From NCBI GenBank assembly GCA_944325315.1, contig CALVAA010000016.1, forward strand, positions 1 to 43,576: a stretch of 43,576 nucleotides of DNA, read 5' to 3'. The notes below the pieces were generated by a model. That model was not told the origin of the DNA, ran no database searches, and worked only from the letters and a program-made list of their open reading frames with translations. The position numbers were made by a program, and so were the translations under genes. This document shows positions 1-43,576 of this stretch, one piece after another. Each line of letters starts with the position of its first letter. Position 1 is the first letter of the stretch. Source of the stretch: Candidatus Gastranaerophilales bacterium (GTDB taxonomy: Bacteria > Cyanobacteriota > Vampirovibrionia > Gastranaerophilales > Gastranaerophilaceae).

Positions 1-118
1 ATATTTTTTTACAATGAGCTTTACCAAAATAATCAAACCATCTGTAAATTGAAATCAAACCATTTGTCTTTTTACATTCAGATTATCAATATAAAATATG
101 ATATAGCCGGATGTAATG
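1..118. repeat. Non-coding region with two tandem degenerate repeat units
   Basis: No gene is seen here. Two copies of a short unit containing ATCAAACCATYTGT lie in direct repeat, at about 32-45 and 54-67, with a 22-nt period. The first copy is preceded by TTACCAAAATA. Close relatives of this unit recur in the intergenic region near 43.05-43.24 kb on both strands. The function is unknown; it could be a dispersed intergenic repeat or a set of protein-binding sites. Confidence 0.4.
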
Positions 119-811
119 TCAGTTACTAGCTTTTAATTCTTTTTTCCAACAAATGTAAAAATAAACAGCCAAAATGCAATATATAAACCACATAAGAATA
201 AAGGCGGATGCTTTTTGATTTTGAATAACCAAATTAATCCACACAATCAACGAAAGCAGATTTACAAAAAACCAAAAATACCACTGCTCAATACATCTTT
301 TGATTGTTAAAATTTGTCCGAAAATTGAAAAAATCAGTATAAATCCATCTTTATACGGTGTCGGATCGTTTGTTTTTTTAAGTAGTATTGAAGCTATACA
401 AGAAAAAGATAAACAAAAAACAAAATACATTATTCTTTCTTTGTTTTTTAATTTTGTTTTTATAACGTCTTTAGTTTTTTTATAAAGGTGTTTTTTCCAT
501 TTAAATATTCCTATAATTTGAGATGGCACAAAAAAACCTAAATAAAGCAAAAAGCTTCCGTAAAGATTATTTATAAAGGCAAGATAAGAATATATTATGC
601 TTCCTAATATTCCTGTAAAATAACAACCTATTTTCCCTTTTCCCGCAAGCAGTGTATAGCATAGCGAACATAGCACACTTATTGTTGCAAGCTTTCTGTC
701 GTTTGACAGTATGCTTATTGCAATGGTTAATATAATAATAAGCGGGAAAAATATTTTTTCGTATTTTCCCAAACCCGAAAATTGTTTTTTGACCAATTCA
801 ACAAGTTTCAT
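119..811 (-). CDS. pnuC: PnuC-family nicotinamide riboside/NMN transporter
   Basis: This is a polytopic inner-membrane protein of about 230 residues with roughly seven hydrophobic segments, the length and layout of PnuC vitamin transporters. The family hallmark is a Trp/Asn-rich helix; here IEQWYFWFFVNLLSLIVW near residue 180 fits it. The expected role is uptake of nicotinamide riboside or a related NAD precursor, which complements the de novo route represented by nadA at 4672-5598. The reading frame can be extended to a GTG at 844, but the ATG at 811 is preferred. Neither start has a Shine-Dalgarno sequence, and a TATAAT on the minus strand (823-818) sits 6 nt upstream of the ATG, suggesting a leaderless mRNA. 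PnuC relatives also move riboside or thiamine, so the substrate is inferred. Confidence 0.8.
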   Translation of the reverse strand: MKLVELVKKQFSGLGKYEKIFFPLIIILTIAISILSNDRKLATISVLCSLCYTLLAGKGKIGCYFTGILGSIIYSYLAFINNLYGSFLLYLGFFVPSQIIGIFKWKKHLYKKTKDVIKTKLKNKERIMYFVFCLSFSCIASILLKKTNDPTPYKDGFILIFSIFGQILTIKRCIEQWYFWFFVNLLSLIVWINLVIQNQKASAFILMWFIYCILAVYFYICWKKELKASN

Positions 812-826
812 TGTATAATTATAAGA
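786..826. promoter_or_regulatory. Overlapping divergent promoters for pnuC and the orphan gene at 853
   Basis: The palindromic core TATAATTATA provides a -10 hexamer on each strand: TATAAT at 814-819 for the + strand and at 823-818 for the - strand. The + strand also has TTGACC at 789-794, with a long 19-nt spacer. The minus-strand box lies so close to the pnuC ATG that transcription would begin at or next to it. Both assignments rest on sequence match only. Confidence 0.4.
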
Positions 827-852
827 TAAAAATGTATTAGTCACAGTTTTTT

Positions 853-1893
853 ATGAAAATTACTTTGAATAAAAATAATATTGGTTTTTCCTCTATTTAT
901 AACAACAAAATAATGTTGGGTGCGCTTGAAAAAATTTCAGACCATAGTGCAAGTTTTTCTATTACTGCTTCAATGCTCGGCGCTTTAGTTTTAAGACCTT
1001 TAGCTGTTAATTCGACAACTTCGGTTAAAAAGGACAATAAAAAATATTTAACTGCAAATTCTATAAGTTCCGGCTTGGCTAAGTTTCTTCTTGCCGAAGC
1101 CGTTGCTTTTCCTGTTGAAAATGCAGTAAAAAAAATTTCCGGTTCTCCGCAAAAATATCTTTCCAAACAAGCAATTGATGCATATTTAGAGAAAAACAAA
1201 AATTTAATTGATTCAAAAAACTTTAAAAAAGCCTCCCAGATACTAAAAACAGGCACAAATTTTGTTTTTGCAATTCCAAAGTCTTTATTAACCGTTGCAC
1301 TTATTCCATATATTGCAGATAAAGTTTTAAAATTTAAAAACAAAATCCAAAGCCCCGATATTAATTTGAATAATACTCTGACAGAAAAAGAAAAGGATAT
1401 TTATTCAAAAATCAAAAATAATTCACCCGCTTTTAAAGGATGTGCTTTAAATATAACACAAGGTGTGTTTAACAATAATTTATTTCAAAAATTTATCAAA
1501 AAATCTAATTTAAAGGAAGAAAATATCGCAAGAAATATGTCAGTTTTAACTGATATAGTTCTTAGCGGCAGTTTTGCTTTCCATAGTTTTAGGTCTAAAA
1601 AAATTGATAAAGACAAAAAACAAACACTTATATTCAATAATGCAATATCTACCGTTTTATCTATTTTGGGCGGGTGTACAATAGACAAATTTATTAAACC
1701 GGGAAGCAAAAACTTTATTGACAACTTAATAAAGTTTAATGGTGATAATCCAAAATTGCAAAAATATATTCAGGGTATAAATGTTCTAAGACCGACATTA
1801 ATCTTTGCGGCTGTATACTATGGTATTATTCCTGTTATATCTGCAATTGGAGCAGAAAAGTTAAACAATGCTAAGCAAAATAGTTCAACTTAG
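853..1893 (+). CDS. Orphan multi-helix membrane-associated protein (346 aa)
   Basis: Function not recognised. Hydrophobic stretches occur around residues 33-55, 137-156, 230-250, 263-280 and 310-335, with Lys-rich segments between them, so it is probably membrane-associated. It carries two copies of a short aromatic motif, NIGFSS near residue 9 and PAFKG near 192, of the same kind found in the M16 peptidase and in the 443-aa orphan at 39577-40908. The C-terminal hydrophobic hairpin is also similar in character to that 443-aa protein, so the two may belong to one lineage-specific family. The ATG at 853 has no obvious Shine-Dalgarno sequence. The 3' end overlaps the convergent SprA-related gene by 23 nt. 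Confidence 0.75.
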   Translation: MKITLNKNNIGFSSIYNNKIMLGALEKISDHSASFSITASMLGALVLRPLAVNSTTSVKKDNKKYLTANSISSGLAKFLLAEAVAFPVENAVKKISGSPQKYLSKQAIDAYLEKNKNLIDSKNFKKASQILKTGTNFVFAIPKSLLTVALIPYIADKVLKFKNKIQSPDINLNNTLTEKEKDIYSKIKNNSPAFKGCALNITQGVFNNNLFQKFIKKSNLKEENIARNMSVLTDIVLSGSFAFHSFRSKKIDKDKKQTLIFNNAISTVLSILGGCTIDKFIKPGSKNFIDNLIKFNGDNPKLQKYIQGINVLRPTLIFAAVYYGIIPVISAIGAEKLNNAKQNSST

Positions 1894-2245
1894 AATTTTG
1901 TTTTTGTTTTTCGTTTTTTATATTTTTTGCTTTATTTAAAATGGTTCTGGCTTCACTTGCTACTTTTAAATCCTGTTTGGACGGATCATTTGGTGCAAGA
2001 GCTGAAGATATAACGGTTTTAGCATCATCAATTGTGCTTTGAGGGTCATTTTTATCAAGCACAGGCATTTTAATAGATACATGTCCGCCTGTAGGAATTC
2101 CGTTTTTATCCTTTTCAATTACAATAGGACCTCCTAATGATCCTGCTTTTGCTTTGTGTTTTGCCTCATGGGAATAAATTTTATTGTACTGATCTTTTTT
2201 GTAATTATTTAACTGATTTTGAAAAAGATTTAAACTTGGAAGCAT
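1871..2245 (-). CDS. Small SprA-related putative metalloprotease
   Basis: The 124-residue protein contains HEAKH (about 26-30) followed by AGSLGGP, a GIPTGGHVSI segment and an ALAPNDPSKQDLKVASEA segment. This order matches the SprA-related putative metalloprotease family: HExxH, Ala/Gly-rich turn, GGE/H-V-x-I, then an ALAPxDPSxQDxxVAxxA helix. Family members are usually longer, with extended disordered N-termini, so this is close to a minimal catalytic core. No signal peptide is visible. The start is well supported by AGGGAGGG six nt upstream of the ATG. The catalytic HExxH is intact, but the substrate is unknown. The 3' end overlaps the convergent orphan gene. Confidence 0.7.
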   Translation of the reverse strand: MLPSLNLFQNQLNNYKKDQYNKIYSHEAKHKAKAGSLGGPIVIEKDKNGIPTGGHVSIKMPVLDKNDPQSTIDDAKTVISSALAPNDPSKQDLKVASEARTILNKAKNIKNEKQKQNSKLNYFA

Positions 2246-2423
2246 AATTTTCCCTCCCTGAATTCAATCCAATTATACAATTTTATTTTTATTAAATCAA
2301 TAAAATATCAAATTTTAATTTATAAATGAATGCTTTATAAAAATGTATTTACAGAGAAACAAATGTTTAAAAATTAATTTTATTCTAATAGGGTCAAGTA
2401 CTTATATTGGAAGGAGGAATAAA

Positions 2424-2966
2424 ATGTGTACCGTTGAACCTATCAGAAGTAAAAAAGATATTAAAAAGGTTGAGAAAATCTTGGAAGCGCAAAGTAAAAG
2501 AAATTTGTTGCTTTTTGTTATGGGTATTAATTTTGGGCTTCGAATTACTGATATTCTGTCTTTAAATGTCGGTGACGTTAAAGATAAAAATTTTATCGAA
2601 TTATATGAAAAAAAGACGGGAAAATATAAAAAAATACCTGTTAACTCCCGCCTAAAGCCTATGTTTGATGAATATACCAAAGGAAGAAAGATAAACGAAC
2701 CCTTATTTCTCTCTTACAGAAACAAAAGACTCGACAGGATTACCAGCTATAATATTATAAAAGAAGCCTGCAGACTGGCGGGTCTTGAAGAAGTTGTAGG
2801 AACTCATACTATGCGGAAAACTTTCGGGTATCACCATTATAAAAAATATAACGATGTTGCACTTTTGCAAAAAATTTTTAATCATTCTTCTCTTGCAATT
2901 ACACTTAGATATATAGGAATTGATCAGGAAGAAATATATTTTAGTTATTCTAATTTTATTTTATAA
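2424..2966 (+). CDS. Minimal tyrosine recombinase (phage integrase family)
   Basis: This is a 180-residue tyrosine recombinase consisting of the catalytic domain alone. The catalytic set is complete: R40 (FGLRITD), K64 on the beta hairpin, H128 and R131 (THTMRKTFGYH), H154 (FNHSS) and the nucleophile Y163 (TLRYIGI). The N-terminal SAM-like core-binding domain of ordinary integrases is missing. The start is the ATG at 2424, nine nt after AAGGAGG; an upstream in-frame ATG at 2343 has no ribosome-binding site. No cargo, direct repeat or partner gene is next to it, and it lies about 21.7 kb from the phage cassette among housekeeping genes. Possible roles are inversion of a local DNA segment, dimer resolution, or a relic of a lost element. 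Confidence 0.85.
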   Translation: MCTVEPIRSKKDIKKVEKILEAQSKRNLLLFVMGINFGLRITDILSLNVGDVKDKNFIELYEKKTGKYKKIPVNSRLKPMFDEYTKGRKINEPLFLSYRNKRLDRITSYNIIKEACRLAGLEEVVGTHTMRKTFGYHHYKKYNDVALLQKIFNHSSLAITLRYIGIDQEEIYFSYSNFIL

Positions 2967-3023
2967 ATTGACAAAAATATTTAACGATACATTTAATTTG
3001 TTAAGCTTGTTTCGCCCTTTTTC

Positions 3024-3053
3024 TTTACAGCATACAAGAAATGGTGCTATAAT
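3024..3053 (+). promoter_or_regulatory. Promoter of gdhA
   Basis: TTTACA at 3024-3029 and TATAAT at 3048-3053 are separated by 18 nt, and the -10 is preceded by TGC, giving an extended -10. It points at the glutamate dehydrogenase start 30 nt downstream of the -10 box. This is a good match to a housekeeping sigma-70-type promoter. Confidence 0.6.
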
Positions 3054-3082
3054 GACCTAGAACATAATTGGGAGAGTAGTAT

Positions 3083-4435
3083 ATGAGCAATTACATTGAA
3101 AAAGTATTAACCGAAGTTGAAACAAAAAACAGCAATGAAAAAGAATTTATTCAGGCGGTAAAAGAAGTTTTGTTAACTATTGAACCTGTTGTGAATAAGA
3201 TTCCGGAAATTGAGAAAACCGCTTTGCTTGAAAGACTGACTGAGCCTGAAAGAATAATTACTTTTAGAGTACCTTGGGTTGATGACAACGGTAAGGTAAG
3301 AGTTAACCGTGGATTTCGTGTTCAGTTCAACGGCTCAATAGGTCCTTTTAAAGGTGGATTAAGATTTCATCCAAGCGTAAATCAAAGCATAATGAAATTT
3401 TTAGCTTTTGAGCAGGTTTTTAAAAATGCATTGACATCTCTTCCAATAGGAGGCGGAAAGGGCGGATCGGACTTTGACCCTAAAGGTAAAAGCGACAATG
3501 AAATTATGCGTTTTTGTCAAAGTTTTATGAATGAACTTCAAAGACACATAAACCATAATCTCGATGTTCCTGCAGGTGATATCGGAGTTGGCGCAAGAGA
3601 AATCGGGTATTTGTTCGGGCAATACAGAAAAATTAAAAATGCTTTTGAAGCGGGTGTTCTGACAGGAAAAGGTCTTGAATACGGCGGTTCTTTGGTTAGA
3701 AAAGAAGCAACAGGTTACGGCTTAATATATTTTGTCCGTGAAATGTTAAAAGCAAACGGAAAGGATTTTAAAGGTAAAATAACAACTATTTCCGGTTCAG
3801 GTAATGTTGCAATTTACGCAGCGGAAAAAATTGTTCAATATGGCGCAAAAGTTGTTGCAATGTCTGATTCAAACGGTTGCATATACGACGATAACGGAAT
3901 AGATCTTGATGAAATTAAAAGATTAAAAGAAGTTGAGCGTTTGAGAATAAAGGAATATTTAAAAAAGCATCCGACAGCAAAATATATGGAAAATGTGCAA
4001 GGTGCAATTCCGGCCGTTTATACAATAAAAGCAGATATTGTACTGCCTTGTGCCACACAAAACGATATCAATCTTGAATGTGCAAAAATGTTAGTTAAAA
4101 ATGGCGTATTTGCAATAGGAGAAGGGGCTAACATGCCGGTTGATATTGATGCTATAAATTATTTTATTGAAAACAATGTTTTGTTAGCTCCTGCAAAGGC
4201 TGCAAATGCCGGCGGGGTTGCAACTTCTGCTCTTGAAATGTGCCAAAACAGCATGAGATATTTTTGGACATTTGAAGAAGTTGATAAGAAGTTAGAAAAT
4301 ATTATGGTTAATATTTTTAAAGCTTGTAATGAGACTTCAAAAGAATATAATTTAGGAATAAATTATGTGGCGTGTGCAAATATTGCTGCGTTTAAAAAGG
4401 TAAGTGCCGCAATGCTTGCGCAGGGTATTATATAA
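3083..4435 (+). CDS. gdhA: Glutamate dehydrogenase, hexameric, probably NADP-dependent
   Basis: This catalyses reversible reductive amination of 2-oxoglutarate with ammonia to glutamate, a main entry point of nitrogen in the cytoplasm. The length of 450 residues is typical of the bacterial hexameric small-subunit type. Visible signatures are the substrate-binding Lys cluster (GPFKGGLRFHP at about 87-97, K114), the catalytic Lys in PIGGGKGGSDFDPKG (K126), the Asp in DVPAGDIGVG (D166) and the Rossmann loop GSGNVA (238-243). An SDS sequence at the end of beta-2 (AMSDSNG) argues for NADPH rather than NADH, as in biosynthetic GdhA; this is inference. The gene has its own promoter and a strong terminator and so appears monocistronic. 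GGGAG upstream supports the start. Confidence 0.97.
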   Translation: MSNYIEKVLTEVETKNSNEKEFIQAVKEVLLTIEPVVNKIPEIEKTALLERLTEPERIITFRVPWVDDNGKVRVNRGFRVQFNGSIGPFKGGLRFHPSVNQSIMKFLAFEQVFKNALTSLPIGGGKGGSDFDPKGKSDNEIMRFCQSFMNELQRHINHNLDVPAGDIGVGAREIGYLFGQYRKIKNAFEAGVLTGKGLEYGGSLVRKEATGYGLIYFVREMLKANGKDFKGKITTISGSGNVAIYAAEKIVQYGAKVVAMSDSNGCIYDDNGIDLDEIKRLKEVERLRIKEYLKKHPTAKYMENVQGAIPAVYTIKADIVLPCATQNDINLECAKMLVKNGVFAIGEGANMPVDIDAINYFIENNVLLAPAKAANAGGVATSALEMCQNSMRYFWTFEEVDKKLENIMVNIFKACNETSKEYNLGINYVACANIAAFKKVSAAMLAQGII

Positions 4436-4497
4436 CCATAACAATAAAAATTCAAGCGACTTTTATTGTCTAAACTTTTGTAAATTTTTTCAAAAAT

Positions 4498-4530
4498 AAA
4501 ACAATTGTATTCGATACAATTGTTTTATTT
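4498..4530 (+). terminator. Rho-independent terminator after gdhA
   Basis: A perfect 13-bp inverted repeat (AAAACAATTGTAT at 4498-4510 and its complement at 4514-4526) encloses a TCG loop and runs into a TTTTATTTTAT tract. A weaker 9-bp inverted repeat (4441-4449 with 4461-4469) lies just before it. The position 60-95 nt after the gdhA stop fits a transcription terminator. Confidence 0.8.
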
Positions 4531-4563
4531 TATATGGAAAAGAATCAAAACAAAAGGGATTTT

Positions 4564-4665
4564 ATGAATAAACCAAAAACAGCAGCAGACTTTTTAAAAA
4601 TGCTTGCTAAAAACTCAAGACTTGTAAAAAAGAAATTAAAAAAGCTTAAAGAGTGGGTGTTGTAA
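4564..4665 (+). CDS. Possible small basic protein (33 aa)
   Basis: A 34-codon frame starts with ATG preceded by AAAGGGA at a suitable distance. The product is short and strongly basic, rich in Lys and Leu, and its C-terminal half (LVKKKLKKLKEW) is likely an amphipathic helix. It lies between the gdhA terminator and the end of the convergent nadA gene. Because it is so short and sits after a terminator, it needs its own promoter, which I could not identify clearly. It may be a genuine small protein or chance coding. Confidence 0.3.
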   Translation: MNKPKTAADFLKMLAKNSRLVKKKLKKLKEWVL

Positions 4666-4671
4666 ATAGTT

Positions 4672-5598
4672 TTATACTAAAGAATAAGTTTTATTCAACA
4701 TTTTTTCAATACAGTTTTTTGCTCTGTTGATAATTTCGCTATCAATAGCTATTTCGTGTTTTTCTTCAAGCAAAGCAGTGTAAATATCTTCAAGAGTGTT
4801 TCTTTTCATATCCGGACAGATTATATTTTCTGTTATAAGAATGAATTCTTTGTTCCAGTGATAAAGTTTAGAATCTCTGTTTAGTCTGTCAGCTACCCCT
4901 TTTTCTGTTGCAATTATAAACCTTTTATTCGGACTTTTTTTTGCAAATTCAACAATTTCTTTTGTCGAACCTGTAAAGTCACTATTATTTGTAACATCTT
5001 GGTGACATTCCGGATGCGATAAAATTAGTGCATCCGGATAAAGTTTTCTTGCATTGTCAATATCGCATTTTCTGATTCTTAAATGCGTGGGACAAAAACC
5101 GTTGTATGTAATTACTTTGACATTTTTAAGTTTAGATTCAACGTATTTTCCCAAGTAATTGTCAGGAACAAATAAAACTTCTTTTACGCCAAGACTTTTA
5201 ACTATTTCAACCGCATTTGAGCTTGTGCAACAAATGTCGCAGTTTGCTTTGATTTCAGCAGTTGAATTAATATAGCAAACAATCGGAATATTCGGATATT
5301 TATTTTTGAAAATTTTTAAATTTTCAACATCTATCATATCTGCCATATGACAACCTGAATTTAGTGTAGGAAGCAGAACCTTTTTGTTGGGTGATAACAA
5401 CTTTGCGCTTTGTGCCATGAAGTATACGCCCGCAAAAAGAATAATATCGGCATCTGTTTTTGCTGCCATCTTGCTTAAATATAAAGAATCTCCGACAAAG
5501 TCAGAAACTTCGTCAATTTCAATATTTTGATAGCAGTGCGTCAGAATAATTGCGTTTTTTTCTTTTTTTAGTTCTTTTATCTTATCAACTAGATTCAT
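4672..5598 (-). CDS. nadA: Quinolinate synthase A
   Basis: This condenses iminoaspartate with dihydroxyacetone phosphate to quinolinate in de novo NAD biosynthesis, using a [4Fe-4S] cluster. The three cluster cysteines are at the family positions: C83 (SGCHMADM), C169 (NGFCPTHL) and C261 (CPDMKRNTLED). Other family blocks include AIILTHCYQ, the GDSLYLS segment and SHPECHQDV. The length of 308 residues is normal for the short three-domain form. The partner genes nadB and nadC are not in this window. The start ATG is preceded by GGAAAG. With PnuC at the left end, both a synthetic and a salvage entry to NAD are encoded here. Confidence 0.95.
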   Translation of the reverse strand: MNLVDKIKELKKEKNAIILTHCYQNIEIDEVSDFVGDSLYLSKMAAKTDADIILFAGVYFMAQSAKLLSPNKKVLLPTLNSGCHMADMIDVENLKIFKNKYPNIPIVCYINSTAEIKANCDICCTSSNAVEIVKSLGVKEVLFVPDNYLGKYVESKLKNVKVITYNGFCPTHLRIRKCDIDNARKLYPDALILSHPECHQDVTNNSDFTGSTKEIVEFAKKSPNKRFIIATEKGVADRLNRDSKLYHWNKEFILITENIICPDMKRNTLEDIYTALLEEKHEIAIDSEIINRAKNCIEKMLNKTYSLV

Positions 5599-5673
5599 AT
5601 TCTTTCCGATTTTATAGTTTAAAATTTGTATATTATTTTATTAAACATCAAAGAGTCTATAAGGTCAACAAAA

Positions 5674-6648
5674 TTATAACATTTGAGCTCTTAATTCTTC
5701 GTTTGATTTTGGACTTAAGTATTTCGGTGCAATATCAAAAACTGTTTTACAGCCGTATTGTCCTTCTTTGTTGAGTCTGTATACCGCTCTTGCATAAGCT
5801 ATAAGTACACTTGATGTGAACTCTGGATTAGAATCCAGTTTTAAACTGTATTCTATAATGTGTTTTGTATCCGCTGAAGTTTCACCGCACCTAAATACGA
5901 ACCCACCATGGGGAATAGCGGCGTGGTTTTTAATAAGTTCTTCTTTATCTATAAAGTGTACGGTTGTGTCGTAGTCTATAAAGTAGTTTGGCATATTTAC
6001 AATTTCTTGTTCAATTCTTTTTTTATCAGCCCCCGCTTCAACTACAACATAGCATTCTCTTGTGTGTTTTTCTCTTGTTGAAAGGTCAGGGTTTTTTCCT
6101 TCTCTTACCTGCTCAAGTGCGCTATCAACAGGAATTGTGTATTGTCTGGCATCGACTACTCCTTCAATTCTTCTGATAGCATCACTGTGACCTTGACTAA
6201 CGCCTTTTCCCCAGAAAGTATAATCTTTTCCGTCAGGAAGAATCGAATTTGCGTAAAGCCTGTTTAATGAAAACATGCCCGGGTCCCAGCCAACAGAAAT
6301 AGCAGCTGTTTTATTATTTTCAAGTGCGCTTTTGTTTACATTATTAAAATGTTCGGGAATTTTTGCATGTGTGTCAAAACTGTCTACAATATTAAAATAT
6401 TTAGCATATTTAGGGCTTTGAACCGGTAAATCGGTTGCGCTTCCGCCACATAGAATTAAAACATCAATTTCGTTTTTGTAGTTTTCAATTTCTTCAACCG
6501 AAATAACCTGTGCATTTGAATTTGTTTTTAGTGTTTTAGGGTCACGTCTTGTAAAAATTGCTTTCAGGTTCATATCTTTGTTTTTTTGGCAGGCAAATTC
6601 TATGCCTCTACCTAAATTTCCGTATCCCACTACTGCAATGTTTATCAT
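5674..6648 (-). CDS. ddh: meso-Diaminopimelate D-dehydrogenase
   Basis: This NADPH-dependent enzyme makes meso-diaminopimelate directly from tetrahydrodipicolinate and ammonia, a one-step bypass in lysine and peptidoglycan synthesis. An N-terminal Rossmann motif (AVVGYGNLGRG, about residues 5-15) is followed by typical Ddh blocks: TRRDP, CGGSATDLP, DSFDTHAKIP, GWDPGMFSLNR, the substrate-loop WGKGVSQGHSDAIRRI, and PHGGFV. The length of 324 residues matches the family. The start is the ATG at 6648 behind AAGGAGG; upstream ATGs in frame lie inside or ahead of the ribosome-binding site. Glutamate dehydrogenase 1.2 kb away and Ddh both assimilate ammonia, though they are not co-transcribed. Confidence 0.96.
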   Translation of the reverse strand: MINIAVVGYGNLGRGIEFACQKNKDMNLKAIFTRRDPKTLKTNSNAQVISVEEIENYKNEIDVLILCGGSATDLPVQSPKYAKYFNIVDSFDTHAKIPEHFNNVNKSALENNKTAAISVGWDPGMFSLNRLYANSILPDGKDYTFWGKGVSQGHSDAIRRIEGVVDARQYTIPVDSALEQVREGKNPDLSTREKHTRECYVVVEAGADKKRIEQEIVNMPNYFIDYDTTVHFIDKEELIKNHAAIPHGGFVFRCGETSADTKHIIEYSLKLDSNPEFTSSVLIAYARAVYRLNKEGQYGCKTVFDIAPKYLSPKSNEELRAQML

Positions 6649-6717
6649 ATACATCCTCCTTTTTGAAATAAAATATAGCATAAAAAGTTAAAAAAGAAGG
6701 ATTTATTTATACATTCT

Positions 6718-8043
6718 TTATCTGCAAAGTGCATAAGCAAAAAGTACACCAAGTTTATGATTGTAATTTCTTCCGTCTTCTTTTGCAAATAGATTTTCAA
6801 TATGGCTTTCTATTGTTCCGTCACTCGAATAAGAAGGGTTTGACATCATTATATGGTGCGTGTTTGTATCGTATCTTAGCGGAAAAATATCGTTTGTCTG
6901 CATAAAACTCGGAAGTTTATCCTGTGGATAATAATACCCGAAAAGCGCATTACTTATTCTGTTTAGGCGTTGTTCGTAGCTCATGCCTCCTTGATAATTA
7001 TCATTTTCGACTTCAACGGCCGGTGCGTAGTTTCTGTTGAACCTCATTTTTTCGGATAATTCTCTGATTTTGAAAAAATCATCCCCGTTTATATAGTCTG
7101 TTCCTACATTTAACCCCATATTTTCATATCTTTTAAAATCATCGGTGCTTTTTTCGCCTATAAAAGCGATTGTAGTTTTTCCGCTTCTTTTTCTGATTTC
7201 GTGTAATATATATTGCATTTGGGAATACCCCGGCAATGCTCCTACTCCGGTATAATGCTTTAAATCGTAGTTTCCTATATGTTTTGCAGAATCTATAAAC
7301 ATTGCTTCAAACCCAAGATTCATTAGTTTTGTACTTTCTTGAATGTATATTTCTAAATGTTGCGGATTATCCCAACTGAACGCTTCTTCTTTGTCTTTAT
7401 ATGAAATCTTTATTTGATCGGCAGAAATTACCGTTCTAAAGCCTGTTTTTATATTTCTGAAATGCGCAAGATTATTAAATGCCATCAATTGTTCTTCGGC
7501 GCTAATTTTATCCGATATACCGTAGTCAATTATATTTCTGCTATATCCGCAATTAAGCTTAATTCCGTAAATTGAATTTTCTTCCCAGGGGGCTTTATTG
7601 TATCCGTCTCCGTATATGTTCGGAAAGATTTGAGATAATACAATACAGTTTGCCCATGATTTTGCACTTGGCGGAATTGCGCTTAAAAGTTTAATTGTGT
7701 TTATTATTCCGCAGCAACAGTTGTTTCCTTGCATGTATCCAATTGCTCTATTGTTTAATTCAATGTAGTTTGCAAATCTGCCCCAGTTATCTTTATAGTC
7801 GGGGCTTTGAATATCGCAGTCAAAGTCAGTTATGGAGGTATCTTTTCCTGTGCTTACAATTAACTCTATTGCCTGTTTAAGATTCAAACTTAAAAGCTCA
7901 GATGGAACAATATTTGCAATCCATTTTTTTTCGTTTTCGCATCCGAGTGCATAGTAGATTTTGTCTTTAAATAAGTCGCTTTTATCTAATTTTGTATCAA
8001 ATTTGTGTGCTTTAAGTAATTTATTTATGCAATTTGTTTTCAT
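6718..8043 (-). CDS. Alpha-amylase-like (GH13-type) TIM-barrel protein, divergent
   Basis: Specific function not recognised. Two segments look like the conserved blocks of the alpha-amylase superfamily. GFEAMFIDSAKHIGNY (about residues 247-262) resembles region II, with the nucleophile Asp and the following Lys-His; TIAFIGEKST (about 291-300) resembles region III, with the acid/base Glu. A region I (D-x-x-x-N-H) block is not evident, nor a clear region IV. The protein has 441 residues, no signal peptide and several Cys (CCC near 109). It may be a degenerate intracellular glycoside hydrolase or a binding protein built on that barrel. No Shine-Dalgarno sequence is obvious before the ATG. It lies between ddh and the M16 peptidase gene, all on the minus strand with separate gaps. 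Confidence 0.5.
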   Translation of the reverse strand: MKTNCINKLLKAHKFDTKLDKSDLFKDKIYYALGCENEKKWIANIVPSELLSLNLKQAIELIVSTGKDTSITDFDCDIQSPDYKDNWGRFANYIELNNRAIGYMQGNNCCCGIINTIKLLSAIPPSAKSWANCIVLSQIFPNIYGDGYNKAPWEENSIYGIKLNCGYSRNIIDYGISDKISAEEQLMAFNNLAHFRNIKTGFRTVISADQIKISYKDKEEAFSWDNPQHLEIYIQESTKLMNLGFEAMFIDSAKHIGNYDLKHYTGVGALPGYSQMQYILHEIRKRSGKTTIAFIGEKSTDDFKRYENMGLNVGTDYINGDDFFKIRELSEKMRFNRNYAPAVEVENDNYQGGMSYEQRLNRISNALFGYYYPQDKLPSFMQTNDIFPLRYDTNTHHIMMSNPSYSSDGTIESHIENLFAKEDGRNYNHKLGVLFAYALCR

Positions 8044-8107
8044 AACAAAAGTATAAATAACCGCATAAAAAAATGCATTAATCGAGTAATTATAATTCTT
8101 TCAGGTA

Positions 8108-11053
8108 TTATGCCGCAGCCTTCGAAACCGTGCCTTGTTGTTTTAAATAATCCATTTGCGATTCAATCGTGTCTTTGCTTGCTAAAATAGATATAGTTGG
8201 ATTTTTTGAAAAAATAAAGTTGGAAGCTTTTTTAATATCTTCTTTTGTAACTTTATCAATAGCTTCAATATATTTATCTATTCTTTTTATTCCGTACGGC
8301 TCAAGCATATTCATCATTATCAAACCGTTTTCATCCAGCGGATTTTGAAAAGCGCCTATAATGTTTTGTTTTAAAATCATTTTGGCAGATGCAAGCTCAT
8401 CATCGCTTACATATTCTTTGCACAAACTTTCGGTATGCTTTTTAAAACCTTCTAAAGACTTTTCAACATTGTCAAAACTTTGAACGCCGGCTTTTTTATT
8501 ATCTGTCGTAGTTTGAATTTTAAGTGTTAAAATCCCTGTGTTTTCAAAAGATTCAATTGTTGATGAAACACTATAAGCAAGGTTTTGTTTGTCCCTCAAG
8601 TCAGAAAAAAGCCTGGCTGAAGGAGCTGCACCGAGAATTGTATTTACAAGCTCAAATTTTACTTCATCTTCAATATTTCCTGAAAGAGGAAATTTGTATG
8701 ACTTATATATTTGCGCCTGGTTTAAATCATCTGTGTCATATATAACGTTTGGCTCGGGGTTTTCTTCAAAAATTGGCGTCAACTTAGGGGTTGATTCTTT
8801 GAATGTAATATTTGGAACATTTTGATATTCTATAACTTTTTGAGCAATGTTTGGATTTTTTTTCATGGGAATTGTTGCTGCAAAGTAAGAAGAAGCTGAT
8901 TTTAATAAGTCATTATAAAAAGATGTTACATCTTCAAATTTTAAAGAATCGATTGTTTTTAGCATTTGTGCTTCTGTGGGGAAGTATCCCGGGTATAAAT
9001 TATCCAATAAGTTTGAATTGGCATCTTTTTGGCTTGCCAAAAGTGCATCTTTAATGTATTTTTTTGCATCATTAAAATCGCTTCTTGTAAGCTTCGGGTG
9101 ATACAAAAGTTCATTCATCAAAGAAAGTGTTTTTTCGACATTGTCTTCCAGACAATCGGCTGTTATTTTAATACTTTTATCATTGACGGAAACTTCAGCT
9201 GTAATGCCGTTTAATTCTTTATATTTTTCAACCTCGCTTTGATTTTTGTACTCAGAACCCCTTTTGAACATATAGGATAAGACAAGCGGAATGTTTGGAT
9301 TTTTTGGTTTTATTGGCGAGGTAGAAATATTCCAGTCAAAAACACACAAAGACGAATTTGTGTCGTTTAGTGCCAGATGAGTATTGTTTGATAATATGTA
9401 TTCTTTAATTTCATCTGTTTGAATTTTTTTGTTTGAACCAAAAGATATATTGTTTTTGTTTTTGTTTTTGTTTGAATTTTGTACATTTTTTAAAGAGTAT
9501 TTTGAATTGTCATAATTGGTAATAATGTTATCTTCGCTTACACTTGTCGGATGTACTACAACCATTGATATTTTATTTAAATCCAGATATTTTTTACTGA
9601 AATTTTGAATATCTTCTTTTGTTATTGAATCAATAATTTGTTCATAATTTGTAAATAAGTCCAATGAATCGTCGATTAAACTGTGTCCAAGCATATCGCA
9701 TAGACTTTCGCTGTCAAAGTATATGTATTGGGCTTGCTTTTTCATATAATTTTTTATTGCCGTCATTTCATCGTCGTTAAGTGGAGTTTTTTGAAGTTTT
9801 TGAATTGCATCATAAAAAATATCAATCCCTTCTTGCTCGTCGTTCGGATTTAAGTTTAATGCACAGACAATGGCATAGGGATCATTTTTATTAAGTCCGG
9901 TTTTTTGTAAATTTGAACTGAATGAACCGCTGATTTTTTCCAACTTGTCTTTAAATTCACTGCCGGAACATTCAGCCAGATAGTAATTAATCATTGAATT
10001 TATTACAAAATCTTTGCTATCTTTTGCTTTTGGGCCTGCAAATCCCATAAAAACGCTTGTAAAATTAGTTTTTGAACTTCTTATATCTTCTCTTTTCGGA
10101 GACTGAATAGGAGTTAAAATTTCTTTTGTTGCCTTTTTTTCCCATGGATATTTTGCTTTTCTGTTGAAGTTTTTTGCAATTTCTTGTATTGCTTTTTTAT
10201 GATCCACATCTCCAACTACTACAGTATACATATTTTCGGGATTGTATGTAAGATTGTGATGGTCAACCAAATCTTGCCTTTGCAGATTCTGAACAGTTTT
10301 AATAGAACCTGCAACAAGATTTTCGCTGTTTGATTTTATTTGAAACAAGTTTCTAATTAATCTGTCATAAGCAGCAGTTGTGGGAGTGTCGTTTATCATT
10401 GAAATTTCAGAGCAAATAGGCCCTTTTTCGGATTCGAGTGCATTTTTATCAAATGTCGGATTAGATAACATATCTCCTTGTATTTCTATTGATTTATTTA
10501 AATTCTTTTCATCTAAGTATGGAGCGCTTATATAATAATCAACAAGAGCGTAATCAGTCGAAGCGTTTGCAGAAGCACCCATTTGCCCTGTATATTTAAA
10601 AACATCTCCGTCTTTGAGTTTATCGGAGCCTTTAAATACGCAATGCTCAATAGTATGCATTACACCCCTTACTTTGTCATTTTCATTCATAGAACCTCCG
10701 TCTATGAATGTTTTTACTATGGTTGCTTTGTCCTTTGTGGGCATAATGGCAACTTTTTGCCCGTTTGTTAGTTGATAAAGGTATACATCACTGTTATCAG
10801 GTGATTTTATCTGCCCTAATTGTATATAGCCACTGCTTATATTAGGGGTATAGTTTGGGTTGTTATAGGGATATATAATAGGATTTTGCGAATTTTGAGA
10901 ATAAAAATTATAATTATATTGCAAATTTTGGCTATATTGATTCTGATTATTTAAATAATTTTGCTCATAGCCTTGTTGATAAACCTGTCTGTAAATAGGG
11001 TAGTTTATGTTGTTTGGATATATTCCATGTTGATATATATATTGATAAGACAT
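8108..11053 (-). CDS. M16-family zinc peptidase with Tyr/Asn/Gln-rich N-terminus
   Basis: This is a two-half M16 (insulinase/pitrilysin-like) metallopeptidase of 981 residues. The first half has the inverted zinc motif HTIEH (133-137) and a downstream ESEKGPICSE block whose last Glu (about 216) is the expected third ligand. It also has the GGSMNE and MGASANAST segments of the family. The second half, from about residue 545, keeps the fold pattern (LFSDLRDKQNLAYSVSS) without a zinc motif, as usual. The first 70 or so residues are low-complexity and rich in Tyr, Asn and Gln; no classical signal peptide is seen. A linker near 534 contains NNISFGSNKK, the short aromatic motif found in other orphans here. 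The start is taken as the ATG at 11053; a GTG six nt upstream also fits the AAAGG site. Confidence 0.88.
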   Translation of the reverse strand: MSYQYIYQHGIYPNNINYPIYRQVYQQGYEQNYLNNQNQYSQNLQYNYNFYSQNSQNPIIYPYNNPNYTPNISSGYIQLGQIKSPDNSDVYLYQLTNGQKVAIMPTKDKATIVKTFIDGGSMNENDKVRGVMHTIEHCVFKGSDKLKDGDVFKYTGQMGASANASTDYALVDYYISAPYLDEKNLNKSIEIQGDMLSNPTFDKNALESEKGPICSEISMINDTPTTAAYDRLIRNLFQIKSNSENLVAGSIKTVQNLQRQDLVDHHNLTYNPENMYTVVVGDVDHKKAIQEIAKNFNRKAKYPWEKKATKEILTPIQSPKREDIRSSKTNFTSVFMGFAGPKAKDSKDFVINSMINYYLAECSGSEFKDKLEKISGSFSSNLQKTGLNKNDPYAIVCALNLNPNDEQEGIDIFYDAIQKLQKTPLNDDEMTAIKNYMKKQAQYIYFDSESLCDMLGHSLIDDSLDLFTNYEQIIDSITKEDIQNFSKKYLDLNKISMVVVHPTSVSEDNIITNYDNSKYSLKNVQNSNKNKNKNNISFGSNKKIQTDEIKEYILSNNTHLALNDTNSSLCVFDWNISTSPIKPKNPNIPLVLSYMFKRGSEYKNQSEVEKYKELNGITAEVSVNDKSIKITADCLEDNVEKTLSLMNELLYHPKLTRSDFNDAKKYIKDALLASQKDANSNLLDNLYPGYFPTEAQMLKTIDSLKFEDVTSFYNDLLKSASSYFAATIPMKKNPNIAQKVIEYQNVPNITFKESTPKLTPIFEENPEPNVIYDTDDLNQAQIYKSYKFPLSGNIEDEVKFELVNTILGAAPSARLFSDLRDKQNLAYSVSSTIESFENTGILTLKIQTTTDNKKAGVQSFDNVEKSLEGFKKHTESLCKEYVSDDELASAKMILKQNIIGAFQNPLDENGLIMMNMLEPYGIKRIDKYIEAIDKVTKEDIKKASNFIFSKNPTISILASKDTIESQMDYLKQQGTVSKAAA

Positions 11054-11209
11054 ATTCACTTAACCTTTACATATTATAATTTAAAACTAAAATGTTATAA
11101 TTTTTGATATTTTTTTTAAAAAAGTAACAAAAATTTAACTATAAATTTTTTATTTTAACCTGATTTTTGTTTGTTGTATAGTTGTATTGTGTAATCGGAA
11201 GGCTAATTT

Positions 11210-12241
11210 ATGAACAATGAAAAAATAATCGGAATACCTAAAGCAATCTCTTATTATAACTACTTTCCTTTTTGGTACGGTTTTTTGACTAAACTTGGAA
11301 TTGAAATTGTGCTTTCGGATTCAACAACAAAAAAAACAATCTCGGACGGAGCTTCTTTGGTTGTTACAGAAACTTGTCTTCCTATTAAAGTTTATGTAGG
11401 ACATGTTATAAATCTGATTGAAAAAGGCGTAAAAAATATTTTTGTGCCTTCAATTCAATCAATTGCTCCAAAGATATACAATTGTTCAAAAATAAGAGGG
11501 CTTCCGGATTTAATAAGGAATGTTGTAAAGGGCGAATTTAATATTATTGAAGCGACTCTTGATAAATCAGAAAAAAACAATGATTTAATTGATTTTTTGA
11601 CAGAAATTGCAAACCAATTTGGTATTTATAATATTAATCAAATCAAAGAAGCTCAAGCTTCAGGTTTTGTTGTTCAAAACAATTTTAATGTAATGGTGCA
11701 AAACGGGCTTGATTTTGACAGTGCGTTAAAAAACGCCAAAGCGGGTTGTGTTATAATTCCTCCAAAGCAGGAAGAAAAACCTATCAGTATAGCTCTTATC
11801 GGTCATGGGTATAATATATACGATAAAAGAAGCTCTATGGATATCTTTAAAAAGCTTGAAAAAATGAATGTTAGAGTTTATGGAGCTTACCAACTTACGG
11901 ACGAACAACTTGATGGCGGTATGAATCTTTTAAATTCTACTCTGTATTGGGCAAACCAGCACGAAATGTCCGGATGTGCAGGTCATTATTTGAGAGATGA
12001 TAAAATAGACGGTATAATTACACTGACTGCATTTGGGTGCGGTCCGGACAGTTTGATGCTTGAAGATATTAAAAGAAAATCAAAAATTTTCAATAAACCG
12101 ATACTAAACCTTACAATTGATGAGCATACAGGCGAAGCCGGTTTTGTTACAAGGCTTGAAGCTTTTTGTGATATGCTGATTAGGAATAAAAGAGCTGTAA
12201 TATTAAAAGAAAAAAAGAACAGTAATCTTTTAAATGTATAG
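11210..12241 (+). CDS. DUF2229 protein (activase/dehydratase-like, probable Fe-S protein)
   Basis: The protein matches the DUF2229 family, which forms the C-terminal part of large BadF/BadG-type CoA-substrate enzyme activases and also occurs alone. It begins with the diagnostic block GIPKAISYYNYFPFWYGFL, followed by TETCLPIKVYVGHV. Conserved cysteines appear in TETCLP, YNCSKIRG, SGCAGHY and FGCGPDS, compatible with a cluster as in the related 2-hydroxyacyl-CoA dehydratase components. The ASKHA ATPase (BadF) half of the fused activases is absent and is not a neighbour. At 343 residues it is a free-standing version whose substrate is unknown. GGAAGG supports the start. It converges with the DUF1292 gene, with one nt between the stops. 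Confidence 0.8.
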   Translation: MNNEKIIGIPKAISYYNYFPFWYGFLTKLGIEIVLSDSTTKKTISDGASLVVTETCLPIKVYVGHVINLIEKGVKNIFVPSIQSIAPKIYNCSKIRGLPDLIRNVVKGEFNIIEATLDKSEKNNDLIDFLTEIANQFGIYNINQIKEAQASGFVVQNNFNVMVQNGLDFDSALKNAKAGCVIIPPKQEEKPISIALIGHGYNIYDKRSSMDIFKKLEKMNVRVYGAYQLTDEQLDGGMNLLNSTLYWANQHEMSGCAGHYLRDDKIDGIITLTAFGCGPDSLMLEDIKRKSKIFNKPILNLTIDEHTGEAGFVTRLEAFCDMLIRNKRAVILKEKKNSNLLNV

Positions 12242-12242
12242 T

Positions 12243-12530
12243 TTACTCGTCTTCATCTATTTCATCCGCTTGAGAAATTGCTTTTGCAACAGAATTAAAT
12301 TCATTATCGTCTTCAATTATTTCAAAATTGCACTCGTTTTCTGTTTTAATCATTCTCATTAAAACTAATTCATCATCTTCATTGTTATCACTTACAGGTA
12401 AAGTGTCTTTGTCGACTACAGATAAAAGGGCATAGTCTTTTCCTTCAACGCTTACAATTTCTTGTAACTTCATGAAAATTTCTTCGCCTTGTTCTCCTAT
12501 TGTTTTAATTATTTGTGGTGTTGTTTGCAT
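12243..12530 (-). CDS. DUF1292 protein (YrzB-like)
   Basis: A 95-residue acidic protein with the DUF1292 pattern: an early EIVSVEGKDYALLSVV strand pair, an acidic central loop, ELVLMRM, and an acidic tail. The biochemical function of the family is unknown. Its position directly after the RuvX/YqgF gene (4-nt gap) reproduces the yqgF-yrzB neighbourhood known from Firmicutes, where these genes follow ireB. That conserved synteny is the best support for the call. It is the last gene of a minus-strand operon starting with the zinc-finger gene at 14812. Confidence 0.8.
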   Translation of the reverse strand: MQTTPQIIKTIGEQGEEIFMKLQEIVSVEGKDYALLSVVDKDTLPVSDNNEDDELVLMRMIKTENECNFEIIEDDNEFNSVAKAISQADEIDEDE

Positions 12531-12534
12531 TGTT

Positions 12535-12954
12535 TTACCTATTATTATCTAAATACTCTTGTAATATTATACATGCTGCTATGGTATCTACAAGCCCTTT
12601 GTTTTTTGTGTATTTCTTGCCTTGCTGTTTTAAAATCTCTTCTGCGCCTTCTGAACTCAATCGTTCGTCTTGTTCAAGTATTGTGTAGTTTTCTTTTTTT
12701 AGGGGTTTTATAAAATCAAGACAATTTTTTGCCTGAAATCCAATTGATCCGTCCATGTTGTATGGAATGCCTATTAAGATTGTGTCTGTATTATATTCAT
12801 TACATATTTTTTTTATCTCATCAAGTGCACTTTTGTCTGATGTTCTGTTGATTAATTTAACGGGTGTAGCTCCCATCCAAAAAGCATCGGATACTGCTAC
12901 TCCTATTCTTTTTGTTCCGATATCAAGCGATACTATTCTTTTTTTTGATTCCAT
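12535..12954 (-). CDS. yqgF: RuvX/YqgF family nuclease (Holliday junction resolvase-like, 16S rRNA processing)
   Basis: This is an RNase H-like fold nuclease of the RuvX/YqgF family, proposed to act in pre-16S rRNA 5'-end processing and/or Holliday junction resolution. The 139 residues carry the family blocks: VSLDIGTKRIGVAVSD with the first catalytic Asp, ILIGIPYNMDGSIG, the Glu-Asp-rich EQDERLSSEGAEEIL, and the last Asp in GLVDTIAACIILQEYL. It overlaps the upstream 542-aa gene by 22 nt and is followed by DUF1292 after 4 nt, so it is translated within a tight operon. Confidence 0.93.
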   Translation of the reverse strand: MESKKRIVSLDIGTKRIGVAVSDAFWMGATPVKLINRTSDKSALDEIKKICNEYNTDTILIGIPYNMDGSIGFQAKNCLDFIKPLKKENYTILEQDERLSSEGAEEILKQQGKKYTKNKGLVDTIAACIILQEYLDNNR

Positions 12955-14561
12955 TTTGCTTCAAGTTTTTCCATTATAAATTCTAGTTCATCATTTGAAA
13001 AATTTGTTTCTATTATATTTTTTACAAACATATTGTTCTCTTTATCACGTTCTAATAGTCTTGTGCTTAGATAGTAATATATGCTTTTGTCAACTTGTGA
13101 TGTGATAAAAAGTTTTAAATAAGGATTTTTAAAACACATACTATATGTGGCAGCTGAAGTTACTTTAAGGTTTACAAGGCTTGCACAGTATGCTTGAATC
13201 AACAACTTACTTTGAAGTTCAAGAAGATAGTCTTTGTTGTTTAGAAAGTGCTCATCGATTTTTTTGCTTACTGTTTCATTTATTTTTTTAATATCTGTTA
13301 TATGTTCTTTTTCTATGATTTGAATAATTTCATCTACATATTTATTTTGCCCGTATGAATAGTACCAGGTTTCAAATATCGGGGATAATAAAAGTTTTTT
13401 TACTTTGGCTTCGCTTAGTTTTGTTGTCTGAAGCACGGTATTCAAATATTCCGCTATATCGCTTTTCGGTGGTTCAAAATCGTTTAAGAGATTTTTCCAT
13501 ACTATAATTTCATAAGGAAGGATTGTTTGTGTTCTTTTGTTTTTTTGATAATAAAAACTAAATAATCCTTTTAGTACCTTTGGAGGTATATTTATAGCGG
13601 GGGTATCATTAAAAATTCTTTGTTTAATTGCTTCAAAATTCTCGGGGTTTATATTTGAAAATCCCATGCAAGACACAATTCCAAAGTTAATATTTATTCC
13701 GGTCAGAAGAATATCTATTTTATTATTTTCTTTTTTTCTCGAAAAAATAAGAGAAAAATTGGATTTTCCGTCAACAAAGCTTATATAGGATTTGTAAACA
13801 AGTGAATTTTTAATTATTGAAGTGTTTTTAAAATTTGGATATTTGGTTTTAATTTCTTCTAAGCTTTTTTGAATTTTTCTTTTTGTCAGTTTATCAATTT
13901 CCCCATTGTTTAAATAATACTCAAGCCCTTCAATACTATAACGGGATTTAGAAGAAACAAGCGATGATACAATTATTTGTGATTCATCTTTATCAAGTTC
14001 TAATTGTGACAGCAGACTGAATGTATAAGCAAGCTCATCGCCTTTAAATTCATCAACCAAATTATTTAACAAATATATTTTTTCTTCTTTGGGGATATTT
14101 AAATAAAAATCCAGAAGGTCTATTTGTACTTCAGGGTCATCTTTGATATTGAGTAAAAAGTCTCTTACGCTGTTTTGAGCTGCTTCTTGCGGTGATTGGA
14201 TATATTTGTTTATATCATCATAATCAAAATTAATTCCTTTTTGCTTTAAAAGTGATATAATGAAAAATTTTCTGTCATCGTCTATTGTTTTATCTTTTAG
14301 AAATTCAATTGCTTCTTTTTCAAACGGGTCTTTGTCAATTGCTTCGAGTAAAATTATAGCACAGGTATTTGAATAATGAGATTTTGTATCAGTGATTTCT
14401 TTTAAAAGAATCTTTGCGCAAAAAGCAGGATTGTTGATTTCTTTTATTGTTTCAATGTCTTGTCTTAAATTGTCATTTGAAAAATCATTATCATTGTGAT
14501 ATTTATTTAAAATTGATATAATTTGTGCTCTTGAGCGCATTTTTTGGGATGTTTCGGTCAT
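12933..14561 (-). CDS. Uncharacterised helical-repeat (HEAT-like) protein, 542 aa
   Basis: Function not recognised. The N-terminal 250 residues are nearly all helical with short repeated helix pairs (ILLKEITDT, AIILLEAIDKDPFEKEA, FIISLLKQKG, QIDLLDFYLNIPKEE), which resembles HEAT or TPR-type solenoids. A middle beta-rich section (about 255-330) and a further helical C-terminus follow. No signal peptide or transmembrane segment is seen, so it is probably cytoplasmic. The start codon overlaps the stop of the zinc-finger gene (TAATG), indicating translational coupling, and the 3' end overlaps yqgF. A scaffold or adaptor role with the zinc-finger protein is possible; this is inference from coupling only. 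Confidence 0.7.
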   Translation of the reverse strand: MTETSQKMRSRAQIISILNKYHNDNDFSNDNLRQDIETIKEINNPAFCAKILLKEITDTKSHYSNTCAIILLEAIDKDPFEKEAIEFLKDKTIDDDRKFFIISLLKQKGINFDYDDINKYIQSPQEAAQNSVRDFLLNIKDDPEVQIDLLDFYLNIPKEEKIYLLNNLVDEFKGDELAYTFSLLSQLELDKDESQIIVSSLVSSKSRYSIEGLEYYLNNGEIDKLTKRKIQKSLEEIKTKYPNFKNTSIIKNSLVYKSYISFVDGKSNFSLIFSRKKENNKIDILLTGININFGIVSCMGFSNINPENFEAIKQRIFNDTPAINIPPKVLKGLFSFYYQKNKRTQTILPYEIIVWKNLLNDFEPPKSDIAEYLNTVLQTTKLSEAKVKKLLLSPIFETWYYSYGQNKYVDEIIQIIEKEHITDIKKINETVSKKIDEHFLNNKDYLLELQSKLLIQAYCASLVNLKVTSAATYSMCFKNPYLKLFITSQVDKSIYYYLSTRLLERDKENNMFVKNIIETNFSNDELEFIMEKLEAKWNQKKE

Positions 14562-14812
14562 TATTTTTTATTTACACCCCATAGTAAATCAAGAATTCTT
14601 TGTGCCTCGGCACTCATTAGACCATCTTGCAGTATCAGATACTGTACTGCAATCAAAGTACATTCGGAGCATATATTAACCCCTGGCCCTTTGACCATTT
14701 TGGGCACTTGGGTGTTTGGGCGTTTGCAAAAGCTGCAGTATTCTATCTCTTGGCTTTTTTCATTCCCCTTTGAGTGTTTTTTTTCAAAAGATACTACTTT
14801 TTTTTCTTCCAA
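14561..14812 (-). CDS. Stand-alone ClpX-type C4 zinc finger protein
   Basis: An 83-residue protein carrying the N-terminal zinc-binding domain of ClpX without the AAA+ ATPase. The four ligands are C26, C29, C48 and C51 in CSFCKRP...VKGPGVNICSECTLIA; the GPGVxIC-x-EC pattern is diagnostic of the family. In ClpX this domain dimerises and binds adaptors and substrates, so a solitary copy could recruit partners or act as an adaptor. The real start is a TTG at 14812, six nt after AAGGAG; the longer frame from an ATG at 14869 has no ribosome-binding site. It is the first gene of the operon that continues into the 542-aa helical protein (TAATG overlap), yqgF and DUF1292. Confidence 0.82.
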   Translation of the reverse strand: MEEKKVVSFEKKHSKGNEKSQEIEYCSFCKRPNTQVPKMVKGPGVNICSECTLIAVQYLILQDGLMSAEAQRILDLLWGVNKK

Positions 14813-14908
14813 AGCTGACTCCTTAAACAATAACAAATATATTTTAAAATATTTTTTTGCTATATACAATATATTAATTTATAATTATTTTATAAAAAAG
14901 GTATTTTT

Positions 14909-15238
14909 ATGTATTTGTTCTATATTTTTATATCATTGTTTGTTTTTTCTGTTACACTTGTGCTTTTAAGGAATGAAGGAATTAAAAATTTTCATAAATT
15001 GCCTGTTTATGTTGATAAATTAAAAAAACTGAATGAAGATATAAAATGTGCTAAATCGCAATGCGACTGTGACAGGGCATTTGAGCTTAAAAAAAGACTT
15101 TTTGATATGGAAATGGATTATACTGAAACTTTAACTTGTTATAATAAAACTTTGAAAAATTATAAAAAAACAGAAAAAATATTAAAAATATTTAATAAAA
15201 ACATGCCTAAAATTGAAGAATATCGTGATATTTGCTAA
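14909..15238 (+). CDS. Small membrane-anchored coiled-coil protein
   Basis: Function not recognised. The 109-residue product has one N-terminal hydrophobic helix (about residues 2-20) followed by a long charged helical region from about 35 to 90, rich in Lys, Glu and Leu, with a CxC (CDCDR) in its middle. This suggests a single-pass anchor with a cytoplasmic coiled coil. AAAAAGG lies upstream of the ATG. It is divergent from the zinc-finger operon and shares its AT-rich promoter region. Confidence 0.6.
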   Translation: MYLFYIFISLFVFSVTLVLLRNEGIKNFHKLPVYVDKLKKLNEDIKCAKSQCDCDRAFELKKRLFDMEMDYTETLTCYNKTLKNYKKTEKILKIFNKNMPKIEEYRDIC

Positions 15239-15332
15239 TTATTAACTTTTATTAAGTAAATGAGTGGTTTTTGTAAATATTTTGATTGAAAAATACTTTA
15301 TTGATTTATGAGAGATAATTGAGGAATTTTCA

Positions 15333-15683
15333 ATGGCAGTTGGTGCTCAAGATAAATTAGATAAAGCATTAGTAAAAAAATATCAAAGCTTAAAAGTTGA
15401 TAATGCAGTTATTCAAAGTTCAATGATTGATCCGAACAAGATGCTTGAAACAATGAATGATTATGCAAATGCACATATGGAAGCATTTAGAATTCAACAA
15501 GCACTCAGAGACATCTGCACAAAAGCAATATCAATGAATATTCAATATACAAAAATGAAATCGGTAAAATCTAAAAAAGAACGTATGGCTGAAGCAGCAA
15601 GAAAAGTTGTTGCCGCTCAAATGGCTAAGAAGAATATGTTGGCTCAAAAATTAGCTAAAGAGCCTAGGCCTTCAATAGCATAA
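15333..15683 (+). CDS. Small helical orphan protein (116 aa)
   Basis: Function not recognised. The sequence is soluble, Met-, Ala- and Lys-rich and predicted almost entirely helical, with a basic C-terminus (AARKVVAAQMAKKNMLAQ). No Cys, no membrane segment and no signal peptide. The start ATG follows TTGAGGA. It is followed by a clear terminator at 15718-15744, so it is a separate unit or ends the transcript that begins with the gene at 14909. A structural or nucleic-acid-binding role would suit the charge, but nothing specific supports this. Confidence 0.65.
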   Translation: MAVGAQDKLDKALVKKYQSLKVDNAVIQSSMIDPNKMLETMNDYANAHMEAFRIQQALRDICTKAISMNIQYTKMKSVKSKKERMAEAARKVVAAQMAKKNMLAQKLAKEPRPSIA

Positions 15684-15717
15684 TAAAAATTTCAAATTGG
15701 TTTTGTGTGTGTTAATT

Positions 15718-15744
15718 AACCTCTTTAAAAGAGGTTTCTTTTTT
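15718..15744 (+). terminator. Rho-independent terminator
   Basis: The stem AACCTCTT / AAGAGGTT (15718-15725 with 15729-15736) encloses a 3-nt loop and is followed by TCTTTTTT. It lies 35 nt after the stop of the 116-aa orphan gene and before corA. Confidence 0.8.
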
Positions 15745-15804
15745 GTATTTACATATTATTAAATGTGTTGTTTAATAAAGATGTAGCCCGATAAAGGCAT
15801 TGTC

Positions 15805-16755
15805 ATGATAGAGATTTTAAAAACCTGTGATAATAAACTCGTTGAATTAGGGATTAATGAAGCGCAGAGCGGTTCTTGGTTTAATCTTATTAACCCTACT
15901 TATGACGAAATTCAAAAAGTATCTTTGATTTTAAATTTAGATGAAAGTTTTTTAAGAAATTCTTTGGACGTTGACGAGCGTTCACGTATAGAAATTGAGG
16001 ATGATTGTGTATTAATAATTACAAACATTCCCATGATGGAAGATGAAGGCGCTTATGATACTTTGCCTTTGGGTATTATTATCACAGGCAGAGGTTTTAT
16101 AACTGTTGCATCAAAGAAAAATAAAGTTATTTCGTCTTTTAATAAAGACACTTCTTCAAGTTTTGATACTCAAAAAAAGACCAAATTTTTATTGGATATT
16201 TTGTTCAGATCAACAAAATATTACTTAAGGTATTTAAATTGCATTTACAAACAGTCTGAAGAAATTGAAGAAGAATTGAGAAAAACAATGAAAAATAAAG
16301 CACTTTTTCAACTCTTTGAAGTTCAGAAATCTCTTGTTTATTTTACAACTGCGCTTAAGGATAACTATGTTGTGCTTCAAAAGATTATGCGTCTTACGCA
16401 GAATCCTAAGCAAAATTCATTATTTAAATTTAGTGAAGATGATATAGACTTATTGGAAGATGTAATTATTGAAAACAAACAGGCTCTTGAAATGGTTGAG
16501 ATGCACAGAAACATTTTGGAAAATATGATGGATGCTTTTGCTTCTATTATTTCAAATAATTTGAATATTGTGATGAAGTTCTTAACTTCTATTGCGATAA
16601 TATTTGCTATTCCTACAATGTTTTCAAGTTTTTGGGGAATGAATGTCAGTGTTCCTTTTGCAAATAATCATTTCGGATTTTTGATTGTAAGCGCAATTTC
16701 TTTGGTTGCTGCAATTTTGGCTGCGGTATTTTTTGCAAGAAAAGGCATGTTTTAA
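15805..16755 (+). CDS. corA: CorA-type magnesium/divalent cation channel
   Basis: This is a homopentameric inner-membrane channel for Mg2+ (or Co2+/Ni2+ in some members). The 316 residues show the family order: an N-terminal alpha/beta cytoplasmic domain, a long acidic stalk helix (YKQSEEIEEELRKTMKN) and two C-terminal transmembrane helices. The signature GMN selectivity motif is at 278-280, in SSFWGMNVSVPF at the end of the first membrane helix, and the C-terminus is basic (ARKGMF). AAAGG lies 7 nt before the ATG. No M-box or other Mg riboswitch is visible in the short upstream region. Confidence 0.95.
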   Translation: MIEILKTCDNKLVELGINEAQSGSWFNLINPTYDEIQKVSLILNLDESFLRNSLDVDERSRIEIEDDCVLIITNIPMMEDEGAYDTLPLGIIITGRGFITVASKKNKVISSFNKDTSSSFDTQKKTKFLLDILFRSTKYYLRYLNCIYKQSEEIEEELRKTMKNKALFQLFEVQKSLVYFTTALKDNYVVLQKIMRLTQNPKQNSLFKFSEDDIDLLEDVIIENKQALEMVEMHRNILENMMDAFASIISNNLNIVMKFLTSIAIIFAIPTMFSSFWGMNVSVPFANNHFGFLIVSAISLVAAILAAVFFARKGMF

Positions 16756-16779
16756 TCTTTTTTGTAATTACACTTATTA

Positions 16780-17032
16780 AGATACTGAAATTCGCTGCGC
16801 ATCCGGAATTTCTGTTTGTCAAAAGATTCCAATTCCGGGAACTCCGGTATGACAGCCAAAGTTAATTTTGCCCGTATCCACTTTTCTATCTGTCACCCTG
16901 AACTCCCTTCAGGGTCTTAGTGGGTATAGATTAAATGATTTAAGTTTATGCTTTTTATAATGTTTAGTTTTTGTAACTAATCTTGCTAAAATTCTAAAAC
17001 GCATGTAGCAGATAGAATTTTGCCCCTGCAAA
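16780..17032. repeat. Intergenic region with REP-like palindromes
   Basis: No gene is seen. At 16891-16919 a TGTCACCCTGAA...TTCAGGGTCTTA element forms an 8-bp stem (16895-16902 with 16908-16915) with a 5-nt loop. On the opposite strand, 16855-16831 reads CTGTCATACCGGAGTT followed by CCCGGAATT, a second small palindrome. Both resemble dispersed intergenic palindromes that begin TGTCAxxC, found in many bacterial genomes. A 9-bp inverted repeat (AAAATTCTA at 16988-16996 with TAGAATTTT at 17013-17021) just beyond the rmlA stop may end the minus-strand operon. Confidence 0.5.
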
Positions 17033-17905
17033 CTATAACTTAAAATTAAGCGCATAAGAATAGTATTCATTATTTAAATATTTGCAGCATTCCTTTGCTA
17101 TATCCGTTTTGGAAATAAAACCCATTCTGCAAGCAACTTCTTCAAGGCAGGCAACTTTTATTCCTTGGTTTTCTTCAAGAGTTTGAATATATTGTCCGGC
17201 ATTAAGAAGTGCTTTATGTTCTCCGGTATCTAACCAGGAAAAGCCTCTTCCCAATAATTCAACATTTAGTTTATTATTTTCCAAATATATCTTGTTTAAA
17301 TCTGTAATTTCAAGCTCCCCTCTTTTGGAAGGTTTAAGGCTTTTAGCATATTTAATAACACTGTTGTCGTAAAAATAGAGACCGGTTATTGCAAAATTAG
17401 ATTTTGGCATTTTAGGTTTTTCTTCTATTGAAATTGCTTTTTGATTTTCGTTAAATTCAACCACGCCAAATCTTTGAGGGTCTTTAACCGGATAAGCAAA
17501 CACGGTTGCTTCTTGTTTTTCAATTGCGTTTAAAGAGGCTTTTTTTAGCATTGCAGAAAAACCCGGTCCGTAGAATATGTTATCACCTAAAACCAGGGCC
17601 GTGCAATCATCTCCTATAAAATCTTCTCCAAGAATAAAAGCTTGCGCAAGACCGTCGGGACTTGGCTGGGTTTTATATGAAAAATTAACTCCAAATTGTT
17701 TTCCGCTTCTAAGTAGTTTTTTAAAGTTATCTATATCATAAGGAGTTGAGATAATTAAGATATCTTTGATTCCAGCCAACATTAAGACTGAAATCGGGTA
17801 GTATATCATAGGTTTATCATATACGGGCAATAACTGCTTGGATACAGCAATTGTATTAGGATATAGTCTTGTGCCTGCACCCCCTGCTAAAACAATTCCT
17901 TTCAT
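17033..17905 (-). CDS. rmlA: Glucose-1-phosphate thymidylyltransferase
   Basis: This is the first enzyme of dTDP-L-rhamnose synthesis, joining glucose-1-phosphate and dTTP to dTDP-glucose. The N-terminus has the nucleotidyltransferase loop GGAGTRLYP, then [26 protein letters not shown] with the metal-binding Asp, and the allosteric-site region at the C-terminus (about 250-290). Length of 290 residues is standard. It is the last gene of the operon; its ATG overlaps the rmlD stop (ATGA). Confidence 0.97.
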
Positions 17906-18723
17906 TTTCTGCTCCTTAGTTTTAAATAATCATCAAGTGCTATCTGCCAATCTCTTGCAATGCCGTTATTATCCATGACGCTATATTTAGGGCGCTTTGC
18001 GGGGCGTGGAAATTCATCTGTCGTGCATGGTTTTAAATTAACTTTTAAATTTGTTTTTTCAAATATTGCTTTAGAAAAACCGTACCAGGTTGTATTATTT
18101 GAGCCGCAAATATGATAAATGCCGTACGGTTTTTCTAAAAGTTTAATAATCCCTTGAACAAGTTCCATTGTCCAAGTCGGACACCCTTTTTGGTCGTCTA
18201 CAACTTTTAGCTCTTCTTTATTTGCTAATGAAATCATAGTTTCAACAAAATTTTTGCCATGGATACCGTATAGCCAGCTTGTTCTTGCTATATAGTGTTT
18301 TTTAACATACTTTTGTACGGCGATTTCTCCTTGGAGTTTTGTTTTACCGTAAACATTTATGGGATTTGTTTTGTCATCAGGTTTATAAGGAGAATTTTTT
18401 GTTCCGTCGAAAACATAGTCTGTTGAAACGTATACCATTGTTGCAGCTGTTGAGGAAGCGGCTTTTGCAACATTCTCAGTCCCTGTAGCATTTATGAGGT
18501 GTGCTTTTTCGGCTTCTTCTTCGGCTTTATCCACATTTGTATATGCAGCACAATGAATTATTAAATCCGGATGAATTTTTTTAATTGTCTCCATTGTTAA
18601 ATTTTCATCAGTAATATCTAATGTATCATAGTCAGTCGGGATTACAAAACAGCCTATGTCTTCCAATGCAGGACACAAATCCTTGCCAAGCATTCCATTT
18701 GCGCCTGTTATCAGCACTTTCAT
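17902..18723 (-). CDS. rmlD: dTDP-4-dehydrorhamnose reductase
   Basis: The last step of dTDP-L-rhamnose synthesis: NAD(P)H-dependent reduction of the 4-keto sugar. It has the extended short-chain dehydrogenase features: [11 protein letters not shown] at the N-terminus, [20 protein letters not shown] with the catalytic Thr/Ser region, the YGKTKLQGE catalytic Tyr-x-x-x-Lys, and a C-terminal RPxxS-like block (RPKYSVMDN). The frame opens upstream at 18765, but the start is the ATG at 18723, which overlaps the rmlB stop as TAATG and begins with the Rossmann strand; this gives 273 residues, the usual length. Confidence 0.96.
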
Positions 18724-19703
18724 TATACAAAACTCGCTTTCTTGTTTTCTATGGAATTTATCCAATTTTGATTATTTAAGTACCATTCTATTGTTAATTT
18801 GATACCTTCTTCGAATGTAATAGAAGGCATCCAGCCAAGTTCTTTTGTTATTTTTTCGTTAGATATCGCATAACGCCTGTCATGACCCAATCTGTCTTTA
18901 ACATATTCGATTGATGTTTTATCTTTTCCCATTGCGTTGAGTATCAGCTCTGTTATTTCTAAGTTTGTTTTTTCATTGTGCCCGCCGATATTGTAAACCT
19001 CTCCTACTTTTCCTTTGTGAAGCACAATATCTATTGCTTCAGCGTGGTCATAAACATAAAGCCAATCCCGAACATTTAAACCATCTCCGTAAACGGGAAC
19101 TTTTTGGTTTTTCAAAAGTCTTGATATAAAAAACGGAATAAGCTTTTCCGGGTATTGATAAGGACCGTAGTTGTTTGAGCACCTCGTGTTTAAAGTAGGC
19201 ATTTTATAAGTTTCAAAATAGGCTCTAACGAGCATATCAGCACCTGCTTTACTTGCAGAATAAGGGCTGTTTGGGCTGATTGGCGTGGTTTCCGTAAAGT
19301 ATCCTGTTTTTCCTAATGATCCGTAAACTTCATCCGTTGAAACCTGTAAAAATCTTTCGACTTTAAGCTCTTTTGATGCTTCCAGAAGATTAAGCGTACC
19401 TTTAATGTTTGTTTCTACAAAAATTTCCGGATTTTTTATTGAATTATCCACATGAGATTCTGCTGCAAAGTTAACAACACAATCAACCTGACTGATTAAA
19501 TCACGAACAAGTTTCTTGTCTAAAATATCCCCCTTAACAAAAGTATAGTTCGGATTGTTTTTGACATCGTCTAAGTTTTCAATATTTCCCGCATAGGTAA
19601 GCTTATCCAGATTGATTATTTTATAATCAGGATGTTTTTTTAATATATGCCTTATATAGCAAGAACCTATAAAACCTGCTCCTCCGGTTACCATTATATT
19701 CAT
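18723..19703 (-). CDS. rmlB: dTDP-glucose 4,6-dehydratase
   Basis: The second step of dTDP-rhamnose synthesis, an NAD-containing short-chain dehydrogenase. Visible blocks are VTGGAGFIGSCYIRH, FAAESHVDNSI, QVSTDEVYGSLG with the catalytic Thr-Asp-Glu, YSASKAGAD with the Tyr-x-x-x-Lys pair, TRCSNNYGPYQ and GDGLNVRDWLYV. Length of 326 residues is typical. Its ATG overlaps the rmlC stop (TAATG), with AAGGAG inside the end of rmlC, so translation is coupled. Confidence 0.97.
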   Translation of the reverse strand: MNIMVTGGAGFIGSCYIRHILKKHPDYKIINLDKLTYAGNIENLDDVKNNPNYTFVKGDILDKKLVRDLISQVDCVVNFAAESHVDNSIKNPEIFVETNIKGTLNLLEASKELKVERFLQVSTDEVYGSLGKTGYFTETTPISPNSPYSASKAGADMLVRAYFETYKMPTLNTRCSNNYGPYQYPEKLIPFFISRLLKNQKVPVYGDGLNVRDWLYVYDHAEAIDIVLHKGKVGEVYNIGGHNEKTNLEITELILNAMGKDKTSIEYVKDRLGHDRRYAISNEKITKELGWMPSITFEEGIKLTIEWYLNNQNWINSIENKKASFV

Positions 19704-20260
19704 TAGATTAACTCCTTTAGGTTGATTTGGTTAAATTTTGGCTGATTTTTGTCTTTATCTGACAAAATAGGGTCAAAGTCAATTTCCCAATTGATATTTA
19801 TATCTTTATCTGACCATAAAATTCCTCTATCTGCCATAGGATTGTATTCTCCTGATGCTTTGTACAAAAGTTCCGCTTCGCTGCTTAAAACAACAAAGCC
19901 ATGGGCAAATCCGTCCGGAATAAAGAGCATATGTTTGTTTTCTTCTGATAATTCAACTTTAATATATTTGCCGAAAGTTTTTGAGTTTGGTCTTATGTCA
20001 ACTGCAACATCATAAATTTTTCCTTTGGAACATCTTACCAATTTAGCCTGTCCGTGTGGTTTTGCCTGGTAGTGCAGACCTCTTAATACATGCTCGGCTG
20101 ATTTCGAATGATTATCCTGATTAAATTCAGTAAAAATACCGTTGTTAAAAAAATCGCTTTTTTTGTAGCTTTCCATAAAAAAACCACGATTGTCACCAAA
20201 TACTTTTGGTTTTATAAGAATTACATCTTCAATTTCTTGTCTTTCAAATTCGAATGGCAT
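19703..20260 (-). CDS. rmlC: dTDP-4-dehydrorhamnose 3,5-epimerase
   Basis: The third step of dTDP-L-rhamnose synthesis, a cupin-fold epimerase. It has VFGDNRGFFMESY, FNQDNHSKSAEHVLRGLHYQ with the catalytic His, KLVRCSKGKIYDVAVDIR, and FIPDGFAHGFVVLS. Length of 185 residues matches. The gene order rmlC-rmlB-rmlD-rmlA is complete and co-directional. It lies 8 nt after the GT8 gene, with TAGGAG before the ATG. Confidence 0.96.
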   Translation of the reverse strand: MPFEFERQEIEDVILIKPKVFGDNRGFFMESYKKSDFFNNGIFTEFNQDNHSKSAEHVLRGLHYQAKPHGQAKLVRCSKGKIYDVAVDIRPNSKTFGKYIKVELSEENKHMLFIPDGFAHGFVVLSSEAELLYKASGEYNPMADRGILWSDKDININWEIDFDPILSDKDKNQPKFNQINLKELI

Positions 20261-20268
20261 TTTATCTC

Positions 20269-21159
20269 CTATAGTTTACTGAAAAGTCTTTTTCTAAAAT
20301 CTCTAAATGTAAATTTTTTTAACCCGTGCGGCAGTTCGATAATCATTTTTTTATAGTAAGCGGGAATTTTTTTTCTTCTCCATGGTTTTCCTAATTCTCC
20401 TGCGTAGTGTATGATTGCCGGGTGATTTTTTGCTTCATTTAATTCTTCTTTTGTGTAAACTTCTTTTAAATATTTATAATCTTTTGATTTTTCAATATCA
20501 CTGTACTCGTACACCGATTCAAGCGTGCAGTATTTAAAAGGCAGGGAGAAAATGTTGTTGCATGTTATATTTATAACATCTAAATCGAAAAATCTTAACC
20601 TGTCTTTAAATTTTAGTGCAGTTGTTTGGAATTTTTCAAAATAATTTTCTTCTCTTATTTTTTTGCAGTTTAAAACTAAAAAACCTGACCAATAAATAAA
20701 TTCATTTTGATTTTCAGGAAAGTATTTGTGTCCTATAGCATCTTTTGTGTTTTTTTCTGCAGCAACTGCCGCAATTTCGTAGTTTTCAATGTTAACATTA
20801 TAAACTTCAGATAAATCTTGTTTGAAAAATACATCACAATCCGAATATATTGCCTTGTCAAGCATTGGCAGATAGTCTGCTATAAGAAGTCTGTAGTATA
20901 CAATTTCACTCCAGGAATGAGAACTTTTTTTATAGTTTTTGAATATTTTAGAATCTACATATTTAAAGCTTACAGTATGTCTTGTTTTATCTGTTAGTTT
21001 GCTGATTTCTTTTTGATATTTTAATTCAATATCACTGTGAAGTATATATATGTCATAAATTGTATCGCAATCCGCTGATTCAACAAGGCTTTTAATTGCA
21101 ATTGATGCAGCCGGGATAATTCTTTTATCAAATGTAAAAACGATAGGAATTTTATTCAT
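20269..21159 (-). CDS. GT8 family glycosyltransferase
   Basis: This is a family 8 retaining glycosyltransferase of the GspA/LPS galactosyltransferase type. The 296 residues contain the metal-binding DxD (YSDCDVFF, 107-109), the acceptor-region WSGFLVLNCKKI, and the C-terminal HYAGELGKPWR block with the conserved His and Gly-x-Lys-Pro-Trp. No signal peptide, so it acts at the cytoplasmic face. Its start overlaps the end of the upstream GT2-GT4 gene by 8 nt and has AAAGGA in front. Context indicates assembly of a rhamnose-containing surface glycan; donor and acceptor sugars cannot be told from sequence. Confidence 0.92.
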   Translation of the reverse strand: MNKIPIVFTFDKRIIPAASIAIKSLVESADCDTIYDIYILHSDIELKYQKEISKLTDKTRHTVSFKYVDSKIFKNYKKSSHSWSEIVYYRLLIADYLPMLDKAIYSDCDVFFKQDLSEVYNVNIENYEIAAVAAEKNTKDAIGHKYFPENQNEFIYWSGFLVLNCKKIREENYFEKFQTTALKFKDRLRFFDLDVINITCNNIFSLPFKYCTLESVYEYSDIEKSKDYKYLKEVYTKEELNEAKNHPAIIHYAGELGKPWRRKKIPAYYKKMIIELPHGLKKFTFRDFRKRLFSKL

Positions 21160-23053
21160 TTATTAGTCCTTTAAGGTTTTGAAGTGACTCCTGATAGAGC
21201 TCATTTGTGTATTCTTTTAATTTGTTTTGCATTTGCTGATATTCGTTTTCATCCATATCTATAGCTTTTTTTAAGGCACAATAATAATCATCATCTTCTT
21301 TGTACAGGATTGAGTTTTCGTTATTGAAACCATTTATTTTGGCGTATTCCTCTAAAATTATACAAGGTTTTAAAAATCCGTATACAAGCTGAAAGTTGCC
21401 GCTTGTGCCTGTAGTGTTGTATCTTTGGTGCTTTGGATTGTTTTTTGAATATGCGCTAAGCATAAAATCCGCTTTTTCAATTTCGTCATACATTTTATTA
21501 AAGGGTAATCTTCCTTTAATATCAAAGTATTTTCTCAGTTGTTTGGGGAGATGTTTTAAATTACCTTTTCCGACTATTGTAATTTTGAAATTTGTAATGT
21601 TTTTGTTGACTAATTTTTGAGCTGCTTCAATAATTATGTTTGAGTCAAGCTTGTTTGCTTTTAGTGCGCCTATTGAAATAAAATTTGTAATAGTTTTATT
21701 TTTTTGACTGATTTTGATATCACCAAAATAGTGAGGATTTACCACGGTGCTTTTTGCGTTTTTGTAGTTTAGTTTTCTAAGAGTGATAATATCTTCCTTC
21801 CAAGTTCCTTTATCGATTGAAGCAAGAGACTCATGTTCAACCATAAGGATTTTATTTCTTTCAACATTAAAAAAGAAACTGTTGTATGCTTGGTCATAAT
21901 GTATGCAATCACAAATTTTACCGACTGTTGTAACCATTACGCCTTTAATATTTTTATCAAAAGGAGTATCTTTGAAAAACCGTTTTGTTTCTTTTTGGCT
22001 TAAGGAGTTAATACTTAAATTTTTATCTTTAAAACGGCAAAAAAGACCTTCTTTTATTCTGTCGGGGTTAACAAATACGCTTACATGGTAACCTAAATCA
22101 AGTAAATATTTGCAATAACCGGGAACTACCTCGGAATGAGATTTTGAACAAGGCTCCCAAACAAAAAAGGTGTTTTCTTTTATAACCGGAAGTTTGTTTG
22201 TTTTTTTGAAGATTGGAACTAATCCGAATAAATAACTTGTTTGATTGTTTTCATATTCTTTTGTTTTAATGAGCGGAATATTAAAAAAATATTTTATTGA
22301 TTTTACAATTGTTTTATCCTTTTTTGAAAGGTCAATGCCTTTTTCTTTTGCAAATTGGATAAAGAATTTTTTAGCATTGTATGCATCTTTTTGTTTTTTC
22401 TTATCCGGAATTTTTTTAACTGTTGAATTAGGATTGATTGTATAGTAGTAGTTTGTGTTGTTTACTGTGGATAAAATGTTGGATTTTTCAAGAATTTTAG
22501 GAAGAAATATAATATCTTCAAAAAATACGTTTTCTTCAAATCTTAAATTGTTAAATAATTCTTTTTTATATAGTTTAGCACACACATAACAACATTTTGG
22601 TAAATTACAAATTTTAAATTTTTCCTTCAGGTCGGATGCTGTTTGAATGGTGTCATAGAACAACCTTTTTTTAGTTAAATTTTTTCCGACTCTTAAAATT
22701 GATGCCGCTACAATATCGCTTTGCGTTTGGCTTTGGCATGATAACATTTTTTCAACAAAATCAACGTCAATTCTATCATCGCTGTCTACAAAAAGAATGT
22801 AATCGCCTTTAGCTATATCCAGCCCTTTGTTTCTTGCGCTTGATTGTCCTTGGTTGTTTTGGTTTATTATAATAATCCTGTCGTCTTTTTGTTTGAAATT
22901 TTCAAGAATAGCCCCCGATTTATCGCTTGAACCGTCATTTATGCATATAATTTCCAAATCTTTATGGGTTTGATTTATTATGCTGTCTAGACAGTTATTG
23001 AGATAAACTTCCGTATTGTACACAGGAATTATTACGCTTACTTTTGTCCCCAA
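21152..23053 (-). CDS. Two-domain glycosyltransferase, GT2 fused to a GT4-like domain
   Basis: The N-terminal part (about 1-220) is a GT2 transferase: VSVIIPVYNTEVYLNNCLDS, INDGSSDKSG and FVDSDDRID with the DxD-equivalent. After a linker containing SYLFGLVPIFKK, the C-terminal part (about 290-633) looks like a GT-B fold of the GT4 type: it has FISIGALKANKLDSN, KITIVGKGN, IKGRLPFNKMYDEIEKADFMLS and a late Glu-rich element. One 633-residue polypeptide could therefore add two sugars in succession. The start is a TTG at 23053, eight nt after AGAGG. It is the first transferase of the operon, 73 nt downstream of the radical SAM gene. Confidence 0.85.
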   Translation of the reverse strand: MGTKVSVIIPVYNTEVYLNNCLDSIINQTHKDLEIICINDGSSDKSGAILENFKQKDDRIIIINQNNQGQSSARNKGLDIAKGDYILFVDSDDRIDVDFVEKMLSCQSQTQSDIVAASILRVGKNLTKKRLFYDTIQTASDLKEKFKICNLPKCCYVCAKLYKKELFNNLRFEENVFFEDIIFLPKILEKSNILSTVNNTNYYYTINPNSTVKKIPDKKKQKDAYNAKKFFIQFAKEKGIDLSKKDKTIVKSIKYFFNIPLIKTKEYENNQTSYLFGLVPIFKKTNKLPVIKENTFFVWEPCSKSHSEVVPGYCKYLLDLGYHVSVFVNPDRIKEGLFCRFKDKNLSINSLSQKETKRFFKDTPFDKNIKGVMVTTVGKICDCIHYDQAYNSFFFNVERNKILMVEHESLASIDKGTWKEDIITLRKLNYKNAKSTVVNPHYFGDIKISQKNKTITNFISIGALKANKLDSNIIIEAAQKLVNKNITNFKITIVGKGNLKHLPKQLRKYFDIKGRLPFNKMYDEIEKADFMLSAYSKNNPKHQRYNTTGTSGNFQLVYGFLKPCIILEEYAKINGFNNENSILYKEDDDYYCALKKAIDMDENEYQQMQNKLKEYTNELYQESLQNLKGLINE

Positions 23054-23126
23054 AACCGTACCTCTTTTGTTTATTTAATAATATCATAAAAAATTTTTTA
23101 TTTATGTTTGTATATAAATGTAAATT

Positions 23127-24035
23127 TTATTTGTAAATAAGCCTGTATAAAGGAGCAAATATGCTGTAATAATAACCGTTTTGTGTAGTAGGATGGTTGC
23201 AATTGCAGTTTTTGGCAAAGCAGGGCATCGCCTTTTTAAACAGTTTAATCTTGTTAACTTCTTTTACATTTCCAAAATATTCAAAGTTATTTTTTGATTG
23301 CTTTGACCAGCATCTTAAGACATCTCCTTTTGTGTTTATATGTAAAATTTTATATCCCGCAAAACACATTACTTTTGAAGTGTCTGTCTGTTTGTTTGTT
23401 ATAATATCTCTGTTGTATTGGTGCTCTTTAGGTCTTATATAATCTTCAATTTGTTTTGAATAATATGAATAACGCCCGTTGCTTTTTAAGCAACGCAAGA
23501 AAATAAATTCAATTTCTTCTTTTTTTAATTTTGATTCAATATATTTTAGTGTTTCAAAGGTGTCTTCTTCAACAACCGAACATATTCTGAAAATAGTATT
23601 CGGATTTATTAATTTTTTAACTTCAATAATGTTTTGAATGTTTTTGTCGAGATTTTTTACCTGTGCTATATGCAATGCTCCGTGTATTAGATGCAACTTG
23701 TTGTTTGTGGCTTCGATAAATTGTTTATATAACAAAGGAGATGCTGACATATTGGTTATTAGCATAATTTTGTTTCCAAGGCCGGCTATTGCTTTTGCGG
23801 TTTCAATGAGCCTTGGATGACAAAAAGGTTCTCCCCCTATTAAATTTACCTCATAATCTTGGCCTAATTCTTTTATAAATTTTATAAGACCTTCTATAAC
23901 TTCATCTGTTGCATTGTTTAATTGATTCGGATATTTTTTGTTTAAGTGGCCTTGTGAGCAATAATCGCAACAGTAGTTACATTTTTCCGTAATATTAAAT
24001 TCGATAAATGGTTTTACTTTTTTATTTTTAAACAT
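23127..24035 (-). CDS. Radical SAM protein with C-terminal cysteine-rich (SPASM-like) region
   Basis: The canonical CX3CX2C is at C19, C23 and C26 (EKCNYCCDYC), followed by the GGEP motif (IGGEPFCHP) of S-adenosylmethionine binding. The C-terminal third has further cysteines (VMCFAGYKILHINTKGDVLRCW and CFAKNCNCNHP), the pattern of SPASM-type auxiliary clusters: Cys, a G-D-V-x-x-C strand, then a closing Cys cluster. The 302-residue protein heads the polysaccharide gene cluster. Radical SAM/SPASM proteins of this compact kind in sugar loci are often of unknown substrate; modification of a peptide or a sugar is possible. No Shine-Dalgarno sequence precedes the ATG. Confidence 0.85.
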   Translation of the reverse strand: MFKNKKVKPFIEFNITEKCNYCCDYCSQGHLNKKYPNQLNNATDEVIEGLIKFIKELGQDYEVNLIGGEPFCHPRLIETAKAIAGLGNKIMLITNMSASPLLYKQFIEATNNKLHLIHGALHIAQVKNLDKNIQNIIEVKKLINPNTIFRICSVVEEDTFETLKYIESKLKKEEIEFIFLRCLKSNGRYSYYSKQIEDYIRPKEHQYNRDIITNKQTDTSKVMCFAGYKILHINTKGDVLRCWSKQSKNNFEYFGNVKEVNKIKLFKKAMPCFAKNCNCNHPTTQNGYYYSIFAPLYRLIYK

Positions 24036-24302
24036 TGTTTATGTGAAAAATTAAATTCTATATGTTCTTAACGTTTTGAATGATGCTTGTTTTAATTTTA
24101 TCATAAAATTTATATATGCGTGATTAAATCTTATAATGAGCTTTTGCAACCAACTGCCGGAACTGTTCAGGTTAGCATTACCGGAGATAAAAAGAGAAAT
24201 TATCCAAACATGCGTCCGAACCCTGTCATATAATGGCGAAACCCTTAAAATAGAATTATTTCCAGTATTCTATAAGATGAAATACTGGAAAAATGTTTAA
24301 AA
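24036..24302. other. Intergenic region between the radical SAM gene and tRNA-His
   Basis: No gene is seen. A stretch at about 24145-24240 contains fragments such as CTGCCGGAACTG and CCCTGTCATATAATGG that resemble the TGTCAT/CCGG repeats at 16.8 kb. An inverted repeat CCAGTATT/AATACTGG at about 24268-24295 lies just downstream of the tRNA 3' end on the minus strand and may help end its transcript, although no long U run follows. Confidence 0.35.
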
Positions 24303-24379
24303 TGGGGCGGGTAGTGGGACTCGAACCCACGCATATCGGAACCACAATCCGAGGTCTTAACCACTTGACGATACCCGCC
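24303..24379 (-). tRNA. tRNA-His (GTG)
   Basis: A full cloverleaf with anticodon GTG in the loop TTGTGGT flanked by the stem TCGGA/TCCGA. The acceptor stem is GCGGGTA/TACCCGC, with an additional encoded G at position -1 facing C73, the identity element of histidine tRNA. The T arm is GTGGG-TTCGAGT-CCCAC. CCA is encoded. It is the last host gene before the phage cassette, but the cassette lies on its 5' side, not on the 3' side usually used for integration. Confidence 0.97.
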
Positions 24380-24639
24380 ATATATTCAATTTAAACATAA
24401 AATTTTTAATTTGCAAAAGGCATTGACAAGCGTATAGTTTTTGCGTTTCAATTCTACATTAAATATTAAAATAAATCAATAAAATCATTAAAATTTTGTA
24501 CGACAATACAAAAATTCAGCTTAAAATGAGTGTTTTTTAAAAAATAGTGTTATTCTATAAATGTATTTTCGGACAATTCAAATTTGTATCATCTTTACTG
24601 ATTGAGAAACGAGGCTGACGAAAACAAGGAGGTATAACT
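24380..24639. other. Leader region between tRNA-His and the phage cassette
   Basis: No gene is seen. On the + strand a TTGACA at 24424-24429 is present without a good -10, and TTCTATAAAT near 24552 could be a weak -10 for the virion operon. A strong ribosome-binding site (AAGGAGG at 24626-24632) precedes the first phage gene. No repressor operator cluster or attachment-site repeat could be recognised. The cassette promoter probably lies here, but I cannot place it. Confidence 0.35.
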
Positions 24640-25029
24640 GTGCGCCATTGCAACAGTGTATTTAAAGCCAGCGATATTTGGTTTTTATCTGACAGTGAAA
24701 AATATGCTTCAAGAAGGCTATATATTGCAAACTGCCCGATATGTAATAAAAAAATTGCACTTTATTCTTATTTTGACACTTCATCTAAAGCTTATTTTGA
24801 ACAGTATTTTTATTCAGGAGGTGCTGTAAGAATTAAAGAAAAATTAAAAAAAGATATCCTGACAACAATGCTTGGTTTTAAAACAAAGTATAAAGCTCCT
24901 TACGGGTTTAAATACGGAAAAAATGTAGAGATAAAAAAAGATGGGAAAATTATTGCAATCGAACAATACGCTTGTGATTTTTGGGGCAATAAAGTTTTAG
25001 TTAAAAAAATACAAAATGAAAAAGAATGA
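24640..25029 (+). CDS. Phage-cassette protein with CxxC motif (129 aa)
   Basis: Function not recognised. The start is a GTG at 24640 seven nt after a perfect AAGGAGG. The product has one clear CPIC motif (about residue 32) and other Cys at positions 4 and about 110, compatible with a small zinc ribbon. The position, directly before the small terminase gene with an overlap of 14 nt, marks it as the first gene of the virion operon. A DNA-packaging or regulatory role is conceivable from context only. Confidence 0.6.
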   Translation: MRHCNSVFKASDIWFLSDSEKYASRRLYIANCPICNKKIALYSYFDTSSKAYFEQYFYSGGAVRIKEKLKKDILTTMLGFKTKYKAPYGFKYGKNVEIKKDGKIIAIEQYACDFWGNKVLVKKIQNEKE

Positions 25030-25327
25030 TGATTCTGAATTTTCTTTTAAAACTTCAAAAAAATCTTCCAAAAAAAATAATGATACACCATACACGATAC
25101 AAGAAGCGCTTTTAGAGTTTGATGAGTTAAAAAAAATTGCCTTGAGTTGTCTTGATAAAAACGGTAATCCTAATATTTCCGCTGCAATGAGGGCGGTTGA
25201 GAATAAAGCTAAAGTTGCAGGATTGTATTCAAGCAACAAAACAAACAGCCAGACTGTTGTCAAAATGAGTGAAATTCAAATAGACGGCAAACAACTAAAG
25301 CTTAATATAGGAGAAGAATACTTTTAA
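25016..25327 (+). CDS. Phage terminase small subunit
   Basis: The 103-residue protein resembles short TerS proteins of podoviruses. It has a Lys/Ser-rich N-terminus, the block TIQEALLEFDELKKIAL, then the helix ISAAMRAVENKAKVAGLY typical of small terminases that recognise pac sequences. It would bind phage DNA and load the large subunit. Its stop overlaps the first base of the large terminase ATG (25327), a translational coupling normal for terS-terL pairs. The start overlaps the upstream gene by 14 nt. Confidence 0.75.
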   Translation: MKKNDDSEFSFKTSKKSSKKNNDTPYTIQEALLEFDELKKIALSCLDKNGNPNISAAMRAVENKAKVAGLYSSNKTNSQTVVKMSEIQIDGKQLKLNIGEEYF

Positions 25328-26652
25328 TGGAATCTTTGATTCTCCCAAAGATACTCAATATTCCGCCCAAGCTCTTTCCTTTTATTTGTAACTTTAATTC
25401 TTACAGCTATTTCCTGTTGGAAGGCGGCAGAGCCTCGGGAAAAACGCAAAGTGTTGCAAGATTTTTATTATATATTGCTCAAATGCGTCATGTCAGAATA
25501 TGCTGCGGAAGAGAAATTCAAAACTCTATAGATGAATCCGTAAAAACTGTTTTTTTGGATTTAATTGATCAATACAATCTTGACTACGATATAAAAAGAG
25601 ATTGTCTGACAGATAAAACTACTGAATCTAAAATTTTTTTTAAAGGATTCAGAGAACAAGGAAAGGTTAATATTAAAGGCCTTGAAGGTGTTGACATTTT
25701 ATGGATAGATGAAGCGCAATCGATTGCAAAAGCCACATTGGATGTTATTGTTCCTACAATAAGAAAAAAAAATTCCGTTATAATTTTCACAATGAACCGT
25801 TATACAAGGTTTGATGCCGTATATAATTTTTGTGCAAAAAGAAAAGACTGCCTTCATATTAATGTTTGCTATTTTGATAACCCGTTTGTGGATGAAAAAA
25901 TCATAAAAGAAGCCGAAATTTCAAAACAAACAAATATTAATGACTATAACCATATATGGCTTGGATATCCAATGGCAAATAATAATGAATATTTAATTTC
26001 ATCAGATTCACTCGATAAATCATATAACCTTGAATATACTCAAGACACCCACTACAAAGGGAATTCTATAATGAGTGTTGATTTATCCGCTTCGGGGGCT
26101 GACTTGTGCGTTGCTAAACTTTTTGAGCAACAAAACGATACTGTTTGGCTTGAAAAAAATACGATAAGCTGGTCTGAATCTGATACTGATATTACCAAAG
26201 GAAAAATTGTAAGCCTTTATTCAAATTGGTCTCCGAATCTTTTGATTATAGACTCTGATGGTTTAGGATACCCTATTTGGGTAAGTATACAAAAAATGAT
26301 TAATTCCGCGATTGGTTTTAGAGGAGCTAAAAAACCTCTTTCAAAATATGCGCTCAATGCAAGAGCTGACGGATATCTTGCTCTTAAGGATTATATCGAA
26401 AAAGGATATTTAAAGCTAAAAGATAAAAACACAATAAGACAATTGGAATATATAAAAAAAATTTATAAACCGAATGGCTTAATTGCCATTCAAGACAAAA
26501 AAGAATTAAGGAAACTCCATAACGAAAGCCCGGATTTTGCCGACTGTGCAATGATGGCAATTTATGCACTTAATTTTTGCTCAAATGTTCTGCTTATTGA
26601 AGATGAAGAAATGAATTCATTTGTTCAGGCGGAATTTGAGCCGTTTGATTAA
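25327..26652 (+). CDS. Phage terminase large subunit
   Basis: The DNA-packaging motor and headful/cos nuclease. The ATPase half has Walker A GGRASGKT (33-40) and Walker B ILWIDEA (124-130, D128-E129), with a coupling segment IIFTMNR after it. The RNase H-like nuclease half supplies three acidic residues: D252 (MSVDLSASG), D309 or D311 (LLIIDSDGLG) and D406 (SPDFADCAMM). All catalytic residues are present in 441 residues, the normal PBSX/terminase_3 length, so the gene appears functional rather than decaying. Confidence 0.95.
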   Translation: MESLILPKILNIPPKLFPFICNFNSYSYFLLEGGRASGKTQSVARFLLYIAQMRHVRICCGREIQNSIDESVKTVFLDLIDQYNLDYDIKRDCLTDKTTESKIFFKGFREQGKVNIKGLEGVDILWIDEAQSIAKATLDVIVPTIRKKNSVIIFTMNRYTRFDAVYNFCAKRKDCLHINVCYFDNPFVDEKIIKEAEISKQTNINDYNHIWLGYPMANNNEYLISSDSLDKSYNLEYTQDTHYKGNSIMSVDLSASGADLCVAKLFEQQNDTVWLEKNTISWSESDTDITKGKIVSLYSNWSPNLLIIDSDGLGYPIWVSIQKMINSAIGFRGAKKPLSKYALNARADGYLALKDYIEKGYLKLKDKNTIRQLEYIKKIYKPNGLIAIQDKKELRKLHNESPDFADCAMMAIYALNFCSNVLLIEDEEMNSFVQAEFEPFD

Positions 26653-26674
26653 TTAAAAATGAAAGGAGAAAACA

Positions 26675-26878
26675 ATGTGTTTTATTAAAAGTTCTTCACC
26701 ATCTGTCCCGGAGTCTGTTTCACAGGATATTGTTCAAAGAAAAGAGGCTGATGCTTCACTTACAAAAAATTCAAATTCAAACAGGGAAGCTTCAACTTTT
26801 AAACAAAATCTAAAAACATCTGCTTTTGGGGTTGAGGATGAGACAAACACGAACAAGAAAACTCTTTTAGGAGAATAA
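26675..26878 (+). CDS. Small virion-associated protein (67 aa)
   Basis: A small hydrophilic protein with a pattern seen between terminase and portal genes in many podoviruses: a short start with MCF, then KEADASLTK, a Ser/Asn-rich middle, and a TSAFGVEDE...KKTLLGE ending. The exact role is not known; proteins in this position are usually annotated as structural or hypothetical. AAAGGAG precedes the ATG. Its stop is followed at once by the portal gene. Confidence 0.6.
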   Translation: MCFIKSSSPSVPESVSQDIVQRKEADASLTKNSNSNREASTFKQNLKTSAFGVEDETNTNKKTLLGE

Positions 26879-26880
26879 AA

Positions 26881-28515
26881 ATGTCTTTTTATACAGTCGA
26901 ATATTTTCAAAAAAGAAAACACGAAATGGAAGAAGTGTTTAATATTATAAAACCGGACCTTCAAGAGCTTGCTGATTATTTTTTGCCAAGAAGCGTTCAG
27001 TTTATTGCAAGAAATGTCAGAAAGCCGATTGTAAAAAACAAAAAAATTCTTGATTCAACTCCTCTTATTGCGCTTAGAAATTTTTCTTCGGGAATGATGA
27101 GCGGCGCAACAAGCCCTACCAATCGTTGGTTTAAAACTTCTTTTTCAAATATTGATCTTGCTAATGACTATTATTTAAAAAATTGGTGCGCAAGACAAGA
27201 AGAACTAACAAGACAAATCTTATACAGCTCAAATTTTTATCAGTCTTTGCCGGAAATATACAAACAATTGGGTGTATTTGGCTTTTGTGCTGTCGGAATT
27301 GAACCTGACTATGATAATATTGTAAGCTTTAAAGTATTACCTATCGGCTCTTATTATTATTCAAAAGACCACAAAGGAAAAGTGGATGCTTTTTGCAGAG
27401 TTTATATGGAAAGCGCTAAAAATATCGCTGAGCAATTTGGATCTTTAGTGCCCGATGAAATCATAGAATCTTCTAAAACAAATCCTTTAAAACTATTTGA
27501 AGTTGTGCATTTTGTTGAAAAAAATAAGTTTTATCGTTCAAAAAGACACTCATCAAAATACGCAAAATATATTTCTGCCGTAATTCTTTCGAATAAAAAT
27601 GAATTTTTATCAATAAAAGGTTTTGAAAAGTTTCCTTATGTCGTATTTGAAAGTTCTGCTTCGACAGATATTGATTATCCTCAAGATTCACCGGGAATTT
27701 GTGCATTGGCGGATGTCAAACAACTTATGACAATGGTAAAAGAGTATGCAAAAGCTGTAAAAAAAATCGTATGTCCGACATACAAAGGACCTGCAAGTCT
27801 TAAAAATAAAAAATTGGCCGATGTCCCGGGTGCTTATATTGAAGAAGATGAAAACGGCAGAGGAATCAGTCCTGTTTATGAAGTTAACCCAAGAGTTCTT
27901 GAATTAAAACAAGAAAAAGATGAGTTAAAACAGGCAATCAAAGAACATTTTTACAATGATTTGTTTGCAATGATACTGTCAACAGCAGAACGCGGAAGAA
28001 CAGCCACGGAAGTTAATGAATTAAAAGAAGAAAAAATGGTTCTTCTGTCTCCTCTGTTAGAGCAAATTCACAATGCCTTAAGGCAAATTTTAAATTGGAT
28101 ATATGATGAAGAAATAAGAGTCGGTATACTTGAACCTTTGAAAGACGAATACAGCAATTATAAATTAGAAGTTGAATTCATATCAAGTCTTGTTCAAGCG
28201 CAAAAAATATCCAATATTTCAAGCATGGAACGTTTTACAACTTTTGTCTCAAATATCGCAAATGCTATTGACCCTATTTTAAAATCTAAATTAAATGGAG
28301 AAAAAATAATAGAAGATTATGCTTCATTTGCAAATATTAGTCCAACTCAAATAGTTCCTGCCGATGAATTACAAAAAATCCGTACGCAAAGTGCAAATCA
28401 AATGAATCAGCAAATGCAAATGGAAACACTTTCAAAAGGAAGTCAAATAATTCAAAACATGGGCGGTGTTGATTCATACGGCGCAGATTTACTGGCACGC
28501 TTCGGTGTAATTTAG
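26881..28515 (+). CDS. Portal (head-tail connector) protein
   Basis: The dodecameric ring at the capsid vertex through which DNA is pumped and to which the tail attaches. The 544 residues match the T7 gp8/Bcep22-type connector family: QELADYFLPRSVQF, STPLIALRNFSSGMMSGATSPTNRWF near residues 60-85, VFGFCAVGIEPD, and the helical stem and crown (LSTAERGRTATEVNELKEEK). The C-terminus is rich in Gln and Met, as in related connectors. TAGGAG overlaps the end of the preceding gene. All regions are intact. Confidence 0.92.
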   Translation: MSFYTVEYFQKRKHEMEEVFNIIKPDLQELADYFLPRSVQFIARNVRKPIVKNKKILDSTPLIALRNFSSGMMSGATSPTNRWFKTSFSNIDLANDYYLKNWCARQEELTRQILYSSNFYQSLPEIYKQLGVFGFCAVGIEPDYDNIVSFKVLPIGSYYYSKDHKGKVDAFCRVYMESAKNIAEQFGSLVPDEIIESSKTNPLKLFEVVHFVEKNKFYRSKRHSSKYAKYISAVILSNKNEFLSIKGFEKFPYVVFESSASTDIDYPQDSPGICALADVKQLMTMVKEYAKAVKKIVCPTYKGPASLKNKKLADVPGAYIEEDENGRGISPVYEVNPRVLELKQEKDELKQAIKEHFYNDLFAMILSTAERGRTATEVNELKEEKMVLLSPLLEQIHNALRQILNWIYDEEIRVGILEPLKDEYSNYKLEVEFISSLVQAQKISNISSMERFTTFVSNIANAIDPILKSKLNGEKIIEDYASFANISPTQIVPADELQKIRTQSANQMNQQMQMETLSKGSQIIQNMGGVDSYGADLLARFGVI

Positions 28516-28524
28516 GAGGTTATT

Positions 28525-29448
28525 TTGGATATCAATACTATTATTAAAAGCACAGAGTATTTAGAATTCATTAACAGTGTTGACTTTCTCTACTGGGAGT
28601 TATTGTATTCTAAAAATAACGGTTTTATTTCGTTGACTTCAAAAGATGCGATAAATCAGGCAAAAAATGTGCTAATTTCGTTTGATAGCGAAACAGATAA
28701 AATTGCAAAGAAAGTAAATTTTGAAGATAAAAATGAAATAATTCAAAATAAAAGACAAGATTTAATTTCGAAAATAAACGAACATTGTTATGACCAATCT
28801 TTAATTTGGGCTAATGAGGTTTACAATGATGCAATTAAAAACATTCTTTTGTCTGTTTCAATTGACAAAAAAAATGTAAATGAATGTTATCAAAAAGGTT
28901 TAAGCGCAATCAACTGGGTTTGCAGTGTAAAAAAATCAAATGAAAAAACAAAAAATATTTTGATAGATGAATTTAAAAAGGATATTGAACATTCAATAAA
29001 TTCATCCCCGGATGATTATATCCCCAAAACTTCCGTTAAAGACAGCGATTTAAATGTGTTTTTTAAATTGTTTGATTTAATTTTAGACAATGAAAAACCG
29101 CTTTGCGAAAAGGATATATTAAAGAATTCTTCAAAACTGAATAAAGAAGATCTTGCTTATTTTGTTAATATTATAAGGGAGTTCCAAATTTACAAAAAAA
29201 CTTCCCTTAAAGATGAAATATCATTGATAAATGCCGCTTTTGAGGTCATGAAACTTAAAGATAACAAAGAAAAGTATGATTTTATTAAAGATATTAAAAA
29301 CGATTTCTATGAATTTGAACACAACAATAAAAAAATTGAAGTGCAAGATAAAATTGACCTTACCAAAAGACGCATAAATATGTTTTCATCTAACCCTAAA
29401 AAGGCGCTTAATTATTATAAAAAGGTTCTTACTTCTTCGAATGAGTAA
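28525..29448 (+). CDS. Phage protein of unknown function between portal and scaffold (307 aa)
   Basis: Function not recognised. The start is a TTG with GGAGG eight nt upstream and ten nt after the portal stop. The protein is charged and helical, with a repeated-looking YDQSLIWANEVYNDAIKN region near residue 95, and no Cys-rich or membrane segment. In related podovirus cassettes a helical protein at this site is taken to be an internal virion or scaffold-associated protein; this is inference. The end overlaps by 20 nt the convergent secreted-protein gene on the other strand. Confidence 0.55.
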   Translation: MDINTIIKSTEYLEFINSVDFLYWELLYSKNNGFISLTSKDAINQAKNVLISFDSETDKIAKKVNFEDKNEIIQNKRQDLISKINEHCYDQSLIWANEVYNDAIKNILLSVSIDKKNVNECYQKGLSAINWVCSVKKSNEKTKNILIDEFKKDIEHSINSSPDDYIPKTSVKDSDLNVFFKLFDLILDNEKPLCEKDILKNSSKLNKEDLAYFVNIIREFQIYKKTSLKDEISLINAAFEVMKLKDNKEKYDFIKDIKNDFYEFEHNNKKIEVQDKIDLTKRRINMFSSNPKKALNYYKKVLTSSNE

Positions 29449-29851
29449 TTTGACAATATTTAGGATTTGCAAGATATTTTTGGAAAATTTCTCCGTTTGT
29501 TGTCATTTTGGCTTCAAATATTTTATTTTTTGCTATTTCTTTTTTGAAGGTATTATTGAATCTTTGCATTGAGTCAGATAAAAACGGCAGTTGTGATTCA
29601 TCAAAATTACAAGTCAACAGTTGATAGTTTTTATCTTGAAAAATTTTTTCTTTATAAACACATTTGTTTTTAGATTTTTCAAGAGTAATTAATATATTAA
29701 AAACCTCGCCGTTATGAGCAATACTTCCTGTTTGGGAATATTCCATACAAGTTTTTATTGCCTGGGGGAAGTTTTGATTTGATTCAAGCGCATAAGTTGT
29801 ATTTAGGCAAATAAAAGCAACTAACAGAAAATAAAATAACATTTTTTTCAT
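29429..29851 (-). CDS. Secreted cysteine-containing protein encoded antisense inside the phage cassette (moron candidate)
   Basis: The start is the ATG at 29851 behind AGGAGAG; an open frame extends to 30070 but overlaps a phage gene. The 140-residue product has a classic signal peptide (basic MKKM, a hydrophobic core to about residue 16, and a TYA-L cleavage site), then a mature region with four Cys (TCMEYSQTG, NKCVYKEKI, LLTCNFDES, PKYCQITH), enough for two disulfides. It is the only minus-strand gene of the cassette and has its own promoter (29874-29879 box). Nothing suggests a virion role. It resembles a host periplasmic or surface protein more than a phage protein, so a lysogenic-conversion gene is inferred. 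Confidence 0.7.
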   Translation of the reverse strand: MKKMLFYFLLVAFICLNTTYALESNQNFPQAIKTCMEYSQTGSIAHNGEVFNILITLEKSKNKCVYKEKIFQDKNYQLLTCNFDESQLPFLSDSMQRFNNTFKKEIAKNKIFEAKMTTNGEIFQKYLANPKYCQITHSKK

Positions 29852-29873
29852 AAATATAAACTCTCCTAAATAA

Positions 29874-29879
29874 ATTATA
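29874..29879 (-). promoter_or_regulatory. Extended -10 promoter of the antisense secreted-protein gene
   Basis: TGATATAAT on the minus strand is an extended -10 (TG-n-TATAAT) placed 22 nt before the start codon. The -35 is weak (TTGCAT, 19-nt spacer). The same TTTGTGATATAATTT arrangement appears before the OmpH/Skp gene at 42343-42348. Confidence 0.5.
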
Positions 29880-29898
29880 TCACACAGAAAGGATAAAA

Positions 29899-30453
29899 AT
29901 GCAACAAGTATTACAAAACAATAATTGTCTTTCAGACAACAGTCAAAAAAAATTATTTGGTATGCCCGATAAATATGATTATTCAAAATATTCTTCTTTG
30001 AATGAGTTTGGCTGGGATAATGAGCTAATGAATAAATTTTTGCCAATCGCCCAGAAATTAAATCTTTCACAAGAATCTCTTGATATGCTGCTTGATTTAG
30101 CTTTAGAAATGTCTAAAAAACAAAAAAATGAATATGAAAAAGATGAAACAATAAAGCTTCAAGATAAAGTGGCAGGATTTTCAAAGTTATTTGATGAAGA
30201 TAAGGAAATTCCAAGCTCAAATTCTGTTCAACTGAGAGAATATATGAATGTTGCAGACGATGCTTACAACAAGTTCTGCTCGCCTCAGCTGAAACAGATA
30301 TTACAGTCAAGCGGTTTAATATATCACCCTGAGCTTATAAAAATGTTTTACAAAATAGGCGAACTTATAAAAGAAGACACTCTTTTCCATAGCGGTAAAC
30401 CTGTTGTCGAAGAATTAACGCCTGCGCAAATACTATACGGTACTAAAGAATAA
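29899..30453 (+). CDS. Phage scaffold / capsid assembly protein
   Basis: The 184-residue acidic helical protein sits directly before the major capsid gene, the usual position of the scaffold. Its C-terminal block QSSGLIYHPELIKMFYKIGE...EDTLFHSG resembles the conserved G-L-x-x-H-P-E-x-x-x-x-x-x-x-I-G-x-x-x-x-E-D pattern of podovirus scaffold proteins. It would guide procapsid assembly and then leave. AAAGGA precedes the ATG. The gap to the portal-side genes holds the antisense secreted gene. Confidence 0.75.
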   Translation: MQQVLQNNNCLSDNSQKKLFGMPDKYDYSKYSSLNEFGWDNELMNKFLPIAQKLNLSQESLDMLLDLALEMSKKQKNEYEKDETIKLQDKVAGFSKLFDEDKEIPSSNSVQLREYMNVADDAYNKFCSPQLKQILQSSGLIYHPELIKMFYKIGELIKEDTLFHSGKPVVEELTPAQILYGTKE

Positions 30454-30469
30454 AAATTAAGGAGGAAAA

Positions 30470-31465
30470 ATGTCAGTAGTTGGAAATACTTATATTACAT
30501 TAAAAGATAAAATGGCCCAAACCGAAAACGGTAGGGCAGCAAATGCCATTGTTAGTCTTTTGGCACAATCAAATTCTTTGCTGGAAGATGCAATAGTCAG
30601 AGAATGCAATGAAGGCTCAACCCATAAAACAACTGTAAGAAACGGCTTGCCTGAGGTTGAATTTAGAAAGTTTTATCAAGGTGTATCATCTTCAAAAGGC
30701 GAATATACGCAAATTACTGATTCAACAGGTATGCTTGAAGTTTATTCGCAGGTAGATAAGTCCCTTGCAGATCTTGAGGGAGACACTGCGCAATTTCGAA
30801 TGAATGAAGCTCAGGCTTTTTTGGAATCAATGAATAATACTGTTCAGGAAAATATATTTTATGGTTCTAAAAAAACAAATCCTGCAGGCTTTGACGGACT
30901 TGCGACAAGATACAATAAGATATCGGATGATAAAAATTCAATCGGCTACAGGGTAATTGATGCAGGAGGCACAGGTTCTACTAATACATCGATTTGGTTT
31001 ATCACTTGGGGCGATCTTCACACACATCTTTTGTATCCAAAAGGTTCTTACATGGGCTTTTTGCATACAGACAAAGGTGCTCAAACCGCAACTGATGCTA
31101 ATGGAAATATGTTTGAAGTTTACCGTGATCATTTCAAATGGGATATAGGAATGACAGTAAGAGATTTTCGTTCAAGTGCGAGAATTGCAAATATTGATGT
31201 TACAAAATTGAGCGGATCTGATGCTGCTGATTTAATTAAATTAATGATAAGTGCTTACCATAGAATAGCACGTTTTGCAAAAACAGGAAAAACAGTGATT
31301 TACTGTAATGAAACCATTGAAACATACTTGCATTTCCAAGCAATAAATAAAGCAAATGTTAACCTTACAATGTCTGATTTTGCAGGAAAACCGGTTGTTT
31401 CTTTCTTGGGAATACCGGTTAAATGCGCAGACCAAATTAGAGATGATGAAAAAGCAGTTCAATAA
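30470..31465 (+). CDS. Major capsid protein
   Basis: The 331-residue protein fits the HK97-fold major capsid proteins of Bcep22/Bbp-like podoviruses: RKFYQGVSSSKGEYTQITDSTGMLE, a DLEGDTAQFRMNEAQAFLESMN helix block near residue 105, FYGSKKTNPAGFDGLATRYN, and a C-terminal CNETIETYLHFQAINK strand region. It is the shell subunit and the most abundant virion protein expected. AAGGAGG is eight nt before the ATG. It is complete, with no frameshift. Confidence 0.92.
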   Translation: MSVVGNTYITLKDKMAQTENGRAANAIVSLLAQSNSLLEDAIVRECNEGSTHKTTVRNGLPEVEFRKFYQGVSSSKGEYTQITDSTGMLEVYSQVDKSLADLEGDTAQFRMNEAQAFLESMNNTVQENIFYGSKKTNPAGFDGLATRYNKISDDKNSIGYRVIDAGGTGSTNTSIWFITWGDLHTHLLYPKGSYMGFLHTDKGAQTATDANGNMFEVYRDHFKWDIGMTVRDFRSSARIANIDVTKLSGSDAADLIKLMISAYHRIARFAKTGKTVIYCNETIETYLHFQAINKANVNLTMSDFAGKPVVSFLGIPVKCADQIRDDEKAVQ

Positions 31466-31477
31466 AAGGAGAGAACA

Positions 31478-31873
31478 ATGTTATTAGATACGCAAAATTT
31501 ATTTTCGGACGCTCAGGCTATAACAACCGGAACAATCGATTCACAGAATATTGTAAAATTCGGAAAAAGTGATGTTTCTTTTGTTCCTATTATTATACAA
31601 GCTGTTTCTGATTTTTCAAAATTAACTTCTTTAACGGTAAAAGTTGTAACCTCGGATACTTCTGATTTTACATCAAGTAAAGTTTTAGCGGAATCAAAAC
31701 TTGAACTTGTGGATTTGAAAGCAGGTGCAAGGTTTCCTATTTCTTATTTGCCTAAAGGTAATCTGGGCTATATAAAACTAACATACACTGTTGCCGGAGA
31801 TACGGCCGAAACTACGGGAAAAATTACGGCCGGTGTAGTGGCTTCTAATGAATTATCCTACCATGATATGTAA
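31478..31873 (+). CDS. Bbp16-family capsid cement protein
   Basis: A 131-residue beta-rich protein that begins MLLDTQNLFSDAQAIT, the N-terminal signature of the Bbp16 capsid cement family. Members decorate the outside of podovirus capsids and stabilise them. It lies 12 nt behind the major capsid gene and is followed by a strong terminator, so these two genes would be the best-expressed pair. AAGGAGAG precedes the ATG. Confidence 0.82.
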   Translation: MLLDTQNLFSDAQAITTGTIDSQNIVKFGKSDVSFVPIIIQAVSDFSKLTSLTVKVVTSDTSDFTSSKVLAESKLELVDLKAGARFPISYLPKGNLGYIKLTYTVAGDTAETTGKITAGVVASNELSYHDM

Positions 31874-31884
31874 TTCCAATATGT

Positions 31885-31915
31885 TTTGCGGGTAATTTTA
31901 CCCGCAAATTTTTTT
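31885..31915 (+). terminator. Rho-independent terminator inside the virion operon
   Basis: A 10-bp perfect stem (TTTGCGGGTA at 31885-31894 with its complement at 31899-31908) has a 4-nt loop and is followed by seven T residues. It lies between the cement and the tail-side genes. It should reduce transcription beyond the capsid genes, giving more capsid than tail protein, as in other phages. Confidence 0.85.
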
Positions 31916-31932
31916 AAAGAAAGGAGAATCTT

Positions 31933-32418
31933 ATGTGTGTGCCGTCTATGTACGGAAGTTTTGCCTCCGGCGTTTTGGGTGTTACAAAAGAAATAATGGG
32001 TTATAATTCTTCCGCTAAAAATATAGAATATCAAACCCAAGCTGCTATAAACAATGCAAATCTTGCAAAAAATGAAGCTTTAAGAGTAAGTCAACAGGGT
32101 ATTGATGAGGCAAGAAAAGAAAAAATCCAAGGAATGCAAGAAGCAAATAAACAGCTTGCAAGAAATGCCGCAAGCGGTTTGGATGCTACTTCTCAAACAA
32201 GTATGTATTCTTACCAAGATACAATTGATTCTGCAAACAGCAGTGCAGATTTATTGAAAAATAATTATGACTGGCAGGCAAGTTCTTATTTTGAAAGAGC
32301 AAACCGGTATTTGAATCAAGCAAGAGACTACCAAAACAGCTATAATGGTCTTCTTTTTAATACTGCAATGAATGCGCTCGGTACTACAAAAAAAGTTGCT
32401 GAAAATTGGTATAAATAG
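31933..32418 (+). CDS. Internal virion protein, gp14-like (161 aa)
   Basis: A small Asn-, Ala- and Gln-rich protein with a hydrophobic glycine-rich start (MCVPSMYGSFASGVLGVTKEI) and a long helical coiled stretch with QTQAAINNANLAKNEA. T7 gp14-type core proteins have the same position and style: hydrophobic N-terminus, then coil. It could be an ejection protein that enters the host envelope. No other ejection protein of this kind is present. AAAGGAG lies just upstream. Confidence 0.6.
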   Translation: MCVPSMYGSFASGVLGVTKEIMGYNSSAKNIEYQTQAAINNANLAKNEALRVSQQGIDEARKEKIQGMQEANKQLARNAASGLDATSQTSMYSYQDTIDSANSSADLLKNNYDWQASSYFERANRYLNQARDYQNSYNGLLFNTAMNALGTTKKVAENWYK

Positions 32419-32426
32419 GGGGAATA

Positions 32427-33020
32427 ATGACAATTTCAAAGGCACAAATTTTTAATATTACTCTTAATATTTTGGGAGTTTCAAATCCGTTGGAAAATGC
32501 TAACAGTTCTGATAATAGGGCAATTTTATTAAACAATTATTATGAACTTGCCAGAGACTATGTTTTAAAAGATTTTGACTGGAATTTTGCAAGCGCTTTT
32601 AGGGAACTTTCTCTTTTGGAAAAAAATAACAAAAACTCTCCTTATACGTATTGCTATGAATATCCGAATGATTGTATTTGTGCAAGAGACATTGTTTCAA
32701 AAGGAAACTATGAATTACGGAAATTTTGTATATCATCATCTCAAAGCGGCAATTGTGTAATTTTAACTGATGTTGAAAATGCGGTTTTAAGATACACAAG
32801 AAGAGTAGATAAGGAAGTATATTTTTCATGTGAATTTACAACCGCACTTGCATATTATCTTGCTTCTTTGACTTCAAATGTTATATGCGGAAGTATGCAA
32901 AAGGGTGAGTTGGCATATGATAAATATACAAAAATTTTAAAGCATGCAAAAGTAATAAACGCTCAAGAAGGCGGAGAAAATTTGTATGATGACAATACAT
33001 ATTTAGATTCAAGGAGTTAA
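32427..33020 (+). CDS. Tail tubular protein A-like (head-tail adaptor)
   Basis: The 197-residue protein has the T7 gp11-type pattern: a N-terminal helical half (NIL-GVSNP, LARDYVLKDFDWNFASAFR), then YTYCYEYPNDCICARDI, a VENAVLRYTRRVDKEVYFSCEFTTALAYYLAS strand/helix part and a C-terminal GELAYDKYTKIL helix. It would bridge portal and tail nozzle. It is followed one nt later by the tail tubular B-like gene, the standard podovirus order. Confidence 0.85.
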   Translation: MTISKAQIFNITLNILGVSNPLENANSSDNRAILLNNYYELARDYVLKDFDWNFASAFRELSLLEKNNKNSPYTYCYEYPNDCICARDIVSKGNYELRKFCISSSQSGNCVILTDVENAVLRYTRRVDKEVYFSCEFTTALAYYLASLTSNVICGSMQKGELAYDKYTKILKHAKVINAQEGGENLYDDNTYLDSRS

Positions 33021-33021
33021 A

Positions 33022-35082
33022 ATGAGTATTAGAATTTGTCAAAATTCATTTTCAAGAGGCATCATCTCTCCTTCTTTGCAAGGCAGGGTTGATTTGGAAC
33101 AATATTCTTTAGGTTTGAAAAATTTAACTAACGGTATGGTACTACAGGAAGGCTGTGTTGTAAACAGGCCCGGTTTAGAGTTTTTGGTTAAAGCAAAATA
33201 TAATAACAAAAAAACAAGATTAGTGCCTTTTATTTTTAATTTATCTCAAAATTATATAATTGAAATGGGCGATAAATATTTCAGAATAATTAAAGACGGA
33301 GGCTATTTACTTAACGATTCCGGTGATATTGTTGAAATTGAAACAGAGTATCTCGAAGAAGACTTATTTAATATTGATTATGTGCAGCAAGCCGATGTTA
33401 TTACTTTTGTACATGAAAACTATCCTCCTTGTGAATTATCAAGATTGTCTAATGATGAATGGGTGTTTAACGAGGTAAGTTTTGAAGCTTCGATACTTCC
33501 TCCGAATAATGTGAGCGCTGTTTATACCGGCTCTGTTGCCTCTAATACCACTACTTATCAGTATGTTGTTTGTGCTGTGGATAAAACTACTAATGAAGAA
33601 AGCACAAGAAGTGCAATTGCTTCAGTTGTCGGACACCTGGAGGCCTATTGGACAACTTCCGAAAAGATTACTATTAGCTGGTCAAGCGTTGAAAACGCAA
33701 GCGAATATAACATATACAGAGCTGTAAACGGTATATTTGGATATGTCGGAACATCAAACAATACAAGTTTTATTGATAACAACATAGAGCCTGATCTTTC
33801 AAGTTGTGCACCTATTTTTACAAATCCTTTTGAAGAACAAAATCCTTCTTGTGTTTGTTATTTTCAACAAAGAAAAATTTATGCCGCTTCAAAAACTTCT
33901 CCTCAAACCTTTTGGGCGAGCCAATCTACAACAAATAATAATTTTAATATTTCAAGACCTTTAAATGCGGTTGATTCGATTACAATGTCAATTTATGATA
34001 ATGTTGCAAATGTTATTCAACATTTAATTCCTTTGAATGATTTAATTGTAATGACATCAAATGCCGAATGGGCGGTCAACGGTTCAGACGGTGTTTTTTG
34101 CGCCAGTCCGGCACCTGTTGCAAATATTCAATCTTATTACGGTTCATCTAAAATTAAACCCGTAATATCCGGCTCTATGGTTTTGTTTGTGCAATCAGGC
34201 GGAAATATTGTAAGAGATTTGGGCTATAATTATCTTTCGGATTCTTATGATGGGCAAGAGCTTACTCTTTTTGCAAATCATCTTTTTGAAGGCAAACAAA
34301 TAGTTGATATGGCTTATTCAAAAGAGCCTCACAGGATACTCTGGTGTGTTATGTCGGATGGAACGATTAACGCTTTAACATATAATCCTAAACAAAAAAT
34401 TTCTGCCTGGCATACTCATAAAACAGCGGGTGAATTTGAAAGTGTTGCCGTAATTCGTGAGGATAATGAAGATATTGCTTATTTTGTTGTAAAAAGAACC
34501 GTAAATAATGAGCAGGTAAGATATATAGAACGCTTTAAAAGCAGGGTTGTAAAATCTATGGAAGATGCTTTTTTCCTTGATTGTGCCCTAAAGCAGTCAT
34601 TTGATGAAAAAGTAAGCACGATATCCGGACTTGAGCATTTAAAAAATTCTGAAGTTTGTGCTTTGTTAGATTTCGGAGTGGTTGAAAAATTATCTGTAGA
34701 TGAAAACGGTAAAGTTAATTTGCCTTATGAAGCAAATAACGTTTTAATCGGGCTTCCTTATACTTTTGAACTTGAAACACTTAATCTTGAAAGCGAAGGT
34801 ACTATCGGGATATTTAAGACTATTAATAAAATTGAAATCAGAATTCTAAATTCACGAGAGGACTTTTTTATTGTTAATTCCGATAAAACTTTGTCCCAAA
34901 GCCCAAGAAGCCATCAGAGCGTCAATTATCCTTCACTTCTTTTTGATAAAGATATTGAATTTTGTCCGCTTAGTTCTTCTTCACTACAAGAATGCGTAAA
35001 AATTGTTCAAAAATTTCCGCTCCCTCTTAATATTTTGTCAATTTCAACTACGCTTTCTCTTCAGGAAGTTGAAGCACAATGA
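33022..35082 (+). CDS. Tail tubular protein B-like (tail nozzle) with inserted fibronectin-type segment
   Basis: The 686-residue protein starts with the family opening NSFSRGIISPSLQGRVDLEQY and ENG-like NMVLQEGCVVNRPG, followed by beta-propeller-like repeats. Between about residues 155 and 260 a segment (PPNNVSAVYTG...YNIYRAVNGIFGYVG) has fibronectin type III-like features with the Y-x-I-Y-R pattern. It forms the tube through which DNA leaves. AGGAG precedes the ATG and its end overlaps the next gene by 4 nt (ATGA). Confidence 0.87.
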   Translation: MSIRICQNSFSRGIISPSLQGRVDLEQYSLGLKNLTNGMVLQEGCVVNRPGLEFLVKAKYNNKKTRLVPFIFNLSQNYIIEMGDKYFRIIKDGGYLLNDSGDIVEIETEYLEEDLFNIDYVQQADVITFVHENYPPCELSRLSNDEWVFNEVSFEASILPPNNVSAVYTGSVASNTTTYQYVVCAVDKTTNEESTRSAIASVVGHLEAYWTTSEKITISWSSVENASEYNIYRAVNGIFGYVGTSNNTSFIDNNIEPDLSSCAPIFTNPFEEQNPSCVCYFQQRKIYAASKTSPQTFWASQSTTNNNFNISRPLNAVDSITMSIYDNVANVIQHLIPLNDLIVMTSNAEWAVNGSDGVFCASPAPVANIQSYYGSSKIKPVISGSMVLFVQSGGNIVRDLGYNYLSDSYDGQELTLFANHLFEGKQIVDMAYSKEPHRILWCVMSDGTINALTYNPKQKISAWHTHKTAGEFESVAVIREDNEDIAYFVVKRTVNNEQVRYIERFKSRVVKSMEDAFFLDCALKQSFDEKVSTISGLEHLKNSEVCALLDFGVVEKLSVDENGKVNLPYEANNVLIGLPYTFELETLNLESEGTIGIFKTINKIEIRILNSREDFFIVNSDKTLSQSPRSHQSVNYPSLLFDKDIEFCPLSSSSLQECVKIVQKFPLPLNILSISTTLSLQEVEAQ

Positions 35083-35558
35083 AAAGGATTATAAGGCCCG
35101 AGAGAAAATATTTTGAATTATTTTATGACAATCTGAGAAAAGAAGACAAAAAAGAAGTCATTAAAACCGTCAAGGATAAAAAGGAATTTTTAAAGCTTTG
35201 CACTATGAATCTTAATGCAAATTTTCTTGCTTTGGAAAATGACTTTCCGCTTGCAATGGGCGGAGTCAAAGATGTGTTTTTTAATGATTTAAAAGTGGGT
35301 CAGATTTGGCTTCTTACAACAAACAAACTTTACACTAACCGTATTTGTGTATACAGATATGTAAAATACATGTTGAATTTTTATAAAAAAGAATATGATT
35401 TTTTATTCAACTATATTTATAAATCTAATTTTAAAGCACTGAATTGGCTTGAAAAATCAGGTTTCAAAACTGTAACTTTATCTAAAACTTTAGATTTTAA
35501 ACTGTTTTATTTTATAAAAGGAGATTTTAGCTTTGATTTACGATATTTTACCGGTTAA
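35079..35558 (+). CDS. gp13/DUF2833-like internal virion protein
   Basis: A 159-residue protein of the T7 gp13-type/DUF2833 kind, which has a GNAT-like fold. The C-terminal LNWLEKSGFKTV resembles the G-F end of GNAT domains (N-W-L-x-x-x-G-F). It is fused into the tail block by overlaps at both ends (4 nt before, 26 nt after). In T7 gp13 is needed for virion maturation; whether this one has transferase activity is unknown. Confidence 0.7.
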   Translation: MKRIIRPERKYFELFYDNLRKEDKKEVIKTVKDKKEFLKLCTMNLNANFLALENDFPLAMGGVKDVFFNDLKVGQIWLLTTNKLYTNRICVYRYVKYMLNFYKKEYDFLFNYIYKSNFKALNWLEKSGFKTVTLSKTLDFKLFYFIKGDFSFDLRYFTG

Positions 35559-36477
35559 CAACTATTGCGGAAACAATAGTACAACAACTTTTGATTTTGA
35601 TTTCTATATAGACAATGAAGAACAATTAAAAGTTACGCTTTTTAATGAAAACAGTGTTCAATTGCCGCTTGTTTTAAATGTTGATTATTCAATTAATGAA
35701 ATAAAGAATCCTAATGGGAGTTTTATTACCTTTCCATTGCTAGGATCTTCTTATGGGATTTTAACAGACGAGCAGAAAATTTCAATTGAGCTTTCTTTGC
35801 CTATCTCACAAGAAACCCAATACAACAATAGTTCCCTTTTAAATTTATCGGCGCTTGAATATTCGTTCGATTACCTTACAAGATTGGTTCAGATAGTTTC
35901 AAGAAAAATTGCTCTTTGTGTTAAAGTTGATGAAGCTTCGGATACCACGCCGCAGGATTTAATGGAACAAATAAATTCAAAAGCGGTTTCTTGTGAGTTA
36001 AATGCACAACAAACACAACAAAATTTAAACACAATCCTTGAAAAATATGCTGCAATAGTTGATATTAACGGGTATATTAGTGATAATTATGACAAATTTT
36101 TATTGATAGATTCTGTTAATCAAAAATGCGACACCAAATTGAATTTGAATGCTTCTAATTTTAGCTCGGATGGTAAAACAGTCGTTACTTCTTTTTCTTT
36201 CCCGTCAAATGAGTCGGTGGATATAGCAAATGCTGGTCAGCTTTCATCATATACCGCTCCTGCTGACGGTTGGTTTTGTGTGAGTGGCAGTACAACAAGC
36301 TCCGGGTATATAACAATAAATTCAAATAGTATATCAGTGACACAGCGGACACCTGCGTCTGGAGGAATTAGTTGTTATTTGCCCGTAAGTAAAGATGCTA
36401 CTGTTACTATAGATTATGCACGGACTAATATTAGTTCTATTAGATTCATTTATGCAAAAGGCGAGGCACAGAGTTAG
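35533..36477 (+). CDS. Tail fibre / receptor-binding protein
   Basis: The start is a TTG at 35533, nine nt behind AAAGGAG, inside the end of the preceding gene. The N-terminal 150 residues look like the T7 gp17-type tail attachment domain (NNSTTTFDFDFYIDNEEQLKV, LEYSFDYLTRLVQ). A short helical shaft region follows, then a C-terminal domain of about 90 residues beginning near LSSYTAPADGWFCVSG, the style of receptor-binding tips. At 314 residues it is short for a fibre. The C-terminal part has more GC-rich codons than the N-terminal part, suggesting that the tip was acquired by recombination. Confidence 0.75.
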   Translation: MIYDILPVNNYCGNNSTTTFDFDFYIDNEEQLKVTLFNENSVQLPLVLNVDYSINEIKNPNGSFITFPLLGSSYGILTDEQKISIELSLPISQETQYNNSSLLNLSALEYSFDYLTRLVQIVSRKIALCVKVDEASDTTPQDLMEQINSKAVSCELNAQQTQQNLNTILEKYAAIVDINGYISDNYDKFLLIDSVNQKCDTKLNLNASNFSSDGKTVVTSFSFPSNESVDIANAGQLSSYTAPADGWFCVSGSTTSSGYITINSNSISVTQRTPASGGISCYLPVSKDATVTIDYARTNISSIRFIYAKGEAQS

Positions 36478-36529
36478 TGTGTGTGGCTTGGAAAAGAAAG
36501 TCGGTTGTAAGATTTAGGGAGAATTAATT

Positions 36530-37030
36530 ATGACAGTTAATTATTATATTGAAAGCGGTTCAAAAATCGTGTTGGCGGATAGTGATTATCAAAAGCTTGT
36601 AAATACGCTTGATTTTATGCCGCAGTATAAAAATTTGGATATAAAACAGACAACAAGACCGATAGTTTTGTCAGATAAAAGTAATGAGTTTGTGTTTGCA
36701 GATACTGAAGAGTATATTTTGGAGCAGAGTGAAAAGGAGGCTTTGAGATTATCTATGCTTAACCTTACTGCTGCTGATGTTGAAAGAGCTATTTACAAGG
36801 CAAAGGGGATGGATTTTGATGATGTCGTAGCTCTTGTCGAAAATTCCCATACATCAGAGATTGATATTAAGGCTCTAAAGATTGAGCTTAAGGCAAATAA
36901 TTTTTATCGCGGAAACCCATATATTGACCTTGTCGGAACTTTGCTCGGATTTAGTAAAACACAGTTGGATGAGTTTTTTGAAACAAATGATTATACAAAA
37001 TTATTAGCGGATAGTAGTGCTTTAAGTTAG
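36530..37030 (+). CDS. Phage-cassette protein downstream of the fibre (166 aa)
   Basis: Function not recognised. The first 80 residues look beta-rich (VNYYIESGSKIVLADSDYQKL) and the rest helical (EKEALRLSMLNLTAADVERAIYKAKG). Genes here, just after the fibre, are often chaperones or fibre-tip partners; this is position-based inference. TAGGGAG is upstream. Lys is encoded by AAG more often than in the virion genes to the left, consistent with a different origin for this end of the cassette. Confidence 0.55.
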   Translation: MTVNYYIESGSKIVLADSDYQKLVNTLDFMPQYKNLDIKQTTRPIVLSDKSNEFVFADTEEYILEQSEKEALRLSMLNLTAADVERAIYKAKGMDFDDVVALVENSHTSEIDIKALKIELKANNFYRGNPYIDLVGTLLGFSKTQLDEFFETNDYTKLLADSSALS

Positions 37031-37049
37031 TTTTAGAAAGGATGTAAGA

Positions 37050-37283
37050 ATGGATGATAAAATGAAACAAGCTTTGCTTGAATGTTGCGAAAGAAATTGT
37101 GAAGTTATTTCACCCGCTGCTGTAGCTTTTATTAAAGACCTCACTAATACAGCAATTGAAACATCAGAAACTTCGATTGATGATATGTTCTTGCCAATCA
37201 TTAATAAGGGCTTTGAAGTTTTGGATGAATTTTTAGTTAAACAGATAGATAAAATTGATGGAGTTGAAAATAATGCCGTTTGA
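37050..37283 (+). CDS. Small acidic phage-cassette protein (77 aa)
   Basis: Function not recognised. A soluble helical protein with an acidic centre (TSETSIDDMFLP) and two Cys near residues 12 and 13 (ECCERNC). GAAAGGATG lies upstream. It overlaps the next gene by 11 nt, so it belongs to one transcript with the downstream lysis genes. Confidence 0.5.
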   Translation: MDDKMKQALLECCERNCEVISPAAVAFIKDLTNTAIETSETSIDDMFLPIINKGFEVLDEFLVKQIDKIDGVENNAV

Positions 37284-37521
37284 TGTGGCAGAGGCGATTG
37301 AGGCATTAGCAGAGGCTTTAAAGAAAGGTTTTTCTTGTGCTGAATCTTTTAAAAAAAGGCAGTCTGAAGCTGAAATAATTAAATTTGCAAGAGAAAAAAT
37401 TAAGGCAATCGATATAGCGGAAAGAATTATAGTGCTTTGTTATAATTATTATTCTTTATTTAGTTTGGAAGATAAAAAGGAGTTTTCCAGTCTTTTTGAA
37501 AAGTTTTTAGAGCATAATTGA
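37273..37521 (+). CDS. Small helical phage-cassette protein (82 aa)
   Basis: Function not recognised. The frame opens at a TTG at 37255, but the ATG at 37273 with GGAG nine nt upstream is the better start. The product is a mainly helical, charged protein (VAEAIEALAEALKKGF, EIIKFAREKIKAIDIA) without signal or membrane segment. Its stop TGA overlaps the start of the DUF1353 gene (TGATG), so translation is coupled. Confidence 0.5.
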   Translation: MPFDVAEAIEALAEALKKGFSCAESFKKRQSEAEIIKFAREKIKAIDIAERIIVLCYNYYSLFSLEDKKEFSSLFEKFLEHN

Positions 37522-37922
37522 TGGAAATTTTTTATACTGATTTTTCAAGGTTATTGGGATTTGATTATAGAGATTCAAAGCCGTTGTATCTGACAAGTCC
37601 TGTGACGGTTGTTGTTAGTACTTTGAATTGTATTTGTTTTGTAATACCCGGTGGTTATAGGTCTGACGGATGTACATTGAAATTTCGTGTTTTTTGGTTG
37701 CTTTTCGGTTGTCCGCATACAGGTAAGTATGTTCCTGCAAGTGTAATTCATGATTATGTTGTTGAAAACCCTGAACTTGTAAATGGGGATTTGAGGTTAT
37801 CGACAGATATTTTTTATTTCGTATTGCTTAAAGAAGGTGTAAATGGAGTGATTGCAAATTTGATGCGGTTTTTTGTGTATTGGTATCAAAGGATTTTTAA
37901 AAAGGAGAGATGGAATGCCTGA
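37521..37922 (+). CDS. DUF1353 family phage protein
   Basis: The 133-residue protein matches DUF1353: a early strand with VVVSTLNCICFVIPGGYRSDGCTL (matching V-P-x-G-F-x-T-D-G-A-S), FWLLFGCPHTGKYVPASVIHDYVV with the conserved A-S-x-I-H-D-Y-x-x block, and a C-terminal helix. DUF1353 genes are common in tailed phages near the lysis genes, with unproven function. Start at the ATG overlapping the previous stop. Confidence 0.8.
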   Translation: MEIFYTDFSRLLGFDYRDSKPLYLTSPVTVVVSTLNCICFVIPGGYRSDGCTLKFRVFWLLFGCPHTGKYVPASVIHDYVVENPELVNGDLRLSTDIFYFVLLKEGVNGVIANLMRFFVYWYQRIFKKERWNA

Positions 37923-38292
37923 ACAGCCTGATAAGTGTAGAGAACATCATATGCTTTTGAAAAGAGAAATCGAAAATTTTAAAAAAGAGTTTGACGATTT
38001 GATTAAAAATTGTAAGGATATGCATTGTTTCTTTTTTGGCGGTTATAATCAGTCAGACGGGCATATCAGTTTTGTTGATAAGGTTAATACTTTGTATGAA
38101 AATCAAAGAAAAGCGAGAACCTTTTTGTACACTTTTTTGAGTGCGTTTGGCGTTTTGATTATTAGCGGTTTTGTTGGTCTTGGAATACAGCTTCAAAAAA
38201 TTGATAAAACTGCTCAGGATTTGCAGTATGTGATGCAAAAGCAAGCACAGTTGGAGATAAGTATAGCAAAAATTGAGGAAAAGATTAAATGA
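37915..38292 (+). CDS. XhlA/holin-associated membrane protein
   Basis: The start is the ATG at 37915 (AAGGAG seven nt upstream), giving 125 residues; a longer frame from 37873 has no ribosome-binding site. A soluble N-terminal helical part (about 1-60, EIENFKKEFDDLIKNCKD) is followed by one transmembrane helix (FLYTFLSAFGVLIISGFVG, about 77-95) and a C-terminal coiled-coil tail. This layout resembles phage XhlA-type haemolysin/holin-partner proteins. It directly precedes the endolysin gene with a 4-nt overlap, so a role in lysis is inferred. Confidence 0.6.
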   Translation: MPEQPDKCREHHMLLKREIENFKKEFDDLIKNCKDMHCFFFGGYNQSDGHISFVDKVNTLYENQRKARTFLYTFLSAFGVLIISGFVGLGIQLQKIDKTAQDLQYVMQKQAQLEISIAKIEEKIK

Positions 38293-38687
38293 GTTTAAAT
38301 TTTACAATTTCGGAGTTGATTAAATCAGATACAGCATCAAAATATAATATCAATAATATGCCGGATATAAACTCACTCGATAACTTATTGGATTTAATCT
38401 TCTACTGCTTGCAGCCTTTAAGGGATAAATTAAATAAGCCTGTTGTAATAACTTCGGGTTATAGGAGTACCCGGGTGAACAGACTCACGGGCGGAGTATC
38501 TAATAGTCAACACCTTTACGGTCAAGCGGCTGATTTTATAATAAATGGTATGACCCCTTTTCAAATAATAGAAAAAATTAAAACCTACAATATCGACTTT
38601 GACCAACTCATAAATGAATACGATAAATGGGTGCATATTTCATATGTTAAAGGAAAAAACAGAAAACAAGTTTTAAAAATAAGCTAA
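38289..38687 (+). CDS. Endolysin, M15 family peptidase
   Basis: A 132-residue zinc peptidase of the M15 (VanY/D-Ala-D-Ala carboxypeptidase) type that cleaves peptidoglycan crosslinks. The zinc ligands and catalytic residue are in place: SQHLYGQAADF with H75 and D82, and DQLINEYDKWVHISY with E110 and H116; SGYRSTRVN is the substrate block. No signal peptide, so release requires the adjacent membrane protein. It is the last gene of the cassette; its stop overlaps the last codons of the host HD gene. Confidence 0.93.
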   Translation: MSLNFTISELIKSDTASKYNINNMPDINSLDNLLDLIFYCLQPLRDKLNKPVVITSGYRSTRVNRLTGGVSNSQHLYGQAADFIINGMTPFQIIEKIKTYNIDFDQLINEYDKWVHISYVKGKNRKQVLKIS

Positions 38688-38698
38688 ATATAGCTTAT
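38679..38698. terminator. Shared hairpin at the convergent ends of endolysin and HD gene
   Basis: ATAAGCTA-AATA-TAGCTTAT is a perfect 8-bp stem with a 4-nt loop, containing the stop codons of both convergent genes (TAA at 38685-38687 and TAG on the other strand at 38686-38684). A short U run follows on the + strand (ATATTTTAT). It could be a bidirectional terminator and marks the right end of the phage cassette. Confidence 0.5.
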
Positions 38699-39496
38699 AT
38701 ATTTTATATCAAACATTCCTTTGACTGCCATTTCATATAAAATAGCTTTTGCATTAACACTGCCGAAAGATTTTTTGTACGGCCGTTTTTCTCTGAGTGC
38801 ACAGTAAATATCCGCTACGGTTAAGATTTGATTTAGCGGAGTTCTTAAAATGTTTTTTTCGTAATCATGGTGCTCAAGAGCAAGTTTTGCTACTTTCGGC
38901 GACAGGTCGGTTGTTTTTAAAATTTCAAATCCAAGTTTGTTGTGTTGTTCAACAATTCTTCTTTCTTTGGGTGTCAGTTTGCCTTTTTTGTTTAAAATTT
39001 CAGAAGGAATAAAAATTTTTCCAATGTCGTGTAACAATGCAGCTTGAATCAGATGATTCATATCATTGTCATTTTTTTTAGTATTACTTTTAAAATATAT
39101 ATTTTTTGCGGTTTTGGCAACCGGAATCAAATGTGACATTATAATCGAACTTGCATTATTGATAACATACTTTTTTTCAAGCGAAAATTCATCTAAAATT
39201 TTAAAAATTACAGGATTATTTTTAACTGCCGCATTCAAGACATCTTTATTTAAATATTTAGAAATGAATTTTGCAGGTGAAGTTACTGCCAAGTTTTCAT
39301 TTGCTCTATCATAGATGTAAAAATTGTTATACGGTACGGTCTTCTTTTTTACATTTTTACAGGAAGCATTACTTAAAGCGGGAATCTTACTTACAAAGTT
39401 CTTTTGACAAAAAACGGTCTTGTCTTCATTTTCGTTGTTTATAACATCAAATTGACATTCTAAAAAACTCATATTAAACCCACTAACTATACACAC
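38684..39496 (-). CDS. HD-domain protein, degenerate HD-GYP-like
   Basis: Residues about 145-270 form an HD domain: ALLHDIGKIFIPSEILNKKGKLT with H156-D157 and K160, H185, LEHHDYEKN (H209, H210) and TVADIYCALREKRPYKK (D229). The order is that of HD-GYP cyclic-di-GMP phosphodiesterases, but the GYP signature itself is lost after HHD (DYEKN replaces the Gly-Tyr-Pro loop). The N-terminal 140 residues are not recognised. Start: a GTG at 39496 with AAGGA, or an ATG at 39472 without a clear site. It abuts the phage endolysin gene convergently. It may be a metal-dependent phosphohydrolase with another substrate. Confidence 0.8.
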   Translation of the reverse strand: MCIVSGFNMSFLECQFDVINNENEDKTVFCQKNFVSKIPALSNASCKNVKKKTVPYNNFYIYDRANENLAVTSPAKFISKYLNKDVLNAAVKNNPVIFKILDEFSLEKKYVINNASSIIMSHLIPVAKTAKNIYFKSNTKKNDNDMNHLIQAALLHDIGKIFIPSEILNKKGKLTPKERRIVEQHNKLGFEILKTTDLSPKVAKLALEHHDYEKNILRTPLNQILTVADIYCALREKRPYKKSFGSVNAKAILYEMAVKGMFDIKYISYI

Positions 39497-39576
39497 TTTT
39501 TCCTTATGTTTAATTAAAGTTTTTTTTAAATACTAAATTGCAAAACAGTATATACGAATTTAATAAATATTAATAT

Positions 39577-40908
39577 TTATTTTTTCTCATTGTTGTTATA
39601 ATTTGTAATTCCTGCAAAAGTATTCTTGCCTGTTATTTTTTTTGTAATCCAAAAGGTAAGCTTTGGCATAATTGAAGCAAGTCCTAAAATGCTTACGACA
39701 AAGCCGGCTATCATATAAAGCGCATTTGTTTTATTTATTCTTTTAATAAACTTTTGAAGCTCGTTTTGGTCAATTTTTCCCTCTTTGAAAATTGACTCAT
39801 TCGAGCTTATTTTTTCCAAAAGGCTGACTACGCTCTTGTCAATTTGTTTTAAATCCTCATCTTTGACAAAGCGATTGATTTTTCCATATTTGTTAAATGT
39901 TCCGATTTTATAGTACTTATCTTTTAAATTTTTATCTTTAAATAGGCTTTCAATGTTACTGTTTTTATTTATATCTTTAATAGCATCTTCTATTGTTTTG
40001 GGATTTAGTTTTGAAATATCTTCCGCAATTTTGGGATTAATATCGGGGGTTGGGAAAATTTTTCTTAACATTTTTTGAACAAGGCCAAGACTGTAATTAT
40101 AGAAAAATATGCTCCCGCCATCCATTAGAATGAATTCTAATGCTTCATATTTATTTCTTGATGTTGCAGCCCTGCCTGTAATCATTGGAACGTCTGTGGA
40201 AACCAATCTTGTTCTGTTGTTGTTTTCAAGTTTGTAGGCGTAATTTTGAAGTAAACTTATAATATTTCCCTTAAAGTTTAAATTTTGTTTATTGTTCTTG
40301 AATGAATCAATATATTTGTCAATTGATTGTTCTTTGAGCATTGTTTTTGAAACATTATTCTTGGATAGTTTTTTTTCTGTAATTTTTTGGTTTATTTTAG
40401 GTAAGACAATACCCATTAAGCCGCAATTTATTACAAGTGAGGCTAAGATTGTTATTGTTTTTGCACTTTTGATTCTTTTTAGAATTGCTTCGGTTGATAA
40501 ATTTTTAATTTTTTCTTGGATTTTTCCTGTTTGATATTTTTTAAGCTCGCTAACGTCAAGGTTTTTTGGGTTTTTGTTTGTTTTTAGATAATTGATTGAA
40601 TCCAAAATTGAATTGTTTCCTTCTTTTGTGTTGGATAGATCAATATCCATAGGAATCTTTAGTACTTTTTCACAGAAAATGTTGCCGGCTTTGTTAAAAA
40701 AGGGGATACCAAAAAGCCAAACAATTGCCGCCATAACTTCTTTTCTTAGTTTTTCGCTTCCTTCAATTAATCCGCCTCTTTTATAGCCTTCATATGAGCG
40801 CCCTAAATCAGCAGGGATTTCTTCAATCAAAACCCCCATTTTATTGTTTGGGTTGTTAATGTGATTTACAATTTCAGCTAAAGCGCTGTAATTACCGTTT
40901 ATAAACAA
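39577..40908 (-). CDS. Orphan multi-helix membrane-associated protein (443 aa)
   Basis: Function not recognised. Start is a TTG at 40908 (a weak AGG lies upstream). Hydrophobic segments are seen near residues 58-72, 151-170, 262-278 and 400-425, with Lys/Asn-rich regions between. LNFKG at 210-214 is the same short aromatic motif as in other orphans of this window, and the C-terminal hydrophobic hairpin recalls the 346-aa orphan at 853-1893. I infer a lineage-specific family. It lies 62 nt downstream of the two PlsC genes and may be co-transcribed with them. Confidence 0.7.
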   Translation of the reverse strand: MFINGNYSALAEIVNHINNPNNKMGVLIEEIPADLGRSYEGYKRGGLIEGSEKLRKEVMAAIVWLFGIPFFNKAGNIFCEKVLKIPMDIDLSNTKEGNNSILDSINYLKTNKNPKNLDVSELKKYQTGKIQEKIKNLSTEAILKRIKSAKTITILASLVINCGLMGIVLPKINQKITEKKLSKNNVSKTMLKEQSIDKYIDSFKNNKQNLNFKGNIISLLQNYAYKLENNNRTRLVSTDVPMITGRAATSRNKYEALEFILMDGGSIFFYNYSLGLVQKMLRKIFPTPDINPKIAEDISKLNPKTIEDAIKDINKNSNIESLFKDKNLKDKYYKIGTFNKYGKINRFVKDEDLKQIDKSVVSLLEKISSNESIFKEGKIDQNELQKFIKRINKTNALYMIAGFVVSILGLASIMPKLTFWITKKITGKNTFAGITNYNNNEKK

Positions 40909-40970
40909 ATTTGATACCTGATATAAAAGTAATAATCCTTTTATATAAAACTGTAGAATAAAAAAAATTG

Positions 40971-41648
40971 CTACTGTGAAATATTTTTGTTTTCATACCC
41001 GCTTAATTGCGCAATTTGTTTGCACCATTGGTTTACTATTTCCTGTTCGTCAAGCTTGTATGATATGGCATCTCCGATTGTAATTGTGACTTTTTGTCTT
41101 TTGAAAAGTTTCCAATTGTAGCTTTCGAGGCCTGATATAGCAACAGGTAAAATATCAATTTTATTTGTTTTTGCAAAATATATAAATCCCGGGTTGATAT
41201 TTTCAATAACCTTGTTTTTTCTAATGCCGCCTTGCGGAAAAATACAAAGATTAAATTTGGCTTTGAATACTTCTTTTACTGTTTTGATTGTTGAAAGTTG
41301 CACTTTTTCTCTGTTAACGGCAAAACCTCCAAGTCTTAGAACGTTTTTTGTAACCCATCTTTGTGCCCATGTGTCAGTTTTAAAAAGTTCTTGTTTTGCC
41401 ATGTATGCAAGCGGTCTTTTTACTGCATAATTTAATATAAAAACATCCATATAAGATATGTGGTTTGCTGCTATGATGTATGGTTTTTTTTCAAGATTTT
41501 TATTTCTTGTTATTTTGAATTTGTAGAAAATATTGCCTATAAACGGCAGAAAAAGAATATATAGCGCATAGTATTGGTATAACCTTGTCAGAATATTAAA
41601 ATCCTTAGCTTTTCTTTGAGCAAAGTTAATTTTTTTAATGTTCATCAT
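40971..41648 (-). CDS. plsC: 1-acyl-sn-glycerol-3-phosphate acyltransferase (PlsC-like), second copy
   Basis: A membrane-associated acyltransferase that adds the second acyl chain to lysophosphatidate. The two family signatures are NHISYMDVF (N-H-x-x-x-x-D, about residue 62) and FPQGGIRKN (about 138, a variant of F-P-E-G-T-R). The 225 residues match the short PlsC type. Its start ATG overlaps the stop of the upstream paralogue (ATGA). Divergence in the second block (GGIRK rather than GTRE) suggests a shifted acyl donor or acceptor; this is inference. Confidence 0.88.
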   Translation of the reverse strand: MMNIKKINFAQRKAKDFNILTRLYQYYALYILFLPFIGNIFYKFKITRNKNLEKKPYIIAANHISYMDVFILNYAVKRPLAYMAKQELFKTDTWAQRWVTKNVLRLGGFAVNREKVQLSTIKTVKEVFKAKFNLCIFPQGGIRKNKVIENINPGFIYFAKTNKIDILPVAISGLESYNWKLFKRQKVTITIGDAISYKLDEQEIVNQWCKQIAQLSGYENKNISQ

Positions 41649-42277
41649 CTCATCCCTTCCGACAATTGCGCTACTGTTTTACTCCAAAGAACCATCATTT
41701 CATCAATATTGTTGTTGTAGGGAATAGGCTTTCCGATTTTAATTTTCATCTTGCCTCTAAAGATTTTTCTTTGGTCTTTTGTCATGCCTGTTATTGCAAC
41801 CGGGAGTATGTCGCATTTAAGAGTTTTTGCAAAACTGGCAAAGCCTTTGTTGATGTTGTCCATATTTCCTTCGGTTTCTCTTGTTCCTTGCGGGAATATG
41901 CCTAAACACCAATTTGTTTGCTTTAGCCCTATAACGGTTTTGATTGTTGAAACAGACAGTTTTGCTCTGTCAACCGCAAAAGCGCCAAGAATATTTAAAA
42001 AGAACCTTGCAACAGGATTTTTAAACAGTTCAACTTTTGCCATGTAGGCAACATTTCTTTGAATTGCATATATTACTAAAAACGGATCTATTGCGCTTAC
42101 ATGGTTTGAGGCTACTATAAAAAAACCTTTCTTTGGAACATTTTCTCTACCTTCAACTTTTAAATTAAAAGCAATTCGATAGTACATTCCATAAACCAAT
42201 GTGCAGGTAATCCATTGAAAAATACCTCTGAAAAGATTATATTCCTTTGAACTTCTTTTTTGATAATTTCTACTCAT
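41645..42277 (-). CDS. plsC: 1-acyl-sn-glycerol-3-phosphate acyltransferase (PlsC-like), first copy
   Basis: The motifs are canonical: NHVSAIDPF (about residue 57) and FPQGTRETEGN (about 132), with VAITGMTKDQRK before the C-terminus. Length of 210 residues is normal. The adjacent paralogue is clearly related over the whole length (AVDRAKLSVSTIKTV against AVNREKVQLSTIKTV), so the pair arose by tandem duplication. It is the first gene of the unit; a hydrophobic segment around residue 20-35 may anchor it to the membrane. Confidence 0.92.
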   Translation of the reverse strand: MSRNYQKRSSKEYNLFRGIFQWITCTLVYGMYYRIAFNLKVEGRENVPKKGFFIVASNHVSAIDPFLVIYAIQRNVAYMAKVELFKNPVARFFLNILGAFAVDRAKLSVSTIKTVIGLKQTNWCLGIFPQGTRETEGNMDNINKGFASFAKTLKCDILPVAITGMTKDQRKIFRGKMKIKIGKPIPYNNNIDEMMVLWSKTVAQLSEGMR

Positions 42278-42342
42278 AATAAACTTCTTATATTACAAAT
42301 TGGTCCTTTGTTAAAATTATACTAAATAAAATTAATTTGTGA

Positions 42343-42348
42343 TATAAT
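42343..42348 (+). promoter_or_regulatory. Extended -10 promoter of the OmpH/Skp gene
   Basis: TGTGATATAAT carries a TATAAT with TG upstream, 21 nt before the start codon, leaving room for the AAAGGAG ribosome-binding site. No convincing -35 is visible at 17 nt, so the extended -10 may compensate. Confidence 0.5.
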
Positions 42349-42369
42349 TTTTAAAAAAAGGAGATTGGT

Positions 42370-42819
42370 ATGAAAAAAATATTAGCTTTAGCAATGGTAA
42401 TGACTTCTTTTGTTTTTGCAAGCGCAAGTGCTGAAGTTATTGGTGTAGTGGATTTTGATAAGGTTGTTGATAACTATTCAAAAGTGAAAACACTTAGCGA
42501 TGAAATTTCAGATAAGTATGCAGAAATTCAAAGATATACACTTGATAAAGAAAGAGAATATAAAAAACTTTCAACGCCTCTTGAGCGCAAAAATTTTGAA
42601 GAATCAATGGCAAGAGAGCTTTCAAAAAGACAAGATGCTTATTTGAAACTTAAAGAGAAAAAAGAAGCTGAAATTGACACTGCAATTAAAAATGCTATAA
42701 AACAAGTGGCAATTTCAAACAAAATCGATACTGTTGTTGAAAAATCTGTTATCTTTTTCGGAGGAATCGATATAACTGATAAAGTGGTAAAAGCACTGAA
42801 TTCTCCTTCAGGAAAATAG
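42370..42819 (+). CDS. OmpH/Skp-family periplasmic chaperone
   Basis: The 149-residue protein has a signal peptide (MKKILALAMVMTSFVFASASA, cleavage near residue 21), then a short beta strand (GVVDFDKVVDNYSK, the Skp entry I/V-x-x-V-D-x-x-K), and a long coiled-coil arm (about 45-115, rich in Lys and Glu). This is the Skp/OmpH pattern for escort of outer-membrane proteins, and it indicates a cell with an outer membrane. AAAGGAG is seven nt upstream. It is followed by a tRNA with its own promoter. Confidence 0.88.
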   Translation: MKKILALAMVMTSFVFASASAEVIGVVDFDKVVDNYSKVKTLSDEISDKYAEIQRYTLDKEREYKKLSTPLERKNFEESMARELSKRQDAYLKLKEKKEAEIDTAIKNAIKQVAISNKIDTVVEKSVIFFGGIDITDKVVKALNSPSGK

Positions 42820-42833
42820 TATATAAAAAGTTC

Positions 42834-42862
42834 TTTACTTAATATTATGTTTATTATATTAT
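42834..42862 (+). promoter_or_regulatory. Promoter of tRNA-Ser
   Basis: TTTACT at 42834-42839 and TATTAT at 42857-42862 with an optimal 17-nt spacer; the tRNA begins 15 nt beyond the -10 box. Confidence 0.55.
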
Positions 42863-42877
42863 GGTAAAGTAACTTTC

Positions 42878-42964
42878 GGAGGAATGCCGGAGTGGTTGAT
42901 CGGAGCGGTCTTGAAAACCGTCGAACATGCGAGTGTTCCGTGGGTTCGAATCCCACTTCCTCCT
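42878..42964 (+). tRNA. tRNA-Ser (TGA)
   Basis: A class II tRNA with a long variable arm (GAACA...TGTTC) and anticodon TGA in the loop CTTGAAA, decoding UCA. The acceptor stem is GGAGGAA/TTCCTCC, the T arm is GTGGG-TTCGAAT-CCCAC. The next base, at the discriminator position, is T, and no CCA is encoded; G73 would be usual for serine tRNAs. Confidence 0.95.
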
Positions 42965-42970
42965 AATTTT

Positions 42971-42996
42971 AAAAGCCTCAACTGAGGCTTTTTTGT
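42971..42996 (+). terminator. Rho-independent terminator after tRNA-Ser
   Basis: AAAAGCCTC and GAGGCTTTT form a 9-bp stem around an AACT loop, followed by further T residues. It begins 7 nt after the tRNA. Confidence 0.88.
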
Positions 42997-43019
42997 TTGT
43001 ATGCTTAAAAATTTTATAC

Positions 43020-43351
43020 CATTGTAGTTTTTTGTCCAGGTTGATTTGTACGGTTAGATAGATTATTTTGGTAAAGTTGGCTTTGTGTGGGCGTTTTCGG
43101 GTCGGAAAAATTAAGTTTACCAAAAAAATCAAACTGGAAAACTGGACTTTTTCTGGACTGTACGGATAGATTGAGATTTGTATATTATCAGTGAGATACG
43201 CACCAAATTTGAACTGTACGGATAATTTGATTATTTCGGAATAGTCCAGTTCCGCAAATTTTCACAAAAATATCATAAGGTTTGAGAATTTGAAACAAGG
43301 TCGGGAAAATTTTTCCGACCTTGGGTTGAGCAACTTCATTAGTATAAAATT
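43020..43351. repeat. Intergenic region with degenerate repeats and a 28-bp palindrome
   Basis: No gene is seen. Related short units lie in both orientations: 43047-43076 (-), 43116-43136 (+), 43155-43178 (-) and 43213-43239 (-), sharing ACCAAAATAATCAAAC and TCCGTACAG-like ends. They resemble the units at 21-67 of this window. A palindrome CAAGGTCGGGAAAA/TTTTTCCGACCTTG occupies 43296-43323 (one G-T mispair) just past the end of the MBL-fold gene and might end its transcript, although no U run follows. Confidence 0.5.
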
Positions 43352-43576
43352 TTAATTATTGCCTATAAAATCAAGCGTTTCTCCATCATCAGGGATTAAC
43401 AGATTACCAATATTATTTTTAGTTTTAAATTCTTTTAAATCTTCTCTTGTAACAGAAAGATGGCTGACTGTATCTAAATGACTTGCAATTACTTTTGCAC
43501 CAGGCGCAGCATCCAAAACATTTTTTACATCTTCAATATTCATAATTATGCGTTCTCCGTTCAAAAGAGTTGCCGC
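43352..43576 (-). CDS. Metallo-beta-lactamase-fold hydrolase, C-terminal part (cut by window edge)
   Basis: An open frame continues without a stop to the right edge of the window, so only the last 74 codons are visible. The block NGERIIMNIEDVKNVLDAAP...AKVIASHLDTVSHLSVTREDL, followed by LIPDDGETLDF, matches the C-terminus of UlaG-like and other metallo-beta-lactamase-fold hydrolases, including the late metal-binding His (SHLDTVSH). The start lies outside the window; internal TTG or ATG codons within this part should not be read as its start. Substrate cannot be inferred. Confidence 0.75.
   Translation of the reverse strand, partial: AATLLNGERIIMNIEDVKNVLDAAPGAKVIASHLDTVSHLSVTREDLKEFKTKNNIGNLLIPDDGETLDFIGNN

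Follow-up and report, generated by a model that had tools for sequence, protein, structure and literature searches.

Why would the head genes of a phage-like element enclose, on the opposite strand, a gene for an exported protein with an apparent promoter of its own? The question is raised by a podovirus-type cassette of ~14 kb with capsid and tail genes (24640–38687, plus strand) in the window, i.e. the whole stretch of 43,576 nucleotides from a Gastranaerophilales genome that was analysed here. The accessory gene, designated ANTI, lies at 29429–29851 on the minus strand and encodes a 140-aa, four-cysteine protein with predicted export.

The antisense gene and its product

Translation of the ANTI reading frame from its ATG start begins with MKKMLFYFLLVAFICLNTTYALES. 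A 213-aa ORF with a GTG start represents an upstream extension of the same gene and was rejected, since 28/28 orthologues start at MKK. The MKK start is followed by a hydrophobic core and candidate signal-peptidase I sites, and signal-peptide features were found in all 28 orthologues, 26 of them being without a lipobox-like match. The mature protein contains C35, C64, C81 and C133, invariant in 28/28 orthologues, and a fifth cysteine (C15) is situated within the signal peptide. According to this model, cleavage by signal peptidase I would be followed by folding outside the cytoplasm, where two disulfides may form, C64–C81 across a predicted hairpin and C35–C133.

Protein searches over 146 related genomes returned strong ANTI homologues in each of the 28 genomes (Gastranaerophilales MAGs) representing the genus, the orthologues showing 49–65% identity (alignment A1). 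Mapping of the cassette genes placed ANTI antisense between portal/U307 and scaffold in every one of these genomes; in one (G005), U307 was undetected by similarity, and in three the contig ends within or next to the scaffold gene. In the window, one side is occupied by the portal gene (26881–28515) and then U307 (28525–29448, plus strand), a fast-evolving, unassigned cassette gene found beside ANTI in this genus only. On the other side are the scaffold/maturation gene (29899–30453, plus strand; ‘protease’ PHROG 458, E 6e-24) and then the major capsid protein (MCP) gene. The 3′ end of ANTI overlaps the 3′ end of U307 by 20 bp and the rest of the gene resides in its own gap; in orthologous loci the 3′ end overlaps or abuts U307. 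ANTI is therefore antisense to the operon transcript and, apart from this 20-bp overlap, not to another coding sequence.

Median dN/dS values, approximate as dS is high, were 0.08 for MCP, 0.09 for portal, 0.10 for TerL, 0.22 for scaffold, 0.24 for ANTI and 0.44 for U307. By this comparison of coding sequences, ANTI is under purifying selection and its protein is preserved. The trees of rpoB, the cassette core and ANTI had 4–6 of 19 splits in common, the random mean being near 0.2. No strongly supported conflict was seen between the ANTI tree and the cassette core and one was seen with rpoB, while rpoB and the cassette core gave 8/14 conflicts. Tree agreement above chance, yet with conflicts, indicates broadly shared inheritance with recombination or saturation.

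A match of the ANTI protein to phrog_37512 (E 7e-4), a family of unknown function, was discarded as chance (2/28 orthologues only), and NCBIfam IseA, a peptidoglycan-hydrolase inhibitor, was matched too weakly to be retained (5/28 members, E 0.016 or worse). Structure prediction from one sequence was unusable (pLDDT 46). Prediction with seven sequences reached pLDDT 75 and gave an alpha-beta4-alpha arrangement, for which Foldseek returned nothing significant from PDB or BFVD and VIA-align no fold match (best Z 5.0). The family searches revealed no similarity to receptor or competence families. In keeping with the earlier note's reading of ANTI as an accessory gene, no homologue known as a virion protein was found by PHROG, structure searches or comparison with phage records. 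Rfam returned two tRNAs as its sole matches.

Promoter and antisense arrangement

A Shine-Dalgarno sequence, AGGAGAG (29861–29867, minus strand), was read from the sequence, its AGGAG lying ~9 nt 5′ of the ANTI ATG, and a purine-rich G-run occurs at the same place in the orthologues. Upstream of it is an extended −10 promoter, TGTGATATAAT (29874–29884, minus strand), conserved at 28/28 orthologous loci and adjoined by the start codon and ribosome-binding site (RBS) of the scaffold gene. The 43–56 bp between the ATG of ANTI and that of scaffold were aligned for 28 loci. Two conserved blocks are visible in this alignment, one comprising the scaffold start and RBS, the other being the minus-strand TGTGnTATAAT. 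Each TGTG column is kept in 27–28 of the 28 loci; TATAAT is present in 25/28 and TACAAT in 3/28. The information content is 0.14 bit in the N column and 1.5–2.0 bits in the fixed columns, and falls below 1 bit in the next 14 columns downstream, while an RBS and ATG follow 18–30 nt beyond the motif at 28/28 loci. Because TGTGnTATAAT is kept while its N varies freely, the extended −10 call is well supported, and so is the assignment to ANTI of its own promoter, apart from the phage operon.

TTGCAT is not claimed as a −35 element; it overlaps the scaffold start codon (ATGCAA) and the spacer is 19–24 nt. A genome-wide search for TRTGnTATAAT showed no enrichment (38 occurrences versus 34 for the reversed control). 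Just upstream of the portal and MCP genes RBSs only were seen, with no comparable motif obvious. The earlier note had described, from this sequence, a 140-aa minus-strand gene with a signal peptide, four mature cysteines, its own RBS and its own extended −10 promoter, all of which the comparative sequence analysis confirmed.

A simple consensus scan of the minus strand found no terminator-like site between the ANTI 3′ end and the operon genes ahead; on the plus strand, a simple consensus scan from the operon leader to 31211 found none either. From the latter result, transcription of the virion operon is expected to run antisense through ANTI. Expression of ANTI during silence of the virion operon is predicted, from the promoter only: the housekeeping polymerase would transcribe ANTI in ordinary cells with the virion operon off.

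The cassette and the origin of ANTI

The first part of the cassette comprises a zinc-ribbon-like gene, a possible small terminase, TerL, portal (head-tail connector), U307 and scaffold; these are followed by MCP (GP7-type), Bbp16-like, internal virion and tail-tube A and B genes and, in the last part, by short tail-fibre-like, chaperone-like, Rz-like and M15 endolysin genes. The GP7-type capsid protein is presumably epsilon15/BPP-1-like. Before the first cassette gene lies a conserved leader (24545–24639, approximate start, plus strand), containing TTTTCGGACAATTCAAATTTGTATCATC ... GAGAAACGAGGCTGACGAAA, the latter element being largely kept in 23 genomes; it is possibly an operon control site. 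In four genomes (G005, G006, G012, G018) other DNA stands in place of the upstream half of the leader.

Among the cassette genes searched, none was recognised as coding for an integrase, a repressor or a replication function. MCP is single-copy in 28/28 genomes of the genus, cassette ORF lengths are mostly uniform and, apart from truncation at contig ends, no sign of decay was seen. The cassette thus has a trait of gene transfer agents (GTAs), namely a vertically inherited, fixed and intact head-tail cluster, the agreement with rpoB being above chance but with conflicts. Judged by its genes, it looks reduced, domesticated, fixed genus-wide and GTA-like rather than like an ordinary prophage. 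With the capsid gene fixed in two Gastranaerophilales genera (28/28 genomes here, 41/41 in the genus g41), it is a candidate podovirus-type GTA of gut Cyanobacteriota. The cassette of G001 and G004 (L032, L035) lies in inverted orientation with respect to the HD-domain and m39577 genes at its flanks. Two known GTAs, RcGTA and the podovirus-like FpGTA from Faecalibacterium (PMC12946183), are likewise reduced head-tail-lysis clusters without recognised integrase or replication genes; the present cassette differs from them in host lineage, gene set (GP7-type capsid protein) and the presence of a host-derived antisense gene. Alphaproteobacterial GTA clusters are mostly inherited vertically, and their recipients need dedicated functions (PMC10883770). 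Literature searches that combined Gastranaerophilales or Melainabacteria with gene transfer agents did not bring up an element of this kind.

Genus-derived profiles detected remote ANTI homologues in other genera (E 1e-18 to 1e-5); the genomes concerned gave no MCP match when the same relatives were searched. These standalone copies adjoin atpC (ATP synthase), rplL (ribosomal L10/L7-L12), pgk, pckA, mnmE and leuB, the neighbours being judged by eye from translations. A joint alignment of 19 cassette and standalone members (A3) contains six invariant columns, including cysteines 35, 64, 81 and 133, and ANTI shares with this protein family the export signal and four conserved cysteines in C-x-Y ... 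C-x-F ... C spacing. Of 192 genomes sampled from the order, 106 were matched by the A3 profile, which itself includes standalone members; a single family accounts for all of these except two, and as many as six copies were present in one genome. In a phylum-wide sample the profile gave no match outside that family. The window's own genome has a second copy (G000:C4:111709-111972). A tblastn search of the ANTI protein against 50,697 phage records gave no match, and the capsid protein matched 91 of these records, at <60% identity. The sequence comparisons have shown ANTI to belong to a host family of small exported four-cysteine proteins. In the genus g2 (L061, L063 and other ~300-aa frames), the four-cysteine domain appears to be fused in frame behind a cysteine-rich protein, YkgJ-like by eye.

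The same head genes occur without ANTI in prophage G058, which carries a serine recombinase and a CI-like repressor, and in G033, G039, G075 and G029. Among viral contigs with related capsid proteins, ANTI was present in only 2/49, and these two, with 82–85% capsid identity, are probably host fragments of this genus. One of them, L137 (IMGVR_UViG_3300011008_002753), lacks TerL as well as the majority of the tail genes, one tail gene being truncated, and yet has an intact ANTI, a state reflecting either decay or misassembly. The host-family profile matched 0/41 genomes of g41; such an empty result shows little alone, but the same profile matched widely within the same family. The portal–scaffold gap measures 88–140 bp in 9/10 g41 loci examined, likewise in L104/L105, and 355–467 bp in L106, L227 and the prophages L102/L103; no minus-strand ORF >60 aa was found in the gaps of these loci. 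The corresponding site of related phages thus lacks ANTI, as expected of a moron.

In view of host-family homologues without the cassette and of its absence from phages, related prophages and the second genus, ANTI is, at the level of sequence comparison, a gene of the moron type that was taken over from the host. Entry of the ANTI copy into the cassette would predate the divergence of the sampled species. As a rule, morons occur sporadically, as cargo of mobile prophages. Like these lysogenic conversion genes, ANTI is a gene in a structural operon, predicted to be independently transcribed, with a host-type product and absent from related phages. It differs in that it resides in a domesticated-looking cassette fixed genus-wide, occurs in all sampled species rather than sporadically, and has its source in a host family belonging to the same bacterial lineage.

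The interpretation given in the earlier note therefore holds with respect to the promoter, the exported host-type protein, for which homologues were indeed present in host genomes lacking the cassette, and the moron-like architecture, with its own promoter and absence from the same place in related prophages and g41. Its further proposal, that ANTI is a reason for the host to retain the element, fails as a general claim: g41 keeps the capsid gene in 41/41 genomes, in which no family member was detected. Since the cassette is fixed there without ANTI, its retention cannot in general be ascribed to ANTI.

Possible roles of the ANTI protein

The best explanation as a whole is that of a moron-type accessory gene, most likely acting in the envelope to the benefit of the cassette, an explanation to which we give slightly less than an even chance. 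Gene, place and orientation are conserved genus-wide; TGTGnTATAAT with its free N and the signal-peptide features are found in 28/28, at a dN/dS of 0.24; and the gene combines a host family with absence from phage records, related viral contigs, prophages and g41 cassettes. Additionally, after core correction, ANTI divergence correlated best with that of U307 (partial r 0.43, p 0.001; 14 genes compared), the value for scaffold, an equally close neighbour, being −0.22. U307 is weakly similar to a large ‘endolysin’ protein of related prophages (PHROG 1044, 900 positions), where the U307-like segment is inside a larger protein encoded after the tail-tube genes. The correlation and this ‘endolysin’ counterpart make a particle-entry or wall-degrading partner plausible, and this weakly favours exclusion or self-protection. 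The ANTI protein would then shield sister cells, either against the step by which the particle enters a cell or against its lytic enzymes, possibly via the neighbouring U307 protein. However, the exclusion role rests on analogy and one correlation, which could reflect joint recombination; there is no fold or family match, the promoter motif is unenriched genome-wide, and ANTI is not generally needed, as g41 keeps the cassette without it. Superinfection-exclusion proteins such as Ltp of Streptococcus thermophilus phages and P22 SieA are, like ANTI, small, envelope-targeted and encoded by a phage element, expression in uninduced cells being a prediction for ANTI. No sequence or fold match to them was found, and ANTI, unlike lipoproteins and membrane proteins, is predicted to be soluble and exported, with four cysteines.

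Alternatively, the cassette may be merely the landing place of pure host cargo with an ordinary role in the envelope or in gut colonisation. We regard this as possible but doubtful. The family is indeed host-wide, and cassette-free genomes have one or several standalone copies next to unrelated housekeeping genes, but ANTI occupies the same slot and orientation in 28/28 genomes, in contrast to the scattered positions of the rest of the family, and no strong conflict is apparent between the ANTI and cassette trees. This suggests either that the linkage is important or that excision has not occurred. Rather doubtful, too, is the specific proposal that ANTI is a host-derived, constitutively exported GTA-linked gene for self-immunity or recipient control, marking or protecting kin against the cassette's own particles. 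We found no described case of such a gene.

Within one population, the cells that produce GTAs are not those that receive them, and receptor and uptake functions have to be expressed by the recipients (PMC10883770). A constitutive exported protein might thus help non-producing kin to adsorb particles or take up DNA, for which an independent promoter would be suitable and to which the capsule receptors and competence proteins serving RcGTA offer a parallel. The lack of similarity to receptor or competence families, as well as the absence of ANTI from g41 with its fixed cassette, make this improbable.

Less probable still is that antisense transcription itself is the function, the RNA interfering with the virion operon or providing RNA-based exclusion. 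STnc6030 of prophage BTP1, whose promoter, like that of ANTI, directs transcription antisense through virion genes, excludes its own phage (PMC7067206), and no minus-strand terminator-like site was found between ANTI and the operon genes ahead. But STnc6030 is a non-coding RNA without an ORF >60 aa (PMC7067206), whereas ANTI is a conserved protein-coding gene in the gap between two virion genes. Here frame, signal peptide and four cysteines are kept with a dN/dS of 0.24, indicating that the protein is selected, and the nearest antisense target, U307, is one of the cassette genes that evolve fastest. That ANTI is a virion or lysis component which happens to sit on the other strand is hardly credible, for although it is inside the morphogenesis block and always kept with it, it has a cleavable export signal, its own promoter and host-family homology, no PHROG match consistent across members, and is absent from related phages.

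What distinguishes the arrangement is one moron in a fixed slot and orientation throughout a genus, drawn from the host's own family of exported proteins. If ANTI protects or marks kin, it would open a direct way to study how GTA-like systems spare or selectively serve relatives.
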